Below, piece by piece: positions 1-64,000 of a stretch of 64,000 nt of DNA. Source of the stretch: Candidatus Eiseniibacteriota bacterium (lineage in GTDB: Bacteria > Eisenbacteria > RBG-16-71-46 > CAIMUX01); assembly GCA_903844735.1 (NCBI GenBank), contig CAIMUX010000079.1:62001-126000 (forward strand), written 5' to 3'. Made by a program: the position numbers and the translations under genes. Position 1 is the stretch's first letter. Each line of letters begins with the position of its first letter. A model generated the notes under the pieces. That model searched no databases, was not told where the DNA came from, and saw nothing but the letters and a program-made list of their open reading frames with translations.

Positions 1-347
1 CCCTTGATCCGGGCGTAGCCCAGGAACCGACGACGCACTTCGAGCCTCTCCTGGGTGTAGTGAACGGTTACCCCGAGGCCCACGGGATCCTACCCATCCT
101 GCAGGCGACGGGGCGAGGCCCGCCGGCCAGTTCAGGGCCGCCTCCCTTGCTTCCAGTCTCTCGAATCCGAAATCTCCCGGCGAGCAACCCTTGGACGCCG
201 GGGTCACCCGCCCCCGGTGCCGGACGGCGACAACGATGTCCCCCCCATGACACCGGAGAATACGCGATCCGGAACAAATCCGGCGCGGGGATTCGACCCG
301 GCGCCCGGAATCTCACCTTCGACATCCGCGTCTCCGGGAACGGCGGG
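1..347. other. Left-edge region without a confident gene
   Basis: This stretch lies downstream of the Omp85 gene on the minus strand and contains no complete recognisable gene. One minus-strand frame is open from a GTG at 83 to the window edge and encodes about 27 residues (VGLGVTVHYTQERLEVRRRF and on). It could be the start of the next gene of the operon. That is only a possibility, because no family can be recognised from so short a piece. Confidence 0.3.
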
Positions 348-2198
348 CTAGAACGCCGCCCCCGTCGCCAGGTATACCTGCGCGCCATCCTGGAAGCGCG
401 GCGTTATGGGAAACGCCAGATACGCCCGCACGCGCCCGACCGGAGAATCGACGAGCAGCCCGGTCCCGGCCCCGATGCTGATGCGTTGCCAGGCCAGGGC
501 ATCTGCATGATCGACGACGTCGCCCGCGTCGAGAAAAACGGCGGCGCCAAGTCTCCAGAACAGTTCGATGCGCGTCTCCATGGTCCCGGTCGCGAGGAGG
601 CGGCCGCCCCTGGGATCGCCGTAGCCGTCTCTAGGCCCCACCGCATCCTCGGGAAAGCCGCGGACCGTGCGCAGGCCGCCGGCGAAGTACCGCTCGTTCA
701 GCGGCACGGAACTCCCGGAGGACTGAGGCGCGATCCAGCCCAGGTGCGTGCGGAACGAGAAGGTGAGCGGGCCCAGCGCGCGATGGCGGACCCGCTCCAA
801 ATCTGTGCGCGCAAACTGATGGAGGCTGCCGAGCCAAGGGGTGGACCAAGCCTGCTCCAGACGAAGATACGAGCCGCTCCGCGGCCGGCGCAGGTCGTCG
901 CGGGTGTCCCGGATAAAGTCCAGCGAGAGTGTGCCGACTCGCGTGCGTCCAGGGGTCCCCGACTCGGTGCGCACTTTGATCAGTTGTTGTCGCTCGAGGC
1001 GGTACCCGAGATCTGCGCGAATCTGCGGTCCCACTTGCCTGACCAGGTGGAGCGAGCCCCGCGTCATCTCCGCCGTCCAGGCCCGAGGCGAAGTCCGTTC
1101 GTGACCACCGCCGAGCGCCAGGGTAAGGCGGCGACCCAAGAACCAGGGGTAGGCGAGTTCCGCCTCCCCTCCACGCCGCCGCTCCCCGTAAACACCGCGG
1201 GCGGAGAAACGCAGCCCGCGTCCGTCGAGGTTGCGGTGCTCGAACGAGGCGAGAACCCGCGCGCGGTCGGAGGTGCCGTAACCGAATCCTGCTCCCACCG
1301 AGCCGCCGGATCGCTCGCGCACGAGGATCACAAGGTGCTTCTCCACAAGACCCGAGTCGCGCGGCGCGGCAATGACCTCAACACTCGGGAAAAGGCCGGT
1401 GCGGAGGAGATTCCGCCGGGTCAGTTCGAGGTCAAAGGCCCGCAGCAGATGCCCCGGGCGCACCGCCACTTCGCGTATCACCGCGGATTCGTGCACATGC
1501 TCAAGTCCATAGACCCGCACGCCCGCGTAGCGCGCACGGGGGCCGGTATCGATGGACCAGCGCAAACGGACGAGGCCGCAGGAGTCGTCGCGGGAGACCA
1601 GGGAACGTACGCGCGCGTCGAGCAGACCACGGGAGCCAAGCAATTGCTCCAGCCGCTCGCGGTCGGTGCCGAGAACGCGCAGCCGGTAGGGCCCGGGCCC
1701 TGACGTTTCCAGCCGACGCCGGAGAGAGTCGCCCAATGCCGGTGTCGCTCCCGAACCCTCCAGGCGAAGCTCGCAGTCCGTCACCATCCAACGCGGCCCT
1801 TCGTCGATGCTAACGAGGAGGCGGGCGCCCCCGCCCTCGCTCTCCTCCACCGTCCCATCCATGCGCACCGCGAGAAACCCCTCGCCGCGGTAGAGGCGCC
1901 GAAGACGCTCGAGGTCGGAAAGGAACTCGGCTGACGAAAAGTGGGAAGAGTTGCAGAGACCCGGCGGCCGCAGTGCCATCCAACGGAGCAAGGCGCGGTC
2001 ACCGAACGTGCGGTTCCCGACGAAATGGATCTGGGTGACGCGCGGGCCTTCCGCTGCCCATGTGATGCCGACCATCACCGATACCAGAAGGATGAGAGAG
2101 AGGAAGCTTTGGAGCCGTTGGCGGGACAGCAGGTCGCGCAGCCGGCGGGGCACCCGGCCACCCTTCGCTCCGTGGGTGGGCAGTCCATCCGCACCCAC
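348..2198 (-). CDS. Omp85/BamA-TamA family outer membrane protein
   Basis: A 616-residue protein that should insert into the outer membrane as a 16-strand barrel with periplasmic POTRA domains. The N-terminus has a basic stretch and a hydrophobic signal segment (LSLILLVSVMVGITWAA). About three POTRA-like repeats follow (one begins VTQIHFVGNRTFGDRALLRW), then Gly/aromatic-rich barrel strands. The Omp85 loop-6 signature VRGF is at about residue 512, and the chain ends in aromatic Phe. The GTG at 2198 is preferred because a GGGACGAG ribosome site precedes it and an upstream ATG would overlap the preceding gene. The neighbouring lipoprotein resembles the TamB tip, so a TamA-like role is more likely than general BamA function. 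Substrate specificity cannot be read from the sequence. Confidence 0.88.
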   Translation of the reverse strand: MGADGLPTHGAKGGRVPRRLRDLLSRQRLQSFLSLILLVSVMVGITWAAEGPRVTQIHFVGNRTFGDRALLRWMALRPPGLCNSSHFSSAEFLSDLERLRRLYRGEGFLAVRMDGTVEESEGGGARLLVSIDEGPRWMVTDCELRLEGSGATPALGDSLRRRLETSGPGPYRLRVLGTDRERLEQLLGSRGLLDARVRSLVSRDDSCGLVRLRWSIDTGPRARYAGVRVYGLEHVHESAVIREVAVRPGHLLRAFDLELTRRNLLRTGLFPSVEVIAAPRDSGLVEKHLVILVRERSGGSVGAGFGYGTSDRARVLASFEHRNLDGRGLRFSARGVYGERRRGGEAELAYPWFLGRRLTLALGGGHERTSPRAWTAEMTRGSLHLVRQVGPQIRADLGYRLERQQLIKVRTESGTPGRTRVGTLSLDFIRDTRDDLRRPRSGSYLRLEQAWSTPWLGSLHQFARTDLERVRHRALGPLTFSFRTHLGWIAPQSSGSSVPLNERYFAGGLRTVRGFPEDAVGPRDGYGDPRGGRLLATGTMETRIELFWRLGAAVFLDAGDVVDHADALAWQRISIGAGTGLLVDSPVGRVRAYLAFPITPRFQDGAQVYLATGAAF

Positions 2199-2217
2199 AT
2201 CTCGTCCCGCGTTCTGA

Positions 2218-2823
2218 TCACCGGAAGGAGATCTCCCGGCGCAGTTCCATGAAGGTTTCGCCCCGCTCGCGCGTTTCCGAACGGACATACCAGTTGCCAA
2301 AGAGCCGGTAGTTGGCCTCGACGGCGTCCTCGGCCGAGGCTCCAATACCGGTGCTGGTGACAAGACTGAGCCGTCGGCCTACGTCCTTGCGCAGATGCAC
2401 TTCGGCCCGATCAAGATCGACCCCGTCGAGTCCGAGTCGTCGCTGTATCTCATCGCTCGCAGCCTGCGCCGCCGACCTGCTGCCCTTCTCCCACCGGAAG
2501 AGGCCGAGGAAGTCATAGCGTCGGACGGGGTCAGCCAGAGGAGCCTCCTCCGGTTTTCCCCACGGTGTGACATGATGGTGGCTGGCAATGTCGGGCTGAG
2601 AACGATGAAAGACGACAAGAACGAGGGTATCGGGTGACGAGGCCGAGGAGATGGCGGCGGGCGCGCGGTCAGGCACCGACACGGCTTTCGCAGGGATCGG
2701 TGCATCCTGACGGGTGTCGGGGTTGACCCGGGCTCCCCGCGGGCCGGCGCAGGAGACTAAGAAGACGGTCAGGGAGGCCACCCAAAGCCATGACTCCGCC
2801 CGGCCGTTGCCGCCTGCGCGCAT
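2218..2823 (-). CDS. Lipoprotein with TamB (DUF490) C-terminal-like segment
   Basis: A 201-residue protein with a lipoprotein signal: hydrophobic SLTVFLVSC ending in a lipobox cysteine at about residue 25. A Pro/Ala/Ser-rich linker follows. The last ~65 residues (AEVHLRKDVGRRLSLVTSTG and on, then YRLFGNWYVRSETRERGETF, ending in Phe-Arg) resemble the terminal strands of TamB: a statement of how the element behaves, followed by the 'YRL..RWY..' strand. Full TamB proteins exceed 1000 residues, so this looks like a lipid-anchored miniature of their C-terminal tip. It sits 19 bp upstream of the Omp85 gene and is probably co-transcribed. The TamB relation is judged by eye and is moderate in certainty; the lipoprotein call is firmer. 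Confidence 0.6.
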   Translation of the reverse strand: MRAGGNGRAESWLWVASLTVFLVSCAGPRGARVNPDTRQDAPIPAKAVSVPDRAPAAISSASSPDTLVLVVFHRSQPDIASHHHVTPWGKPEEAPLADPVRRYDFLGLFRWEKGSRSAAQAASDEIQRRLGLDGVDLDRAEVHLRKDVGRRLSLVTSTGIGASAEDAVEANYRLFGNWYVRSETRERGETFMELRREISFR

Positions 2824-2899
2824 CTGTGCTTCCTCCCCATCTTTCCCGAAGGTTGTCGCCCGAATGGTAATCTTTCGAGGGATGGGGAGTTATGGGAAA

Positions 2900-2982
2900 G
2901 GTCACTGCTCAGGTATCATCCCGGGTCGCCTGGCGGAGCCGCCGGGGCTCGGAACGCCCCAGGCTCCCATGACGGGAAAGGA
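2900..2982 (+). ncRNA. Candidate Moco (molybdenum cofactor) riboswitch
   Basis: The leader just ahead of mop folds into a compact structure. GCCTGG (2928-2933) pairs with CCAGGC (2959-2964). Inside it GAGCC (2936-2940) pairs with GGCTC (2946-2950), leaving a GGAA-containing bulge. The 3' part, GGCTCCC then ACGGGAAAGGA (2962-2982), resembles the conserved 3' end of Moco RNAs such as the E. coli moaA leader (GCCTCCC then GGAAAGG). The purine-rich end overlaps the likely ribosome site of mop, so ligand binding could control translation. It heads a run of five molybdenum-cofactor genes, which fits. No covariance search was possible. Confidence 0.6.
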
Positions 2983-2990
2983 ATCCACCT

Positions 2991-3200
2991 ATGCAGCTCA
3001 GCGCGCGCAATCAGCTTCGCGGCACGGTCAAGCGCATCGTCCGCGGCGCGGTCAACATGGAGGTCGTCCTCGCACTGCCCGGCGGCGCCGAGATCGTCTC
3101 CATCATCACCCTGCACTCCGGCGACGCCCTCGGTCTGGTGGAGGGCAAGGCAGCCGTGGCGGTGATCAAGGCCTCCGACGTCATGGTGGCGGTCGAGTGA
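2991..3200 (+). CDS. mop: Molbindin (Mop domain protein)
   Basis: A 69-residue protein made of a single TOBE/Mop fold, the usual length of a one-domain molbindin. It begins QLSARNQLRGTVKRIVRGAV, matching the family signature ARNQL.G.V..I..G.VN.EV, and ends with the IKA..V.V strand. Molbindins form hexamers that store or buffer molybdate or tungstate oxyanions in the cytoplasm. It is the first gene of the molybdenum-cofactor cluster and lies directly behind the candidate Moco riboswitch. The start ATG follows a GGAAAGGA ribosome site inside that element. Confidence 0.9.
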   Translation: MQLSARNQLRGTVKRIVRGAVNMEVVLALPGGAEIVSIITLHSGDALGLVEGKAAVAVIKASDVMVAVE

Positions 3201-3305
3201 CCGAGTGGCCCGCCGCTCCTCGTCGCTCCGCGCCCCCGGGCCTCGTCGGCACGTTCCTGGCACGCGTGAGCCACGACGACGCCCTGGGGGAGCCGCGGTC
3301 CCGTC

Positions 3306-4529
3306 ATGCGTGAGCCCGACGCGGTGATGATTTCCCTCGACGAGGCGTTGCGTCGCCTCGACGGGGTGGCGTCACCGTTGCGGCTGCAGACCGAGACGTT
3401 GCCGGTACGCGCGTCTCTCGGTCGCATCCTGCGCGCCCCGACCCATGCGAGACTCGCCCTGCCCCCCTTCGACAAATCCGCCGTAGACGGGTACGCCCTG
3501 CCCGACGGGGGCAGAGAGATGGACGAGTACCGGCTCCTGGAAACCGTGCACGCCGGCGAGACCGGTACCCAGCCGCTGCTTCCCGGCACGACGGTGAAGG
3601 TCATGACCGGTGCGCCGGTCCCAGCGGGAACCGAGCGCGTCTTGATGGTGGAACACGCGCAGGAAACGGACGGCCGCGTGAGGCTGACGCGATCCGTCGG
3701 CGGAGCCAACGTCTGCCGTCTCGGTGAGAACCTGATCCCCGGCGACCTCGTGGCCGAGGCGGGCCGGACCATTTCCCCTCTCGATCTCGGCAACCTCATC
3801 GCCGCCGGGATCACCGAGGTCGAGGTGTCACGGCCCTTGCGGATTGCCGTTCTCTCTACAGGGAACGAGATCACCGATGACCCCGCCGCCTTGGGCCGTG
3901 GAAGGATCATGGACAGTAACGGCCCGATGCTCTCAGCCCTCGCCACAGCCCACCGGATGGTCGTGACCCTCACGCGGCGGATCCCGGATGAGCCCGGCGC
4001 CACCCGCGAGACCATCGCCACAGCACTCGCGGCGGCCGACCTCGTCGTCCTCTCGGGAGGCGTGAGCGAGGGCGACTCCGACTTCGTCACCCCGGCCCTG
4101 CGCGCGCTGGGCCTGGCCCCTCTCTTCACCCGCGTGGCGGTCAAGCCAGGCAAACCGGTGACGTTGGCCGCCGACGGCAGTCACCTCGTTCTCGCCCTGC
4201 CTGGAAATCCGGTCTCCGCGTGGCTCATGTTCCACCTCTTCGCGATTAGAATCGCCGCGCATCTTCTCGGGGCCCCGATCGAACCACGCACGTTTCGTCT
4301 GAAGCTGGCGACTCCGTTCACCCGCCGGAACGCCGAGCGACAGGAGTACGTCCCGGCGTGCCTCGACGAATCCGCGCGATGCTCTCCCGTGCCCTACCAT
4401 GGATCGGCCCACCTCGGCGCCCTCACCGGGACCGACGGGTTCTTCGTGGTGCCGATCGGCGTCACGATGCTGCCGGCAGGGACGAAAGTCCGGTTCCTGC
4501 CGCTCGGCTCCACGGAGTCCGTACCATGA
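3306..4529 (+). CDS. moeA: Molybdopterin molybdenumtransferase MoeA
   Basis: A 407-residue MoeA of normal length. It inserts molybdate into adenylylated molybdopterin to make Moco. Recognisable motifs are KSAVDGYAL near the N-terminus, VMTGAPVPAGTERV, the segment with LSTGNEI and MDSNGPML, VVLSGGVSEGDSDF, and KPGKPV with ALPGNPVSA of the MogA-like domain, followed by the C-terminal beta-barrel domain. An alternative ATG seven codons in (MISLDEAL) is equally plausible as the start. The stop overlaps the moaA start in an ATGA, which implies translational coupling. Confidence 0.95.
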   Translation: MREPDAVMISLDEALRRLDGVASPLRLQTETLPVRASLGRILRAPTHARLALPPFDKSAVDGYALPDGGREMDEYRLLETVHAGETGTQPLLPGTTVKVMTGAPVPAGTERVLMVEHAQETDGRVRLTRSVGGANVCRLGENLIPGDLVAEAGRTISPLDLGNLIAAGITEVEVSRPLRIAVLSTGNEITDDPAALGRGRIMDSNGPMLSALATAHRMVVTLTRRIPDEPGATRETIATALAAADLVVLSGGVSEGDSDFVTPALRALGLAPLFTRVAVKPGKPVTLAADGSHLVLALPGNPVSAWLMFHLFAIRIAAHLLGAPIEPRTFRLKLATPFTRRNAERQEYVPACLDESARCSPVPYHGSAHLGALTGTDGFFVVPIGVTMLPAGTKVRFLPLGSTESVP

Positions 4530-5326
4530 ACGACCCGTTCGGCCGTCCCATCGATTACCTGCGCGTGTCGGTCACCGACCGGTGCAATCTGCGCTGCTGG
4601 TACTGCGCGCCGACGCGAAACTGGAACCTCCTGCGTCACGAGGAGCTCCTCTCGTTCGATGAGATCGCGCAGGTCGTGCGCGCCGCGACTGCACTGGGGT
4701 TCCGCAAGTTCAGGATCACCGGCGGCGAGCCGCTTCTGCGCCCCGGCCTGCCCGATCTGGTACAGCGGATCGCGGTAGCATCCGGCGTCACGGACATCGG
4801 CCTCACCACGAACGGCCTCCTGCTCGCGGAGATGGCGCGGCCGCTGCGCGAGGCTGGACTCCACCGGGTCAACGTCTCGCTCGACGCCGTGGACCCGGCC
4901 CGTTTCGCGGCGATCACGGGAGGTGGTGACGTGGCAACGGTCCTTGCGGGGATCCAAGCCGCTCTTGAGGCGAACCTGCGGCCGGTAAAACTGAACTGCG
5001 TGGTGGAACGCGACCCCGATGAACCCGACGCCCGCGCGGTGGCCGCCTGGGCCGCAGCGCATGGCTGCGAGGCCCGGTTCATACCGCACATGGACATGAA
5101 GCGGGGAGTCTTCTCGAAGGTCTTCGGAGGCGCGGGCGGCGATTGCCCCGCCTGCAACCGGCTACGGCTCTCCTCGGCCGGGTTGCTTCTCCCCTGTCTC
5201 TTTTCGGAGCCGGCCTTCAACGTCCGTGAACTGGGCGCGGAAGAGGCGTTGCGCCGCGCTATCGATGCCAAGCCCGAGGCCGGCGGACGCTGCTCGCGGA
5301 ACTGGATGCATGGAATCGGCGGGTGA
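4526..5326 (+). CDS. moaA: GTP 3',8-cyclase MoaA, short form
   Basis: Radical-SAM enzyme for the first step of molybdopterin synthesis (GTP to the cyclic precursor, together with MoaC). The N-terminal cluster motif is CNLRCWYC and ITGGEPLLR follows. The second cluster is carried by CPACNRLRLSSAGLLLPC, and the chain ends in the Gly-Gly tail required in MoaA proteins (MHGIGG). At 266 residues it is some 60 shorter than classical MoaA. The region between RFIPHMDM and the second cluster is reduced to about 15 residues. Both clusters and the tail are intact, so this looks like a short MoaA subfamily rather than a pseudogene. The start ATG is fixed by the 4-bp overlap with moeA. Confidence 0.9.
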   Translation: MNDPFGRPIDYLRVSVTDRCNLRCWYCAPTRNWNLLRHEELLSFDEIAQVVRAATALGFRKFRITGGEPLLRPGLPDLVQRIAVASGVTDIGLTTNGLLLAEMARPLREAGLHRVNVSLDAVDPARFAAITGGGDVATVLAGIQAALEANLRPVKLNCVVERDPDEPDARAVAAWAAAHGCEARFIPHMDMKRGVFSKVFGGAGGDCPACNRLRLSSAGLLLPCLFSEPAFNVRELGAEEALRRAIDAKPEAGGRCSRNWMHGIGG

Positions 5327-5345
5327 CTCAGGGAGGAAGCATGAC

Positions 5346-5804
5346 ATGAGCGGCTTGTCCCATCTGGATGACGACGGACGTGCGCGAATGGTAGATGTCG
5401 GCGGCAAGCCGGTGCAGCGGCGCATCGCCAGGGCGGAGGGGCGAATCTCCCTCTGCCCGCAAGGGGTAGCCCTGCTCCGCGAGAACCGGCTCAGGAAGGG
5501 TGACGCCCTCACGGTGGCCCAGGTGGCGGGGATCACCGCCGCCAAGCGAACCGCCGAGCTGATCCCGCTCTGTCACCCGCTGGGGCTGGACCATGTGTCG
5601 GTGGATCTCGCCGTCGTCGATGACGGTGTTACAGTCACGGCCGAGGCGCGCTGTCTCGGCCGCACCGGCGTGGAGATGGAGGCGCTGACCGCGGTGAGCA
5701 TGGCCCTCCTCACCATCTATGATATGTGCAAATCGGTCGACCGCGGCATGCAGATCGACGGGGTGCGGCTGATGGAGAAGCGCAAGGAGGATCCGGAGGC
5801 GTAG
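5346..5804 (+). CDS. moaC: Cyclic pyranopterin monophosphate synthase MoaC
   Basis: A 152-residue MoaC, which converts the MoaA product into cyclic pyranopterin monophosphate. The family motifs are present: MVDVGGKP, AAKRTAELIPLCHPL, GRTGVEMEALTAV, and YDMCKSVDRGMQI carrying the catalytic Lys and Asp. The gene starts 19 bp after moaA, in the same operon. The ATG at 5346 is preferred because the encoded protein begins at the usual family position (MSGLSHLDDDGRARMVDVG). Confidence 0.95.
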   Translation: MSGLSHLDDDGRARMVDVGGKPVQRRIARAEGRISLCPQGVALLRENRLRKGDALTVAQVAGITAAKRTAELIPLCHPLGLDHVSVDLAVVDDGVTVTAEARCLGRTGVEMEALTAVSMALLTIYDMCKSVDRGMQIDGVRLMEKRKEDPEA

Positions 5805-5889
5805 CCGGTGCCGCCGGTCCGCAGCCGGTGCCGACTCTTGCGTCAAGGTCCGGATGCAGGCCTCGCTCGATACCCAAAGGGAAGGAACC

Positions 5890-6810
5890 ATGCAGATCGT
5901 CTCGGTCAACATCTCAGGCGAGAAGGGAACGGTGAAGCGGTCCGTGCCGGAGACTGTGATCGACGCCCTTGGCCTGGCCGGCGACGCGCACGCCGGAGAC
6001 TGGATGCGGCAGGTCAGCCTCCTCGGCACCGAGGCGGTCGGCCGCCTTTCCGCCGAGATCCTTCGCCCCATCGGTCCGGGCGCGTTCGGGGAGAATCTCA
6101 CGGTGGCTGGGCTGGACGCGGCGTCGGTGGGCATCCTCGACCGGTTCCGCACCGGGACCGTCGAGCTGGAAGTGACCCAGATCGGCAAGGAATGCCACGG
6201 TGACGGTTGCGCCATCTTTCGTGAGAGTGGCCGCTGCGTCATGCCGGTCGAAGGGATCTTCTGCCGTGTCCTCGCGGGCGGCCTCGTGAAGCCGGGCGAC
6301 GCGCTGGAACATGCGCCGCATCTGCTTCGGGCGCGGGTCATCACCCTCAGCGACCGCGCCTACGCGGGCGTCTATGAGGACCGCAGCGGTCCGCGCCTGG
6401 CGACCCTGCTGACGGAGTTCCTCGCCTCGCGGCGGTTCCACGAGAGCGTGGAGCGGATCCTTCTGCCCGACGATCCGATTTCGCTGCGCGTCGCGCTGGA
6501 GGCCGCGCGCACGGAACGGCTCGACCTCGTTTTCACCACCGGCGGGACCGGGATCGGCCCGCGCGATCACGCCCCCGAGGTAGTGGCGGCCGTCTGCAGC
6601 CGGCTCATTCCCGGCATCATGGAATCGATCCGCGCGCGCCATGGTGTCGAGCACCCGGCGGCGCTCTTGAGCCGCGCTGTGGCCGGGGTCGCAGGGACAA
6701 CGCTCGTCTTCACGCTGCCGGGCAGTGTGCGGGCGGTGGAGGAGTACGCCGACGAGATCTTCCGTGTCCTCGAGCACGCGATCCTGATGGTGCGGGGGAT
6801 GGGTCACTGA
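5890..6810 (+). CDS. MOSC domain-MogA/MoaB fusion protein
   Basis: A 306-residue two-domain protein. Residues 1 to about 145 form a MOSC domain: GDAHAGDW, the FGENLTVAG motif, and KECHGDGC with the cysteine typical of this family, which handles sulfurated molybdenum. Residues from about 150 form a MogA/MoaB molybdopterin adenylyltransferase domain: LSDRAYAGVYEDRSGP, FTTGGTGIGPRDHAPE and LPGSVRAVEE. The fusion probably couples adenylylation of molybdopterin to later handling or sulfuration of Moco. The ATG at 5890 follows a GGGAAGGA ribosome site. It is the last gene of the molybdenum cluster; moaD and moaE are not in the window. Confidence 0.9.
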   Translation: MQIVSVNISGEKGTVKRSVPETVIDALGLAGDAHAGDWMRQVSLLGTEAVGRLSAEILRPIGPGAFGENLTVAGLDAASVGILDRFRTGTVELEVTQIGKECHGDGCAIFRESGRCVMPVEGIFCRVLAGGLVKPGDALEHAPHLLRARVITLSDRAYAGVYEDRSGPRLATLLTEFLASRRFHESVERILLPDDPISLRVALEAARTERLDLVFTTGGTGIGPRDHAPEVVAAVCSRLIPGIMESIRARHGVEHPAALLSRAVAGVAGTTLVFTLPGSVRAVEEYADEIFRVLEHAILMVRGMGH

Positions 6811-6832
6811 CGCCGACGCGGGGCCGGGCGAA

Positions 6833-6937
6833 CCGGCAGGCAAGACGGACAGAAACGCTGGCAAGCACGTAGGTAGGCCGGCAGGCGAGTCGGCAGGCCC
6901 CGGAATCGGCGGGCCGATCGACCGACTGGTGGGCAGG
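6833..6937 (+). repeat. GGCAGGC-rich irregular short repeat
   Basis: The intergenic space after the MOSC-MogA gene carries four copies of GGCAGGC plus near copies (GGCAAGC, GTAGGTAGG) at irregular spacing of 10-40 bp. It looks like decayed low-complexity DNA. No coding or terminator structure could be supported. Confidence 0.4.
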
Positions 6938-6959
6938 CGCGGCGGCACGGGAGAGCGAG

Positions 6960-7679
6960 GTGATGATGTTCGCGGAGACTATTCAGATCGTCCGGCTCGC
7001 CTGGTTTCTGGTGTTCGGCGCAATGCTGTCGACGTTCCGCAACGCCTTCCATCTGACACGCACGACGCCCGGAGCGAGCTACCTGCACGCGGCCACGCGC
7101 GAACGCGTCATCCTCGGCGTCATCGAAGCGCTGCTGATAGTCGCCGCGGTGACGACGACGATGCTCCTGCACGGTGCCGACGCCGTAACGGCCATCCTCG
7201 GCGGACTTGGGCCACACAGTCTGTCCGGTACGACCGTCCTTCCCACCGCGCTATCGGGCGGGTTGCCCGACGCGGCCCGGACCACCGCGTCCGTCGGTTC
7301 CCCGGTGCTCGCCTTCGCGCTTGCCGTTCTCGGTGTCGTCCTCGCCGCAGCGGGCGCACTGCTCGCTAGCGCCGCCAAACGTGCCCTCGGCGCTCTCTTC
7401 ACCGGCAATCTCGGCGTCAAGGAGAATCACGTACTTATTACCACCGGACCGTACGCCCTGGTCCGTCACCCGATTTACTTAGGTGTTCTCATCTTCACGT
7501 TCGGCACCGGGCTGGTCTTCGATCGCGGTGTGGTGGTGTTGCTGGCGGCAGCGCTGGTGCCGTGTTTCCTTGTCCAGGCGAGCATCGAGGATCGAATCTT
7601 TGCCGCACACTTCGGCGCGGAACACGCGACCTACCGCGCGCGGGTGCCGGCGGTGCTGCCGTGGCCTCGGCCGCGGTGA
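6960..7679 (+). CDS. Isoprenylcysteine carboxyl methyltransferase-like membrane protein
   Basis: A 239-residue integral membrane protein with about five hydrophobic segments. The C-terminal part has the ICMT/PEMT signature: LITTGPYALVRHPIYLGVLI, and later EDRIFAAHFGAEHATYRARV with a Glu and a tyrosine in conserved places. In bacteria such proteins are presumed SAM-dependent methyltransferases acting on lipids or small substrates; the substrate here is unknown. The N-terminal third (LSTFRNAFHLTRTTPGASYL) is not informative. The start is a GTG immediately followed by two ATGs, so it may begin one codon later. It stands alone between the molybdenum operon and IS relics. Confidence 0.8.
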   Translation: MMMFAETIQIVRLAWFLVFGAMLSTFRNAFHLTRTTPGASYLHAATRERVILGVIEALLIVAAVTTTMLLHGADAVTAILGGLGPHSLSGTTVLPTALSGGLPDAARTTASVGSPVLAFALAVLGVVLAAAGALLASAAKRALGALFTGNLGVKENHVLITTGPYALVRHPIYLGVLIFTFGTGLVFDRGVVVLLAAALVPCFLVQASIEDRIFAAHFGAEHATYRARVPAVLPWPRPR

Positions 7680-7689
7680 ACCCGCAGAG

Positions 7690-7775
7690 ACGAGACTCAG
7701 GATTCGGCGTACTCTGATTCCTTTGATAGATCGTGAGTTGCCGGCGCAAGGTCGCGTTCTTCAGGGTCAAACTGG
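7690..7775 (-). pseudogene. Transposase/integrase N-terminal relic
   Basis: A short minus-strand frame reads LTLKNATLRRQLTIYQR, which resembles the heptad segment near the N-terminus of rve-type integrases (EN.ALRQQL.VLQR). Nothing of the DDE catalytic domain is present. It lies next to an IstB relic on the same strand, so the area is probably an old insertion hotspot. The match is short and judged by eye. Confidence 0.35.
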
Positions 7776-7881
7776 TCCGGGACAGAAGCGTCGCCCGAAG
7801 GACCCCGGCGGCCACCTCACAATCCCCCACCCGTGGCCGAGTCAAACTCCTCCACCCAGCCGGCGACGGGACGGGGGCAAG

Positions 7882-8037
7882 CTAGCTCTGAACGGACCCC
7901 TTGGCAAGTCGGGCCGCCGCTTCTCTCAGCCTCCAGTTTTTCCCCTCGAAGTTGAGCAGGTGACCGTGGTGCATCAGGCGATCGAGCACCGGGGTCACGA
8001 CGACGACGTCCCCGAGCAGCTTCGCCAACGCCAACGA
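7882..8037 (-). pseudogene. IstB (IS21-family helper ATPase) C-terminal fragment
   Basis: About 50 residues of an IstB C-terminus, ending at a TAG: LLGDVVVVTPVLDRLMHHGH followed by NFEGKNWRLREAAARLAKGS. This is the terminal region common to IS21 helper ATPases. The Walker A and B parts are absent and there is no start codon. The fragment begins exactly where the truncated toxin frame (8038-8199) ends, so an IS21-type insertion and later deletion probably broke that gene. Confidence 0.75.
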
Positions 8038-8199
8038 TCAGCGGCGATGCGGACTGTCGTCCGTGGCATCGCCCTGTGGGGCGGAATCCTCGTCGGCGTC
8101 CCTTGCCGTGCGCATACGGAGGCGACCGGCTTGATACACTGAGCCCCGCAGCAAACGCTCGACCACGGTGCCAACCCCGACGTCGATGATGAGCTTCAC
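8038..8199 (-). pseudogene. Truncated DUF5615 (PIN-like) toxin remnant
   Basis: A GTG-started frame of 53 residues beginning MKLIIDVGVGTVVERLLRG, which resembles the first strand and helix of DUF5615 PIN-like toxins. After about 20 residues the likeness fades. The conserved Asp-rich centre and C-terminus are missing (normal length about 120). An AGGAG ribosome site is present and the DUF433 gene lies 14 bp upstream, as in intact DUF433-DUF5615 pairs. The downstream end abuts an IstB fragment, so the toxin is most likely dead. Confidence 0.55.
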
Positions 8200-8213
8200 A
8201 GGCAATACTCCTG

Positions 8214-8459
8214 TCAGGAGGAGATCGGGAATACCTGATCCTCGGCGACCCGCTCCGCCGCATACGAGAGCACGGCCCGAATGTCGTCGTCCTCGAGTTC
8301 CGGATAGTCTCCCAGCAGTTCTTCCTTGGCTATCCCTGCCGACAGCGCACGGAGAATCTGCTCTACGCTAATTCTCAGACCACGGATAGTGGGCTCTCCA
8401 ACAAGAACCTCCGGATCGATCGTGATCCGCCGCAGGAGCTCGGTCGGAGATTTCTCCAT
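8214..8459 (-). CDS. DUF433 domain antitoxin
   Basis: An 81-residue DUF433 protein: LLRRITIDPEVLVGEPTIRG, then LRISVEQILRALSAGIAKEE and LLGDYPELEDDDIRAVLSYA. This helix-turn-helix family is the usual antitoxin of DUF5615 toxins. The ATG at 8459 is chosen because a GGAGG ribosome site precedes it (ACTGGAGGCAGAAAC) and the upstream extension is not family-like. Its toxin partner downstream appears truncated, so it may be an orphan antitoxin. Confidence 0.85.
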   Translation of the reverse strand: MEKSPTELLRRITIDPEVLVGEPTIRGLRISVEQILRALSAGIAKEELLGDYPELEDDDIRAVLSYAAERVAEDQVFPISS

Positions 8460-8562
8460 GTTTCTGCCTCCAGTCTTGCCATGCCGCTGGCCTTCGTCAT
8501 ACCGACCGACGATCTCGAACGCAACCGCGAGGATCCAGTGGAACGGGGAAGACCATGACCGG

Positions 8563-9425
8563 CTAGAGAATCCCTTCCGCACCGCAAAGCATCCGCAGGT
8601 CGCACTCCTCGCAGATCCCCGCCTCCGGCGGCTGCGTCACCTGGAACTCCTCCGCCTGGATCCGCGCAACCACCTGGTCGAAGTACCGGCCGGCATCAAT
8701 GATCCGCTCGGGACGGTACGGGAAGGCCATCAGCGCCCGATCCTTCTGTTCCTCTGCCGTCCAGTATAGGAACAGCCGATGAACCCGTTTGTCATAGCGC
8801 CGCTCCGAGATGTGGGCGTAGGTGCAGAGCTGCCGCTCGTAGGCCTCCAGCAGGGCGGGGCTGCCTGTCGGGCGCGGCGAGGTTTTGAAGTCGAGCAGTT
8901 CCAGCTTGCCGTCGCTACCGAGCAGCAGGTCCACCTTTCCGGACGGGATGTAGCCTTCCTTCTCCAGCGAGACGTCCACCTCAGTCTGGATCACCCGCCG
9001 CATCTCCTCCCGGTTCCGGCGGAAATAGTTCATGACCTGCGTGAATGCCGCCTCCCGCGCGGTGTCGCCGATGGGCCGCACGTCGCTCAGGCTCAAGAAC
9101 CGGAAGGTGCGGTCGAACAATTCCCGGATGCGCGGCTCGTCGAGCGTGGCGAGCTTGCCGTCGAGCGCGATGCGGTGGACTTCGCGGCCGAGAGGCGATC
9201 GCGCATCTCGAAGGCGGCCTTCTCGGTGAACGTGCAGAGGACGACTTCCTCCGGCTGGGCCTTCTCCAGAAGCAGCAGGTTGAGCGCGCGCAGCACGATG
9301 CTGTAGGTCTTGCCCGATCCGGGGCCGGCCACGACGAGCAGCGGGCCGTCCAGATGGGCGACGACCTCGCGCTGCGCCTCGTTCAGATCCGGGTAGTGTT
9401 CGAGGATGACGGGCGCAATGGTCAC
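8563..9425 (-). pseudogene. UvrD-type helicase/PD-(D/E)XK nuclease with central deletion
   Basis: The 5' part, from a GTG at 9425 to about 9190, encodes a superfamily-1 helicase N-terminus: LNEAQREVVAHLDGPLLVVA, the Walker A GPGSGKT, and CTFTEKAAFEMRDRL. It shifts frame near 9190 into the C-terminal PD-(D/E)XK nuclease of the same protein class. That part shows GKVDLLL, LELLDFKTS, YERQLCTYAH and a cysteine cluster CEECDLRMLC at the end. Helicase motifs II to VI, some 500 or more residues, are missing. The reading frame is lost at the join, so this is a relic of a DNA repair helicase-nuclease. Confidence 0.85.
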
Positions 9426-9542
9426 AACAGCCCCGCCTCTTAAGAGCCGAAGACCGGGGCAACCAGAAACTCCAGCGCCTGAAACGTTTCCACCGACTCC
9501 TCAATTTTGGTTAACAACAAACAGACTGTCCGGCCCTTCACC

Positions 9543-9683
9543 CTATTGTAGCTCGTTGGCCGACGACGGATCCGGCGGAACGGCCACCGCGGCGACGGAC
9601 AGCGAAGGAACGCTGGGTGGGCTGGCCGCGCTCGGTATGTCGCCGTCGCCGCCGCCGTCGAAGCCGTACACCATGTGCTTCAC
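9543..9683 (-). CDS. Possible small hypothetical protein (46 aa)
   Basis: A GTG at 9683 overlaps the stop of the PPOX-like gene in a GTGA, the arrangement of a translationally coupled gene. The frame runs 46 residues: VKHMVYGFDGGGDGDIPSAA, then a Pro/Ser/Val/Ala-rich tail ending NELQ. The DGGGDGD stretch is acidic and glycine-rich, like a calcium loop. No family is recognised. It could equally be a chance frame, or the remains of a longer gene. Confidence 0.3.
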   Translation of the reverse strand: MKHMVYGFDGGGDGDIPSAASPPSVPSLSVAAVAVPPDPSSANELQ

Positions 9684-10153
9684 GAGGCCGCCGGAAGATC
9701 AAGCACGAACGCCTCCCCCCGGTGCCACCCCTTCATCCGCGACGGGCGCAGGCGCAGGATCGTGTAGTCCGGGTCATCGCGGCCTTGGGCGTAATATCGC
9801 TCCCACCCTTCCTGCCAAAGCGCCGATCTGAGCGACTGATCCTCCACCACCTCGATCCGCCCGGCCAGCATGAGACCGAAGAACTCGTCCGGCCGACAGT
9901 AGTAGACGCTGACGGCCGGATTGCGCCGGATCTCCGCCATCTTGGTCGAGGATGTGTTGGTGGTGAAGTAGAGCAGGACGTCTCTGTCGTGACCCTCGAA
10001 ACAGGCGTCCGTCCCCGGAAAGGCGTCGCGACAGCGCAGGTTGAAGACCGCGCGGGTCTGCGGATATCCTTCCCCGTTCACCGTCGAGAGGTAGGCGATC
10101 TTGAGCGAGTTCACGAGCTCCAGATTTTCCCGGAGGAGTGTGTCGGTGTCCAT
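9680..10153 (-). CDS. Pyridoxamine 5'-phosphate oxidase-like flavin protein
   Basis: A 157-residue split-barrel protein of the PPOX/general-stress-26 type that probably binds FMN, F420 or heme. Typical features are IAYLSTVNGEGYPQTRAVFN, LLYFTTNTSSTKMAEIRRNP (SSTKMAEI being the usual cofactor-phosphate region), VSVYYCRPDEFFGLMLAGRI and the C-terminal FVLDL. The ATG at 10153 is set by an AAAGGAG ribosome site seven bases upstream. It lies 60 bp downstream of tag in the same direction. The redox substrate is unknown. Confidence 0.85.
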   Translation of the reverse strand: MDTDTLLRENLELVNSLKIAYLSTVNGEGYPQTRAVFNLRCRDAFPGTDACFEGHDRDVLLYFTTNTSSTKMAEIRRNPAVSVYYCRPDEFFGLMLAGRIEVVEDQSLRSALWQEGWERYYAQGRDDPDYTILRLRPSRMKGWHRGEAFVLDLPAAS

Positions 10154-10213
10154 GGCATCTCCTTTGGACCAGTGTCCGATCCCCTCTCGCAAGAACAGCC
10201 GTTCCGACCGGCC

Positions 10214-10792
10214 TCACGGTTTCTTCTGCACCTCCCGCCAACGAAAGCACGAGACGAGGTGATCGTTGACCATCCCGGCTGCCTGCATGTAGGCATAGCA
10301 GATCGTCGGCCCCACGAACTTGAACCCGCGCTTCGCCAAGTCCTTGCTCATCGCTTCTGACTCGGGGGTCTTCGCCTGCACCTGCTGAACGCTTTCCCAC
10401 CGGTTCATGATGGTGCGTCCGCCGGTGAACGACCAGATGTAGGCGTCGAAGCTGCCGAACTCCTTCTGCACCAGGAGAAATGCCTTGGCTGAGATGATCG
10501 CTCCCGCGACTTTAAGCCGGTTGCGCACGATCCCGGGATCCTGCAGCAGCCGCTCCACCTTGCTCGCGTCGAAGCGGGCCACCTTGCGCGGATCAAAGCC
10601 ACTGAAGGCGGCCCGATAGTTCTCGCGCTTGTGCAGGATCGTCCGCCAACTCAACCCGGCCTGGGCGCCGTCGAGGACTAAGAACTCGTAGTGCTTCGTG
10701 TCGTCGTGTACGGGCGTGCCCCATTCCTCGTCATGGTAGCGGAGCATCAACGCGTCGTCGCATGGCCAGGGGCAACGCGGTTTGCTATTCAT
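10214..10792 (-). CDS. tag: DNA-3-methyladenine glycosylase I
   Basis: A 192-residue Tag enzyme that removes 3-methyladenine from alkylated DNA. The zinc-snap residues are visible: Cys in CPWPCDD and His in YHDEEWG near the N-terminus, and His and Cys in NDHLVSCF near the C-terminus. Other family motifs are LDGAQAGLSWRTILHKRENY, YIWSFTGG and KFVGPTICYAYMQAAGMVND. The length is normal. The gene lies between the S46 peptidase and the PPOX-like gene on the same strand. Confidence 0.96.
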   Translation of the reverse strand: MNSKPRCPWPCDDALMLRYHDEEWGTPVHDDTKHYEFLVLDGAQAGLSWRTILHKRENYRAAFSGFDPRKVARFDASKVERLLQDPGIVRNRLKVAGAIISAKAFLLVQKEFGSFDAYIWSFTGGRTIMNRWESVQQVQAKTPESEAMSKDLAKRGFKFVGPTICYAYMQAAGMVNDHLVSCFRWREVQKKP

Positions 10793-10860
10793 GGCTCATG
10801 ACCTCCTCCACCAGACCCGCGGAACCCAAATCGGATCACCCCGATCGTGGTGTCGGCGGT

Positions 10861-12951
10861 TCATGGGCTCGTGATCTCCTTCACCAGCGCGTCCGCTCCG
10901 TAGACCGTGCGGAGCGCCGCGAGAATGGCCCTCGCGTCCAGCGCAATGCACCGCGCCCGCGTCTCCTCGTAAGCGTAATCCCAGATGCAGGAGGCGAGGT
11001 TGCCATCGAACACGAGCCCCACCACCTCCCCGCGCGTGTTCACCACCGGACTCCCCGAGTTACCGCCTACGATGTCGAGGGTCGAGAGGAAATCGAACGG
11101 TGTGCCGGCGTCCAACAGCTCGCGCCGGTCGCTCCAGGAGCGCGGTGGTGTGAAAGGCGCGGCGTTTCCATGGGCCGCGGCCCGGGCAAAGAGTCCGCCG
11201 AAGGTAGTGAACACGGGCACCGGCCGGCCGGCCTCCTCGTACCCCGCGACCCTGCCGTAAGAAAGCCGCAGCGTGTTGGTGGCGTCGGGAGGAATCCGCT
11301 CCCCGCGCCAGGCGAACCGGGCCGCCTCGATCTTCTCGTGGGCCGCCCGCAACGGGCCTTTCACGCGGTCCTCATAGATCTTCCGCACCGCGCGCTCCGC
11401 GGGAAAGAGCGTCGCGGCCAGGCGGATCATCGGATCGGTGGAGGTGGCGATCCCCTCGGCCCCGAGCGTAGCCAGCGCGTGGCGTTCCTCGGTCCCGCGC
11501 AGTGTGCAGGCGCGCACCAACTGCCCCGCGCGATATCGAGGAGGGAGACCGGCCAGCACGGCCACAACCAGAGAATCGTCGGCGCCCAACTGCTCACAGA
11601 GAAGCGACAGTCCGGCCGCCAGGCGATCGACCTCCAGCGCGTCGGGAATCGGAACCTGGGCATAAAGGTCAGCATTGACCGACTCGATGTTGGAGTCGCG
11701 GAAATCTTCCAGCCGCTCATCGCTCGGCTTCGGCAACTCCTCCGCCAACCCCACCAGGTTGTGCGCGTACCGAAACAGATCCGAGCCAAACTCCCGATTC
11801 GGGTCTCCGAGCAGCTCATGGCGCACATAGATCTCGCGGTAGGCCCGCAAGGCGGCGCGCACCTCGTCCCACGCCCCGCCCCAGGCCGCGCTGCGCTCGG
11901 GATCAGCCGCGACGAACGCGCGCAGCGACTCTTCTTCCATCTCGCGCCCGCGGAAGAAGGCCGGATCGAGCAGCTCCTCCAGTGTTCCCGTGTCCGACTT
12001 GCGCCAGTTTTGGATGCTCAGAAAGTCGGACTCGGCCACGCGCGCGTTCTCGGCATCCCGCGCGGAGAACGACGCCAGTTGGGACTCACGGCGCCAGGCG
12101 TAGGCGAGATTCGCGGGCAACTGCACGTCGCGGGCAAACCGGAGCTGATCCGCGGTGAAAAGCCGACTCGTTTGGTAGGGATGCCCCAGAGCGAACACGA
12201 GATCGCCTTCCTTCACCCCCTGCTCCGCGAACCGCAGGTGGTCCGGCGTGGGCAACGGCTTCCCGTCGCGATAGAGTCGGAAGAAGCAGATATCGTAGGC
12301 AAAGCGCGGGTACTCGAAGTTGTCGGTGTCGCCGCCGAAGTTGGCCGCGGCCGCCTCCGGCGCCATGACCAGCCGGACATCATCGTACCGGTCATACCGA
12401 TAGAGGTGGAAGCGGGCGCCCTGGTAGAGGGACACCACCTCACAGTCGAGGCCGGTCGTCTTCTCCTCGTCGCTTTCGATGCCGCCCATCGCTTGGCGCA
12501 TAGCGGTCCAGGCGGCGACGGGATCGGCCCCCGACGGCGCGGCACCTCGGATCCTGGCCGTGACATCCTCGATGGAGCGGAGCACCTGGACCTCGAAACC
12601 CGGGCACCGCAGCTCGAGATCCCGCGTCGGCGCATAGAAGCCGTCCCGCAGAAGATTCCGTTCTGCGGTGCTGAGCTTCTGCAGTTGGTCGAAGCCGACG
12701 TGGTGGTTCGTCATCACCAGGCCGTCGCCCGATACGATGGAGCCCGAGGCGTCCATGCGCACGCACGCTCGCTGCAGGCGATCCAGCCATCCGGCGGGTG
12801 GTGTGAACCGGTACGATTGCTCCAGTTGCTGGAGCGGTGGGTTGTTGGGAAGCCACATTCCCTCGTCGGCCCGGGCCGCTGCTGCCAGAATCGCCGGGAA
12901 CAGAAGGCCCATGAATGCTGCGCGCCCCCCGGCCTTGCACTCTCTTCGCAT
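10861..12951 (-). CDS. S46 family dipeptidyl-peptidase
   Basis: A 696-residue secreted or periplasmic peptidase with a signal peptide (AAFMGLLFPAILAAAARADE). It is a chymotrypsin-fold exopeptidase that removes dipeptides from peptide N-termini. The catalytic His lies in GDGLVMTNHHVGFDQL (about residues 83-84) and the nucleophile is Ser634 in GGNSGSPVVN. The downstream FDGN, with Gly where DPP11 has Arg, suggests a DPP7-like preference for hydrophobic rather than acidic P1 residues; this is inferred from family knowledge. The start at 12951 follows GTGGAGGGAC and gives a clean signal peptide. S46 enzymes serve amino-acid and peptide scavenging in many asaccharolytic anaerobes. Confidence 0.93.
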   Translation of the reverse strand: MRRECKAGGRAAFMGLLFPAILAAAARADEGMWLPNNPPLQQLEQSYRFTPPAGWLDRLQRACVRMDASGSIVSGDGLVMTNHHVGFDQLQKLSTAERNLLRDGFYAPTRDLELRCPGFEVQVLRSIEDVTARIRGAAPSGADPVAAWTAMRQAMGGIESDEEKTTGLDCEVVSLYQGARFHLYRYDRYDDVRLVMAPEAAAANFGGDTDNFEYPRFAYDICFFRLYRDGKPLPTPDHLRFAEQGVKEGDLVFALGHPYQTSRLFTADQLRFARDVQLPANLAYAWRRESQLASFSARDAENARVAESDFLSIQNWRKSDTGTLEELLDPAFFRGREMEEESLRAFVAADPERSAAWGGAWDEVRAALRAYREIYVRHELLGDPNREFGSDLFRYAHNLVGLAEELPKPSDERLEDFRDSNIESVNADLYAQVPIPDALEVDRLAAGLSLLCEQLGADDSLVVAVLAGLPPRYRAGQLVRACTLRGTEERHALATLGAEGIATSTDPMIRLAATLFPAERAVRKIYEDRVKGPLRAAHEKIEAARFAWRGERIPPDATNTLRLSYGRVAGYEEAGRPVPVFTTFGGLFARAAAHGNAAPFTPPRSWSDRRELLDAGTPFDFLSTLDIVGGNSGSPVVNTRGEVVGLVFDGNLASCIWDYAYEETRARCIALDARAILAALRTVYGADALVKEITSP

Positions 12952-13033
12952 ATGTCCCTCCACACCGTCGATCGATGCCATCGGAGTGGCCTGCGGATTC
13001 AAGCCCACTCGAACCGGGCCTTCCATGCACCCC

Positions 13034-13408
13034 CTACCGCACCACCATCCAAATCCCCCCCAAGATCAGCCCCACCCCCGCGTACTGCATCACCCCCAGC
13101 CGCTCCCGAAACAAAAACCACGACACAGCCAGAATGATGACGTAGCCGCCGGAAACCATCACCGGATACGCAAGGGAGAGCTTCATCCGTGGGGTCCGCA
13201 GCGCCGCCTGATAGGCAAACACATTCATGGCAAACAGGATAAGGCCTATCACGAACGCAGGATGCAGCCGCGTCGCCAGCTTCTCGACCAGCCCCGCCCC
13301 CGCCGGCAGCTCGCGGGTCCGCAGGGCGGAATACTTCATCAGGATGTTCGCCGCGGCATTCAACACGAGTGCCGAAGCCAGCAGAATCTCAGGAAGAAAG
13401 CGTCGCAC
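13034..13408 (-). CDS. EamA/SMR-like four-helix membrane transporter
   Basis: A 124-residue protein with four predicted transmembrane helices. Motifs include LNAAANILMKYSALR in helix 1, LSLAYPVMVSGGYVIILAVS in the middle and FLFRERLGVMQYAGVGLILG at the end, typical of half-size EamA/SMR drug-metabolite transporters that act as dimers. The substrate cannot be inferred; undecaprenyl-linked sugar flippases and cation exporters share this architecture. It sits 10 bp downstream of the P-loop NTPase gene and 82 bp upstream of the S46 peptidase. Confidence 0.85.
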   Translation of the reverse strand: MRRFLPEILLASALVLNAAANILMKYSALRTRELPAGAGLVEKLATRLHPAFVIGLILFAMNVFAYQAALRTPRMKLSLAYPVMVSGGYVIILAVSWFLFRERLGVMQYAGVGLILGGIWMVVR

Positions 13409-13417
13409 CGGAGTCTC

Positions 13418-14179
13418 CTATGTTTCGCCAAACAGCGGCAACTGAGCCGGACCGAGGGGAAGCACCTCCAACACGCGCTCGACCCAGCCGTCCCGCCCGC
13501 CCGCGTCGAGCGGCAGCGCCTCTGCCTGAAACACGCGCAGCAGCTCGCCGATCACCTCGTGGATCCGTCGCTGGTAGGTGAGGTCGGTATCGCGCACGCC
13601 ATCGTAGCGCGGCCCCTCTACGACCGGCACCCAAGCGAGGAGGGCATAGCTCTTCAGCCAATCGGCCACCACGTTGTCGAACGGAGCGCGTCGTCCGAAC
13701 TTGGCAACGAGGTAGGCATAGTTGTCGAGGACACTGCGGTCGCAAACGAGAAAATCCTGCTCGTGTGCCGTCTCAATCTCGCGGGCCACCTGGGTGTGGA
13801 GGATCCACGACTGGGCATCGACGGTGGTGTCGCGGTTGAGCGGCAGCGGGCAGCTCCGCGCCACCTCTTTCACCATGTCGACACGACGGTCGAGCCGCTT
13901 CAGCCGGGCCGCCAGTTCGAAGCAGAGGGTCGTTTTCCCCACCCCGTGCGAGCCGATGAACGCGATCTTGCAGCAGCGGACGGGGGAGACCGGCCACGGC
14001 TCATCGGCGGGAAGGTCCTGGGGAGCGCCTGCCGGAGAGCCTGCGCGAGGGCCGGACGAGGGGTCGGCGGAAATGCCCGAAGGAAGGCCCACGCGCCGGC
14101 CCGAGGGAAAGGCGGCATCGGTCGTGTCGCGGTCCGGCGTGCTTCCTTCCTCGGACCGGTTATGCTCCTGTGCTACCAT
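13418..14179 (-). CDS. P-loop NTPase/kinase (AAA_28, NadR-like)
   Basis: A soluble nucleotide kinase-like protein of up to 253 residues. Walker A is GSHGVGKT at about residue 76. It is followed by VDMVKEVARSCP and FLVCDRSVLDNYAYL, the DRS..D..AY pattern of AAA_28/NadR-type kinases. The first 65 residues from this ATG are Pro/Ser/Gly-rich and not conserved in character, so the true start may be later. Its start lies 18 bp from the divergent rhomboid gene. The substrate is unknown. Confidence 0.75.
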   Translation of the reverse strand: MVAQEHNRSEEGSTPDRDTTDAAFPSGRRVGLPSGISADPSSGPRAGSPAGAPQDLPADEPWPVSPVRCCKIAFIGSHGVGKTTLCFELAARLKRLDRRVDMVKEVARSCPLPLNRDTTVDAQSWILHTQVAREIETAHEQDFLVCDRSVLDNYAYLVAKFGRRAPFDNVVADWLKSYALLAWVPVVEGPRYDGVRDTDLTYQRRIHEVIGELLRVFQAEALPLDAGGRDGWVERVLEVLPLGPAQLPLFGET

Positions 14180-14197
14180 CGCGGGGCAAAACCTATC

Positions 14198-15175
14198 ATG
14201 GAAGAGACGAATCCGCAACGAGCGCCCGGACCGGGGATGACCCGCCTCCGCCACGGCGACCGGACCTGGGAGATGCCCGATCCCGTCTGGGAGCTCTGGG
14301 TCCGGCGTGGCCATGTGCCGCCCGACGCCCTGGTGCTGTCCGAGATGTGGACCCGCGGCGTGTGGCGACGGGCTGAGAGCCTGGAGGTCTACCACCTCTA
14401 CCGTCCACCGACGGCTGAGGAGCGCGCGGCGGCCCTAGAGGTTTCACCGGCCTCCACGCGCGCGGACGCGGGCGGAAGCGACCCGATGCGCCGCGCGGCA
14501 CGCGATCTTCCCGAGGCGATCTGGGGTGCCGGTCTCTCCATGACGCAGATCCTCGTTCTCGTCAACCTCCTCGTTTCCGGTGCGCTGGTCTGGGCCTGGC
14601 GGGAAAACTACGACGCCCGGCTCTGGGCTCTTTCAGGGATACTTCGCGCTAGGCTTTTCGCCGGATTCCTCCCGGCGATCGTGGTGCCGCTCTTCCTCCA
14701 TGCGAGCGCGGGACACATCCTGGGCAACATGGTAGGCCTGACCGCGGGCGGTGCGGCGGTGGAGGAGTTCTACGGCCGGTTGCGGACGCTCGGCCTCTAT
14801 TTTTTCGCCGGCCTGTGCGGCGCCGCGATGTCGCTTCTCCGGGCGAGAGAGCTCTATCCGGAGGGAAGCGGCATCCCCGTCCCGGTCCTCACGGTCGGCG
14901 CCTCGGGTGCGATCATGGGGCTCTACGGCGTCATCCTGGTCTTTCTCCTGCGCTATCGGGCTCGCTTCTCCGATAGGCAGCGAATGAAGACGACGCGGAT
15001 CTACCTCCCGCTGCTCGCCATTGCCCTGCTGCCGTCGATCTTCGGCCACGACCTGCTCAGCCACGTCGGGGGATTCCTCGGCGGTGTGCTCGGTGCGCTG
15101 GTTGTGCCACCCCACCCGCAACGCGTGCCGTGGGAATCCGAGGACCAACAACAGCACCATCGAAACGGCGCTTAG
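14198..15175 (+). CDS. Rhomboid family intramembrane serine protease
   Basis: A 325-residue protein that cleaves membrane proteins within the bilayer. The soluble N-terminus (about 1-105) contains a GYF/DUF4339-like segment with several Trp. About six membrane helices follow. The catalytic dyad is Ser236 in LTVGASGAIMGLYG and His289 in DLLSHVGGFLGG. The supporting motif FLHASAGHILGNM carries the conserved His and Asn. The C-terminus is short and polar (His/Gln-rich). The ATG at 14198 was chosen because the frame upstream is antisense to other genes. Divergent transcription from the P-loop NTPase gene implies a shared promoter region of about 20 bp or promoters inside the opposite gene. Confidence 0.92.
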   Translation: MEETNPQRAPGPGMTRLRHGDRTWEMPDPVWELWVRRGHVPPDALVLSEMWTRGVWRRAESLEVYHLYRPPTAEERAAALEVSPASTRADAGGSDPMRRAARDLPEAIWGAGLSMTQILVLVNLLVSGALVWAWRENYDARLWALSGILRARLFAGFLPAIVVPLFLHASAGHILGNMVGLTAGGAAVEEFYGRLRTLGLYFFAGLCGAAMSLLRARELYPEGSGIPVPVLTVGASGAIMGLYGVILVFLLRYRARFSDRQRMKTTRIYLPLLAIALLPSIFGHDLLSHVGGFLGGVLGALVVPPHPQRVPWESEDQQQHHRNGA

Positions 15176-15577
15176 TTACCTGACTCGGAAACATCGCCGT
15201 GTTCAACGTCTTGGCGTGATTCAAAGAGCATCGAAATTCTTGATTGCTCAGGTGGCCGAAAGCCGACACACCTTTCCGCCGTGTCCCCAGCACCGATGTC
15301 ACGATGAATCCGTCCGTGCCCCGCTGGCTTGAGCGTCGGGGAGTTCCCGGTCCGGCGGTGCGGGCGAGTCAACCCCGCTCTCGACACGCCCCGGAAGATG
15401 TCCCATACTGCTCGCCGGGGCGCGCAATGCAGGCGGGTGTTCCCCTTGGCATCGGCCGGATGGATGCTCCCGTCGGCCGGCTGCGGCTTGCCCGCTGTTC
15501 CGATCGGCCTATCGACTCCTAACGGCAGGAAACCCATGAGAGCGGATTTCGTTGAGCGGCGAGGGAGAATCGAGCAG
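15176..15577. other. Intergenic region without recognisable gene
   Basis: Four hundred bases between the rhomboid gene and the small-protein/nucleotidyltransferase pair. Open frames exist on both strands but none resembles a protein family or has a convincing ribosome site. A CGCCGTGTCCCC motif near 15280 also occurs in the inverted repeat at 55 kb, which may mark a shared dispersed element. Confidence 0.4.
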
Positions 15578-15742
15578 ATGGACAGGTCCTTTGACCTGGA
15601 CTTCTGGCAGGCCCAAACAGCGACGGCCCGCTTTGATGCGTCGTGGGAATTGGTCATCCACTACATGAAGGTCAAGGGGTTGGATGTTCGTCAACGCAGA
15701 CTTCAGCGAACTGTTACAGATTTTCAACGCCAACGACGTTAA
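15578..15742 (+). CDS. Small conserved protein paired with nucleotidyltransferase
   Basis: A 54-residue protein beginning MDRSFDLDFWQAQTATARFD, then ASWELVIHYMKVKGLDVRQR, ending in QRQRR. This resembles small uncharacterised proteins (FDxxFWQ...R..AAWELV) often encoded immediately before DUF6036-type nucleotidyltransferases. A GAGGGAGA ribosome site lies nine bases upstream. Its 3' end overlaps the next gene by 59 bp, so the two are translated together. A role as regulator or partner of the nucleotidyltransferase is inference. Confidence 0.7.
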   Translation: MDRSFDLDFWQAQTATARFDASWELVIHYMKVKGLDVRQRRLQRTVTDFQRQRR

Positions 15743-16130
15743 GTATTTGGTGATTGGCGGGTATGCGGTCGTGCAATATGCCGAACCGCGGTTCACCAAA
15801 GACCTCGACGTCGTAATTGGAACCGACAATGTCAATGCAGAAGCTGTCTATGCTGCATTGCGGGAATTTGGCGCCCCGCTGGCAGGCTTGACGCCCAAGG
15901 ACTTTTCAGAAGATGGTTTCTTCTTTCAAATGGGCGTGCCGCCGGTACGCGTGGACGTGATGATGGGGATCCCGGGCGTCCGATTCGAAGAATGCTGGGA
16001 CAGGCGAGTGGAAGTGGATTTCGACGACTTGAAGGTCCTCTTCATTTCCAAACAGGACTTGATAGCCGCGAAACGTGCGGCCGGCCGGCCGCAGGACCTG
16101 GTGGATGCCGATTTGCTTTCGCGGGAATAG
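15684..16130 (+). CDS. DUF6036-type nucleotidyltransferase
   Basis: A 148-residue polymerase-beta-fold nucleotidyltransferase. The core motif is VKYLVIGGYAVVQYAEPRFT followed by KDLDVVIG, where Gly-Gly and the D.D pair are the nucleotide and metal sites. A third acidic residue lies in VRVDVMMG, and LISKQDLIAAKRAAGRPQDL is the typical C-terminal region. Such proteins occur in toxin-antitoxin-like and defence modules (AbiEii relatives). It partly overlaps the preceding 54-residue gene and stops 4 bp from the convergent hydrogenase protease gene. Its target is unknown. Confidence 0.85.
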   Translation: MFVNADFSELLQIFNANDVKYLVIGGYAVVQYAEPRFTKDLDVVIGTDNVNAEAVYAALREFGAPLAGLTPKDFSEDGFFFQMGVPPVRVDVMMGIPGVRFEECWDRRVEVDFDDLKVLFISKQDLIAAKRAAGRPQDLVDADLLSRE

Positions 16131-16134
16131 GGCC

Positions 16135-16794
16135 TCAGCTCTCCACCAACCGCTCGATCTCCTCGAAGATTTCTTGCGAGTACCCCGGATAGGCAGCCTC
16201 GAGCGCTTCCGACATCCGCTCGTCAAACGTGAGGTTGTCCTCGATCTCGACCGTGAAGATTACGATCCGCTCGTCGGGGGGCAGGACCAAACCGGTACGG
16301 CGGCCGAGTTCAAGGGCGGTCGCGAAGTTCGCGTCGTGGACGCTGCCAAGATTCATGGTGGGGCGAAGCGCGGAGGCGGTGAACGAGTACCAGTCACCGG
16401 GGCGGCCGTCACGCGTGCGGATGGAGTCGAGGACGACGACCCGGTCGTAGCCGGCGAGTTGCTCCACCAGGGTCAGCCCGCCCACCGAGCACTCCTCAAG
16501 AAAGCGCACGTCGATCATGCCCCCGGGCCCGACGGCGCGGCCACCGGCAGTGACGGAACCGTGGGTGATGGCGGGGCTATCGACACAGGTGGAATCACGT
16601 GTGATGACAGGAGGTTCCGCGGCGGCGTGATCCCCATCGCCACCGGGGGCCGTGCCGCGTGCGGCGGCGTTGGGGCGGTTTTCCCATCGCCGCCGGAACC
16701 CCCGGGCCAGGCGGATCCCAACAGCGTCATCGCGCAGAATCGGGTTGCCAAGGCCGACGACCAGGACGAGCGTTGGCCGGCCCGCATCATCCAT
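16135..16794 (-). CDS. [NiFe]-hydrogenase maturation endopeptidase (HyaD/HycI type)
   Basis: A 219-residue protease that trims the C-terminal peptide of the hydrogenase large subunit after nickel insertion. The signature is LVVGLGNPILRDDAVGIRLA, with an acidic nickel ligand in the DD. YDRVVVLDSIRT and GSVHDANFATALEL follow. Between the first helix and IDVRFLEECSVGGLTL there is an extra Ala/Gly/Pro-rich loop of about 50 residues, longer than usual for the family. It is the last gene of the Hdr-Mvh operon, and its substrate is the large subunit encoded 75 bp upstream. The ATG at 16794 places the GLGNP motif at the normal distance from the N-terminus. Confidence 0.9.
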   Translation of the reverse strand: MDDAGRPTLVLVVGLGNPILRDDAVGIRLARGFRRRWENRPNAAARGTAPGGDGDHAAAEPPVITRDSTCVDSPAITHGSVTAGGRAVGPGGMIDVRFLEECSVGGLTLVEQLAGYDRVVVLDSIRTRDGRPGDWYSFTASALRPTMNLGSVHDANFATALELGRRTGLVLPPDERIVIFTVEIEDNLTFDERMSEALEAAYPGYSQEIFEEIERLVES

Positions 16795-16868
16795 GGGCGT
16801 CACGCTTCGATCCTGGACCTGTGCCTCGACGCTGCCCTGGTGCCGGATCCGCCCCCACTCGCCGCGCC

Positions 16869-18335
16869 TCAGCAGTTCTTCTTCAACACCCGCCAAACCT
16901 CGCCCCCCCGGTAGATCCGCGCTTCCAGCGGCATCTGCCCGGGCAAGGAGTGCGTGGCACAGCTATAACAAGGGTCGAATGCCCGAAAGGCCATTTCGAT
17001 CCGATTCAGGATCCCCTCGGTCGGCTCCACCCCGGGCTTGATGAAAGTCTGCGCGACCTTCTTCGTCACCATCTGAATCGGGGCGTTATTATTGGTCGTG
17101 CCGACGATGAGGTTGGCGCTGGTGCAGATCCCCTTCTCGTCGCAGGTGTAGTGGTGGGTGAGGGTGCCGCGCATCGCCTCGACGATCCCCACGCCCTCGC
17201 CGGTGATCTTCTGCGGCACCACGCGGTAGCGGGCGCCGGTGATCTCGGGGTCGGCGCAGAAACCCCGCAGCGCTTCGGCGTTCTGCACCATCTCGACCAG
17301 GCGCGCCCAGTGCTGGGCCAGCAGCGCCCGGCAGGGCTTCTGTCCGAGGGTCGAGAACATCTCTTCGTACGCCTCCTGCGCCTTCGGGGTGGCCATGCGA
17401 TCGGCCACATTGAGCCGCGCCAGCGGGGTCGCGCAGTACAGACTGGAATCCTTTCCCTCGACGAAGCCTTTCCAGCCGCGCTGCTTCAGGTAGGGAAACT
17501 TGAGGTACGTCCACGGCTCGACATGCTCGGCCACGAACTGGTGGTATTCACGGGGCGAGTAGCGGCAGATCTCCTCGCCCTCGAAGTCGACCACCCGCAC
17601 CGTTCCCCGGTAGAAGTTCGGCGCGTTGTTCGCGTCCACCAGACCCATGTTGTGAACATCGAGGGTATACGGACCGTTGAGGATGAGGTCGACATAGCCG
17701 GGGTTGCCCAGGATGACATCCCGGAAGAGCTGCACCGAGAAGAGAGTGAAATCGTAGAGCTCGTCCACCATCGGTCTAATCTTTTCGAGTTCTTCGGGTT
17801 TGAGTCCCTTCGAGACTCCGCCGGGCAGGCACCAGACGAGATGCGTGAACCGTCCGCCGATGATCTGTTGAATCTCCTGGGCCATGGCGCGGGCGCGGAT
17901 GACCCGGCCGCCGATCTCGATCCCGACTTTGGCCACTACCCCGAGAATGTTCCGCTCCGCCGGGTCGGCGTCCGGGCCACAGACAAAGTCGGGGGCGGCC
18001 AGGGCGTAAAAATGGGCGATGTGGCTGTGGATGTAGTGCGCCTGGTAGTACATCTCGCGCAGCTTGTGCGCGAGCGGCGGGCACTCATTGTCGAAGCAGC
18101 CATCGACGGCCTGGGCGGCGGCGAGATGGTGGCTGGCCGGGCAGACCCCGCAGATCCGGGTGACGATGCGGGGCAACTCCTCGATGGGCCGGCCGACGAC
18201 GAAGCGCTCGAAGCCCCGTAGTTCCGGGATCTGGAAGTAGCAGTCCTTCACCCCGCCGTCGTCGTCAAGGAAGATCTCGATCTTGCCGTGGCCTTCGAGC
18301 CGCGTGATCGGGTCGATCTTAATCGTCCGGGCCAT
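16869..18335 (-). CDS. mvhA: F420-non-reducing [NiFe]-hydrogenase large subunit
   Basis: A 488-residue catalytic subunit that binds the Ni-Fe(CN)2CO centre. The L1 motif RICGVC is at residues 60-65 and the L2 motif DPCYSCATH at about 454-462. The 26 residues beyond His462 are the expected substrate of the maturation protease. It starts IKIDPITRLEGHGKIEIFLD, typical of group 3 enzymes. It follows the small-subunit gene by one base, so the two are translationally coupled. Grouping with MvhA (group 3c) rather than HoxH rests on the mvhD-mvhG-hdrA neighbourhood. Confidence 0.94.
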   Translation of the reverse strand: MARTIKIDPITRLEGHGKIEIFLDDDGGVKDCYFQIPELRGFERFVVGRPIEELPRIVTRICGVCPASHHLAAAQAVDGCFDNECPPLAHKLREMYYQAHYIHSHIAHFYALAAPDFVCGPDADPAERNILGVVAKVGIEIGGRVIRARAMAQEIQQIIGGRFTHLVWCLPGGVSKGLKPEELEKIRPMVDELYDFTLFSVQLFRDVILGNPGYVDLILNGPYTLDVHNMGLVDANNAPNFYRGTVRVVDFEGEEICRYSPREYHQFVAEHVEPWTYLKFPYLKQRGWKGFVEGKDSSLYCATPLARLNVADRMATPKAQEAYEEMFSTLGQKPCRALLAQHWARLVEMVQNAEALRGFCADPEITGARYRVVPQKITGEGVGIVEAMRGTLTHHYTCDEKGICTSANLIVGTTNNNAPIQMVTKKVAQTFIKPGVEPTEGILNRIEMAFRAFDPCYSCATHSLPGQMPLEARIYRGGEVWRVLKKNC

Positions 18336-18336
18336 G

Positions 18337-19305
18337 TCAGAGGCTCCTCTGCAGGAGGGATGCCGGCAATCCGAACCGGTAGGCATACCCCATGATGTCG
18401 GGGATGTCGGCCAGGATGCGATCGATCTCCTCCGGGTCTTTGCTGTCGATGATGGAAGCGATGGCACTGACCACCTTGGCACCCTGATCGCGTACGTTCG
18501 GGAGCGGGCCGTAGCAGCCGCGGCAGGGCATGCCGCTGTCGGGGCAGCGGACGCCGCAGCCGGATCGGGTGGCCGAGCCGGAGCAAACGATCCCCTGTTC
18601 CAGCAGGCACTTGTCGAAGTCCTGGAGGATTTCCCAGGGTCGGTAGAACTTACGGACCTTCTTCTCCTGCTTCTCTCGTTTGCAGTCGTCGCACACGGCG
18701 CGCTCCGACGCGCCCACGACCGAACCGATCGGCGGGAGGGCACCGGCGACCACGGCCAGGAGCACGGCCTTGACCTGGGCGGGCGCGGGCGGGCATCCGG
18801 GCAGGTAATAGTCTACCTCCACGATGTCGTTGAGCTTGTACACCCGCTGGTAGAATTCGGGGATCTCCAGCACGCCGGCCTCCACTTGCGTGGAGGGGCG
18901 CGGAACCGTGCGGTTGCCCGGCTCGATGGAGGGGTTGTCGAGGTAGGCTCGCGACAGGATCTCCTCCTTCGTCACCTGGTTGGCCAGCCCAGGGATCCCC
19001 CCCAGGTGGGCGCAGGAGCCGAAGGCGACCATCACCTTGCTCTTGCGGCGGAGCAGTTTGGCCACGTGCTCGTTCTCTGAGTTGCGAATCGCCCCGTTGA
19101 ACAGGGTAAGGTCGAGCTCACCGTCGGCCATAGCCTCGACATCGTGATACTTGCCATCGACCGCGATCGGCCAAAGGCGGATGTCGGCGACCGCCGCCAC
19201 ATCAAGAATGAACTCGTTGGTGTCGAGGACGGCCACATCGCAGCCGCCGCAAGCGGCGCCCCAGTAGAGAGCAATCTGGAGCTTCTTCTTGCCGTTCCCT
19301 TCCAT
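18337..19305 (-). CDS. mvhG: [NiFe]-hydrogenase small subunit (MvhG-like)
   Basis: A 322-residue Fe-S electron-transfer subunit without a Tat signal, hence cytoplasmic. The proximal cluster ligands are CGGC (residues 19-22), GSCAHLGG and LPGCPP. A cysteine-rich C-terminus adds further clusters (AVCDDCKREK, CSGSATRSGCGVRCP, MPCRGCYG). It passes electrons from the large subunit to MvhD/HdrA. It is longer in the C-terminal Cys-rich part than a minimal hydrogenase small subunit. It lies 3 bp from the mvhD stop and 1 bp from mvhA. Confidence 0.93.
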   Translation of the reverse strand: MEGNGKKKLQIALYWGAACGGCDVAVLDTNEFILDVAAVADIRLWPIAVDGKYHDVEAMADGELDLTLFNGAIRNSENEHVAKLLRRKSKVMVAFGSCAHLGGIPGLANQVTKEEILSRAYLDNPSIEPGNRTVPRPSTQVEAGVLEIPEFYQRVYKLNDIVEVDYYLPGCPPAPAQVKAVLLAVVAGALPPIGSVVGASERAVCDDCKREKQEKKVRKFYRPWEILQDFDKCLLEQGIVCSGSATRSGCGVRCPDSGMPCRGCYGPLPNVRDQGAKVVSAIASIIDSKDPEEIDRILADIPDIMGYAYRFGLPASLLQRSL

Positions 19306-19308
19306 CGC

Positions 19309-19743
19309 CTACCTCTCCACCCGGTCGGCATCCAAGACGGTGCGCACCCGGCACGGCCCGAGGGGTCGAATCTGCTCGGTCATTTCGCTGACGAGGTCGG
19401 CGAAGCGCTTTCCCTCGCTGGCGCTGACCCATTCCAGCCGCACGCGCTGCGGCTCGATACCATAGTCGGCCAGGAGTTTCTTGAGCAGCGGAAAGCGCCG
19501 CATCGTCTTGTAGTTCCCCTCGACATAGTGGCAGTCGCCGGGGTGGCACCCGCAGATGAGCACGCCGTCCGCCCCCTCGAGCAGGGCCTTCAAGACAAAG
19601 GAGGGGTCAATCCGCGCCGAGCACATGACCCGGATGATCCGAATGCTGGGAGCGTACTTGATTCGGCTGGTCCCCGCGAGATCCGCCCCGGTGTAGGAGC
19701 ACCAGTTACACAGGAAACCCACGATTCTCGGCTCGAACCCCAT
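19309..19743 (-). CDS. mvhD: Hydrogenase iron-sulfur subunit MvhD
   Basis: A 144-residue MvhD that bridges hydrogenase and HdrA through a [2Fe-2S] cluster. Cysteines are in GFLCNWCSYTGADLAG, IRVMCSARIDPSFVLKAL and LICGCHPGDCHYVEGNYK, the family pattern. In methanogens and in QmoB this domain docks on an HdrA-like flavoprotein; here it is a separate gene. Its start ATG overlaps the stop of the preceding hdrA-like gene (TGATG). Confidence 0.93.
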   Translation of the reverse strand: MGFEPRIVGFLCNWCSYTGADLAGTSRIKYAPSIRIIRVMCSARIDPSFVLKALLEGADGVLICGCHPGDCHYVEGNYKTMRRFPLLKKLLADYGIEPQRVRLEWVSASEGKRFADLVSEMTEQIRPLGPCRVRTVLDADRVER

Positions 19744-21452
19744 CAGAGCACCCCCTCGATCTGGGCGAAGATCTGCTGGTCGGTGAAGTGGCGCCCCTGG
19801 ATGGCACCCGAGGGACAGGCCGCCACACAGGTCCCGCACGCCTTGCAGGTCGCGCTGTTGACCTTGCTTCGTTTCCTCTCCGCGTCATATTCGATAGCGC
19901 CATAGGGACACAGTTCGTTGCACATGCGACAACCCGAGCAGTAGTCGTCGTTGACCTCGGCGTAGACGGCGTCGACCTCGAGCTTCCCCCGGGCGATCCG
20001 GGCGAGAATGCGGGCGGCCGCGGCGCGCGCCTGGGCCACGCTGTCGGTGATGTCCTTGGGCGACGAGCAGCAGCCGGCGATGAAGATGCCGTCCGTGGTG
20101 GTGGCGACGGGATCGAGCTTGGGATGGCTCTCGATGAACCACCCGTCCTTGTCCTGGCTGATGTTGACCAGTCGCGCTACCTCCGCAGAGTCCACGCGCG
20201 CCTCCATGCCCACCATGAGCACCACTAAGTCGGCCGGAATATCGACCTCCTCGCCGCACAGCTCGTCGTTCACGCGGATGAGCATCCCGCACTCGTACTT
20301 AGGTCCCGCCTGGCGGATCTCCGGCGTGGTGTTCTTGCCATACATGAGGAAGACCGTCTTGATCTCCGAAGAGCGACGATAGAAGTCCTCGCAGCCCTTC
20401 CCGAAAGCGTGCATGTCGATATAGAGATCGTAGACGAACGAGTCGGGCAGGGCCGACTTGGTCTCGTGCCCGTACTTGAGCGCGGTCATGCAGCAAACGC
20501 GGGAGCAGTAGGGATGGAACTCCCGGCTGCGACTCCCGATGCAGTGGATGATGGCGACGAACTGCGGCGGTTTCCCCTGGTCGGTCACGATGCGACCCTT
20601 GCGAAGCATCGCCTCGAATTCGAACGAGGTGATGACATTGGGGAACCAACCGTAGCCGTACGCCTTGACGCGCGCGGCGTCGAACGGTTGGTAGCCGGTG
20701 CAAACGATGACACTGCCCACCTCGGCCTCGATATGCTCGCCGGTGTTCAGGCGGATCCGGGTGCGGAAGTTTCCGACGAAGCCGGAAAGGTCCTCGACCT
20801 TCGCGCCGAGATGCACCGTAATCATCCGGTGCAACGTGACCCGCTCGATCCGTGTCCGCAGCAGGTCTCGGGCGGAGTCGAGGTAGGGGGCGGTCAGGTC
20901 GACGCGGCTGATGTTGCCGCCAAGCTGATCCTCTCGCTCGACAAGAATGACCGGCTGGTCCGACTCGGCCAGCTCTAGGGCCGCGGTCAATCCTGTGATC
21001 CCGCCGCCGATGACGAGGGTCGTGGGGTTCATGTCGACGAAACGCTTCTCCAGCGGTTCGTGATGCGCCACGCGGCGGACGGCCGCCCGGGTCAGGGCGG
21101 TGGCTTTGTCGGTGGCCGCACGCCCGTCCTCGTGCACCCAACTGCACTGTTCGCGGATGTTGGCCATCTCCAGGAAATACGGGTTGAGCCCGGCCGTGGA
21201 GAGGGCGCGGCGGAAGGTCGGCTCGTGCATCCGCGGGCTGCAGGCAGCAACCACCACGCGATCGAGGCCCTGCTCCCGAATGTCCTGGGCGATCATTTCC
21301 TGCCCGGGGTTGGAGCACATGTACTTGTAGGAGCGGGCGACCGCCACGCCGGGCAGGCCCTGCAGCGTGCGGACCACCTCGTCGCAATCAACCACCTTGG
21401 CGATGTTGGTGCCGCAGTTGCAGACGTAGACGCCGATCTTACATTCTCCCAT
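19743..21452 (-). CDS. hdrA: HdrA-like flavoprotein (QmoB/HdrA type) with two C-terminal ferredoxin motifs
   Basis: A 569-residue FAD protein. The N-terminus has the HdrA CNCG motif (KIGVYVCNCGTNIAKVVDC) with further cysteines in YMCSNPG and AACSPRMHEPTFRRAL. The FAD-binding motif is VIGGGITGLTAALELA. Conserved HdrA stretches are IHCIGSR, YCSRVCCMTALKYGHE and FIAGCCSSPKDITDSV. The C-terminus carries two [4Fe-4S] motifs, CSGCRMCNELCP and CKACGTCVAACP. It should be the flavin hub receiving electrons from MvhD, which is encoded immediately downstream with overlap. Whether it bifurcates electrons cannot be told from sequence alone. Confidence 0.92.
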   Translation of the reverse strand: MGECKIGVYVCNCGTNIAKVVDCDEVVRTLQGLPGVAVARSYKYMCSNPGQEMIAQDIREQGLDRVVVAACSPRMHEPTFRRALSTAGLNPYFLEMANIREQCSWVHEDGRAATDKATALTRAAVRRVAHHEPLEKRFVDMNPTTLVIGGGITGLTAALELAESDQPVILVEREDQLGGNISRVDLTAPYLDSARDLLRTRIERVTLHRMITVHLGAKVEDLSGFVGNFRTRIRLNTGEHIEAEVGSVIVCTGYQPFDAARVKAYGYGWFPNVITSFEFEAMLRKGRIVTDQGKPPQFVAIIHCIGSRSREFHPYCSRVCCMTALKYGHETKSALPDSFVYDLYIDMHAFGKGCEDFYRRSSEIKTVFLMYGKNTTPEIRQAGPKYECGMLIRVNDELCGEEVDIPADLVVLMVGMEARVDSAEVARLVNISQDKDGWFIESHPKLDPVATTTDGIFIAGCCSSPKDITDSVAQARAAAARILARIARGKLEVDAVYAEVNDDYCSGCRMCNELCPYGAIEYDAERKRSKVNSATCKACGTCVAACPSGAIQGRHFTDQQIFAQIEGVL

Positions 21453-21463
21453 TCCCGTCTCCC

Positions 21464-22615
21464 TCACGCCGGTTGCGATCCGGCCGCGCGTATCGCCGCC
21501 CGATCCTTTTCCCGAGCGGTGATGGCCTCGGTCTGCACCTCGGCGAAATACATGGCCAGGGGCCGGTACGCCATGTGCGCCCACTTGCTGAAGGGAACCT
21601 CCAGCACCAGCATCGGCACCACACCCATCAAGTGCGCCAAGTAGACGACATTGGCCGCCGGAGCATTCCCGGCGCGATGCAGGACGTGCTGGACAATTCC
21701 GGTCAAGGCCACGTAGGCGAGCATGATGAGGAACATCCAGTCGGTCTCGTGCGAGTGCCGGTAGTGGGTCTCGACAGAACGGACGCGACCGCGGAGCGCG
21801 AAAGCCACCGTGCCGAGAAGCCCGATCGTCGCTGCGTAGCCGAACACGTGAGCCGTCCACCGGATGGCGGGTCCGCTCTGCATGGCGTGGAGGAAAAACA
21901 TGATGAGGACCAGCATCGTTACGTAGCTGAGCATGAGGACAAGGTGGATCAGCCAGGGCCGTTTCCGATTGCACTCGCGATAGCGCTTCTGCGTGAAAAA
22001 GTGAACGGGGAGCAGCCAGGCCTTCTGCACATAGGAGGAAAGGGGAATGTGCAGCGTTCGATCCCGCCCCGTGGTGAACCACCACATCCGGACGCAGTTG
22101 ACCAGGAGCAGCCCGGCCAACACCGCGGCCATGCCCCAGTCGAACCAGTGCACCATCGAGCTGGGAAGGAAAGCGCCCGGGCCGTCGTAGATCCCGATGT
22201 CGCCCCGGCTGGAGCCGTAGAGGAAGAATCCGATGCCGGTGAGCAGGGCGACCAGCAAGATGGCAAAGAGCTCGACCTTCCAGGAACGATAGAAGAGCTT
22301 GGAGATTCCGGTGAAGTCGTATTGGCCGGTCAGCCAGCGGCGCATGGCCATCATGGTCTCACCAGGCTCCGCCTCCCGTGGGCACTGTTCCGAGCACTCC
22401 CCGCAGTAGTAGCAGAGCCACGGCTCGAGGTTGCCGCGCAGTTTGTCCTCCAGCCCCATCTGCAGGAAACGCATCGACTTTCTCGGGAAGATGAAGGGTT
22501 CCCGGGAAAACGGGCAGGCTGCCGTGCAGTTTCCACAGTGGTAGCACTTGACCACGTCCTGGGCACCGTAGTGCTCCAGCTCGGAGACGAGCCTGGGGTT
22601 GGCCAGTACTGCCAT
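21464..22615 (-). CDS. HdrC-HdrE-like fusion, membrane-bound (QmoC type)
   Basis: A 383-residue protein with a soluble HdrC-like head and a cytochrome-b-like membrane part. The head holds two [4Fe-4S] motifs: CYHCGNCTAACP at 24-35 and CYYCGECSEQCP at 68-79. About five or six transmembrane helices follow, with His residues suited to heme b (MVHWFDWG, PWLIHLVLMLSY, FFLHAMQS, VYLAHLMG). This is the architecture of QmoC of sulfate reducers and of HdrE-linked Hdr, which exchange electrons with (mena)quinone or methanophenazine. It is encoded between the two HdrA-like genes and anchors them, with the hydrogenase, to the membrane. Confidence 0.9.
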   Translation of the reverse strand: MAVLANPRLVSELEHYGAQDVVKCYHCGNCTAACPFSREPFIFPRKSMRFLQMGLEDKLRGNLEPWLCYYCGECSEQCPREAEPGETMMAMRRWLTGQYDFTGISKLFYRSWKVELFAILLVALLTGIGFFLYGSSRGDIGIYDGPGAFLPSSMVHWFDWGMAAVLAGLLLVNCVRMWWFTTGRDRTLHIPLSSYVQKAWLLPVHFFTQKRYRECNRKRPWLIHLVLMLSYVTMLVLIMFFLHAMQSGPAIRWTAHVFGYAATIGLLGTVAFALRGRVRSVETHYRHSHETDWMFLIMLAYVALTGIVQHVLHRAGNAPAANVVYLAHLMGVVPMLVLEVPFSKWAHMAYRPLAMYFAEVQTEAITAREKDRAAIRAAGSQPA

Positions 22616-22634
22616 GGCGATTCTCTCCTCTGTC

Positions 22635-24455
22635 TCAGACGCCCGCGAGGCGGCGGGCCCGGGACTCGATCTGGGCCAGGGGCAGGCTGCTCCGGCTATC
22701 CTGGCCGCGGTGGCTGACGATGCTGCGCAAGACGCGGGCGGCGACCGCGGATGCCTGGGCCACAGTGTCGGGGATGTCCTTCGGGCCCTGACAGACGCCC
22801 GCCACGTAGACACCGCCCCGTTCGGTACCGGTCGGGTCGGTGTTGTAGTCGAGTTCCTGGAACCAGCCGTCTTCGTCGCGGGGGATCCCGAGCACGGAGG
22901 CCAGCTCCCCGGTTCCCGGCGCCGGCTCCAAACCCACGGCCAGCAGCACCATGTCCACCGGGAACTCCATCACCTTGTCGCTGAGGATGTCCTCGCCCCG
23001 CAGGAGCAACCCGCCGTCCTTCTCGGTCACCTTGGCCGAGCGCCCGCGCACGACAAAGACCCCTTCGTCCTTGATCCGTTCGAAGAAATCCTCGTACCCT
23101 TTACCGAATGCCCGCATGTCGATGTAGTACTCGTAGCACTTGGCGTTGGGCAGCTTCTCCTTGACCAGGTGCGCGAACTTCAGTGAGTACATGCAGCAGA
23201 CGCGGGAGCAGTAGGGGTTGTAATTGGCGTCGCGCGATCCCACGCAGTGGATGATGGCAATGCTCTCGGGGCGCGGCCCCTCGGGGTCGAAGACCCACTC
23301 CTCCTGCTTGGTGCGCTTGTTCAACTTCTTCGTCTTCATGACGATGTTGCCGCCGGTGGGGCCGGAGGCGTTGGTCAGGCGCTCGAACTCCAGGGCGGTG
23401 AGCACATTGGGCAGGTGCCCGTAGCCGTAGCGCTCGATCCGCGTGGCATCGAAGACGTCGTAGCCGGTGGCCAGGATGATGTTGCCCACCTCCAGTTCAA
23501 TCACCTGGTCTACGTCGTCGAAGTGGATGCAATCCTTGGCGCACCGCTTGAGACAGGCCCCGCACTTTTGCCTTTCGCTCTGCACGTACGTGCAGTTCGC
23601 AGCGTCGAGGATGTAGGAGTTGGGCACCGCCTGGGGGAAGGGAATGTAGATCGCCTTACGGGTGGTGATGCCGCTGTCGAACTCGCTGTCCACGCGGATG
23701 GGACACACTTCCATGCAGGCGTGACAGGCAACACAGGCGTCCGCGTCGACGTAGCGGGCCTTGCGCCGGACCTGCACCCGGTACGCCCCCGGCGTGCCGC
23801 TCACTTTCTCCACCTCGGACCAGGTCATCAACTCGATCATCTCATGCTGGCCGACCGACACCATTTTCGGGGTGAGGATGCAGGCGGCGCAGTCGAGGGT
23901 GGGAAACGTCTTGTCGAACATCGCCATGTGCCCGCCGATCGTGGGCTCGCGCTCGACTAGGTAGACCTTCATGCCCCCGTCCGCGATCTCGAGAGCAGCC
24001 TGCATGCCGGCGATACCCCCGCCCACAACGAGCGTATCGGGATGCACCGGCGTGGTGTCCGGCACGGTGGCTAGGCCATAGGGCACGCCGTAAATGGCGC
24101 AGCAAAGCACCGCTTTGGCGCGCTCGGTGATGTTGCCGTACAGGGCGCCGTGCTCGCGGAACGACGCCAGGCGCACTCGCTCAGGATCGCCGTCGGCCTC
24201 GGCCAGCGCCCGCGCGAACGCGGGTTTGAAGAAGCCGGGCGAGTCACCGGCGATGACCACCGTGGTGAGCCGGAGCTTGGTAAACTCCCGGGTCAGGGCT
24301 TCGGGGTCGAGATGGGGAAGTTCACCAAAGTCCTTGACGTCGGTGACATGGGGGAAAGCTGCGGCGTAACGGGAAAGCTCTGCCAGATCAGCCTGGCCTG
24401 CCGGACTACTGGATCTCCGGCAGAAATACACTCCTATCCGGGATTCAGAGATCAT
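22635..24455 (-). CDS. hdrA: HdrA-like flavoprotein (QmoA/HdrA type) with central Fe-S insertion
   Basis: A 606-residue FAD protein and first gene of the operon. The FAD motif is VVGGGIAGMQAALEIA, followed by the HdrA stretch KTFPTLDCAACILTPKMV. Unlike its partner, it has central ferredoxin-type motifs, CVACHACMEVCP and CGACLKRCAKDC. IHCVGSRD, YCSRVCCMYSLKFAHL and VYVAGVCQGPKDIPDT are shared HdrA motifs. The N-terminal HdrA cysteine motif is degenerate (GVYFCRR). A second HdrA paralogue with complementary clusters is the Qmo pattern. The start ATG lies 20 bases into the preceding intergenic gap; the sensor kinase gene ends 100 bp upstream. Confidence 0.92.
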   Translation of the reverse strand: MISESRIGVYFCRRSSSPAGQADLAELSRYAAAFPHVTDVKDFGELPHLDPEALTREFTKLRLTTVVIAGDSPGFFKPAFARALAEADGDPERVRLASFREHGALYGNITERAKAVLCCAIYGVPYGLATVPDTTPVHPDTLVVGGGIAGMQAALEIADGGMKVYLVEREPTIGGHMAMFDKTFPTLDCAACILTPKMVSVGQHEMIELMTWSEVEKVSGTPGAYRVQVRRKARYVDADACVACHACMEVCPIRVDSEFDSGITTRKAIYIPFPQAVPNSYILDAANCTYVQSERQKCGACLKRCAKDCIHFDDVDQVIELEVGNIILATGYDVFDATRIERYGYGHLPNVLTALEFERLTNASGPTGGNIVMKTKKLNKRTKQEEWVFDPEGPRPESIAIIHCVGSRDANYNPYCSRVCCMYSLKFAHLVKEKLPNAKCYEYYIDMRAFGKGYEDFFERIKDEGVFVVRGRSAKVTEKDGGLLLRGEDILSDKVMEFPVDMVLLAVGLEPAPGTGELASVLGIPRDEDGWFQELDYNTDPTGTERGGVYVAGVCQGPKDIPDTVAQASAVAARVLRSIVSHRGQDSRSSLPLAQIESRARRLAGV

Positions 24456-24555
24456 GCTGTGGATCCTCGCTTGGCCCGGCACACATAGTAGATCCACTCC
24501 TGACGCGCCGATAGGGCTAAATAATCAGATCCGCAAAGAAAATCGCGCCGTTGGC

Positions 24556-26475
24556 TCAGGCCCGACTGTCCGGCCCAGTCGTGGCTGGGGAGAGCGTAAC
24601 AAAGAAGGTCGTGCCGCGGCCTTCTTCACTCTCCAGGCGGATGGTTCCGCCGTGCTTCTCCACGATGTCACGCACGATGACGAGGCCGAGGCCGGTCCCT
24701 GCCGTCTCCATCGCCTTGGCGTTCTCGGCTCGGAAAAACTCGGTGAAGAGCCTTTGCTGTACCGCCAGGGGGATTCCAATCCCGGAGTCGCTGACTTCGA
24801 GCAGGATCCGTCCGTCCTGAGCAAGAGAGAGCCCGATCCGGACCGTCCCCCCTTTCGGTGTGTACTTGATGGCGTTGGAGACCAGGTTCTCCAGCATCCG
24901 CTCCAGCATCCCGGGATCGCCGGAGACGGGGGGAAGGCCCTCCGGCGCGTCTACCGTGAAACGCTGCTCGCGCTCGGTTGCCTTGTCCTGAAAGGTCCGC
25001 CCGACATGGGCCGCCAGCTCGCACAAGTCGACGGGAACCGTGAAGTGCTCTCCTCGGATGCTGTGGCTCGTCGCCAGGACCATGAGTTCGCTCACCAGTT
25101 CGCTGAGAGAGACGGCCCGCCTCTTTATTCGCTGCAGATACTGGAGTTGCGTCGGGTTCATCCCTCCCGTATACCCCTCGCCCAGCACGTCGAGCATGCT
25201 GACCATGGCCGCCAGAGGCGCACGAAGATTGTGGGCGACCCGGAAACTGAAGCGTTCCCTCTCCTCGCCCAGATCCTCGACCGCTTGGTAGGCGCGGGCG
25301 TTCTCCAGCGCGATGGCCACCAGCTCCGCCGCCAGCCGGAGGAAATCGATGTCGTCCTGGCCAAAGCGCTCCGGGGCGCGCGCGTAGGCACCGAGGATTC
25401 CGATGACCCGGACTTCGTTTCTGAGTGGCACGAAGAGGACCGACTGGACCTGAGCCGCCGCCACTTCCTCCCCGAGCTGGAACAGCTCCTGCTGCGTGAC
25501 CTGCCCCGTGGCGAACGGCTCGCCGTCGAGGATGCTCTTGTTGAGCGGGCTGCGCGCGACATCCAGCTCCCGCCCCGCCGCGAACCGCGAGGGGAGCCCG
25601 TGGGAGGCGGCGTAGCGGAGTTTCTCTCCGTCATCGCTCAAGAGCTTCACCGACATGCCCTGCACCGCCATCACCCGGGCCAGCTCGGAACAGACTAAGT
25701 CAAGAATCCGCTCGGACCGGCGGCTGCCAACCATGGAATTCACGATGGTGTGGAGGCTGCGCAGCTTGTTGTTGAGGACTAAGACCGCCTCTGACAGCTC
25801 CGCCAAACGCAGGATCCGCCGCCGGACCATCTCCATGATGCTGGTGGTGACCAGGGAGCTGACGACCACCGTGACGGCAAAGAAGACCCAGGTGACGAGG
25901 GCAGGGAGGGCCTGGCCCGTGAGGGCGATGACCGTCGCGCCCCGGTAGGTCATCGGATGGTGTTGCAGGAGTCCGAAGCTCTCGGCCGCGTTGAGCAGAC
26001 CCATCCCCAGGGCTGCGATCACCGCAAACGCCCAAGCGGTGCGATGTTTCAGGAGGATGGAGGTGAAAATGATATGGAAGATGAAGAAGAAGACGAACGG
26101 GCTGGAGCCCCCCCCCGTGAAATGAACGAACAGGAAGATGGAGGCGAAGTCGCAAATCACCTGCCAGCGGGTGAAGCTCCGGAGCTGGTCCTCCGTCTGC
26201 AGTTCACGTTCCAGCTTGAACCGACGGTGCCACAAGTGGAAGAGAACATTGTAGGCGAGGATGAACAGCGAGACGAGGAAAAGGACCAGAGGCTCCAGCC
26301 GGACCTGAAGGACTCCGGCGATGAGGAGGCCGGCCCAGATCAGCGGCGGAACCCACCAGCGCAGGCGCACGAACCAGAGTGAGCGGTCCTTCAGCTCGTG
26401 GAGCAGGAGCAGGCGGCCCGCGCGCAGTTCATGGGGCGCGTGTGGGCCTGGCATTTCCGGCTCGGTTGAATCCAT
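24556..26475 (-). CDS. Membrane sensor histidine kinase with GAF domain
   Basis: A 639-residue kinase. The N-terminal half has about six membrane helices (WWVPPLIWAGLLIAGVLQV, ICDFASIFLFVHFTGGGSSP, FVFFFIFHIIFTSILL). A GAF domain follows at about 270-400. The HisKA dimerisation domain has phospho-His in FRVAHNLRAPLAAMVSMLD. The HATPase has N box LENLVSNAIKYTP and G boxes SGIGIP and GTGLGL. No response regulator is adjacent. It ends 100 bp before the Hdr-Mvh operon in the same direction, so it may be co-transcribed and sense redox or quinone state through its membrane part. The signal is unknown. Confidence 0.92.
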   Translation of the reverse strand: MDSTEPEMPGPHAPHELRAGRLLLLHELKDRSLWFVRLRWWVPPLIWAGLLIAGVLQVRLEPLVLFLVSLFILAYNVLFHLWHRRFKLERELQTEDQLRSFTRWQVICDFASIFLFVHFTGGGSSPFVFFFIFHIIFTSILLKHRTAWAFAVIAALGMGLLNAAESFGLLQHHPMTYRGATVIALTGQALPALVTWVFFAVTVVVSSLVTTSIMEMVRRRILRLAELSEAVLVLNNKLRSLHTIVNSMVGSRRSERILDLVCSELARVMAVQGMSVKLLSDDGEKLRYAASHGLPSRFAAGRELDVARSPLNKSILDGEPFATGQVTQQELFQLGEEVAAAQVQSVLFVPLRNEVRVIGILGAYARAPERFGQDDIDFLRLAAELVAIALENARAYQAVEDLGEERERFSFRVAHNLRAPLAAMVSMLDVLGEGYTGGMNPTQLQYLQRIKRRAVSLSELVSELMVLATSHSIRGEHFTVPVDLCELAAHVGRTFQDKATEREQRFTVDAPEGLPPVSGDPGMLERMLENLVSNAIKYTPKGGTVRIGLSLAQDGRILLEVSDSGIGIPLAVQQRLFTEFFRAENAKAMETAGTGLGLVIVRDIVEKHGGTIRLESEEGRGTTFFVTLSPATTGPDSRA

Positions 26476-26608
26476 CGCGTTCCTTCCATCAATGCGATTG
26501 GGAAGACCCTAACATCGGGGAGGCGTAACAACCAGGAAATCCGTCTCCCCCGACGGGATACGCCTTCTGCTAGACTCCGCGAAGGTTGCTTCCACTGGGG
26601 GTGGCATC

Positions 26609-27760
26609 GTGAAGGTCCTCCATCTCGACATCAGCACGGAATGGCGCGGCGGCCAGCAGCAGGTCCTCTACCTGACGCGGGGGCTGGAAGAACGCGGCGT
26701 GGTCTCGGTCGTCGCCACGACCCAAGGAAGCCCTCTGGCCCAACGACTCCGCCGGCAGGACCTGCCTGTGTTGGAACTGCCCGCGACTCCGATCTTCGCG
26801 CCGAAGCTCGGGCGCGCGTTGCAGCACATCCTGGCCGACCGCACCTGGCATATCCTGCACGCCCACACCGCCCATGCTCACACGCTCGGATTCCTAGCCT
26901 TCCGCATTCCGCCGCCGCGGTCATTCCACCGGCCTTCGTTCGTGGTCGCGCGCCGCGTCGACTTTGTGCCCTCGCGTGACCCGCTCACGCGCCTTAAGTA
27001 CACAAATGCGGGGCAAACGATCGTCTGTGTATCCGAGGCGATTCGCCGGGTCCTTCTTGCTTACGGCGTGGCGCCCGACTCCCTCCGCGTGGTGCCCTCC
27101 GGCGTGCAGTTGCCGGGCACGAGCCAGCCGGGCGACCCACTCCCTTCCGAGCTCGACCCGCAGCGGTCGCAGCAGGAACGGCTGGACTTGCGGGCAGAGC
27201 TGGGCGTGCCGGGTGACGCGCTCCTCCTCGGAAATATTGCGCAGATGGTGGAGCACAAGGGGCAGCGCTACCTGTTGGAGGCGATGCCGATCATCCGGCG
27301 AGCCGTGCCATCGGCTCACCTCGTGATCCTGGGGAGCGGCGAGCTGGAAAAGGATCTGCGCCGCCTGGCGGATCAGCTTTCCCTGGATGGCTCGGTCACG
27401 TTTGCGGGCTTCCGACCCGACGCGGCACGGTATCTGCCGGCCCTCGACCTCTTCGTTCTGTCATCGGTAGAGGAAGGTCTCGGCACCTCGACCCTCGACG
27501 CGCAGGCCGCGGGGGTGCCGGTCGTTGTGACCCGTGCGGGGGGCAGCCCGGAGACCGTGCTGGATGGTGAGACAGGACTTCTGGCCGAGCCGGCCAATGC
27601 CGAGGCGCTGGCCCTGCAATCCATCGTCCTGCTGAACGATCAGCCACGTCGCGTGCGCATGGGGATTGCGGGGCGACGCCACGTCGCGGAGGTCTTTACC
27701 GCAGACCGGATGGTAGACGAGACCCTCGCCGTCTACCGCGAGCTGACCAGCCGAGCATGA
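26609..27760 (+). CDS. GT4 family glycosyltransferase
   Basis: A 383-residue GT-B fold enzyme. The N-terminal acceptor domain begins VLHLDISTEWRGGQQQVLYL. The C-terminal donor domain starts at LLGNIAQMVEHKGQRYLLEA. The retaining GT4 signature is SSVEEGLGTSTLDAQAAGVP, with the E-x7-E pattern partly changed. PSGV ahead of the linker is typical. It starts with GTG and is divergent from the sensor kinase, with a 130-bp gap. The product is probably a lipid-linked or envelope glycan; the donor and acceptor are unknown. Confidence 0.9.
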   Translation: MKVLHLDISTEWRGGQQQVLYLTRGLEERGVVSVVATTQGSPLAQRLRRQDLPVLELPATPIFAPKLGRALQHILADRTWHILHAHTAHAHTLGFLAFRIPPPRSFHRPSFVVARRVDFVPSRDPLTRLKYTNAGQTIVCVSEAIRRVLLAYGVAPDSLRVVPSGVQLPGTSQPGDPLPSELDPQRSQQERLDLRAELGVPGDALLLGNIAQMVEHKGQRYLLEAMPIIRRAVPSAHLVILGSGELEKDLRRLADQLSLDGSVTFAGFRPDAARYLPALDLFVLSSVEEGLGTSTLDAQAAGVPVVVTRAGGSPETVLDGETGLLAEPANAEALALQSIVLLNDQPRRVRMGIAGRRHVAEVFTADRMVDETLAVYRELTSRA

Positions 27761-27887
27761 GACCCGCGGGGCCGGCGCCGCACCGGCACCGGCATTTCGC
27801 CTGGATCCGTTCGAGCGACGCTGGCTCAGCGCAGAGCGGATCGCCCCGGCCTCGCCACTTTACATGATCCGTCCGGTCGCGGCGGGC

Positions 27888-28523
27888 TCACCGCGTCGCG
27901 GATCGCCGCGACCCCGCCGCTAGCTTTCGCGCCGTGTCGATCGCCTCGCGCGCCATGGCGTCGCAGCGTTCATTCTCGGCGTGCCCTTTGTGGCCGGCCA
28001 CCCACGCGAAGACGGTCTCGTGTTTGCCGCTGAGCTCGCTCAGCAGTTCCCAGAGGTCCTTGTTCTTCACCGGCTTCCTATCCGAAGTCTTCCAGCCGTT
28101 GCGCCGCCAGGTGTGGATCCAACTCTTCATCCCATCGATGACATAGCGCGAGTCGGTGACCACGCGGACGCGGCTCTTCACCTTCAGGCGTCGCAGCCCT
28201 TCGACGACTCCCATCATCTCCATCCGGTTGTTCGTGGTGTCAAGGTCTGCGCCGGAGATCTCGAGGCGCCTCCTGCCGGCCGGGGAGACGAGGATGGCGC
28301 CCCAGCCGCCCGGGCCGGGGTTGCCGCTGCAGGCGCCGTCGGCATAGAGATCGACCGTGGGGAGGGTGTTGGCTGCGAGGGTGGGGGTGTCGGTTTCGCG
28401 CGAATCCCGGAAGTCGGGTGGGGTGGGGGCTGCCTTCGCCTTCCGGACGCGGGCACCCGGCGCGCGCGGGCGCGGGGTGCCGGTCGGGGTCGTCTTCCTG
28501 GTGGCTCTGCGTTCTGTGCTCAT
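27888..28523 (-). CDS. rnhA: Ribonuclease HI with N-terminal extension
   Basis: A 211-residue RNase HI that degrades RNA in RNA-DNA hybrids. The four catalytic acids are in VDLYADGACSGNPGPGGWG, NRMEMMGVVEGLRRL, VRVVTDSRYVIDG and NERCDAMAREAIDTA; the handle region WIHTWRRNGWKTSDRKPVKN is also present. About 55 basic and Pro/Ala/Thr-rich residues precede the domain from the ATG at 28523. They are likely a disordered tail, or the true start may be later. It is convergent with the glycosyltransferase gene. Confidence 0.93.
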   Translation of the reverse strand: MSTERRATRKTTPTGTPRPRAPGARVRKAKAAPTPPDFRDSRETDTPTLAANTLPTVDLYADGACSGNPGPGGWGAILVSPAGRRRLEISGADLDTTNNRMEMMGVVEGLRRLKVKSRVRVVTDSRYVIDGMKSWIHTWRRNGWKTSDRKPVKNKDLWELLSELSGKHETVFAWVAGHKGHAENERCDAMAREAIDTARKLAAGSRRSATR

Positions 28524-28654
28524 GTCAGCGGACGGTACCACGCCGGTCGCGCAGACGCGAGAGCCGGACGCCACCGTTCGTTTCCCCGGCAACGAGCACC
28601 GTAGCACCCGCTAGGAAGGGTCGACCGGATCAAGCAGACGCCGGGCCGCGTGAG

Positions 28655-28757
28655 TCGGCTGCAGATGCGAGGCGCGCGCAGGCCCCGGCGACGCAGGCGT
28701 ACCCCCAGGTACGCCGAGGAGACCGGGCCTGCGCGCAACGAAGCAGATGCGGCTGAA
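28655..28757. repeat. Palindromic interspersed element (REP/MITE-like)
   Basis: A roughly 100-bp imperfect palindrome between rnhA and the tldE-like gene. The core is GGCGTACC (28696-28703), loop CCCA, GGTACGCC (28708-28715), a perfect 8-bp stem. An outer arm pairs GCGCGCAGGCCCCGG (28674-28688) with CCGGGCCTGCGCGC (28723-28736). It is flanked by CAGATGCGAGG on the left and GAAGCAGATGCGGC on the right. The organisation (GCAGATGCGAGG, a CGTAC...GTACG core, then CGCAACGAAGCAGATG) is like intergenic repeats seen in several high-GC bacterial genomes. Only one copy was noticed here. Confidence 0.6.
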
Positions 28758-28767
28758 TCGCGCGGAC

Positions 28768-30144
28768 CTAAAGCGTAAACGTGAAGTCGTCGACCATCGC
28801 CCCCGGCAACCGCCAGCTTCCGGTGGACCGCTGGTAGTACGTCGAAGCGTCCAGAATGAACGACCGCTCCTGCGTCAGCCCCACGAGCTTCTCGCCGAGC
28901 GCGCGGTAGATCGTCTCGTCGAAGCGCATGACGTTGAGCGGAGCCGTGATCTTCCCATTCTCCACCCAGAAAGTGGCAAAACGGGTCATGCCGGTCATGC
29001 GGCAGCTCGGCCGGTCGCTGAAGTTCAGGTACCAGAGATTGTTGATGAGGACACCGGTGCCGAGACGGGCCGCGACCTCTGCTTCGGGGATATCCCCGGC
29101 GTCCATCTCCACTGACTCAGGACCCTCGTAGGAGTTGGCGCCATTGGTCGGCACGCCATACTCCTTCGCCGAGCGTGGCGAGACCAGGCAGTCCTTGTAC
29201 ACGCCTTTCTCTATGATCGTGACCGAGTCCGGCTTGATGAAGCCCAAGCTCTGGAAGTTCTGCGCCACACCGTCCTTCGTGTTTTCGCGAAGGGTGACGG
29301 CGGGATGCAGCTTCCACCCTTCCTCGACCATCTTGATCAGCATGGTCTGCTTGGTCCGGTGCGACTTGAGACCGAGGCCGCCCCAGCTCAGCATCCCGAC
29401 GATCTCGGAGAGCGCATCGGGGGCGAGGTAGACGCGATACTTCCCCGGGGCGATCGTTTTCGGCTCGCGAGCGAGGACTTCGAGCTGCACCAGGGCCGCG
29501 TCGAGGCGCCGCCGATACTCGGCCTCATCCCAGGAAAAGCCCGCGTAGCCGCACTTCACGGCCTTGTCGGCGCGATGGTAAAGGCTCCAATCGAGGTTGA
29601 AGGTGTGGCTGGAAAACCAATTTCTCTGCCCGAACGAGTTGGCGAACCCGGAGTAGATTCCGCCCGAGGCCCAGATCCCGACGAACTCGCGTCCGGCGGC
29701 GGCATCGAGGACCTGCGCCAGCGCCGTTCCCGCGTCAGGGGTCTCGTCCCGTCCGTGTGCTTCGGTGTCGTGGACCTCTCGGGAAAACAGCAGGTGCGGA
29801 TCGTCTTGGAGATGGGGCAGCCGCCCGCGCAACTCTTCGATCGCGGCATCGACCCGCGCCCGATCGGTGGTCGGCTCACCGCTCAGGGTGATCCCGGCCG
29901 AGGAGTGCCGACTGCCATCTACGAGCTCGATCGAGATCGACCGCTGCGTGACTCGGCCCGCCTGACGGATCTTCGCCTGGTTGAAGCGGACGAAATCGGA
30001 CTTCTCGGCACTGAACTCGGCCAGAAAGTCCTCGCCGCCGTGCAGCCGTGACTTGATGTGGTCGGCGAGCTCCAGGAAGCGGCCTTGAAGCTCGACATCG
30101 GTGTGCGCCCCGGTGGGGGACGGTGCGTTCGTTTCTTGGTTCAT
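28768..30144 (-). CDS. TldE/PmbA-like metalloprotease partner subunit
   Basis: A 458-residue protein of the TldD/PmbA family, U62 peptidase fold, without the HExxxH zinc motif, so the non-catalytic TldE-type partner. Recognisable parts are DFLAEFSAEKSDFVRFNQAK at the N-terminus, GFANSFGQRNWF, YRVYLAPDALSEIVGML and YLNFSDRPSCRMTGMTRFAT near the C-terminus. TldD/TldE heterodimers digest unfolded or modified peptides and mature some natural products and antitoxins. It starts 4 bp after the tldD-like gene stop, so the two form an operon. Confidence 0.88.
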   Translation of the reverse strand: MNQETNAPSPTGAHTDVELQGRFLELADHIKSRLHGGEDFLAEFSAEKSDFVRFNQAKIRQAGRVTQRSISIELVDGSRHSSAGITLSGEPTTDRARVDAAIEELRGRLPHLQDDPHLLFSREVHDTEAHGRDETPDAGTALAQVLDAAAGREFVGIWASGGIYSGFANSFGQRNWFSSHTFNLDWSLYHRADKAVKCGYAGFSWDEAEYRRRLDAALVQLEVLAREPKTIAPGKYRVYLAPDALSEIVGMLSWGGLGLKSHRTKQTMLIKMVEEGWKLHPAVTLRENTKDGVAQNFQSLGFIKPDSVTIIEKGVYKDCLVSPRSAKEYGVPTNGANSYEGPESVEMDAGDIPEAEVAARLGTGVLINNLWYLNFSDRPSCRMTGMTRFATFWVENGKITAPLNVMRFDETIYRALGEKLVGLTQERSFILDASTYYQRSTGSWRLPGAMVDDFTFTL

Positions 30145-30147
30145 GGA

Positions 30148-31581
30148 TCACTCCCCTCCGAAGACATCGACCTGGTGAAAGAGACAGGCGGGCGATGCGT
30201 GCCCGACGCGCACGACCTGGTTCGGCTCGGCCTTGCCGCAGTTTGGGGTGCCCATCAGCACGAAGGTCTCCGGGCCGCCGACCATCTTCAGATTGCGCCA
30301 GAACGACTCGGAGATCCCGCGGTAGTTGGGCTTCTTGACCAGGCCCTGGAGCTTGCCGTTCTCGATAAGTCGACCCCACTCGCAGCCGAACTGGAACTTG
30401 TTGCGCGAGTCGTCGATCGACCACGAGCAGTTCGTCTTCACATAGATACCGTGCTCCACCGCGGCGATCATCTCGTCCAGAGACGACGTGCCGGGCTCGA
30501 GGTTGAGGTTGGCCATCCGATCGAGCGGCGGGCGATTCCAGCTCTGGGCGCGGGCGTTGGCCACGCCGGCGACGCCCGCTCGCGCCTGGGAGACGACGCT
30601 TCCGAGAGGCCGCTCCAGGATTCCGGCGCGGACGATGTACTCCTTCGTCGCCGCAACGCCATCGTCGTCCACCGCGAAGCTCGCGAACTGCTCCGGCCGC
30701 GTCGGGTCGTAGGTGATGTTCATCAGATCAGAGCCGTAGCGGTAGCTCCCGAACATGTCGAGGGTGACGAAGCTGGTGCCGGCGTAGTTGCGCTCATCAC
30801 CGAGGATGCGATCCAACTCCAGCGGATGTCCGACCGACTCGTGTATCTGCAGGATCATCTGGTCAGGGGCGATGAGCAGATCCATGGTCCCGCTGGGGCA
30901 GTTCGGGGCGGTCAATAGCGCCAGCGCCTCGGCAGCTAGCTCGGGTGCGGCCGTGCGGAAGCCGACGGCGTCAATGACCTCCATCCCGCCCTGGCGGCAG
31001 AAGCCGCGTCCGCCGAGCGAGCGGGTGATCGTCTCCGACCCCTCGTTGGCGGTGGCCGACAGGCTCGGCACGAGATAGCTGAAGCGTTGGTGAGCGCGTC
31101 CTCCCTCGGCGGTCAGGTAGAGGCTCTCGGTCCCCACGTGGTAGAGGCCGCTCGACCAATCGACGATGCGCGGATCGGTCTTGAGCCGGGCGCACTGTTC
31201 GCGCAGGAGAGCGATCTTGTCGCCCAGGGGCACCGAGGCCCACGGAGTCTGCACGGGCGTTGTCCACTCCGCGTGCGGCTTCGGCATGGCGATCTTGCTG
31301 AAATCGATCACCGTGCGTCCGGCGCTGCGGCGAGCCCAATCGTGGGCGTCGGATGCCGCGCGGCGCAGGCCGGCCTCGGAGAGGTCGCACGTGGCGCCAT
31401 AGCCGATCCCGCCGCCATCTAAGACAGTGATCATGACGCCTGTGTCTTCGGCGGTCTGGACCGGCTGGACGATATCCTGCCGCACCGAGAGCGCCTCGGT
31501 TCGTTCACAGACGAACCGGAGGGAGACGAAGTCGGCCCGGGGCGCGACAGTGCGGAAGCGTTGCTCGAGGTCTTTGAGCAT
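30148..31581 (-). CDS. TldD-like zinc metalloprotease subunit
   Basis: A 477-residue catalytic partner of the TldE-like protein. The HExxxH metal motif is HESVGH in LQIHESVGHPLELDRILGDE. A C-terminal cysteine (TPNCGKAEPNQVVRVGHASP) is the third ligand region. ITVLDGGGIGYGATCDLSEA is typical of the substrate-channel domain. The ATG at 31581 follows an AAGGAGAA ribosome site. It precedes tldE by 3 bp. Natural substrates are unknown; no obvious precursor peptide lies beside it. Confidence 0.88.
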   Translation of the reverse strand: MLKDLEQRFRTVAPRADFVSLRFVCERTEALSVRQDIVQPVQTAEDTGVMITVLDGGGIGYGATCDLSEAGLRRAASDAHDWARRSAGRTVIDFSKIAMPKPHAEWTTPVQTPWASVPLGDKIALLREQCARLKTDPRIVDWSSGLYHVGTESLYLTAEGGRAHQRFSYLVPSLSATANEGSETITRSLGGRGFCRQGGMEVIDAVGFRTAAPELAAEALALLTAPNCPSGTMDLLIAPDQMILQIHESVGHPLELDRILGDERNYAGTSFVTLDMFGSYRYGSDLMNITYDPTRPEQFASFAVDDDGVAATKEYIVRAGILERPLGSVVSQARAGVAGVANARAQSWNRPPLDRMANLNLEPGTSSLDEMIAAVEHGIYVKTNCSWSIDDSRNKFQFGCEWGRLIENGKLQGLVKKPNYRGISESFWRNLKMVGGPETFVLMGTPNCGKAEPNQVVRVGHASPACLFHQVDVFGGE

Positions 31582-31756
31582 GCTGCGTTCTCCTTCAGCC
31601 GTGCGAGGGCCGGCGAGGTGTCCTGGAGCCGGGGGCCGGGCGTGCATGCGCGCCCCGACACGGCCGGTTTCGGCACGATGGCCGCAGCGGATTCTCGCCG
31701 ATGAACGCGGTGGAGGCAAGCACTTCCCCGCCGACCGCGACCGTTCCGCCTGAGGG

Positions 31757-31791
31757 GAAAGAAACCGCCCCCCGCTTGCACGGAGGGCGGT
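31757..31791 (-). terminator. Rho-independent terminator after the C25 protease gene
   Basis: On the minus strand the stem ACCGCCC (31791-31785) pairs with GGGCGGT (31770-31764) across a 14-base loop. A T-rich run (TTTCTTT) follows at 31763-31757. It lies about 30 bases downstream of the C25 protease stop codon and before the tldD-like gene, so it separates the two transcription units. Confidence 0.75.
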
Positions 31792-31822
31792 CTCACGCAC
31801 CGCACCAGTCGCGGTTACATCG

Positions 31823-34459
31823 TTAGCGAATGCGGAGCAACCGTTGGGTCAAGCTGCGATCCGCGGTCTGAAGGCGCGCGAAGTAGACGCCGGCGGGCAC
31901 CGCCCGCCCGGTCTCGTCGCGGCCGTTCCACTCGATCGAGTGATAGCCCGCCACCGCCATCCCGCGGGCCAGAGTGCGAACCGTCCGGCCGGAGGCGTCG
32001 TAGATCACCAGCCGTGCCGTCTGCGCCGTGGGCAGACTGTACTGGAGGATGGCCGCGTCCGCGAACGGGTTGGGCCGCGCAGCTTCCAGGACCACCGTCC
32101 TCGGCGTGCCGCGGTCGCCCGAGACGTCCGAGGTGTCACCGACATGCAGCACAGCCGGCAGAGAGACGGTCGATCCCGAGCTCGGCTCTACCTTGATGAT
32201 GCCGCTGTACGTGCCCGAGCTGAACCCGCGGCCGCCGAAGGTGAGAACGACCTCCGTCGTCTCACCACCCAAGACCTGTCCGCTCGTCGGGTAGAAGCTC
32301 AGGAAGCCGCCCTCCTCCGATACGGAGAGGAAGCTCAGCGTGAAGCCCAGGGTGTCGGCTACCCCGCCCGTGTTCGTGATGCGAAGGGTATCGCTGACCG
32401 TGGAATCGGGCTCGGCAGTGATATCGAAGGATGCCGGCGCATAACGCAACCCCGGCGGGGGGGGCGGCCCGTAAACGGCGATCTGCGCGATGTGCGGAAC
32501 CCGGTTGTAGCCGGTCACCGTGAGGGTCAGAGCCTGTCCGACGGTCAGCGTGTCGAGCAGCGCCACGGTGGCGTTGCCGTTGCTGTCCGCCACCGCCGAC
32601 CCGAGGCCGGTTCCGCCGTCGGCGATGCCGCAGATCGCGCCGGGGCAGTCGGTCGTCACCTGCAGTGCCGTGGTGAAAACGAGGACGCTGTCCGGGTGGG
32701 CCGCGACGATCGGCGTCGGCGCCTTGGTCCGCACCCGCAGCGACGGGTCGCCGAAGATGTGCCAAGTATTGAACATCGAGGCACCGTACCCACCATACTC
32801 CTGGATCATCTGGCAGGAACCGTTGAAGCAGAGCGCGCCGAATGTCCGGGCCTGGTCCTGCACCAGCAGGCTATCCGCCCTATCCTGTGCCACCATGGGC
32901 GGGTTCCACGACTGGTTGATGGACGACATGTAGGTCGCCACCGCGCCTGTTGGGTTGCCGTTACGGCTCGCCCGGAGCCAGGCTTCGGCAAAGCAGGAGG
33001 TCGAGGCAAACTTCCCGTTGACGCAGGCCACGCTGAAGATGAACGGCAGCATGTGGTCGTTGGTCAGAGCGGCCACGTTTGTGCTGCTGAAACCGCTCGT
33101 GCCCCAGGCGTTCTGGCTGCCGTGGCCGCAGTAGTTGATGATGCTCCGCCCTTCGTTGAGAGCGGTGGTCACCATGGTGGCGGTGGCGTAGGGATCGTAG
33201 ATCCCGTCCACAAAGGCGTAGCCAGAGTTCAGGAGATCGGTGCGGATGTTACCGATGTGCTGGTAGTCGTATTCGCCGTCGTCGCCGGGTCCTTGGTCGG
33301 AGGCGATCCCCGTGCCTTTGGCATACCAGGCGTCACCGGCCAGGAGCGGCTCCTTCTCATAGTTGACGGAGCGCAGCACCTGGGTCTCCACCTGCGCGAT
33401 GGTCTCGGCGGAGAAGCGGCCGATGAAGATCTCGGGATAATAGTCCGTGCCGACGATCTTTCCGTAGGTCGGGTCGGCCGAGCCGAGCTGGCTGTCGTTG
33501 ATCATCATGGGGGTGGGGATCTGGCCGCTGTCACCGATCAGAAGCACGAAGGCCAGCTTCGGACTGCTAGACTGATTGTACTGGTCGGCGATGAATGTCT
33601 GAAGCTGGGCCGAGGTCGTTCCAACCTGAGACATGAGAACCATGGTGGTGGGGAGGCCCAATTGGTTCTTCCAGTCCACAAACGCCTGCATGGCAGGGGC
33701 GAAGGCGTCGTAGCAGATGACCAGCATCGACCCGGTCTCGGGGACTGCGAGGTACTTGTCGCGCTGCATGCCGTAGTTGAGGAAGTGGTCGCGGTAGACT
33801 TCGTCGAAAGAGACATCGACGGCCGAGAGAGCCCGGTCGCGGACTAAGATGTTGGCACCGCCGAGGCCTGCGTCGATCAGCTCAACCACCATGCGGGTTG
33901 CCACGCGAAGCGTGCCGGTGGAGGGTTGGTACCGGATCGGGGTCACCACCACGGTAGTGCCACGGTAGTCACGCATGATGTAAGGCTCGCGCTGGGTTGC
34001 GTCCTGCTCGGGATACCAGGCGCTGCCCGAATAAAAGGCGTCGAAGGTGAGCGGGATCTGGCTGGGATCAACGTTGCGCAGGAGATTTCCCTTGGACGGG
34101 ATCGGCGTGATGCCATGGAGATCTGTGTACTCCAGGGCGGTCACGCGCAGGTCCATCCGGCGATTTTCCGGAATGATGACGCTGCGGGCCACCACCGGTA
34201 ACTCGGGCCGCCCTTTGTCGAGGCGCTCCGCTTCGCCCGGTAGCGAGATCATCGAATAGGTCTGTCCGTCTACCACCTCTTCATTCTGCTCGAAGCCGCC
34301 GATTTTGTACTCGAGGGCGATGCGCTGCGGCGTGGACTCCAGAACGGTAACGGTCACGCCCTGATCTCCGCCGAGGCTGACCCACGCCGCCGATGCGGGT
34401 GAGATGGTGACCAATGCCGCGCAAACAGTCAGGAGCAGTCCAATGGAGAGATTCTTCAT
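31823..34459 (-). CDS. Gingipain-like C25 cysteine protease with FlgD-like C-terminal domain
   Basis: An 878-residue secreted endopeptidase. The signal peptide is MKNLSIGLLLTVCAALVTIS. An N-terminal propeptide-like beta domain is followed by the C25 caspase-like domain. The catalytic His is in SIINYCGHGSQNAWGT and the catalytic Cys in IFSVACVNGKFASTSC. An Ig-like/choice-of-anchor beta domain follows (YAPASFDITAEPDSTVSDTL). The last 90 residues (PNPFADAAILQYSLPTAQTA, ARLVIYDASGRTVRTL, GVYFARLQT) form a FlgD-like/Por-type sorting module found on exported proteins of FCB bacteria. Release through a T9SS-like route is possible, but secretion genes are not in the window. The ATG at 34459 follows AGCAGGAG and gives a clean signal peptide. 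Confidence 0.93.
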   Translation of the reverse strand: MKNLSIGLLLTVCAALVTISPASAAWVSLGGDQGVTVTVLESTPQRIALEYKIGGFEQNEEVVDGQTYSMISLPGEAERLDKGRPELPVVARSVIIPENRRMDLRVTALEYTDLHGITPIPSKGNLLRNVDPSQIPLTFDAFYSGSAWYPEQDATQREPYIMRDYRGTTVVVTPIRYQPSTGTLRVATRMVVELIDAGLGGANILVRDRALSAVDVSFDEVYRDHFLNYGMQRDKYLAVPETGSMLVICYDAFAPAMQAFVDWKNQLGLPTTMVLMSQVGTTSAQLQTFIADQYNQSSSPKLAFVLLIGDSGQIPTPMMINDSQLGSADPTYGKIVGTDYYPEIFIGRFSAETIAQVETQVLRSVNYEKEPLLAGDAWYAKGTGIASDQGPGDDGEYDYQHIGNIRTDLLNSGYAFVDGIYDPYATATMVTTALNEGRSIINYCGHGSQNAWGTSGFSSTNVAALTNDHMLPFIFSVACVNGKFASTSCFAEAWLRASRNGNPTGAVATYMSSINQSWNPPMVAQDRADSLLVQDQARTFGALCFNGSCQMIQEYGGYGASMFNTWHIFGDPSLRVRTKAPTPIVAAHPDSVLVFTTALQVTTDCPGAICGIADGGTGLGSAVADSNGNATVALLDTLTVGQALTLTVTGYNRVPHIAQIAVYGPPPPPGLRYAPASFDITAEPDSTVSDTLRITNTGGVADTLGFTLSFLSVSEEGGFLSFYPTSGQVLGGETTEVVLTFGGRGFSSGTYSGIIKVEPSSGSTVSLPAVLHVGDTSDVSGDRGTPRTVVLEAARPNPFADAAILQYSLPTAQTARLVIYDASGRTVRTLARGMAVAGYHSIEWNGRDETGRAVPAGVYFARLQTADRSLTQRLLRIR

Positions 34460-34966
34460 GTTGGGACTCCTGCTCTTTCTAAGATAATGTCTCAACTATG
34501 ACGCTGATGGCCCTTTTGTATCGATGAACCGTGTCCGGGCCGCGGCCCGCCCGAACGGATACACCAACCTCTTCCATTATAGCAGAAGTTCCTGGGTGAG
34601 GCTACCTCGCAGCGCGGATGAACTTCGTGGGGCGGTAACTTCGCTCATCGGAGATCGGCTGGGCTCTGGCGGTGCCGTGGCGGGTTCTGTTGCCGTGCTG
34701 TCTCACCGGACTGGCGCGCAACGGTGCTGCAAGTCGGGATCTCATTTGTTGCGTCGCAGTGCCTGTGGTCCCGTCAGTCAGGTGAACCGGCGATCGATCT
34801 GCGAATCCCGGTCTCCTTCGTCGAATCGGGCGGACGATCGCCTCGGACGCGGATCCGACCCCGTTTCTCGGGCGTGCCGTCGAGTCCTCAGGCCTATCCC
34901 TTCGAACACGGGTGCTTCGGGTTCCTGATCGCAAATTCCGGCTGCAGGAGCGGACTTATGGGGCGC
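34460..34966. other. 500-bp non-coding region upstream of the C25 gene
   Basis: No supported gene lies between the KaiC-REC stop (34967) and the C25 protease start (34459). The open frames present on both strands have Arg/Ser/Pro-rich composition and no family likeness. The region probably holds the C25 promoter and the end of the long chemosensory transcript. Confidence 0.45.
34576..34581 (-). promoter_or_regulatory. Perfect -10 hexamer upstream of the C25 gene
   Basis: The minus strand reads TATAAT here, in an otherwise GC-rich setting, about 115 bases before the C25 start codon. No good TTGACA-like -35 box lies at the usual spacing, so the promoter assignment is tentative. Confidence 0.35.
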
Positions 34967-37063
34967 TCATGCGGCTAAGGCGCCGGCCTCCCCCGCCAGC
35001 CACTTTTTGAGCACCTCCGCCAACGTCTTGGGGGAAAACGGCTTGGTGACGAAGTCGTTCATCCCCGCGCCCAGGCACCGTTCCCGGGCTCCCTGCATTG
35101 TGTGGGCAGTCATGGCGATGACAGGAACCCGGTGGTTCTGGACTGCGGACTCAGGGCTACGGATACGTCGCGTGGCTTCGAAACCATCCATCACCGGCAT
35201 CTGGACATCCATCAGCACCAGATCGTAGGGGATGGTTTCAAGGGCTTGGACCGCCTCTGCGCCGTTCGCCACGACGTCTGTGTGCCACCCCAGATTTTTC
35301 AAGATGCGCACCGCCACCTGTTGGTTGGTGACATTGTCTTCGGCCAGCAGGATCCGGATCGCATGCACAGGGGTGTCCCTGGTCTCGGGGGCAGCGAGGG
35401 CCGCAGGGATCTCGGCGAGGTGCTCCACAAGGTCAACGCCGCCAAAGTACTCGCGCAACTGCGCGTCGATCCGCGCGACGTGCTGCCGCGCTTCGCGAAC
35501 CTCATCCAGCGCGGCATGAGACACCACGTCGCTCGCGGCGATTCGCTGCAGCGCTCCGTCGACGCTGCCGAGTGTCGGGAGGACCTCATTCGAGAGGCTC
35601 CGCAGCGCCCGCTGGGCCTGGCCGGTCAGGATGCCCGACAGCCCGGCTCCCGCGCGCTGCACATGAAGTCCGTGCCCGTCGATGTGGATCTCTCGCAGTT
35701 CTTTGGCGTGATTGCTGTTGACCTGTTTCACGATGGTGACGAAGCGCCGCAGCGAGCCTTCGACCTCGGCCATCGACAACTTGATCGAACAAGCCGCCAG
35801 ATGGGCGAGCCAGAGCAGGTCATCCTCAGATTCCCCGCCCATTCGCCGCGCGTCCTGGAGGAACAGCGATGTCGTCCCGCTCGCGAGCAAAATATCCGTC
35901 ATCACCAACAACTGCCGGCGAAGGCTATCGGGACTCCCGGCGACCTGAGCGAGGCCATCGACGCTGTCGCAGATAAAACGGTCGGGCCTGGCGCGACACA
36001 CCTCATGGATCAACTGATCGACGACCTCTTCGATCGACAGCCCCAAGGGGTGGAAATGCAGAATGCGCAGTCGGCCCGACGCAACGGCCGGCCGCCACTC
36101 CATCCCTAGCGACTCGGCGCCGGCCAGGACGGTCTCCGCGTCGTCTTTCAAGCTCAGGACCAACCCCTGGCCGCCACTCTGCAAACCCTTGTCCAGGAAG
36201 TGACTGCTCAACACCGATTTCCCACACCCGGCGTAACCGATGACGACCGCCTGCGAGCCGGGCAGAAGCCCGCCGCCCAGCATGGCATCCAGTCCTTCGA
36301 CCCCGAAGGCCGCCCGCTCCCGCGAGACTGGTGGCGGCGGCGGAAGAATCGCTCTGACGTCTTCGGCCCGCAGGCGCGGAAAGATGCGGAAGCCGCCCGC
36401 GTCGAGTCGGAAGGGATGCAGGCCGGACACGTGCCCGTGGCCGCGGGTCTTGCGAACCTCGAGACATCGGGTGTTTTCGCTGTGCGCTCCCTCGCTCTTG
36501 TTGTGCAGCCGCAGCGAGGCGTCCACCAGATACTCCTCGAACGCGATTGTTTCCTCGTCCTGCCGTTCGAGTTCCTTCACCAGCAGCGCATTGACGCCGG
36601 CGACCTTGAGGTTGATCAGGATACCCGAGAGAATCTCGCGCAGCTTGGGCTCATCGGAGAACACGCGCTTGAAATGAGTGATGCTGTCGATCAGCAAGCG
36701 TCGGACGCCGATCTCCTTCACGATCTTTTCGACCAGATCGCTCTTGCCGCGAAAACTTTCCAAGACTCTCGCCGGCGGAGTCCAGATGACACGCAACATG
36801 CCGGCGTCTTCCAGCGCGTGCAGATCGATGCCGTAGTTCAAGGCTTCCGCATAGACCTGCCGGGGGAATTCCTCGAAAGTGAGGAGCAGCCCCGGCTCGT
36901 GATACCGGGTGATGCCCTCGTAGAGAATCCTGACGCCGAGGGTGGACTTCCCGCTTCCGGGAGGCCCTTCTATGAGCAGGCTGTTCCCCCGGACAATACC
37001 GCCATCGAGCAGTTGATCGAGCCCGGGTATGCCGGTCGGCATCAGTGGGGTTGCCGCGTTCAT
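34967..37063 (-). CDS. Double KaiC-domain ATPase fused to a receiver domain
   Basis: A 698-residue protein with two RecA-like KaiC domains followed by a CheY-like receiver. Domain 1 (about 10-235) has Walker A EGPPGSGKST at 32-41, the paired glutamates FEE at 63-65 and LLIDSITHFK. Domain 2 (about 253-470) has Walker A GYAGCGKS at 276-283, but the position of the catalytic glutamates reads LKDD (305-308), and VDSI-like RFICDSVDGL follows. A helical linker (about 475-560) leads to the receiver (568-690) with acidic pocket LLAEDN, phospho-acceptor Asp619 in LVLMDVQMP, and the Lys in FVTKPFSPKTL. The start overlaps the preceding gene by 4 bp (ATGA). Clock KaiC lacks a receiver; here phosphorylation by the CheA in the same operon is the natural hypothesis. 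Confidence 0.93.
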   Translation of the reverse strand: MNAATPLMPTGIPGLDQLLDGGIVRGNSLLIEGPPGSGKSTLGVRILYEGITRYHEPGLLLTFEEFPRQVYAEALNYGIDLHALEDAGMLRVIWTPPARVLESFRGKSDLVEKIVKEIGVRRLLIDSITHFKRVFSDEPKLREILSGILINLKVAGVNALLVKELERQDEETIAFEEYLVDASLRLHNKSEGAHSENTRCLEVRKTRGHGHVSGLHPFRLDAGGFRIFPRLRAEDVRAILPPPPPVSRERAAFGVEGLDAMLGGGLLPGSQAVVIGYAGCGKSVLSSHFLDKGLQSGGQGLVLSLKDDAETVLAGAESLGMEWRPAVASGRLRILHFHPLGLSIEEVVDQLIHEVCRARPDRFICDSVDGLAQVAGSPDSLRRQLLVMTDILLASGTTSLFLQDARRMGGESEDDLLWLAHLAACSIKLSMAEVEGSLRRFVTIVKQVNSNHAKELREIHIDGHGLHVQRAGAGLSGILTGQAQRALRSLSNEVLPTLGSVDGALQRIAASDVVSHAALDEVREARQHVARIDAQLREYFGGVDLVEHLAEIPAALAAPETRDTPVHAIRILLAEDNVTNQQVAVRILKNLGWHTDVVANGAEAVQALETIPYDLVLMDVQMPVMDGFEATRRIRSPESAVQNHRVPVIAMTAHTMQGARERCLGAGMNDFVTKPFSPKTLAEVLKKWLAGEAGALAA

Positions 37064-39030
37064 TCCAGATCGCCTCCGCAGAAAGGACAGGAGTCGCGCT
37101 GACCGGTGATGGGAGCCTGGCAATGCGGACAGTAGGCCTTTCGCAACTCGCTTTCGACTTCCAGGCCGCAGTTCGGACAGGCTTCCCAGGTCGGGTCGAG
37201 CGGGTGTTCGCAGCCGGTGCATTTCTCTTTGAGCACGTGCTGGCAGAACGGACACACCGCGAAGTCCAGGCTGACGACCTGGCTGCAATGGACGCACAAT
37301 TGCTCGCGACCCTCATCCGCCAGCACGGCCCGCTGAATCTCCGCGACCGAGGTCGTCCCGGCCAAGGCGGCCCGCTTCGCGAATTCGGACATCGGGATCA
37401 TGCCGTTTTGCCTGGCGGCATGATGGATGGCAAACGACGACGCGCGCTCGACGATCAGCTTGATGATGTTATCGGATACCGGCAGGTATTCGTAGACCGC
37501 CGAGCGGCCCTTGAAGCCCGTGCCCGAGCACGTCGTACACCCCCGACCGCGATGCAACTCGTCGATCTTGGGATAACCGAGCACTGCCAGTTCCGATTGA
37601 TTGGGCGTGTACGCTTCCTTGCAGTCCGGGCACAGCCTGCGAATGAGCCGTTGCGCCAGCACCCCTTTGAGCGTCGCGGCAACCAGGTAGGGTGGCGCGC
37701 CCATGTCGACCAGCCGAGGAATCGCCTGGGCAGCGTCGTTGGTGTGAATGGTGCTGAAGACCTTGTGTCCGGTCAACGCGGCACGACAGGCGATCTCGAC
37801 CGTCGCGGCGTCGCGGATTTCTCCGATGAGAATCACATCGGGATCCTGACGCAAGAACGACCGCAAGCCGGAGGCAAAGGTCAGTCCGATGTCCTCCCGC
37901 ACCTGGATCTGAGTGATTCGCGGCAGCGAATACTCGATCGGGTCCTCGAGAGTCATGACATTGACCGATTCGCAGTCCAGGGCGTTGAGCGCGGCGTACA
38001 GCGTGGTCGTCTTGCCGCTACCCGTCGGGCCGGTTACCAGGTAGAACCCCTGGGGGTTGCGCAGGAGATCGGCGAAGCCTTCGCGGACCGCCGGGGGCAT
38101 GCCGAGATTGTCCAATTCAAGCAACCCTTTGGACTTGCTCAACAGGCGAATGACGATCTTCTCGCCGAATTGGGACGGCACGCTGGAGATCCGCAAGTCG
38201 AGGAGTTGGTCTTCCTTCTTCACGGTATGGCGTCCGTCCTGCGGCATCCGCCGTTCCGCGATGTCCATCCCTCCGAGAATCTTGATGCGCGATACCACGG
38301 AAGCGGCCAGACTCGCCGGCAGGGTTGCCGCCCGGCACAACACGCCGTCCAGGCGGAAACGCACCACCAGTTCGTGTTCCTTAGGCTCGATGTGGACGTC
38401 TGTGGTACCGCGCTTGTAGGCCTCGTCCACCAGCTTGTCTACCAGGGCGGTCGCGGACTGATCGTCCTCTTTGCCGAACGACAGGAGTACGTCCGGGCGC
38501 TCCTCGACCTGCATCGATCGGTCGGTAGGCGTTGGCCGGTCGGTCGGCGTCTGCTCTGGCTTGCCGTCGTCGGGGTGTGCTGACGCCGACAGTTCCCGTT
38601 CCAGGTCGTCGTAGCGGCGCTTGATCGTATCGCGCAAGTCGTTCCGCAGGGCAACCAGGGGCGTGACCGTCCGGCTGGCAATCTGCGAAATGGCCGCACT
38701 GGCCTTGGCGTCGGTGGGATTGAAGAACGCGACTTTCATCGCCGGGCCGTCCGTGCCCACGGGGAAGACTAAGTGTCTGGTGGCCACTCGGCGGGGGATG
38801 ATCGAAAGCAGCGCGGGGTCGCCGGGGGTTTCTTCCAAGTCGACGGCCGGGCAGAAGTACTCGTTCTCGAGGATCTTGAGCAGCGCAGGACGCGAGAAGT
38901 TCCGCTCCCGGATCAGAATCTCTTCCAGGAAGCGATCTTCCGACCTCGCCGTCGCCAACAAGTCTCGGCAATCTCCCAGCGGCAGAAACTGCCTCTCGAC
39001 GAGGATCTGTCCCAGGGGGTCGTCAATCAT
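37060..39030 (-). CDS. GspE/PilB-like ATPase with MshEN N-domain and C-terminal zinc ribbons
   Basis: A 656-residue secretion-type ATPase. The N-terminal GspE-II/MshEN domain (about 1-145, LGQILVERQFLPLGD, FNPTDAKA) binds cyclic di-GMP in some relatives. The motor domain has Walker A GPTGSGKT at 334-341, the Asp box TLEDPIEY, Walker B DPDVILIGEIRD, the His box STIHTNDAAQAI, and the tetracysteine zinc site CPDCKEAY with CTTCSGTGF. After about residue 575 there are several extra zinc ribbons (CVHCSQVV, CPFCQHVL, CTGCEHPL, CPNCGLEV, CPHCQAPI, CPFCGGDLE), unusual for PilB. It sits inside a chemosensory operon with no pilin or secretin genes nearby. Confidence 0.93.
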   Translation of the reverse strand: MIDDPLGQILVERQFLPLGDCRDLLATARSEDRFLEEILIRERNFSRPALLKILENEYFCPAVDLEETPGDPALLSIIPRRVATRHLVFPVGTDGPAMKVAFFNPTDAKASAAISQIASRTVTPLVALRNDLRDTIKRRYDDLERELSASAHPDDGKPEQTPTDRPTPTDRSMQVEERPDVLLSFGKEDDQSATALVDKLVDEAYKRGTTDVHIEPKEHELVVRFRLDGVLCRAATLPASLAASVVSRIKILGGMDIAERRMPQDGRHTVKKEDQLLDLRISSVPSQFGEKIVIRLLSKSKGLLELDNLGMPPAVREGFADLLRNPQGFYLVTGPTGSGKTTTLYAALNALDCESVNVMTLEDPIEYSLPRITQIQVREDIGLTFASGLRSFLRQDPDVILIGEIRDAATVEIACRAALTGHKVFSTIHTNDAAQAIPRLVDMGAPPYLVAATLKGVLAQRLIRRLCPDCKEAYTPNQSELAVLGYPKIDELHRGRGCTTCSGTGFKGRSAVYEYLPVSDNIIKLIVERASSFAIHHAARQNGMIPMSEFAKRAALAGTTSVAEIQRAVLADEGREQLCVHCSQVVSLDFAVCPFCQHVLKEKCTGCEHPLDPTWEACPNCGLEVESELRKAYCPHCQAPITGQRDSCPFCGGDLE

Positions 39031-39065
39031 GAAGGCTTCGCCCTTTCAGGGTCCGTTCATGTAAC

Positions 39066-40307
39066 TCAGGCTGCCTTCTTCAGGCCCGCCGTGGATGGCG
39101 CGGGACCCGCGCCGGCGCGCAGGGCCGCCAGAGTTGAGGCCATCAAGGCCGAGGCAGCGAGAGGGGAAACGGGCCGGGGCGCCGCCGCGGTCGCTATCGG
39201 CGCAGGGCGCGGCACGACGGTCAGACGAGGTGCCGGGGTTACGGCCGGGCGCGGAGCAAACGCCGGGCGCGCCATCGGTGCGGAAGGGGCCGGCAGGGCC
39301 GTGGCCGGATGGGCCATCGGTGTCGACGGTGTGGAAGGGGCTGGCAGGGCCGCTGCCGGGCGGGCCATCGGTGTCGAGATGGTCGGCGGCGCCGCAGACG
39401 GGCGAGCGATCGACCCTGCCATCGTCGGCGCGGCTGCTACCGAGCCCGCGGCCGGCGACCCCGCCGCGGAACGATGCTGGTAGTAGACCGACCGGAGATG
39501 CCGCTTCGACTCGTATTCGGGGCAGATTCCGGAGAGCGATTCGGTGGACCCGATCACCAGGTAGCCGTCGGATTCCAGCGTGCGCCCGATCCGGCGGAAG
39601 ACCGAGGCGCGGTCCGACTCGTTGAAGTAGATGGCGACGTTGCGGCAGAAGACGATGTCGAACCGACCGACGGAGGCGATGTCCTCCATCAAGTTGAGCG
39701 TGCGAAAGGAAGCGAGGCCGCGAATCTCGTCGTGGATCTTCCAGCCGCCATCGACCGAGGTGAACCAACGCTGGAGGGTGGCGGGGGGCAGGCCGCGTTC
39801 GATCTCCACGCGACCGAAGATCCCCCGGCTGGCGGCGGCCACGGCCTTGTCGGCGATGTCGGTCCCCACCATCCGGATGTCGAACCGGCTGTTGTTGCCC
39901 AGTGTCTCCTTCAGCGCGATTCCGATGCTATAGATCTCCTGTCCCGACGAGCAGGCAGCGCTCCAGATGCGGATCGGGATCGGGCCGGTGCCGGTGGCCG
40001 CCTTCGTGCGGGCATCGATGAGGTCGGGGATGATCTTGTGGCGGAGCAGCTCGAACGGCGCGTTGTCGCGGAAGAAAAGCGTTTCGCCAGTGGTGATGGC
40101 ATCGATGATGCGGCGCCGCACCTTGCCCGCGACGTCGGCCTTGGCCTTGAAGTAGAGCTCGCTGTAGGTACCGCAGCCCAACTCAGAAGCCAGTCCCGCC
40201 AGGCGGCTTTCGATCAGGTACCCCTTGCTCGCATCGAGGGAGATCCCCGATACCGAGTGGATGTACTTGGCGAGCACCGCCATTTCATCGGGCTGGAGCT
40301 TGTTCAC
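39066..40307 (-). CDS. cheR: Chemotaxis methyltransferase CheR with Pro/Ala-rich tail
   Basis: A 413-residue SAM-dependent methyltransferase that methylates MCP glutamates. The CheR N-domain (about 1-70) precedes the Rossmann domain with TTGETLFFRD, IRIWSAACSSGQEIYSIGIA (SAM site), VGTDIADKAVAAASRGIFG and VFCRNVAIYFN. The last ~135 residues are almost only Pro, Ala, Ser, Met and Arg with an imperfect repeat (PMARPAAALPAPS-like), coded by repeats of 42 and 51 bp at 39271-39370. The tail may tether the enzyme to the array, as pentapeptide tethers do elsewhere. The GTG start overlaps the cheB stop by 4 bp. Confidence 0.94.
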   Translation of the reverse strand: MNKLQPDEMAVLAKYIHSVSGISLDASKGYLIESRLAGLASELGCGTYSELYFKAKADVAGKVRRRIIDAITTGETLFFRDNAPFELLRHKIIPDLIDARTKAATGTGPIPIRIWSAACSSGQEIYSIGIALKETLGNNSRFDIRMVGTDIADKAVAAASRGIFGRVEIERGLPPATLQRWFTSVDGGWKIHDEIRGLASFRTLNLMEDIASVGRFDIVFCRNVAIYFNESDRASVFRRIGRTLESDGYLVIGSTESLSGICPEYESKRHLRSVYYQHRSAAGSPAAGSVAAAPTMAGSIARPSAAPPTISTPMARPAAALPAPSTPSTPMAHPATALPAPSAPMARPAFAPRPAVTPAPRLTVVPRPAPIATAAAPRPVSPLAASALMASTLAALRAGAGPAPSTAGLKKAA

Positions 40308-41671
40308 GCGGCGACCCCCCGTACGGCGCGGGAGATCCCCTCGGCGATCTCGTCGAGCGGGAGCACGAGATCAACAACACCAGCCTGCACCGCCTCGCGG
40401 GGCATGCCGTAGACGATGCAGGTCGCCTCGTCCTGTGCGATGGTGAGTGCCCCGCCTCGTTTCAGGAGCTTCATCCCCAGGGTACCGTCGCCGCCCATCC
40501 CAGTCATGATCACCGCCACCGCGCGTCCCGCGAACTGGTTCGCCGCGGAGCGGAAGAGATAGTCGACGGCCGGACGGCAGTTATTTTCCGCCGGGTCGTC
40601 GGTGATCTCGATGACCGGGTCGCCGCCCGGTCCGGAAATCACCTTCATCTGGCGGCCTCCCGGAGCGATGTAGATGGAACCCGGTCTCGCTGGTTCTCCG
40701 GATTCGGCCTCTTTGACACGCAGGGCGCACTTCGGGGCGAGGCTGTCCGCGAGTGACTTGGTGAAGAGTGGCGGCATGTGCTGGACCACCAGGACCGGCA
40801 CGCCCAGAGAGCCGGGCAACTGGGGCAGCATCCGGGTGAGCGCATTGGGGCCGCCCGTCGAGATACCGATCAAGACCAGCTCCGGCCGCGCAGTGCGGGA
40901 CAGTCGGCTCATGCGGCGGGACACGTCGTCCAGCCCCGCACCGCCGGCCCCAGGAACGGACTCGGTCCTGGACGTGGAGTCTGGCGCCGGCAAACGCCCC
41001 GTTCCTGCCGGGGGGGCGGAGAGGCCCGCGGGTCGCGACACGCCGCGCAGGGAGACCGGCGGCCCACCGGGCGCGGACATGGGTGGCCGCGCTAACAAGG
41101 GCCTGATCACGGACGGCAGAGTGGACGACGCAGGCGTCGGGGCGCTCGTGCGTCCGGGACCGCGGGATGATTCGGGAGGTGCCGTGGTGGCGCCACTCTT
41201 GGCCCCTGCCGCGCCCGTGCTCTCCGTCCCGGCCGCGCCCGGCCTGCGCAGGATTCCTCGGATTTCCCGCCGCCGGGTGAACGCCCGCACCACGGGGTCG
41301 AGGGCCGAACGCAGCACCGCCCGGTTCGCCTCCGGAGTGCCTCCCGACGGTTTGGTCACGAAGTCGAACGCTCCGAGCTGCAGAGCCCGGATCGTCATCT
41401 CGCCGCCGCGAACGGTGACCGCACTCAGCACCACGACCCCCGGCGTGAGGTTGCGGCGCTGCATCTCCTCGAGGACCTGCAGCCCGTTGAGGTCCGGCAT
41501 CTCGATGTCGAGGGTGACCAGATCCGGCCGCAGGGATTCCATCCGTGCGAGGGCCATGCGTCCCCCCGCGGCCGAGCCGATCACCTCGACACCGTCCAGT
41601 TCTCCCAGCACCTCGGCGATGAGGTGCCGGTAAAGCACGGTGTCGTCGACCACGAGAACGCGCAGGCTCAC
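40304..41671 (-). CDS. cheB: Chemotaxis response regulator methylesterase CheB
   Basis: A 455-residue enzyme that demethylates or deamidates MCPs when phosphorylated. The receiver (1-125) has VLVVDDTVLYRH and phospho-Asp in LVTLDIEMPDLNG. The catalytic domain has Ser in IGISTGGPNALTRML, His in LVVQHMPPLFTKSLA and Asp in MTGMGGDGTLGMKLLK. The two are joined by an unusually long linker of about 120 residues rich in Pro, Ser, Gly and Ala (normal CheB is about 350 residues). The GTG start at 41671 follows AGGGGGG. It lies between cheW and cheR. Confidence 0.95.
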   Translation of the reverse strand: MSLRVLVVDDTVLYRHLIAEVLGELDGVEVIGSAAGGRMALARMESLRPDLVTLDIEMPDLNGLQVLEEMQRRNLTPGVVVLSAVTVRGGEMTIRALQLGAFDFVTKPSGGTPEANRAVLRSALDPVVRAFTRRREIRGILRRPGAAGTESTGAAGAKSGATTAPPESSRGPGRTSAPTPASSTLPSVIRPLLARPPMSAPGGPPVSLRGVSRPAGLSAPPAGTGRLPAPDSTSRTESVPGAGGAGLDDVSRRMSRLSRTARPELVLIGISTGGPNALTRMLPQLPGSLGVPVLVVQHMPPLFTKSLADSLAPKCALRVKEAESGEPARPGSIYIAPGGRQMKVISGPGGDPVIEITDDPAENNCRPAVDYLFRSAANQFAGRAVAVIMTGMGGDGTLGMKLLKRGGALTIAQDEATCIVYGMPREAVQAGVVDLVLPLDEIAEGISRAVRGVAA

Positions 41672-41741
41672 GGGCACCCCCCTGCTACCCGAGCGACGTC
41701 GTCGTACCAACCATCCGTGCGCGTGATGTCGACCACACGCG

Positions 41742-42215
41742 TCACCGGTCCTCGTCCGAGAGCACTTCCTCCACTGAAAGAACGGCGAGCAGCTTCCCGT
41801 CTGCCTCGTGTACTCCATCGAAGAATCGACCCTGCGCCCCACGCACGTTGGCCGGAGCGGGGGAAATGCCGTCAGGCCGGATCTCGCGCACATCGGAGAC
41901 GCGGTCGACGAGCAGACCGACGAATTCCCCTTTCCACTCCACGATGAGGGCGCGGGTGTCCTCCGTGTTTCCTGTGCTGCCGAGTTCGAGCTTGCGCGCC
42001 AGGTCGATGAGTGTGACGATCTTGCCCCGCAGATTGATAATCCCGACCACGCAGTGCGGCCCATGGGGGACCAGCGTGTTCCGTCCGGGACGGATCACCT
42101 CCTGCACCGCCAGGGCGGGCAGCGCGCAGTGCACGTCACGGATGTAGAAGGTCGCCAAGAGGACGGTCGTCTCTTCTGTGGCCCACGTGCGTAATGCGGT
42201 TCCCGCCGATTCCAT
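41742..42215 (-). CDS. cheW: Chemotaxis adaptor CheW
   Basis: A 157-residue CheW that couples MCPs to CheA. The tandem SH3-like fold is recognised from LATFYIRDVHCALPALAVQE and VIRPGRNTLVPHGPHCVVGI, followed by INLRGKIVTLIDLARKL, FVGLLVDRVSDVREI and FFDGVHEADGKLLAVLSVEE. It is encoded 34 bp after the hemerythrin-MCP and 70 bp before cheB. A second, fossil copy of its last codons lies at 44568-44600. Confidence 0.94.
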   Translation of the reverse strand: MESAGTALRTWATEETTVLLATFYIRDVHCALPALAVQEVIRPGRNTLVPHGPHCVVGIINLRGKIVTLIDLARKLELGSTGNTEDTRALIVEWKGEFVGLLVDRVSDVREIRPDGISPAPANVRGAQGRFFDGVHEADGKLLAVLSVEEVLSDEDR

Positions 42216-42248
42216 CAGTTCCTCCGTTCGCGGCGGCCGTTGCTCCGC

Positions 42249-44417
42249 CTAAGCCGCCATCTGTCCGTGCCCGCCCACGTGAGTGGCGTACTGCTGGTCC
42301 ATCTTCTGGATGTGATTGACCAGCCAGTCGCGGACCATGCTCATCGCTTCCGGACCAATTGCCGTGTCGCCGGCATTGACCTTGCGCCGCAGCTCCTGCA
42401 CTTGGGCGATGAAGCGCGCGTGGGCCGTCTTCTGTTCGGCCAAACCAGGGTAGCGATGCTTCTCCAGCAGCCGCTCTTCGGCCGTGAAGTGGTACTCGGT
42501 GTAGCGCGCCAGCTCCGTGACGAGGTTGGCCGTCACCCGACTGGAGCGACCGACTTTCATAGCCTCGTGGAGCTGGTTGATCATCTCGAAGAACCTCTGG
42601 TGCTGGGTGTCCATGGTCGGGACGCCGATGGCGTAGCGATCGCTCCACTCCGCGAACGGCCTGCCCCCGCCGCCGGCCGCCGGCCGCCGTGCTGCCGCCC
42701 CCTGTTTGTTGAACCCGACGGAGGTGCCCACGGATCCTTCGTCGAGCTGGAACCGCTGGACCATCCCGCGAAGTTGGTCGGCCAAATCGGAGAGCTCGAT
42801 CGCCCCGGCGTTCACCATCTCGCTGCCGGAGAGGATCTCGGTCGATGCGTGATTGACCGAAGCAATGTCCGCGGAAATGGAGCGCGAGACGGTGGCTGTT
42901 TGTCCGATATGCTCGCTGACTTCGTTCACGCCGGACGAGGCTCCCGCGATGCTGCCCGCGATATCGCGTGTCACCGTCGACTGCTCCTCGATGGCGGTGG
43001 CAATGGTGGTGACGATCTCACTCACATCGCGGATGACTTGGGAGATCCGCTCGATGTCGGCGATGGTGCCGCCGGTCGAGGCCTGGATCCCCGAGATCTT
43101 GGCCTTGATGTCCTCGGTGGCCGCCGCCGTCTGCTGGGCCAGTTCCTTGATTTCGTTGGCGACCACGGCGAACCCTTTGCCCGCTGCGCCGGCCCGCGCC
43201 GCCTCGATGGTGGCGTTCCGTGCCAGCAGGTTCGTCTGCGCGGAGATGCTGGTAATCGTCTCTGTGACCTGGCCGATCTCCTGGGCGGCGACGCCGAGGT
43301 TGCGGATCAGGGTGGAAGCGCTTTCCGCCTGCATCATGGCATCCGCGGTGATTCGGCGCGCCTTCTCCGAGTTGCCGGCGATCTCGCCGATGGTCGCGGT
43401 CATCTCCTCGGTGGCGGCGGCGACGGTGGTCAGGTTGCCGCTGGCGCCCTCCATCCCGCCGGCGACGGCCTGAATGGTGGCGCTCATCTCTTCGGCCGCC
43501 GCGGCGACGGTGCCGGCCCGAGAGACGGCATCGCGAGCATTCTCGGTCATCTGGCTGGAGGCGGCTGAGAGGTTGGTCGAGGAGTTGGTCAGCGTCTCGG
43601 TTCCCTGAGAGATGTCCCGGATCGCCGAGCGCATGTTGACCTGGACATCCTGGACGCTGCGCGCCAGGGCGCCGAACTCGTCCCCGCGTTCGAGGTAGTT
43701 GCGCGGGACGTCTTGGGTGAGGTTCCCCGCGGCCACCTCGGCGAGGACCTCGATGGTGCCCGCCACCGGCTTGGTGATGCTGCGCGAGATGATAAAGCCG
43801 AACAGGAAGGTGCCTGCCGTCGCCAACAGCGTTGCCAGAATCATCCAGAGGCGGGCCGAGGCGGCGGAGCGCTCGGCCGCCTTTTCATACTCGTCCACCT
43901 TCGCGATCCGCCACGCGGTGAGCTTCTGGATCGCCTTATCCATGCCGCCGTAGTACTTCATCGACTGCCCGGAAAAAACGGCGGAGGCCTCCGCCCTCTT
44001 GCCCTGGAGGGCGAGCGTACTGACCTGAAGGTTGGCTTGCCTCGCCGCGCCGACCGCCTCTTCTACGTCCGCGAGCAGGCGTTTCCCTTCCTCTGTCTTA
44101 GCCTTGGTCTGGAGTTCCTTCAGGGTGGACTTGTAGCTTTCCCGGTGCTTCTGAACGTCGCTCTCCAGAGCGTTCTGCTCGGCACGGTCGGAGACGATGG
44201 TCATCTCGGCCAAGCAGAGGAAGATGTTGCTGACTTCGATATCGACCGAGCTGACCTGTCGGAGTTTGATGGCCTCCTCGGCCAGACTGTCGACCTTGGC
44301 ATTCATTTGTGAAATCGTGATCAAACCGATGATTCCGACGGCGACCAGCGCAACGGCGAGGACTCCGTAACTGACCCCAAGCCTCTTGCCGACCTTCATG
44401 TCGTGCAGCCAGGACAT
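42249..44417 (-). CDS. Methyl-accepting chemotaxis protein with C-terminal hemerythrin domain
   Basis: A 722-residue receptor. It has an N-terminal helix ([18 protein letters not shown]), a four-helix-bundle periplasmic domain, a second helix ([20 protein letters not shown]), HAMP ([20 protein letters not shown]) and the long signalling coiled coil with hairpin tip [17 protein letters not shown]. The usual tip Leu is Arg here. The last ~130 residues form a bacteriohemerythrin domain: [38 protein letters not shown] and a further HARF, giving the H...HxxxE...HxxxH di-iron pattern. This domain should sense O2 or NO in the cytoplasm. The signalling half is nearly identical at DNA level to the MCP upstream. 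Confidence 0.94.
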
Positions 44418-44442
44418 TTTCGCTCCCCCTTGTCGAGAACCA

Positions 44443-44545
44443 TCAGGCGGCGAGAGCCGCCGCTCCCAATTGCGAGCGCACACCATCCAGCAGGCGCTCC
44501 CGTTCGATCTTCACCGGCCTGCCGTTCACCCCAAGCTCAGGGGCC
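44443..44545 (-). pseudogene. Fossil 3' end of a second cheA copy
   Basis: On the minus strand the codons before a TGA read [20 protein letters not shown] then [12 protein letters not shown]. This aligns with the end of the intact CheA ([20 protein letters not shown] then [10 protein letters not shown]), and the DNA match continues into the leader of the following MCP. Nothing else of that cheA copy remains. Confidence 0.85.
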
Positions 44546-44567
44546 CAGACGTGGTTGGCCGCGGGCG

Positions 44568-44600
44568 TCACCGGTCCTCGATCGAGAGCGCCCCTTCCAC
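44568..44600 (-). pseudogene. Fossil 3' end of a second cheW copy
   Basis: Minus-strand codons VEGALSIEDR followed by TGA match the end of the intact CheW (VEEVLSDEDR, TGA), and the bases after the stop (CGCCCGCGG versus CGCGTGTGG) still correspond. Together with the adjacent cheA end it marks a deleted cheW-cheA junction of a tandem duplication. Confidence 0.75.
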
Positions 44601-44601
44601 C

Positions 44602-46407
44602 TCAGGCCGCCCTGCGTACGCGTTCGCCCGCGTGCGATGCGCGCTGGGGGGCCGGCTTCCGGGTGTTGCCAATCTGCCGGATCGCCGTCCCCTGATTCCT
44701 GGACCCGGCGGAAGAACCGATCGAATCCTCGTCGAGCCGGAACCGCTGGACCATGCTGCGGAGCTGGTCGGCCAGGTCGGAGAGCTCGGTCGCCCCGGCG
44801 TTCACGATCTCGCTGCCGGAGAGGATCTCGGTCGAGGCCTTGTTGACCGAGGCGATATCCGAGGAGATGGAGCGAGAGACGGTGGCCGTTTGTCCGATGT
44901 GTTCGCTGACCTCGTTCACGCCGGCCGAGGCTCCCGCGATGCTGCCCGCGATGTCGCGGGTCACCGTCGACTGCTCCTCAATGGCGGTGGCGATGGTCGT
45001 GACAATCTCGCTCACATCTCGGATAACCTGGGAAATCCGCTCGATGTCGGCGATGGTGCCGCCGGTCGAGGCCTGGATCCCCGAGATCTTGGCCTTGATG
45101 TCCTCGGTGGCCGCGGCCGTCTGCTGGGCCAGTTCCTTGATTTCGTTGGCGACTACGGCGAACCCCTTGCCCGCCGCGCCCGCCCGCGCCGCCTCGATAG
45201 TGGCGTTCAAGGCCAGCAGGTTCGTCTGGGCGGAGATGCTGGTGATCGTCTCGGTCACCTTGCCGATCTCCTGGGCGGCGACGCCAAGTTCACGCATGAG
45301 GGCGGAGGCGCTCTCGGCTTGCATCCGGGCCTCCTCGGTGATCCGGCGCGCCTTCTCCGAGTTGCCGGCGATCTCGCCGATGGTGGCGGTCATCTCCTCG
45401 GTGGCGGCGGCGACGGTGGTCAGGTTGCCGCTGGCGCCCTCCATCCCACCGGCGACGGCTTGGATGGTGGCACTCATCTCCTCGGCCGCCGCGGCGACGG
45501 TGCCGGCCCGGGAGACGGCATCGCGGGCGCTGTCGGTCATCTGGTTGGAGGCGGCGGCGAGGTTGGTCGAGGAGTTGGTTAGTGTCTCGGTCCCCTGGGA
45601 GATGTCCCGGATCGCCGAGCGCATGTTGACCTGGACATCCTGGACACTGCGCGCGAGGGCGCCGAACTCGTCCTGGCGTTCGAGATAGTGCCGCGGGACG
45701 TCTTGGGTGAGATCTCCGGCAGCCACCTCGGCCAGGACCTCGATGGTGCCTGCCACCGGTCGGGTGATGCTCTTGGTGATGACGATCGCCGTGAACACGC
45801 CGAAGGCGACGAAGAGAAGCCCGGTGAGCATCAGGATGAGGGTGGTTGTCCTGACCGACGATTCGATCTGGGCATCGAGGGCGGCCTCCTTCTGCAGTCG
45901 ATGATCGACGTACACGGCGATCGCCGCGTCGATCTTGTCGTTGGCCGCGCCGAGTTCATCGGTGTACAACGCGATGGCATCGTTGATCTTCCCGCCGTCA
46001 GCAAGTGTCATCGCCTGCTTCACCATGGAGCTGAAGTCCACCATACACGAACTGCAGCTATTCACCATTTGGCGTCCGGCCTCCGATGTGGCTCGGTCGA
46101 GAAGATACTTGGCGTTATCGGCGAAGTCCTGTTCAGATTCACTGACGAGTCGGCCGTGCTCTGTTCTCTCCGAGGCCTCGCGGTGTAGAATGTAGTTCGC
46201 GAGGTTATCCATGACGTTCTCGACATCGAGCGACATGTCCCTGACTCTGGCGATCTTCTCACCTTCCGTGCGGAGCATGTCGTTCGAATCGTTGACCTTC
46301 TTGACGGCGACGATACCGCCGCCGCACACCAGCACGAGGGCCAGGACGACGACGCCATACCCGACTCCAAGCCTCTTGCCGACCTTCATGTCGCTCATCC
46401 AGGACAT
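44602..46407 (-). CDS. Methyl-accepting chemotaxis protein (periplasmic CxxC)
   Basis: A 601-residue receptor. Membrane helices are [18 protein letters not shown] near the N-terminus and [20 protein letters not shown] before HAMP ([20 protein letters not shown]). The periplasmic four-helix domain contains the pair [10 protein letters not shown], rare in this domain type and possibly redox-active. The signalling domain has tip [17 protein letters not shown]. From HAMP to the end it is almost identical to the hemerythrin MCP. Downstream of VRRAA it stops without a hemerythrin domain. It follows cheA by 25 bp. Confidence 0.94.
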
Positions 46408-46432
46408 TGCTATTCCTCCTTGTCGAGAACCC

Positions 46433-49400
46433 TCAGGCGGCGAGCGCCGCTTCCCCTAAGAGCGAGCGCACGCTTTCCAGCAGGTGCTCGCGGTCGATCT
46501 TCACCTGGTACACATCCACCCCGAGCTCACGGGCCCGGGAGACGTCGTCCTCGCCCGCCAATGAGGAGAGGGCGATCACCGGTATGGCGGCGAACCTTAA
46601 GTCGGCGCGGATTCTCCTCGTGAGCTCCAGCCCGTTGAGGCGCGGCATCTCGATGTCCGTGACGACGAGGCTGACGGCGTTCCCGAGTTTCTCGAGCTGC
46701 TCCCAGGCCGCTTCCCCGTCCTCCGCCGCGGCCACCCGGTAGCCGCCTCCTTCGAGGTAGCTTTTCACCTGGGCGCGGAAGAAGTCCGAGTCCTCCGCGA
46801 GGAGGAGCAGCGGACCTTCCCCGCCGGCCAAAGCTTCCTCTGCTCCCGGGGACTCCACCGCCCAGCCGGGCCAAGCCGACTCCACCAGTTCGTGGACATC
46901 GAGTGCGAGCGTGGTCCGGTCCCGGATGATGGCCGAGCCTGATATTCCCGGGCGCCGCAGGGTGACGGTGTCGACGGCCGCCGATGTCTCGATGACATCG
47001 ACTGGCATGGCGGCGACTAAGCCGATCTCGTTTCCACCGAGGTGGAAGACGATGACGACGAGTTCGCGGTCGGAACCGAGTTCCATCCCGGCGCCCGCGT
47101 CGGCGAGGGTAACCAACGGCAGGCTGGCGCCGCGATACTGCATGGTGCGACGACCGCCCATCCACTCGATGCGCTCCGCCGCGATCCGTTCCACCCGCGT
47201 GACGAGCGATAGAGGTACGGCGCAGCGCTCCTCGGGTCCGTTGTCGAAGACGAGGAAGGCGTGGTTCTCGGCCGACTCCTCGCGCTGGGCTTCGAGCGCG
47301 AGCTCGCGCGCGCGGTCGGATCCCGCCATGGACGAGAGCCCCGCCACTCCCGCCAGCCCGGCGGCATCGAGGATGAGCGACACGCGCCCGTCCCCGAGGA
47401 TGGTGGCGCCGGCGTATTCGCGCAGGCCCTTCAGGTGCCGTCCCAGCGGTTTGACCACGATCTCGAGACTGTCGTGCAGCTCCTCCACCACCAGTCCGTA
47501 GAGGAAGGCGCCGGCCGAGACCACCACGACCTTGAGGTCGCTCCCCTGGTCCGCGCGCCGATCGCGCATGCGCCTGGGGTCGGCCGCCGCCTCGGAATCC
47601 AAGCCGAGCAGGACGGACAGCTCCACGACCGGGATGAGGGTGTTGCGCAGGACCAGCACCTCGGCATCGCCCACCACCTCGATCCGCTCTCGGATCTGTC
47701 CGGCGGTGATGCGGATCAGCTCGCTGACATTGATCTGCGGAATCGCGAAGCGTTCCTCGCCGACCGAGACGAGCAGCGACGGGATGATGGCCAGGGTGAG
47801 CGGCAGCTTGATGCGGAAGGTCGTCCCCCGGCCCGCCACCGAGTCGATCTCAACTTGGCCGCCCAGCCGGTCGAGGTTGGTCTTGACCACGTCCATCCCG
47901 ACGCCGCGGCCGGAGACATCGCTTACCTTTTCCGCGGTGGAGAGTCCGGGGAGGAAGACCAGCGCCCGCTTGTCCGCGTCGGACATCACCTGCATCTGTT
48001 CGCGGGTGATGAGCTCACGGGAGAGAGCCGCGTTGGCGATCTTCTCCGGGTCGATTCCCTTCCCGTCATCGGCGATTTCCACCACGACCTGTCCGGCCTG
48101 GTGGCTGGCCTGGAGACGCACCGTGCCGCCCGCGGGCTTGCCTTGGGCGGTGCGCTCCCCGGGCGACTCCACCCCGTGGTCGACCGCGTTGCGGACCATA
48201 TGCGTGAGTGGATCGCTCAAGCCTTCGATCAGCGTCTTGTCGAGCTCGACATCCCGGCCGTTCAGCTCGAGGTGAATGTCCTTGCCCAGCTCGCGCGAGA
48301 GGTCGCGCACCAGCCGGGGAAACTTCCCGAAGAGATTGCCGATCGGCTGCATGCGGGTGAACATCACCGCTTCCTGCAGCTCGGAGGTGACGAGGTTGAG
48401 GCGCTGTCCTCCCGCGCGGATGGAGTGGAGGTCCCCGCGCCCGATCGCCTCATTGAGCTGGTTGCGCCCGAGCACCAGTTCGCCGGCCAAGTTCATCAGG
48501 GTGTCGAGGAGGCCGACCTGCACGCGCACGGTGGCGTCGCCGCCGCCGGTCAACGTGCCGCCGTCCGCGGCCGTGGTCTCGGTCGAGGCGCGCCGGGAGG
48601 CCCGGGGCCTGGCGACCGGCGCGGAGGCATCGCTGGTCGGGAGCGGAGGGGGCGCCGTCGTCATGGGCGAGGCGGTCGCCGTCGTGGTCCCAACCGGCGC
48701 GGGGCGGGCCCTCGGGGTCGTCGTTGTCGTGCTCCCCGTCGGTACAGGGCAGGCCATCGGGCCGGACGCCCTGGTGGTCCCCATCGGCACGAGACAGGCA
48801 GCCGAAGCGGTCTCTGTGTCCTGCTCATCCGCCGAGAAGGCGCTGGCCGGTTCCTCCAGCACCCGGATCCGCTCGGTGGGAATCTCCACGAGCACCGCCA
48901 TGACGGTCGGGTCGACCACCGAGGCGTAGAGCACGCGCAAGACCAGCTCGTTGGTCGGCTCGTCCTCCAGCGTCCCCGCTGAGGCCAGATCGACCTGGGC
49001 ATCAAGGATTGACCCGCAGTCGAGGAGTGCCTTCATCACGTCGAGCGGCGTCTTCCCGCGGCGTTGGACATCGTGAATCAGGTCGACCTGCAGGAGGTAG
49101 ATGTAGCATCCCTCCCGCCGCGCCCGCACGAGGTCGAACTCCGACACCTTGATTTCCCCGGGCAGGTCCGGCGCGGCGATCACGACCTCCTGGCTGATGC
49201 TGGCCTTCTCCTCCGGCGGCAGGAACGACGAGGCCAGTCCGGAGAGAGCCACCATGATTTCGCTGATGTCCTCGCCGTTGCTCTCCTGGTGCCGGTTGAT
49301 CATCTCGCGTAGCCGGTCGAAGGCGAGCAGCAGAATGTTGACCACCTCGGGGGCGGGGATCATCTCCCGCGAGCGCACCATGTCGAGGACATTCTCGGTG

Positions 49401-49609
49401 CGGTGCCCCAGCTCCTGGATCTTCACCAGGTTGAAGAAGCCGGCCCCGCCCTTGATGGAATGGGCGGCGCGGAAGACCTTGTTCACCAACTGTTCGTCGA
49501 TGTCGGCCCCGCCCTCTTCGATGGTGAGGAGGTCGTTCTCGATGTCGGCCAGATGCTCGCGGCATTCCGCGAGGAACTCGCCGAGTAGCGCGTCATCACG
49601 CTCGTGCAT
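46433..49609 (-). CDS. cheA: Hybrid chemotaxis kinase CheA-CheW-REC
   Basis: A 1058-residue kinase. The Hpt domain carries phospho-His50 in [15 protein letters not shown] regulatory segment and a Thr/Pro/Ala-rich linker follow (about 270-350). Next are the dimerisation domain ([20 protein letters not shown]), the HATPase ([38 protein letters not shown]), a first CheW-like domain ([20 protein letters not shown]) and a second one ([20 protein letters not shown]). The C-terminal receiver has [10 protein letters not shown] and phospho-Asp in [13 protein letters not shown]. Two CheW domains plus a receiver make it like kinases of alternative-function systems. It follows the STAS gene by 11 bp. Confidence 0.95.
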
Positions 49610-49620
49610 GCGGCACCCCC

Positions 49621-49932
49621 TCAATCGTCCGCGACGGTGAGATGCTGGTTGAGCCGCATGGCCGTGAAGAGTTCACGGATCTCCGGCGAGGCGTGCACCA
49701 CGGTGAGAGTTCCCCCCACCTTTTCCAGCGAGTTGTGGGCGGCCATGAGCAGGCCGATTCCCGAGGAATCGACCATCCGGGCCTCGCCGAGATCCAGCAC
49801 CAGCTCCCGAACCCCCTCCTGCAGCAGATCGCGCAGGACCGGGCGCAGGCCCGGCACCGTGGTGGAGACGATGTCGCCTCCCGCCTGCAGCACGGCCTTT
49901 GTTCCATCGCGGGTGACGGTTGATTCCATCAT
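49621..49932 (-). CDS. STAS domain protein (anti-sigma factor antagonist-like)
   Basis: A 103-residue SpoIIAA/RsbV-like protein. The conserved phospho-acceptor Ser lies in ARMVDSSGIGLLMAAHNSLE; VRELVLDLGEARMVD and LTVVHASPEIRELFTAMRL are typical STAS strands. Its start overlaps the stop of the HATPase gene by 4 bp, the usual layout of partner-switch pairs. It probably binds the HATPase in its unphosphorylated state. No sigma factor is nearby, so the output may be the chemosensory kinase instead. Confidence 0.92.
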   Translation of the reverse strand: MMESTVTRDGTKAVLQAGGDIVSTTVPGLRPVLRDLLQEGVRELVLDLGEARMVDSSGIGLLMAAHNSLEKVGGTLTVVHASPEIRELFTAMRLNQHLTVADD

Positions 49933-50417
49933 GGGCTCCTTTGCTGTCTCAGTTGCCGGACCAGTTCTACGCGGTTGCCCGCCTCGTTGAAGCGCAGGTC
50001 CGTGGCATAGAGGCGCAGGATGGCCATGCCGCGGCCCGAAGTTCCTGTGGAATCGGGAGGACGGGCCAGCGCCGCTCGCCAGTCAAACCCCTTCCCGTCA
50101 TCCTCGACGGCGATGGAGAGCGTCCTCGGCGCGAGCCGTACGACGCAGCGGACTTCGCAACGGGGATCGCCCGCGCAGCCATGGCAGACCGCGTTGGTCA
50201 AAAGCTCGCGGATGAGCAGCTCAACCGCGAAGAGCTCCGCATCATCCAGGCTCTCCGCGAAGAGAGTTCGCAGACGAAGGCAGAGCGCCTCCAGCGCCTC
50301 GAGAGATGCAGGAATGTGCTCGCTCACCTCGCGCACGCCGCTCACACCCATCTCCGCGGTGTTCATCGTGGTCGTTTTCCCTGCGTCCTTCCCTGCGTCT
50401 TTCCAGCCGTCCGTCAC
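49929..50417 (-). CDS. RsbW-like HATPase serine kinase (anti-sigma regulator)
   Basis: A 162-residue GHKL ATPase. N box: LLIRELLTNAVCHGCAGDP. G boxes: EDDGKGFDW and SGRGMAILRLYATDLRFNE. Such proteins phosphorylate a STAS partner on Ser and sequester a target when the partner is phosphorylated. The GTG at 50417 is preceded by GGAGGCGGGAG; an internal ATG at 50366 is an alternative start. It overlaps the STAS gene and follows the lone receiver gene by 26 bp. Confidence 0.9.
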   Translation of the reverse strand: MTDGWKDAGKDAGKTTTMNTAEMGVSGVREVSEHIPASLEALEALCLRLRTLFAESLDDAELFAVELLIRELLTNAVCHGCAGDPRCEVRCVVRLAPRTLSIAVEDDGKGFDWRAALARPPDSTGTSGRGMAILRLYATDLRFNEAGNRVELVRQLRQQRSP

Positions 50418-50442
50418 CTCCCGCCTCCGGCGGCAGACGTGG

Positions 50443-50838
50443 TCAGGCCGCCAGTCCGAAATCCTTGAGACAGCCGACGAGCTTCTGGCGGTCGATCGGC
50501 TTCGCTAGATAGGCATCGCACTGCTCCCGAAACGCCGTCATGACATTGACGCGATCTTTCAGGGCCGTCGTCATGATGATCTTGGTTCCCTGGCCGAGGC
50601 TGATCCCGGCGGCTTCTTCGAGGCCGCGGATCTCCTTCAGCACCTCCTGGCCATCCATCTCCGGCATCATGATGTCCAGGCAGACGAGGCCGTAGGGCGC
50701 GCCGCTCTTCTTCGCTTCTCGAAACGCCTCGAGCGCCTCCGCGCCGTTGACCGCGACGTGGACTTCCCCGAACGGCGACAGAAATTTCTGGAGCAGCAGG
50801 CGACTGGTGAAGTCGTCCTCGGCGATCAGAGCCTTCAT
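50443..50838 (-). CDS. Single-domain response regulator (CheY-like)
   Basis: A 131-residue stand-alone receiver. Acidic pocket ALIAEDDFTSR, phospho-Asp in LVCLDIMMPEMDG, Thr in IIMTTALKDRVNV and Lys in AYLAKPIDRQKL. It has no output domain, so it acts by protein contact, like CheY or Spo0F. It is the first gene of the eleven-gene chemosensory operon; an upstream AAAGGAG ribosome site precedes its ATG. Confidence 0.94.
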   Translation of the reverse strand: MKALIAEDDFTSRLLLQKFLSPFGEVHVAVNGAEALEAFREAKKSGAPYGLVCLDIMMPEMDGQEVLKEIRGLEEAAGISLGQGTKIIMTTALKDRVNVMTAFREQCDAYLAKPIDRQKLVGCLKDFGLAA

Positions 50839-51155
50839 CGTTCAACTCCTTTCGATGCCAGCCCGGGGTCGGCTTGGGCCGAGTCCCGGAGTCGATGTGT
50901 CGGTGCATAAGGCCTGGCCCCGGGGTTCGCGACAACCCCGGCGAGGGTACGCACCCACCACCTCGCGTTTCCTGCATCGGCGCGATCGAGGCGCCACTTC
51001 AGATCTGTTTCCCAACGTCTGCCGCGTTTTTGCATCAAGAGACTCCACCCACCCGCCGAATTCTCTCCCGGGTTACAGATGGTTTCGCCCGGGTTCCGAC
51101 GTTTCGTCGTCAGGACCCAAATGGAGCGGCGAGGTTCTCCAAGGGGGGCAGTGTC
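50839..51155. promoter_or_regulatory. Divergent intergenic region with 8-bp inverted repeat
   Basis: This 317-bp gap separates the chemosensory operon from the divergent V4R operon and must contain promoters for both. It carries a perfect inverted repeat CCGGGGTT (50920-50927)/AACCCCGG (50934-50941) with a 6-base spacer, a possible operator or hairpin. No gene is seen in it. No clear sigma-70 boxes were found in the GC-rich sequence. Confidence 0.5.
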
Positions 51156-51350
51156 GTGGGAGACAAGATGGTCAAGTACTACGACTACGCCATGCAGAAA
51201 GGGGGGATCACCCTCCAGATGCGCCTGGCGATAAAAACCGGCGTGACCTCGGGCAACGCCAAGACCGCGCCGGACACGCCGGACCAGGTCGCGAAGTTCC
51301 AGTCCGTGCTCAAGGAACTTCTCAACGATCCCAACATCCCGCGTTTCTAG
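51156..51350 (+). CDS. Small helical protein of the V4R operon
   Basis: A 64-residue protein: GDKMVKYYDYAMQKGGITLQ, MRLAIKTGVTSGNAKTAPDT, PDQVAKFQSVLKELLNDPNI, ending PRF. It looks mostly helical and soluble with a central Thr/Ala/Pro loop. An AAGGGGGG ribosome site lies seven bases before the GTG at 51156; the ATG at 51168 is an alternative. It is 16 bp upstream of the first V4R gene. No family is recognised. Its position suggests a partner or regulator of the V4R proteins. Confidence 0.7.
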   Translation: MGDKMVKYYDYAMQKGGITLQMRLAIKTGVTSGNAKTAPDTPDQVAKFQSVLKELLNDPNIPRF

Positions 51351-51366
51351 AAGGAGGGAGGAAGAA

Positions 51367-51903
51367 ATGCCGCAAATCAAGCAGGTCACACTGGTCACGA
51401 ACCAGACGTTCGATCCCACCCGGTGCCGTCACTACACCAACGGCGTGACGACGGTCCTCCACTGTCACCACTACGCGTCGCTCTACACGCAACTCGCGGA
51501 TGACGCCACGCTGTTCGACGGCAAGACCATCCTGCGGAACACGGCCGAGAACAGCTTCTACGGCGTGCTGCAGAACTACATGGTCGACCAGAAGATCTCC
51601 CGTCGGGAGGACCGGGTCGCTGCCGTGGAGCAGTACTGGGCCTGGTGTGGCATGGGCGAGTTGAACATCTGTGACGCGAACCAGAACAACGGCCGGGCCG
51701 AGATGACCAGCTCTCATGTCGACGCGGGCTGGATCAAGAAGTGGGGGAAGCGGGACGAGCCGGTCAACTTCATCACCCAGGGTTACCTCGCGGCCGCCTG
51801 GTCGGTCATCTGGGACACCCCGATGAACACCTGGCAGGCCACGGAAACGCAATGCCTCGTCAGCGGCGCGCCCAAGTCGGTCTTCACGATCGGCCGGAAG
51901 TAA
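51367..51903 (+). CDS. V4R-like ligand-binding domain protein (first of pair)
   Basis: A 178-residue single-domain protein. The C-terminal half has the V4R (4-vinyl reductase/BchJ-like) pattern: SSHVDAGWIKKWGKRDEPVN, then FITQGYLAAAWSVIW and CLVSGAPKSVFTI. The N-terminal half contains the His/Cys-rich TTVLHCHHYASLYTQLA and WCGMGELNIC. V4R domains bind small hydrophobic ligands or tetrapyrroles in transcription factors and BchJ. No DNA-binding or catalytic domain is attached here. A strong ribosome site (AAGGAGGGAGG) precedes the ATG. The role is likely ligand sensing, but this is inference. Confidence 0.75.
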   Translation: MPQIKQVTLVTNQTFDPTRCRHYTNGVTTVLHCHHYASLYTQLADDATLFDGKTILRNTAENSFYGVLQNYMVDQKISRREDRVAAVEQYWAWCGMGELNICDANQNNGRAEMTSSHVDAGWIKKWGKRDEPVNFITQGYLAAAWSVIWDTPMNTWQATETQCLVSGAPKSVFTIGRK

Positions 51904-51914
51904 GGAGGTCACCC

Positions 51915-52508
51915 ATGAGCTTCGACCGCAAGTCCGTCATCAACGACATCTCCAAGGTGGGGGTGACCAGCAATGATCAAGGCCTCATCGAGGGGTTCGG
52001 GGTCTATGTCAACCGCCTTCCCGCCGATTTCTGGCGTGGTTTCGGCGAGAACATCATGAAGGCGGTGCCGACCGATCTGAGTGACGCGGCGTGGCATCTG
52101 TTGTACAACGCGGGCCACGAGTGCGGCTATCACACCGGGTACGGCATCGTGAACTCGGAGGAGTGGAAGGCAATCGTCCAGCCGCGCGTGCAGAAGGCTC
52201 CGGAAGACGTTTTGAACGGCGCCTTCGCGGTCTTCACCGGCTGGGGCTGGGGCAAGACGGAGATCATCGAGCAGTCGCCCGAACGGATGGTCGTCCGCGC
52301 CTACGACTACTACGAGGCCGATGGCGCGACCAACGGCACCGTCAAGCGAAACATGGCTCCGATGATCTGCGGTGTGGCGGCGGCGTTCTTCGAGCTGGCC
52401 TACGGCGGCCCCTACCCGAACGGCCTGAACAAGGCGGTCGGCCAGCAGGTCAAGGGGATCGAGACCGGTGACGACTACGGAGAGTTCGTCGTCACGCGCG
52501 TCGCTTGA
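51915..52508 (+). CDS. V4R-like ligand-binding domain protein (second of pair)
   Basis: A 197-residue protein. The first ~75 residues are helical (FGVYVNRLPADFWRGFGENI). HECGYHTGYGIVNSEEWKAI leads into the V4R-type core: FAVFTGWGWGKTEIIEQSPE, RMVVRAYDYYEADGATNGTV, MICGVAAAFFELAYGG and a final GDDYGEFVVTRVA. It is a paralogue, at domain level, of the preceding protein and follows it by 11 bp with ribosome site AAGGAGG. Together they probably form a heteromeric sensor. The family assignment is by pattern. Confidence 0.75.
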   Translation: MSFDRKSVINDISKVGVTSNDQGLIEGFGVYVNRLPADFWRGFGENIMKAVPTDLSDAAWHLLYNAGHECGYHTGYGIVNSEEWKAIVQPRVQKAPEDVLNGAFAVFTGWGWGKTEIIEQSPERMVVRAYDYYEADGATNGTVKRNMAPMICGVAAAFFELAYGGPYPNGLNKAVGQQVKGIETGDDYGEFVVTRVA

Positions 52509-52647
52509 TCCAAAGGCCTCGCTGACACGCGGAGGGGGAGAGGCGCAAGCGGCGTCTTTCCCCCTCGGGCGTTTCGGCCGGACTCACTCGGGGCCCGAGG
52601 GAGAGCCGGATGAGGTCCCATCGGCTCGAAGCCCGGGGGACAGCCAA

Positions 52648-53856
52648 GTGGAAGTGATATACCTGAACCACGCCGCGACGAGCTGGCCCAAGCCGCCGGA
52701 GGTGATCCGGCGCGTGCGGGAGACCTTGGAGGCGCCGCCCGTCGAATCGGGGCGGGGGAACGGGCGCGGAGCGGATCCGCTGCGAGCGTGTCGTGAGTCC
52801 CTGGCCACGCTCTTCGGGATGCGCGATCCAAGCCGCGTGGTGCTCACCGCCGGGGCGACGCATGCGCTGAACCTGGCGATTGTCGGGGCGGTGGGAACCC
52901 TTGCCGGGGCCGTGGGGACGCGCGACGGCACGTTGGAGACTCTCGGCGGAGCCCCGGTTCGTTGTGTCACCTCCGTCCTGGAGCACAATTCGGTCCTGCG
53001 CCCGCTGCGGCATCTGGAGCGCGACGGCCGATTGGCTCTCGACTTTCTTTCGCTGGACGAGTTCCGCGATCCCGCGGCCGTGGCGCGACGGCTGCGCGAC
53101 GGCACGCGGCTCGTCGTCCTCACCGCCGCCTCGAATGTCACCGGGGCGCGGCCCGACCTACCGACCGTGGCCGCGCTCTGCGAGGAGGCGGGGGCGATCC
53201 TCGTGGTCGATGCGGCCCAGGCCGCGGGAGCGTTCCCGCTCGACATGCCGTCGCTCGGCCCGCGGGCGTTGGTGGCGTTGGCGGGGCACAAGGGGCTGCT
53301 CGGACCAGCCGGAAGCGGGGCGCTTCTCGTGGGAGAAGGGTTTCGCGACGACGAGGTACCGCCGTTGCTGGTGGGCGGCACCGGCGTGCGCAGCGATCTG
53401 CCGTTTCAGCCGAGCGAGTGGCCGCTGCACCTTGAGGCCGGGACGATGAACCTGCCGGGGTTCGCCGGGCTCGCCGCGGGCGTGGACCTGGTTCTCGGCG
53501 AAGGCGTGGAGCGGATCGGTGCCCACCGCGCGCACCTTACGACTCTGCTACTGGACTGGCTCGAGGAAATCCCCGGCGTGCAACGGCACCGGCCTCTGCC
53601 GGGAGAACTGGCGGCCGGGGTCGCGGCGTTCAACCTCGCCGGCTGGGATCCCGGTGAGGCCGCGCTGGTCCTGCAGGAGTCGTGGGACATCGTGACGCGG
53701 GGCGGACTCCACTGCGCTCCGTTGGCGCTGCCGGCCCTCGGCTGGCCGAGCGGTTCCCTGCGCGCCTCCGTCGGCCGGTCCTCGACCGAGGCAGATGTTC
53801 ACGCTCTCGTGGCGGCGGTGCGAACTCTGGCCGCCTCCTCGGCCGCGGCCGCGTGA
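52648..53856 (+). CDS. Class V aminotransferase, cysteine desulfurase-like
   Basis: A 402-residue PLP enzyme. It begins VEVIYLNHAATSWPKPPEVI, as in the family of stand-alone cysteine desulfurases. HALNLAI and VTSVLEHNSVLRPL carry cofactor-stacking residues, LVVDAAQAAGAFPLDM carries the Asp and Gln, and the Schiff-base Lys is in VALAGHKGLLGPAGSGALLV. The active-site Cys is in VTRGGLHCAPLALPALGWP. It should release sulfur or selenium from cysteine or selenocysteine. The GTG at 52648 is chosen from a GGGGGA ribosome site and family alignment. A broken copy of its tail lies at 57785. Confidence 0.9.
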   Translation: MEVIYLNHAATSWPKPPEVIRRVRETLEAPPVESGRGNGRGADPLRACRESLATLFGMRDPSRVVLTAGATHALNLAIVGAVGTLAGAVGTRDGTLETLGGAPVRCVTSVLEHNSVLRPLRHLERDGRLALDFLSLDEFRDPAAVARRLRDGTRLVVLTAASNVTGARPDLPTVAALCEEAGAILVVDAAQAAGAFPLDMPSLGPRALVALAGHKGLLGPAGSGALLVGEGFRDDEVPPLLVGGTGVRSDLPFQPSEWPLHLEAGTMNLPGFAGLAAGVDLVLGEGVERIGAHRAHLTTLLLDWLEEIPGVQRHRPLPGELAAGVAAFNLAGWDPGEAALVLQESWDIVTRGGLHCAPLALPALGWPSGSLRASVGRSSTEADVHALVAAVRTLAASSAAAA

Positions 53857-53863
53857 GAAGCCG

Positions 53864-54241
53864 GTGACGGGGCGGAAAGACGACGAACGCGACCGGGAGC
53901 GGGAGGGGCAACGGAACGTTTCGGCCCTGACGATTCGCGAGATCGCCCTCGTGGAGGACTGCTTTGAGGACTCGGCCATCCGGGAGATCCGTCTGGCCCG
54001 CGCGCTCGACGAGACCGCGGTGTTTCGACTGGCAACGATCGGCGACCTTGAGTATCACCCGGAGTTCCCCCGGCCGTTCTTCCGCGTTCGAATTCCCGGC
54101 GGCAGCTACCTGAAGGGTGTCGTCGGCGCAGAGTCGTTCCGGGTCTTCTTTCCCCGGCCTCCTGACGCGGCGGAGTTGAGGGCGTTGGGGGAGGCAGTGG
54201 AGGCGGCGCTCGCGCTGCCGGTACCGAATTCTGATCGTTGA
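53864..54241 (+). CDS. Conserved-looking protein of unknown function
   Basis: A 125-residue protein beginning 8 bp after the desulfurase-like gene with a GTG. After a charged N-terminus (GRKDDERDREREGQRN) the core reads TIREIALVEDCFEDSAIREI and ATIGDLEYHPEFPRPFFRVR, then GGSYLKGVVGAESFRVFFPR. It alternates strands and helices and has a single Cys. It is not the DUF3343 Se/S carrier often found beside such desulfurases. No family is recognised. The tight spacing suggests it works with the desulfurase-like enzyme. Confidence 0.7.
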   Translation: MTGRKDDERDREREGQRNVSALTIREIALVEDCFEDSAIREIRLARALDETAVFRLATIGDLEYHPEFPRPFFRVRIPGGSYLKGVVGAESFRVFFPRPPDAAELRALGEAVEAALALPVPNSDR

Positions 54242-54473
54242 GTTCGGCTACGGGCCTGGCCGGCCGACTCGGGCCCTCCCCCGCCCCGGGTCCGACCGAT
54301 CGATATCGCCGGACTGATCGCTGCCATGGACGAACATACAATTGCCGGATTCTGCCGGGCCGGGTCCGACGCAGAAGATCAATCTGCCGGGTGTTCAACT
54401 CGCAGGGGAGGCCACCCCGAGAATGTCCGCCGCGCATCGTGGCTTCCGATCACGACCTCGTCGTCGAGCCGAT

Positions 54474-54779
54474 CTAAGGTCCCGAGAGCCTTCCCGCGAT
54501 GGCCGAGGGGTCGCGCCTCATGTCCAACACGGCGACGACCACGACGAGTTCCTCCTGCAAATCGTAGTAGATCGAAAACGGGAATCGCTTCGCGAGCATT
54601 CGGTGATGGCCGAACCAAACGGAGTGGATACCCGCGAAAAAGGCGAGTGACTCGATATCCGACACGAGGCAGGACACGAAATAGTGTCCCAGGCCAGTCT
54701 CTTGGCGATCATAGAAAGCCCGCGCTCCTTCGATGTCGTTGACCGCGTCTTTGGACAGGACGACGGGTCTCTGCTTCAT
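54474..54779 (-). CDS. ParE/RelE-type toxin
   Basis: A 101-residue toxin of the ParE/RelE fold: VLSKDAVNDIEGARAFYDRQ, LGHYFVSCLVSDIESLAFF, FGHHRMLAKRFPFSIYYDLQ, and LVVVVAVLDMRRDPSAIAGR at the C-terminus. The RFPFSIYY then VVAVLDMRRDP pattern is typical. Such toxins cleave mRNA on the ribosome or poison gyrase. Its ATG overlaps the antitoxin stop by 4 bp, antitoxin gene first. Length and motifs are intact. Confidence 0.92.
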   Translation of the reverse strand: MKQRPVVLSKDAVNDIEGARAFYDRQETGLGHYFVSCLVSDIESLAFFAGIHSVWFGHHRMLAKRFPFSIYYDLQEELVVVVAVLDMRRDPSAIAGRLSGP

Positions 54780-54982
54780 TGACCGACTTGATCCTTGAGC
54801 TGCTTCAGAGTGACGAGCTCGGCCTCGCCCGCCGCGATCCTCGCCCGGCGCTCGGCGAGGATCTCTTCGTGCCACCCCGGAGACGGCGGCTCCGCCTCTT
54901 CTTGGCACATCGACTCCCACAGCGCCTCCATGGCGAGGACCCGCTGGCTCGGGGTCATGCTCTTTGCGTCCACCACGGCCAT
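54776..54982 (-). CDS. Addiction-module antitoxin (PF09720-like)
   Basis: A 68-residue acidic helical protein: TPSQRVLAMEALWESMCQEE, then PPSPGWHEEILAERRARIAA and ELVTLKQLKDQV. The LWESM..E....S..WH..IL..R pattern is that of the putative addiction-module component family that neutralises ParE/RelE toxins. It precedes its toxin with a 4-bp overlap. A GGAG ribosome site stands before the ATG. Confidence 0.9.
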   Translation of the reverse strand: MAVVDAKSMTPSQRVLAMEALWESMCQEEAEPPSPGWHEEILAERRARIAAGEAELVTLKQLKDQVGQ

Positions 54983-55565
54983 CTCTCCACTCCTTCTGTG
55001 CCGAAGCCCCTCAGGACAGAACCTGTGTCATTGAGAGATCGTTGTCAACAGGGGGGCGCGCTCCCGTTTCGCCGTTCCTGCGGTTGAGATGTCATCGAAA
55101 TCGGGTGCCGAAAGAAGAACCAACGCCCCGGTCCCCCTCCGCCCGCTGCGAGCCACTGCCTGGAACTATGACCGAGCTCCGGGGGCCAAGGCAAGGTTCC
55201 CTTCCTTCCATAGGGGGACACGGCGGGCCAGTCGTGGATCGTCACAAGGCGAATCCCAAAGCCCGCCGTGTCCCCGTCGTGTGCGAAAGTCAGCCGAGCG
55301 TAATCGACGCTGCATCAACCTCTTGCCATTTGCGGAAAGGCCGAATGACGGGGCACCGGGCTGCTGCCGGCGGATCCCAGACTGGACCGGCCGGCCAGGC
55401 GACACGTTCGACACTCTGAACCTCAAGGGAGCATGAGCTCTCGGCGCCACTCGGCGGACGAAGAGTCGATCTGGTCAACCCGAGTACTTGAATCGCCGAT
55501 GGAAGGACCGAGCTCTCGCCGAGTGGATCTCATCGACCACGACCCAGGAACCTTCTTTGAGCCCG
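54983..55565. other. Intergenic region with palindromic element
   Basis: Nearly 600 bases without a supported gene. The frames present are short and of random composition. The only structure seen is the long inverted repeat at 55214-55275, annotated separately. The ParE module promoter should lie at its left end. Confidence 0.45.
55214..55275. repeat. Perfect 15-bp inverted repeat (REP-like)
   Basis: GGGGACACGGCGGGC (55214-55228) is exactly complementary to GCCCGCCGTGTCCCC (55261-55275) with 32 bases between. GGGGACACGG-type palindromes are common as REP-like sequences mobilised by Y1 (IS200-like) transposases, but no such transposase is in the window. A partial arm also occurs near 15280. 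Confidence 0.6.
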
Positions 55566-56000
55566 TCACACCTTCTCGACCCGGATCGCGACGTAGTCGC
55601 CCCGGTCGAACCCATCGCACGGCTCCTCCACGTCCTGGTTGGAATACGCGGGATGGCGGGTGAGGGTTTGAAAGGTTTCTGGTTCTCCGAAGCCTATCTG
55701 TAATAGCACTTCGATCTTCGCCGGCGTGGTCCGCCAGTTGGCATGCGCGGCCGGCTCCAGCGGGTAGGGCACCTCGGGCTTGCAGCCCTGTAACTGCGGG
55801 TGGTCCCAACTGCCCAGTTGCCCGGCCAGCCGGTAGAGCAGGCCGTAGGAGCCCTCCGCGCCGACGTCCAGCACCACCAGGTGGCCGCCCGGCTTCAGCA
55901 CCCGCTGCGCCTCACGGAAGGCGGGCGCCAGCTCCCTCAGGTAGCTCGGCACGCCGTTCATGAGCACCGTGTCGAAGGAAGGCGAGTGCGGCGACGAGCA
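55566..56000 (-). pseudogene. Class I SAM methyltransferase, 5'-truncated
   Basis: The C-terminal half of a UbiE-like methyltransferase: [40 protein letters not shown] and KIEVLLQIGFGEPETFQTLT. This covers motif post-I to the C-terminus. The glycine-rich SAM motif I and everything before it are absent, and the frame upstream (PHSPSFDT) runs into unrelated sequence that belongs to a plus-strand DNA methyltransferase relic. It cannot bind SAM as it stands. Confidence 0.75.
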
Positions 56001-56314
56001 AACCGGTATCGGCGGCCGGGCGAACGAAGGCCCGAGTCGAGGCCGACGGCGTCATCCAGCAGTGTCTCGCCCGGCTTCAGAGCGTGAAGGTGCTTGATCC
56101 GGCCTGCGGCTCCGGCAATTTCCTCTACGTGGCGTTGCAGAGGCTGAAGGATCTCGACACGGCGCACCGGAACCCGGACGTCGCGGTCTTCGCCGCCTAC
56201 GGGTGGGAACCGGACATGGCGGACGATGAACTGCTCGGTCGGTTGTTGGAGTTGAACCTGGCGCGTGCGGCGAATCCGGAGGGCATCCGAGATCGGGCTG
56301 ATTCTCCGCGCTGA
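55979..56314 (+). pseudogene. DNA methyltransferase (restriction type) with deleted centre
   Basis: A plus-strand frame reads [20 protein letters not shown] then [16 protein letters not shown], the SAM motif I region of large DNA methyltransferases of MmeI/type IIG kind. It passes directly into [20 protein letters not shown] and [12 protein letters not shown], which is the far C-terminal signature of the same enzymes. The catalytic NPPY region and the target-recognition domain, many hundred residues, are missing. The join keeps the frame. Confidence 0.8.
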
Positions 56315-56539
56315 GAAGAAACGAGGCTGTCGGCCGGCCGTCGGTGCTCAGCCGCTGCCTGCGCTCGCCCTGCAGAGCGGGAAGTGGCCGGTCTCGGGAT
56401 CCCGGCAGTCCTCAGAAGTCGATCCATAACCCAGTCGCCTCAAGAAGACCCCGAAAAGCGCCGATACCCCTATCTGCAGTGGCGTGCGAGCAGGAGGAAA
56501 CGGCATCGAAGACGAGCGATGGCCAGGCAGACGCCGGCA

Positions 56540-56755
56540 ACGTCGCCCAAGCCTCGGCGGGCGCACAGGAAGCCAGCGAACGCGCGGCCCAGGCAGCCTC
56601 GGTCTCCAAGTCGATGGCGCAGGACGTCGCCGGCGTGGACGCCGCGGCGGGCGATATCCGCTCCGGCGGCGAGCAGGTTCAGGCCGGCGCCGCCGAACTC
56701 TCCGAGCTCGCCGATCAGCTCAAGAGCCTGGTGGGAGAGTTCAAGATTGACGGTG
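56540..56755 (+). pseudogene. MCP C-terminal fragment
   Basis: About 70 residues of a chemoreceptor signalling domain end: EASERAAQAASVSKSMAQDV, then GDIRSGGEQVQAGAAELSEL and ADQLKSLVGEFKI. The pattern matches the C-terminal arm of MCPs (compare [20 protein letters not shown] in the intact receptors). It has no start, membrane part or hairpin tip. It is on the opposite strand from the intact MCPs and is not a recent copy of them. Confidence 0.8.
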
Positions 56756-57134
56756 ACCGCGAAGGCGCTTCGGTGCTGCGCGACAGACTGCCGGCTACCA
56801 GTCGGGCGACTCCCTTGCTTTCGTGGAGCGAGCGCTCGCCGGTTCGGGTGTCCCTCCGGCCGTCTGCGGGCCGGTGGCCCGTTGACGACGCGGGGCGGGG
56901 ATCTCGATCCGCCAAGAGAGCCTTCTGAGAGACCCAAGCCGGGTTGCGCGTGGCCGACATCCTCGGTCGGCGGGTCACCGAGATTCTGCCGGGCATTGCG
57001 AAGGCCCTCGCGCAGCGACCAATAGGGAAGCCCTGGCGACTCCTCGCGTCCGGTAGATGGGACGAATGAAACCCAAGCGAGTGTCACACTCATCCACGTC
57101 CCGCAGGCAGTTATCAAGATTCGGCTGCCGTGGA
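56756..57134. other. Intergenic region, no gene seen
   Basis: Sequence between the MCP fragment and the VapBC remnant. The frame of the MCP fragment stays open to 56928 but reads as Ser/Arg/Pro-rich noise. No family, RNA structure or repeat was recognised. Confidence 0.4.
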
Positions 57135-57166
57135 TTGACCGACAGCCTGCCGATGGCTAGTATAAT
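57135..57166 (+). promoter_or_regulatory. Possible promoter of the VapB-like gene
   Basis: TTGACC (57135-57140) and a perfect TATAAT (57161-57166) lie 28 bases before the antitoxin start. The 20-base spacer is longer than ideal, so strength is uncertain. A strong AGAAGGAGG ribosome site follows. Confidence 0.45.
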
Positions 57167-57193
57167 GGAGGCAGAGGTAGAAGGAGGTGCGAG

Positions 57194-57433
57194 ATGGACA
57201 CGGCCTTGAGACAAAGACTCGTCGTGCAACCCGGCGGGGTGATCGAGTTTCGTTCGCCGGAGCTCTTGCCAGGCACATTGGCCGAGGTGATTGTGATTGT
57301 GGAACATCTGCCTGTCACAGCTCACGACTTGGGTTGGCCGCCCGGCTTTTTCGAGAAGTTCGCCGGTTGCCTGCCGGATTTACCTGACCGCGAGCCGGAA
57401 GGCGGCTATGAAACACGGGATGAACTCGCATGA
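57194..57433 (+). CDS. VapB-like antitoxin
   Basis: A 79-residue protein: TALRQRLVVQPGGVIEFRSP, ELLPGTLAEVIVIVEHLPVT, and GWPPGFFEKFAGCLPDLPDR, ending in YETRDELA. The N-terminal swapped-hairpin strand pattern and the C-terminal GWPPGFFE...G...R.PEG.YE.RDEL tail are those of antitoxins paired with PIN toxins. Its stop overlaps the toxin ATG by 4 bp. The ribosome site AAGGAGG is strong. The toxin behind it is broken, so the antitoxin is probably an orphan. Confidence 0.8.
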   Translation: MDTALRQRLVVQPGGVIEFRSPELLPGTLAEVIVIVEHLPVTAHDLGWPPGFFEKFAGCLPDLPDREPEGGYETRDELA

Positions 57434-57744
57434 AACATCTCCTCGACACCGACACCTGCATTTAGTTCTTGCGCCGCCGCGAGTCCCCCGTCAAGCGCAA
57501 GCTGATAAGTGCGGATTTTGCGTCGGTGGTGCTTTGCTCGGTCGGCAAGGCCGAGCTCTATTTTGGGGCACAGCGCAGCGCCTTGCCCCAGGCGGAACTG
57601 GCGCGGCGGGGCGCTTTCATCGGCCCGAACGACTTGCTGATTGCGTCCATTGCGCCGGCAAACGAGGCCACCCTGGTCACGCACAACACCGCCGAGTTCG
57701 AACGCGTGGACGGCTTGCAAATTGAGGATTGGCACATCGGGTGA
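57430..57744 (+). pseudogene. VapC PIN-domain toxin with nonsense codon and internal deletion
   Basis: The frame starts MKHLLDTDTCI and then meets TAG at codon 12, where the family has Tyr (TAT or TAC), continuing FLRRRESPVKRKLISADFAS. Later it reads GKAELYFGAQRSALPQAELA and GAFIGPNDLLIASIAPANEA, TLVTHNTAEFERVDGLQIED. About 40 residues normally lying between the Tyr-Phe-Gly-Ala helix and the IGPNDLLIA motif are missing, including a catalytic acid region. The toxin is therefore doubly inactivated. Confidence 0.9.
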
Positions 57745-57784
57745 CGGCTGCACCGAGAGAGCGTGATGACACGATCTGGATCCC

Positions 57785-57943
57785 GTGCGCCGAGTGGTGG
57801 CGTTCAACCTCGCGGGCTGGGATCCCGGCGAGGCCGCGCTGGTCCTGCAGGAGTGGTGGGGCATCGTGACGCGGGGTGGACTCTACGGCGCTCCGTTGGC
57901 GCTGCCGGCCCTCGGCTGGCCACACGGTTCGCTGCGGGCCCGG
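57785..57943 (+). pseudogene. Partial copy of the cysteine desulfurase-like gene tail
   Basis: About 50 codons repeat the C-terminal region of the gene at 52648: VVAFNLAGWDPGEAALVLQE, GIVTRGGLYGAPLALPALGW and PHGSLRA. The parent reads VAAFNLAGWDPGEAALVLQE and DIVTRGGLHCAPLALPALGW. The His-Cys of the active site has become Tyr-Gly. The frame then leaves the family. It is a diverged duplicate fragment or the remnant of a second paralogue. Confidence 0.85.
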
Positions 57944-58044
57944 CCGACCGACCCGGGCCTTCCCCCGACTCGCGTCCGACTATCCGTCGTGACTCCAGGG
58001 TGGCCATCAGCAACGCAAAGGGCGGAGTTCTCCCGCGCCGGAGC

Positions 58045-61035
58045 CTACACCACCAGGGCCGCCGCCAGGGGCAGGCAGACAACGAACTCCGCTCCCTTTC
58101 CGAGCTCTGAGTTCACGGTGATGGTGCCGCCATGCTTCTTCACCACGATGTCGTGGACGATGGCCAGCCCCATGCCCGTTCCTTTGCCCACCTCCTTCGT
58201 CGTGAAGAACGGATCAAACACCCTGCCGATGACTCCCGGAGGAATGCCCGGGCCATCGTCGATGACCCGCACCGTCACTTTCTCACCGTCGGCCTCCGCC
58301 CGGATCCGGATATGCCCGAGACGTTCCGATTTCCGCCGCCGCCGCTGCTCCCCGATGGCGTGCGCGGCATTCACGATGAGATTCAGAAGCACCTGCCCCA
58401 GCTCATCCACATGGCCCTGCACCATCGGCAAGGACTCGGCTAACTCCAGCTTGAGCTCCGCCTCGAACTTCCACTCATTGCGAGTGATGGCTGTGGCGTT
58501 ATTCAGGAGTCGATAGAGGTCGACGGATGACTTGTCGCGGCTCCCGGGATGAGCGAACTCCTTCATGGCTCTCACCAGGTGGGTCACCTTTTCCACGCCA
58601 TCAAGCGATTGCGCTATGGCCTTGGGCAGCTCTTCTCTGACGTACTCGTAGTCGTGCTTGGAAAGCAGAGGTACCGCCTCCCGGCCCGCTCTTTCGGCGA
58701 GTTGCGTGATCAGTTCGGCGAGTGGCGTCATGCTGTCGCGAATGAAGAGCAGATTGTCCCCGATGTACTGCACCGGCGTGTTGATCTCGTGGGCGATTCC
58801 CGCGGCCAGTTGGCCGATGGCTTCAAGCTTCTGGGCCTGCAGCAGATTCTGCTCCATGAGCTTGTGTTCGGTCACGTCCCTGGCGATGCCCGCCGTCCCG
58901 ATGATCTCTTGACGCTCATCGCGCAGGGGCGTCCGGATCGTCTCAAACCATCGTGGCTGCCCCTGTCGGTTGACCATCGTCTCCAGGCCCCGGTTTTGGC
59001 GCCCGCTCTCGAACACATCGCGCTCCGCCGCCTCATAATGCTCGGCCAGTTCGGAGGGCCACAGGTCATGATCGGAAAGACCTGTCACTTCGTCCGGTGT
59101 CATGCCGCACGCCTCGCCCAAGGCGCTGTTGACGACGATATACCTACCCATTCGATCCTTGAGCCAGGCCATATCGGGAATGTTGTCCAAGATCGCCTGC
59201 TGCTGCCGCCGCAGATCCTCGGCCGCCCGTTCGGCCACCTTCAGGTTGCTGATATCGATCACGGCCGCGAGCTGGACATCCTCATTGTTCAAGACCATCG
59301 GCACGACGCTCCTGAGCACCGGCAGCGCGCGGCCGCTTTTTCTTCTCAACAGCCACTCCGACAGCCCTGTCCTCGGCTTGGTTGTCATCGAGTGATGCTC
59401 GGCCGGATGGGACTGGCAGATGATTTCATCACAGAGCCTCCCAACGAGTTCCGACTCGTTTTCATAACCGGTCAGTTGCAGCGCCACCTGATTTGCCTGA
59501 CGGATGCGATGGTCTTTGCCGATGATCACAATGCCGACGGGCATGGCCTCGAAGATCGTCTTCAGCGTCTCCCGAGCCCGACTGATGGCATCCATGTATC
59601 CCACGTTGCGGATCGCCTCGCCGCCGGCATCCGCCAGCAATTCCATCAACTCCAGCCGGTGTGAAGAAAACGCGGCCAGGGAAAACGCGGCCAGCACTCC
59701 GAAAGTGCTGCCCTCGTGGCGCAAGGGAAAGCCGGCAAAAGACCCTGGTCCGAGTTCGGCGGCCCATTCCCGGTCTTCCACATACTCATCCGCCGCCACA
59801 TCACCGCGGACGATTCGATGACCGTCCCGGCCGATGATCCCAATGCCCGACGTGCCCAGTGGGATGCGTCGCGGGGATCCATCACTGCGGGCGTGGCCGT
59901 CCATGCTCGCGACGAGGTGCAGACAGAGTGCTCGGTCCTGACACAGGGGACCGCGATCGCAGGTCGGACATCGGTCGCCGGGACGCACGACCCACAGTCG
60001 CGCGAACTGAGCCTGAAAACGGTCCACCAGCACGCGAACAAGGACTTCCGCTACCTCCTCTTCACTACGACAGGCGAGCAACTGCGTGTGAGCTTTGTTC
60101 ACCGCGATGAGGTCATCGTTGGCTTCATCCAGGCGTTGGGTACGTTGAATCACGGCTTGCTCCAGAGCCTGCTGCCTCTGCCGTTCGGCAGTGGCGTCGC
60201 GGAACACCACGACCAATCCGATGAGGGCGCCATCGTACCGAATCGGCGATACATTCGCGGAGACGGGACACGGGCGACCGCTTTGGGTTCGCAGAGTGGC
60301 CGAGTCGCTCAGGTCCAGGGAACCGTTCAGGTCCAGCACGCGCTCCAACAGGCCGCTCACGAGCTTCGGAGGATCGCCATCCAGCAGTGACAGCACATCT
60401 TCCAACGGCCGACCTTCGGCTTCCGCTCGGCTCCAGCCGGTCACCCGCTGGGCCGCCGCATTGATCCGGGTGACCTTCCCGGATCGATCCGTCACGATCA
60501 CGGCGTCGGCGAGACTCTCCAGGGTGATGATCAGGTGCTGCTCGCTGTGCCCCAGGTCTTCCGTTCGCTGGGTCAGCTCGCGCCGGACCTGCCACTCCTT
60601 GACCAAGGACTGGACCAGCAGGACGAACTCCTCCTGCGCGAAGGGCTTTCTGACCACATAGATACGATCATGCAGCTTCGACTGAATGTCCCGAACCGAC
60701 ACGTCGGAAAATGCCGTGCAGATCATGACGTTGATTTCCGGGTCAATCCTCCGCAGCGCCTGCGCCGCGACTAGACCGTTCATGGTCGGCATCCGCATGT
60801 CCAGAACGCACAGCGGCAGACGCCGCCCCGTCGCATACATGGCCCCGTACTCCGCGATGAGTTGTCGGGGATCCTCATAGGTCCGACAGATGAGTTCCGA
60901 GGCGGCACTCTCGGTACTCGCGGTCGACCCGGTCCCGAGGATGTCAAACTCGGCCGTGGCCGGCCGGAAGAGCTTGCGGTAAAAGGACAGGATCTCCGGA
61001 TCGTCGTCGGCGATCAGGATCGTTTCACGCGGCAT
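58045..61035 (-). CDS. Multi-domain sensor kinase REC-PAS-GAF-PAS-PAS-HisKA-HATPase
   Basis: A 996-residue soluble kinase. The N-terminal receiver has LIADDDPEIL and phospho-Asp79 in LCVLDMRMPTMNG. A PAS domain follows (about 165-290), then a coiled coil and a GAF domain (about 310-500) containing the cysteine cluster CPTCDRGPLCQDRALC, and two PAS domains (EAMPVGIVIIGKDHRIRQAN; DNIPDMAWLKDRMGRYIVVN). HisKA has phospho-His in LAAGIAHEINTPVQYI and the HATPase has NLIVNAAHAIGE, DDGPGIPP and GTGMGLAIV. An N-terminal receiver suggests control by the upstream kinase. It overlaps that gene by 11 bp. Confidence 0.93.
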   Translation of the reverse strand: MPRETILIADDDPEILSFYRKLFRPATAEFDILGTGSTASTESAASELICRTYEDPRQLIAEYGAMYATGRRLPLCVLDMRMPTMNGLVAAQALRRIDPEINVMICTAFSDVSVRDIQSKLHDRIYVVRKPFAQEEFVLLVQSLVKEWQVRRELTQRTEDLGHSEQHLIITLESLADAVIVTDRSGKVTRINAAAQRVTGWSRAEAEGRPLEDVLSLLDGDPPKLVSGLLERVLDLNGSLDLSDSATLRTQSGRPCPVSANVSPIRYDGALIGLVVVFRDATAERQRQQALEQAVIQRTQRLDEANDDLIAVNKAHTQLLACRSEEEVAEVLVRVLVDRFQAQFARLWVVRPGDRCPTCDRGPLCQDRALCLHLVASMDGHARSDGSPRRIPLGTSGIGIIGRDGHRIVRGDVAADEYVEDREWAAELGPGSFAGFPLRHEGSTFGVLAAFSLAAFSSHRLELMELLADAGGEAIRNVGYMDAISRARETLKTIFEAMPVGIVIIGKDHRIRQANQVALQLTGYENESELVGRLCDEIICQSHPAEHHSMTTKPRTGLSEWLLRRKSGRALPVLRSVVPMVLNNEDVQLAAVIDISNLKVAERAAEDLRRQQQAILDNIPDMAWLKDRMGRYIVVNSALGEACGMTPDEVTGLSDHDLWPSELAEHYEAAERDVFESGRQNRGLETMVNRQGQPRWFETIRTPLRDERQEIIGTAGIARDVTEHKLMEQNLLQAQKLEAIGQLAAGIAHEINTPVQYIGDNLLFIRDSMTPLAELITQLAERAGREAVPLLSKHDYEYVREELPKAIAQSLDGVEKVTHLVRAMKEFAHPGSRDKSSVDLYRLLNNATAITRNEWKFEAELKLELAESLPMVQGHVDELGQVLLNLIVNAAHAIGEQRRRRKSERLGHIRIRAEADGEKVTVRVIDDGPGIPPGVIGRVFDPFFTTKEVGKGTGMGLAIVHDIVVKKHGGTITVNSELGKGAEFVVCLPLAAALVV

Positions 61036-63220
61036 GGGCGACCTCTACCTGTACCGTGGCCCCGAGTCCGCTACCGGCGCTATTCACGCTCATCCGGCCG
61101 CCACTCGCCGACAGGAAGACCGCGAAGGAGTGCAATCCCAGGCCGTGGCCGTTGGGCTTCGTGGTGAAGCCCGCTGACATCACGAGAGGAACGTGCTCCG
61201 GGGAGATGCCGCTGCCCGTGTCACTCACCGTGACGATCGCACCGGCCCGGCTGGATCTGCAGCCCACGGTGATCTCGCCGCTCGAGCCGATCGCTTCGAT
61301 GGCATTCTTGATCAAGTTCTGCACTCCCTGACGAAAGGGATTCCGATGGCCGGTGACCATGACCGCGGGTTCGACATTCCGGTGTAAGGTGATCCGGGCC
61401 GCCTGGAGATCTCCCGCGTGTTCATCACAGACGCTCTCGACGAGATCCGACAGCGAAAAGGGCTCCGCCAGAAGCCGGTGCGCGGACTTGGAAAAGTCCG
61501 CCTGCTGGTGAGCGATGGTCTGCTGGATCGAGCTCTTGATCCTGGCGATATTGCCGATCGCCGTTCGCAAGCCGGGGATGCTCTTGTCCACCAGCACTTC
61601 CTCGAAACGTGCCAGCATGCCGGGATCCGCCTGCGTCCGCAGACGCTCAAAGACCTCGGGATACTGCTCGGTACTCGCCAGTATCGTGTCCAAGTCGAGC
61701 AGGTTCGAGTCGAGTCGCGTAATCGCGTTCCCGACATTGTGCAGATAGCCGCTGGCCGACTCGTACTGGCCGCGGGCATAGGCCAGCTCGGCCTCCTTCC
61801 CCTGCACCTGTTCCCGCACGCGGGCGTTCACCAGATCCTGGGAGCGCCGGTCCAGTTCTTTCGCCATGGTATTGAAGGTGTTCGTCAGTTGGTCGAGTTC
61901 CAGGATGCCGCTCTGTTCGATCTCGCGACCGATCTGCTCGGTACCGATCTTGGCCGTTGCTTGCGTCAACTGGGCGACCGGTTCGGCGATCATCGTAGCC
62001 ATGCGCTTTGCCTTCCGGCGCAGGTAGAAGAAGAACACGACATAGAATCCAAGCATCCCGATGATGATCAACAGACCGGCCGTCTGAAAGACCCGGGCCT
62101 GGTGGTTTACCGAGGCATACACCACCGGCTTCTTCACGGTGACCATCAGACGCCAGCCGGTTTCCGGGATTACGCTCTGCACCAGAAAAATGTCCGTGCC
62201 CCCGACGCTGATCTCATGCAGGGAGTCACTCGATGCATACACATTCCGAAATGCCGCGGCGACACGCGGATCACTGCTCTTCAGGAGGCTGAATTCCTCC
62301 GGCTTCAATTGCTCCGTCGTGATGGCCGCGTCGTAGACATGGGACTTCAGCTCGGTCAGTCCCAGCAGGCTTTCCACCTCTTCGGACATGGCGAGGATCA
62401 TGCCGCTGTCGTCGGCCAGAAAGGCGGACGCCTGCCACGGCAGATCAAGGTTGAGGACATTCGTTACGATGTTTTTCACGGTCACATCCAGACCCACCAC
62501 ACCCGCAAAGGCGTTGGCGGATGTATAGACCGGAGCGACGCACGAGAGCATCCAACCCTGTCCGGCCGGATCCAGGTAGACCCCGGTCCACACCGGCTGT
62601 CGCGCCGGATCGTGCTTCGCGTCGGCGAGATAGAAGAAGTTGTAGTCGGCCATGTTGAGGTCGCGCGGATACTGCTCATAGACCTTGTCCATGAACGGAT
62701 ACAGTCGGTTCATGTTGTCCGGCGTGTTGAGGTAGGCCGCCACGACATTCGGTGTGTCCCGGACGAGATGCCGGTAGAGCGGATTGAGCACGGCGGTCTT
62801 CTCGGCAAAGAGACGTTGGCGAGGGCCGATGTTCGTGGTGGCGGAGATGAACAGACTGGAACCATCCCGGAGATTGGTCTGGTAGAAGCAGCCGTTGGCA
62901 GAGGTAGCGAACGCCGGCTCCTCTCCGGACACCCGATAGGCGTTGGGGTTGTTGTAAATGTCTGTATTGGCACGTCCGAAGTAGGCGGTTTGCCGGGCGA
63001 TGAGCGCAAAGTTGTCGTTGATGGACGCAGCGTCTTTGGACACCAGGTGCGGCATGACCGCTCGCACCTCTTCCTTCAGGGTCCTTTCGGTCTGCAGCCC
63101 GTTGTAGGCATTGCTCAGGAAGTACACCAGCAGGAGGAGGAGTTCGATCGTCAGGATCGGCATCAACGCACTGCGTGTGTAGTGCCGGAATATGATCTGG
63201 TCGAGATTATCGGTGCGCAC
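61025..63220 (-). CDS. Cache-domain transmembrane sensor histidine kinase
   Basis: A 731-residue kinase. The first membrane helix (PILTIELLLLLVYFLSN) and a second (TAGLLIIIGMLGFYVVFFFY) flank a large dCache periplasmic domain (about 50-390: VVAAYLNTPDNMNRLYPFMD, WMLSCVAPVYTSANAFAGVV). HAMP follows, then a coiled coil, a HisKA-like helix with His in SASGYLHNVGNAITRLDSNL, and the HATPase (NLIKNAIEAIGSSGEITVG, GHGLGLHSFAVFLSASGG). The His helix (LHN.GN) is the variant type. The GTG at 63220, after GGGAGGA, avoids a long overlap with the upstream relic. It ends 11 bp inside the next kinase gene. Confidence 0.9.
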   Translation of the reverse strand: MRTDNLDQIIFRHYTRSALMPILTIELLLLLVYFLSNAYNGLQTERTLKEEVRAVMPHLVSKDAASINDNFALIARQTAYFGRANTDIYNNPNAYRVSGEEPAFATSANGCFYQTNLRDGSSLFISATTNIGPRQRLFAEKTAVLNPLYRHLVRDTPNVVAAYLNTPDNMNRLYPFMDKVYEQYPRDLNMADYNFFYLADAKHDPARQPVWTGVYLDPAGQGWMLSCVAPVYTSANAFAGVVGLDVTVKNIVTNVLNLDLPWQASAFLADDSGMILAMSEEVESLLGLTELKSHVYDAAITTEQLKPEEFSLLKSSDPRVAAAFRNVYASSDSLHEISVGGTDIFLVQSVIPETGWRLMVTVKKPVVYASVNHQARVFQTAGLLIIIGMLGFYVVFFFYLRRKAKRMATMIAEPVAQLTQATAKIGTEQIGREIEQSGILELDQLTNTFNTMAKELDRRSQDLVNARVREQVQGKEAELAYARGQYESASGYLHNVGNAITRLDSNLLDLDTILASTEQYPEVFERLRTQADPGMLARFEEVLVDKSIPGLRTAIGNIARIKSSIQQTIAHQQADFSKSAHRLLAEPFSLSDLVESVCDEHAGDLQAARITLHRNVEPAVMVTGHRNPFRQGVQNLIKNAIEAIGSSGEITVGCRSSRAGAIVTVSDTGSGISPEHVPLVMSAGFTTKPNGHGLGLHSFAVFLSASGGRMSVNSAGSGLGATVQVEVAHAA

Positions 63221-63608
63221 GAGCAGGTCCTCCCGATTGGCGTAACAGTGTCTTTGGAGCGTTGTCGCAAGATGATCCGGTGGCCGCACTCGATCGCCGC
63301 CCTTCCGCTGCCCCCGCGCCCTGGCTATCGATCGGAAGCCGGATCGTGAAGGTGGTTCCCCGACCCAGCTCAGTCTCGAAGTCCAGGAAACCGCCGTGCT
63401 TGGTCACGACCACGGAGCGGGCAATGGCCAGGCCCTGACCCGTCCCCTTGCCTACCTCTTTGGTCGTGAAGAACGGCTCGAAGACGCGGTCGCGGATCGC
63501 TTCCGGAATGCCCGCGCCTGTGTCCGCGATGTCGATGCGCACGATGACCGGGTCATCATCCACCACTAAGATGGAGTGGCGTGCGTGCGGGGCATGCGAG
63601 CCAGTCAT
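63207..63608 (-). pseudogene. REC/HATPase deletion chimera
   Basis: A 133-residue frame. The first 20 residues (SHAPHARHSILVVDDDP) are the beginning of a receiver domain. After VDDDP it passes directly into the G-box half of a histidine-kinase ATPase domain: VIVRIDIADTGAGIPEAIRD, FFTTKEVGKGTGQGLAIARS, FLDFETELGRGTTFTIRLP. The rest of the receiver and all intervening kinase parts are missing. The tail after RLP is unrelated. It is the in-frame remains of a larger kinase or of two genes. Confidence 0.8.
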
Positions 63609-63639
63609 GATTTCTCCTCACCGGTCTTCGACTCGATCA

Positions 63640-64000
63640 TCACGCGGCCCGGCGCTCGGGGTCCGGTCGGCCGAGAGATGCCGGCCGGTCCATGGGGAGC
63701 CGGACGATGAATGTGGTGCCCCGGCCTACCTCGGACTCAAAGCTGATGGTTCCTCCGTGCTTGTCCACCACCACGGACCGGGCGATGGCCAGGCCCTGGC
63801 CCGTGCCTTTCCCCACCGGCTTGGTGGTGAAGAACGGCGTGAAGATGGAATCGCGGACGCGCTCAGGAATGCCTGCCCCGGTGTCGCTCACCCGCAGTTC
63901 AGCCCAATCGCCGTCGCGGCGAGTGCTCACCGTGATGGTTCCCTTTCCTTGCTCGGCATTCTGGGTTGCCTCGGCGATGGCGTGGGCCGCGTTGATGATC
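63640..64000 (-). CDS. Sensor histidine kinase, C-terminal part (runs off the window)
   Basis: The C-terminal HATPase of a histidine kinase; its upstream part lies beyond the right edge. Visible are the N-box end IINAAHAIAEATQNAEQGKG at the edge, the G1 box VSDTGAGIPERVRDSIF, FFTTKPVGKGTGQGLAIARS and HGGTISFESEVGRGTTFIVR. It is closely related to the ATPase half of the REC/HATPase chimera downstream, so the two are probably paralogues from a local duplication. Confidence 0.9.
   Translation of the reverse strand, partial: IINAAHAIAEATQNAEQGKGTITVSTRRDGDWAELRVSDTGAGIPERVRDSIFTPFFTTKPVGKGTGQGLAIARSVVVDKHGGTISFESEVGRGTTFIVRLPMDRPASLGRPDPERRAA

Follow-up and report, generated by a model that had tools for sequence, protein, structure and literature searches.

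The window, the whole stretch of 64,000 nucleotides that was analysed, carries three short genes set between a divergent chemosensory operon and a gene for a cysteine desulfurase-like protein. The question that the locus raises is whether these genes serve one of the two neighbours, and in what capacity. A reading of the sequence alone (the sequence-only reading) had described two V4R-like proteins and a small protein of 64 residues, and had proposed a ligand-sensing input to the chemosensory pathway or to the desulfurase gene. The genes concerned are:

51156-51350, + strand: SM, GTG start, 64 codons; no Pfam, NCBIfam or PDB match
51367-51903, + strand: V1, ATG start, 178 codons; V4R-superfamily protein
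51915-52508, + strand: V2, ATG start, 197 codons; V4R-superfamily protein, homologous to V1
52648-53856, + strand: DES, class V aminotransferase/cysteine desulfurase family, TIGR01977-like below the cut-off
53918-54241, + strand: P94, GTG start at 53918, about 107 residues with an invariant Cys
50443-50838, - strand: single-domain response regulator; the divergent chemosensory operon starts with this gene
49929-50417, - strand: RsbW-like HATPase_c_2 protein, in the chemosensory operon
49621-49932, - strand: STAS-domain protein, in the chemosensory operon
46433-49624, - strand: CheA hybrid with Hpt, H-kinase_dim, HATPase, two CheW and a receiver domain
44602-46407, - strand: methyl-accepting chemotaxis protein (MCP) with 4HB, HAMP and MCPsignal
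42249-44486, - strand: second MCP, with a C-terminal hemerythrin domain

The three-gene module

SM and V1 are separated by 16 bp, V1 and V2 by 11 bp, and 317 bp lie between SM and the end of the divergent response-regulator gene at 50838. These spacings, together with the coordinates, sizes and start sites given by the sequence-only reading, were correct on re-reading, and the strong ribosome sites claimed for both V4R-like genes are present (Shine-Dalgarno sequences aaggaggg and aggaggt, 5' of V1 and V2, respectively). The GTG start of SM is supported by its relatives, ten out of ten of which begin with M[G/A]xK, or near it, in the same column. All three genes are taken as real because their relatives share sequence identity (48-60% for V2 and 30-47% for V1 within the window's clade) and because the order SM-V1-V2 is kept in other phyla. 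Scans for sigma-70 promoters and terminators between 50800 and 54500 found none, and the sigma-54-like patterns in the 317-bp gap were unconvincing. The third-position GC of SM, V1 and V2 (0.87-0.91) is similar to that of the CheA and MCP genes of the window; the module, if acquired, is well adapted to its host by base composition.

V1 and V2 are remote V4R-superfamily proteins

Window V1 matches the Pfam V4R family (PF02830) with E=0.18 (12.3 bits against a cut-off of 31) and window V2 gives no match to Pfam; the curated cut-off is reached by neither. These scores mark a limit of sensitivity, and the two proteins are therefore filed at superfamily level only. Their relatives are closer to the family, with V4R matches at E<=0.01 in 22 of 37 sequences for V1 (best 8.7e-9) and in 21 of 38 for V2 (best 1.4e-5). 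Against the PDB, the profile of the V1 family finds MJ1460 (2e-4) and MopR (0.009), and that of the V2 family finds MopR (0.0046, aligned over about 125 residues). The V1 and V2 families are homologous to one another (hhalign 98%).

The AlphaFold model of V1, built from three sequences, has a pLDDT of 74 and is good for residues 50-178. In a Foldseek search it matches the phenol-sensor domain of PoxR (1.6e-7), more weakly those of MopR and DmpR, and also TRAPPC3/Bet3 (1.4e-5), MJ1460 (3.6e-5) and YslB. Superposition on the phenol sensors gives a TM score of about 0.65-0.69 with an rmsd near 8 Å, a high value that is perhaps due to the uncertain N-terminal part of the model. The V2 model is poor (pLDDT 53) and a fold search with it returned no significant match; the V4R/Bet3 fold found in the V1 model is assigned to V2 through homology.

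No enzyme profile of Pfam or NCBIfam matches V1 or V2 (V4R goes back to an old name, 4-vinyl reductase). Both reading frames stop after the V4R region, with no AAA+ or DNA-binding output domain. V1 and V2 are thus remote V4R-superfamily proteins without an output domain, an assignment carried by the relatives and by the fold. The label "V4R-like" stands at this level for both proteins, while the window sequences themselves stay below the Pfam cut-off; the profile and structure searches led to the V4R family and to the PoxR fold. The conserved residues of V1 comprise the motif HCHHY (H32-Y36), whose HCHH is kept in 37/37 sequences with C33 invariant, and G95, G97, W122, E160 and F173. In V2 the invariant residues are C70 (43/43), T74, G77, P90, D98, G111 and Y133.

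Pairing of V1 with V2

V1 lies directly 5' of V2 in all but a few of the 43 V2 loci. It is cut or frame-shifted in two (L065 and L069), and in two sister loci (L071 and L074) it is found on a different contig of the same genome. The two proteins are fused in L003 and L061 and apparently also in L062, where the V1 part is weaker. The pairwise distances of V1 and V2 are correlated (r=0.96 for 37 loci, 0.73 within the window's clade), of which shared ancestry alone would give much. Since the two genes are adjacent in nearly all loci and fused in two or three, a V1-V2 heterodimer is likely, and would be the simplest reading of the adjacency, the fusions and the correlated divergence. Such a heterodimer would be a heteromeric V4R pair of the Bet3-Trs33 type. 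Proteins of the Bet3 family, in the V4R/Bet3 (TRAPPC3) superfamily (PF02830; Podar et al. 2008, PMC2253512), work as dimers of like or unlike subunits. V1 and V2 resemble this superfamily, including MJ1460 and the prokaryotic stand-alone V4R proteins, in fold, sequence profile and the absence of an output domain, and differ from it in being two divergent V4R proteins encoded as a fixed and sometimes fused gene pair, with a small partner and adjoining kinase pathways.

Two clades and the zinc site

In the V2 tree, clade A (14 loci, the window included) is split from the rest by a branch with support 99; clade B is used here as shorthand for all 29 V2 loci outside it. Comparison with the one-component regulators MopR, PoxR and DmpR/CapR (XylR_N + V4R) separates the two. 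MopR-type sensors hold zinc by three Cys and one Glu (PMC10715001). This pattern is kept in V1 of clade B, where the zinc-ligand Cys positions are occupied by Cys in 23/23 V1 sequences at all three sites and in 27, 27 and 26 of 29 V2 sequences. In clade A the zinc Cys are absent from both subunits, V1 having Asn at the first position in 14/14 and V2 having Ala, Gly and Gly in 14/14. The zinc ligands being absent from their clade, window V1 and V2 are not MopR-type zinc sensors; they probably work like ligand-binding V4R domains. PoxR gives the best fold match of V1, and the V2 profile aligns with MopR with a shared CGY, whereas the module has two subunits instead of one and no AAA+/DNA-binding output domain. 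The phenol-anchoring Trp134 of MopR, which acts with His106, aligns with residues other than Trp in the V1 and V2 profiles, in alignments that are weak. The V4R sensor histidine kinases such as PcrS (PMC10715001) are alike in coupling V4R ligand sensing to a kinase; here the V4R parts are separate proteins, for which an action in trans is proposed.

A first V2 scan of genome contigs gave two relatives, one in Bacteroidales (L002) and one in Desulfobacterales (L003). With a profile of three V2 sequences, the class of L003 gave V2 in 35/340 genomes and the order of L002 in 7/247. A broader profile picked it up in 1/296 genomes sampled from the phylum of L002 and, among 47 genomes of the window's own phylum, in the window's genome alone. 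Because the search started from clade A, these counts may miss more distant relatives. No clade B V2 relative was found in the plasmid records searched. The patchy spread suggests horizontal transfer, though third-position GC in the window is normal.

The small protein

In 10/14 clade A loci SM is found immediately 5' of V1, and its residues G17, M22, P39, D40 and E54 are invariant in the window's clade. Searched singly or as a profile against Pfam, NCBIfam and the PDB, it gave nothing significant, in agreement with the first impression that the small protein matched nothing recognised: the family has no Pfam entry. A helix-turn-helix reading, derived from paralogue sequences, found no profile support.

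A profile search in the class of L003 found SM relatives away from V1-V2. Two lie beside receiver-DUF4388-roadblock genes (L082 and L096), and others adjoin a DUF4388 gene (L099), a stand-alone PocR sensory domain (L097), a CHASE4-HAMP protein (L098) and a 123-residue protein without a Pfam match that resembles the roadblock-like end of the L082 receiver protein (L100). Weak, partial matches in GTPase-like proteins of 331-333 residues (L101 and L102, Obg-type by eye) were set aside as another family. The neighbourhood analysis proposed for the 64-residue protein thus shows that its relatives recur beside PocR, CHASE4 and roadblock/DUF4388 genes. SM is repeatedly found in the company of signalling genes, which makes a role as an adaptor plausible.

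Signalling neighbours

The divergent operon of the window encodes a receiver, an RsbW-like ATPase, a STAS protein, the CheA hybrid and two MCPs. Six of the 14 clade A loci (the window, L003, L037, L038, L039 and L059) have an MCP gene no more than 5 kb away, where 0.79 would be expected from the MCP counts of the genomes (P about 4e-5, by a rough model). In L038 the order is MCP-SM-V1-V2-CheA, and this CheA is 44% identical to that of the window over its full length, the best of 14 CheA-like matches to window CheA in its genome (G266). We consider this match the strongest single argument for the divergent CheA as the likely partner in the window. L003 combines CheA, an MCP, a V4R protein, a SpoIIE phosphatase, SM and fused V1-V2; the V4R protein (5269-5793) is separate and clear (PF02830, 6.6e-13) and adjoins SpoIIE in the same chemosensory cluster. 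In L041-L043 roadblock genes take the place of the MCP; L041 and L043 also carry genes for a sigma-54 activator and a receiver. No kinase or MCP was found within the stretch read in L002, L040 and L060.

Two further features of the neighbourhoods can be mentioned. The STAS and RsbW-like genes (49621-50417) lie inside the CheA operon, and SpoIIE phosphatases are found near V1-V2 in L003, L058 and L061, which hints at a partner-switching output. The hemerythrin MCP (42249-44486) may feed an oxygen or redox signal into the CheA pathway of the window.

Outside clade A, a PAS-type histidine kinase follows directly 3' of V2 in 24/29 loci, mostly with overlapping reading frames, and a response regulator is usually next. 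In 22/29 of these loci, MtrH, UroD-type, B12-binding or RACo-like corrinoid methyltransferase genes lie within 9.5 kb. The V1-V2-histidine kinase-response regulator operons L044-L074, from genomes of the class of L003, are usually near them. Such genes are of the kinds found in anaerobic O-demethylases, and by analogy a methoxylated phenol or other methoxylated aromatic is a reasonable guess for the clade B ligand.

The proposal of a ligand-sensing input that has no output domain of its own is well supported by the V4R/MopR homology and by the consistent kinase, MCP and CheA neighbours. Nothing was found that points to the binding of heme or a tetrapyrrole. The association with the chemosensory pathway is not obligatory. 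A module widespread without chemosensory or desulfurase genes had been named beforehand as evidence against it, and 29 loci have neither, mostly with a histidine kinase/response regulator pair instead; in clade A, MCP and DES are each present at 6/14 loci. The module is therefore better described as a general signalling input than as one specific to chemotaxis or to the desulfurase.

The desulfurase and P94

DES matches Aminotran_5 (9.6e-54) and, over its whole length, TIGR01977 (E=6e-81), with 272 bits against a cut-off of 377. Both the PLP lysine (GHK) and the catalytic-Cys motif (RGGLHCAP) of cysteine desulfurases are present. Compared with TIGR01977 proteins (EF2568 type) and SclA, DES differs in its sub-cut-off score and in being paired with P94 and V1-V2. 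A 142-bp piece of DES (53625-53766) is repeated with 91.5% identity 4.2 kb downstream (57799-57940), apparently as a duplicated or degraded DES fragment.

P94, alone or as a profile, gave nothing significant against Pfam, NCBIfam and the PDB; its relatives keep the invariant Cys and a DCFDGS-like motif. DES and P94 occur together at 6/14 clade A loci, a seventh has P94 without DES, and in L002 desulfurase, P94, SM, V1 and V2 form a single run. Among 340 genomes of one class P94 was found in two, both times at a V1-V2 locus. Because P94 lies only beside V1-V2 in the class searched and because of the co-occurrence in clade A, DES and P94 appear functionally tied to the module and would belong to the same unit there. 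The suggested link to the desulfurase gene holds to this extent, DES being always accompanied by P94 at the six loci, and is not obligatory, DES being absent from the 29 related loci.

A proposed sensor acting in trans and its rivals

The reading that we prefer, with moderate confidence, is that SM-V1-V2 encodes a V4R sensor of two subunits that acts in trans on an adjacent kinase pathway. V1 and V2, homologous V4R-fold proteins and probably a heterodimer, would form a soluble sensor with SM as an accessory, and would bind a small, probably hydrophobic, ligand. The pair lacks an output domain and would signal in trans, to whichever kinase pathway is encoded beside it: in the window most likely the divergent CheA/MCP/STAS/RsbW operon, perhaps by direct action on CheA, and in the relatives MCPs, sigma-54/roadblock regulators or a histidine kinase with its response regulator. 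In clade A, DES and P94 would be part of the same functional unit, possibly with some sulfur chemistry. Several observations count against this sensor. The module is divergent from the chemosensory operon of the window and not within it, the V2 model is poor, L002, L040 and L060 show no kinase or MCP in the stretch read, clade A lacks the zinc ligands, and neither subunit aligns a Trp with Trp134 of MopR.

Some of the same observations can be read differently. V1-V2 could act in a sulfur-handling unit, in which sulfur from DES passes by way of P94 to the cysteines of V1 and V2 (or in which a sulfur ligand is produced and sensed), the chemosensory neighbourhood being of secondary importance. 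The pairing of DES with P94, the invariant Cys of P94 and its restriction to V1-V2 loci among the 340 genomes, the invariance of C33 and C70, and the retained lysine and cysteine motifs of DES all agree with it. However, the 29 loci that have neither DES nor P94 keep C33 and C70 just as strictly, both genes are missing from 7/14 clade A loci (though L037 and L060 are cut by contig ends), and kinases are found more often as neighbours. We regard this reading as unlikely. A combined version, in which a zinc-less two-subunit V4R sensor gives a signal dependent on DES-P94 (sulfane sulfur or a sulfur ligand at the invariant Cys), with SM as the adaptor into CheA/MCP, seems to us decidedly unlikely.

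The invariant HCHH of V1, which could bind a metal or cofactor, and the corrinoid genes near 22/29 clade B loci would also fit a cofactor enzyme or chaperone, handling for example tetrapyrroles or corrinoids, in place of a sensor. In clade B, however, the immediate downstream partner is a histidine kinase and not an enzyme (24/29), and the fold search points first to ligand sensors and TRAPP subunits, with no enzyme profile matching; such a role is very unlikely. That V1-V2 are orphan V4R proteins beside which signalling genes lie by coincidence could be argued from the varied neighbourhoods and from the position of the window module on the strand opposite the chemosensory operon. The excess of MCPs (6 against 0.79 expected), the downstream histidine kinases with their mostly overlapping reading frames (24/29), and the matching CheA of L038 make coincidence highly improbable.

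Relation to known V4R systems and meaning

V4R domains have been described before, as have stand-alone V4R proteins and kinases that contain V4R. The open-access literature, to which our search was confined (subscription papers lying outside its scope), gave no account of V1 and V2 as a fixed pair that, with SM, acts on kinases in trans, and none of a zinc-less V4R clade with a desulfurase and P94; nor did experimental work on any member come to light. No paper was found that treats the V4R domain and chemosensory systems together, or that connects V4R to the corrinoid methyltransferases of sulfate reducers.

V4R proteins that lack an output domain occur widely, and few of their partners are known. 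The recurrence of V1-V2 beside many different signalling pathways points to what is probably a detachable sensing unit, and a zinc-less sensor dependent on DES-P94, if true, would be a new class of soluble chemosensory input. The two clades, one of which has lost the zinc site from both subunits, form a natural pair in which structure and signalling can be compared. A eukaryotic vesicle-tethering protein that works as heterodimers probably descends from V4R. In bacteria, a V4R pair whose kinase partner in cis can be predicted (V1-V2-histidine kinase-response regulator) can be tested directly for its ligand, for heterodimer formation and for the kinase that it controls.
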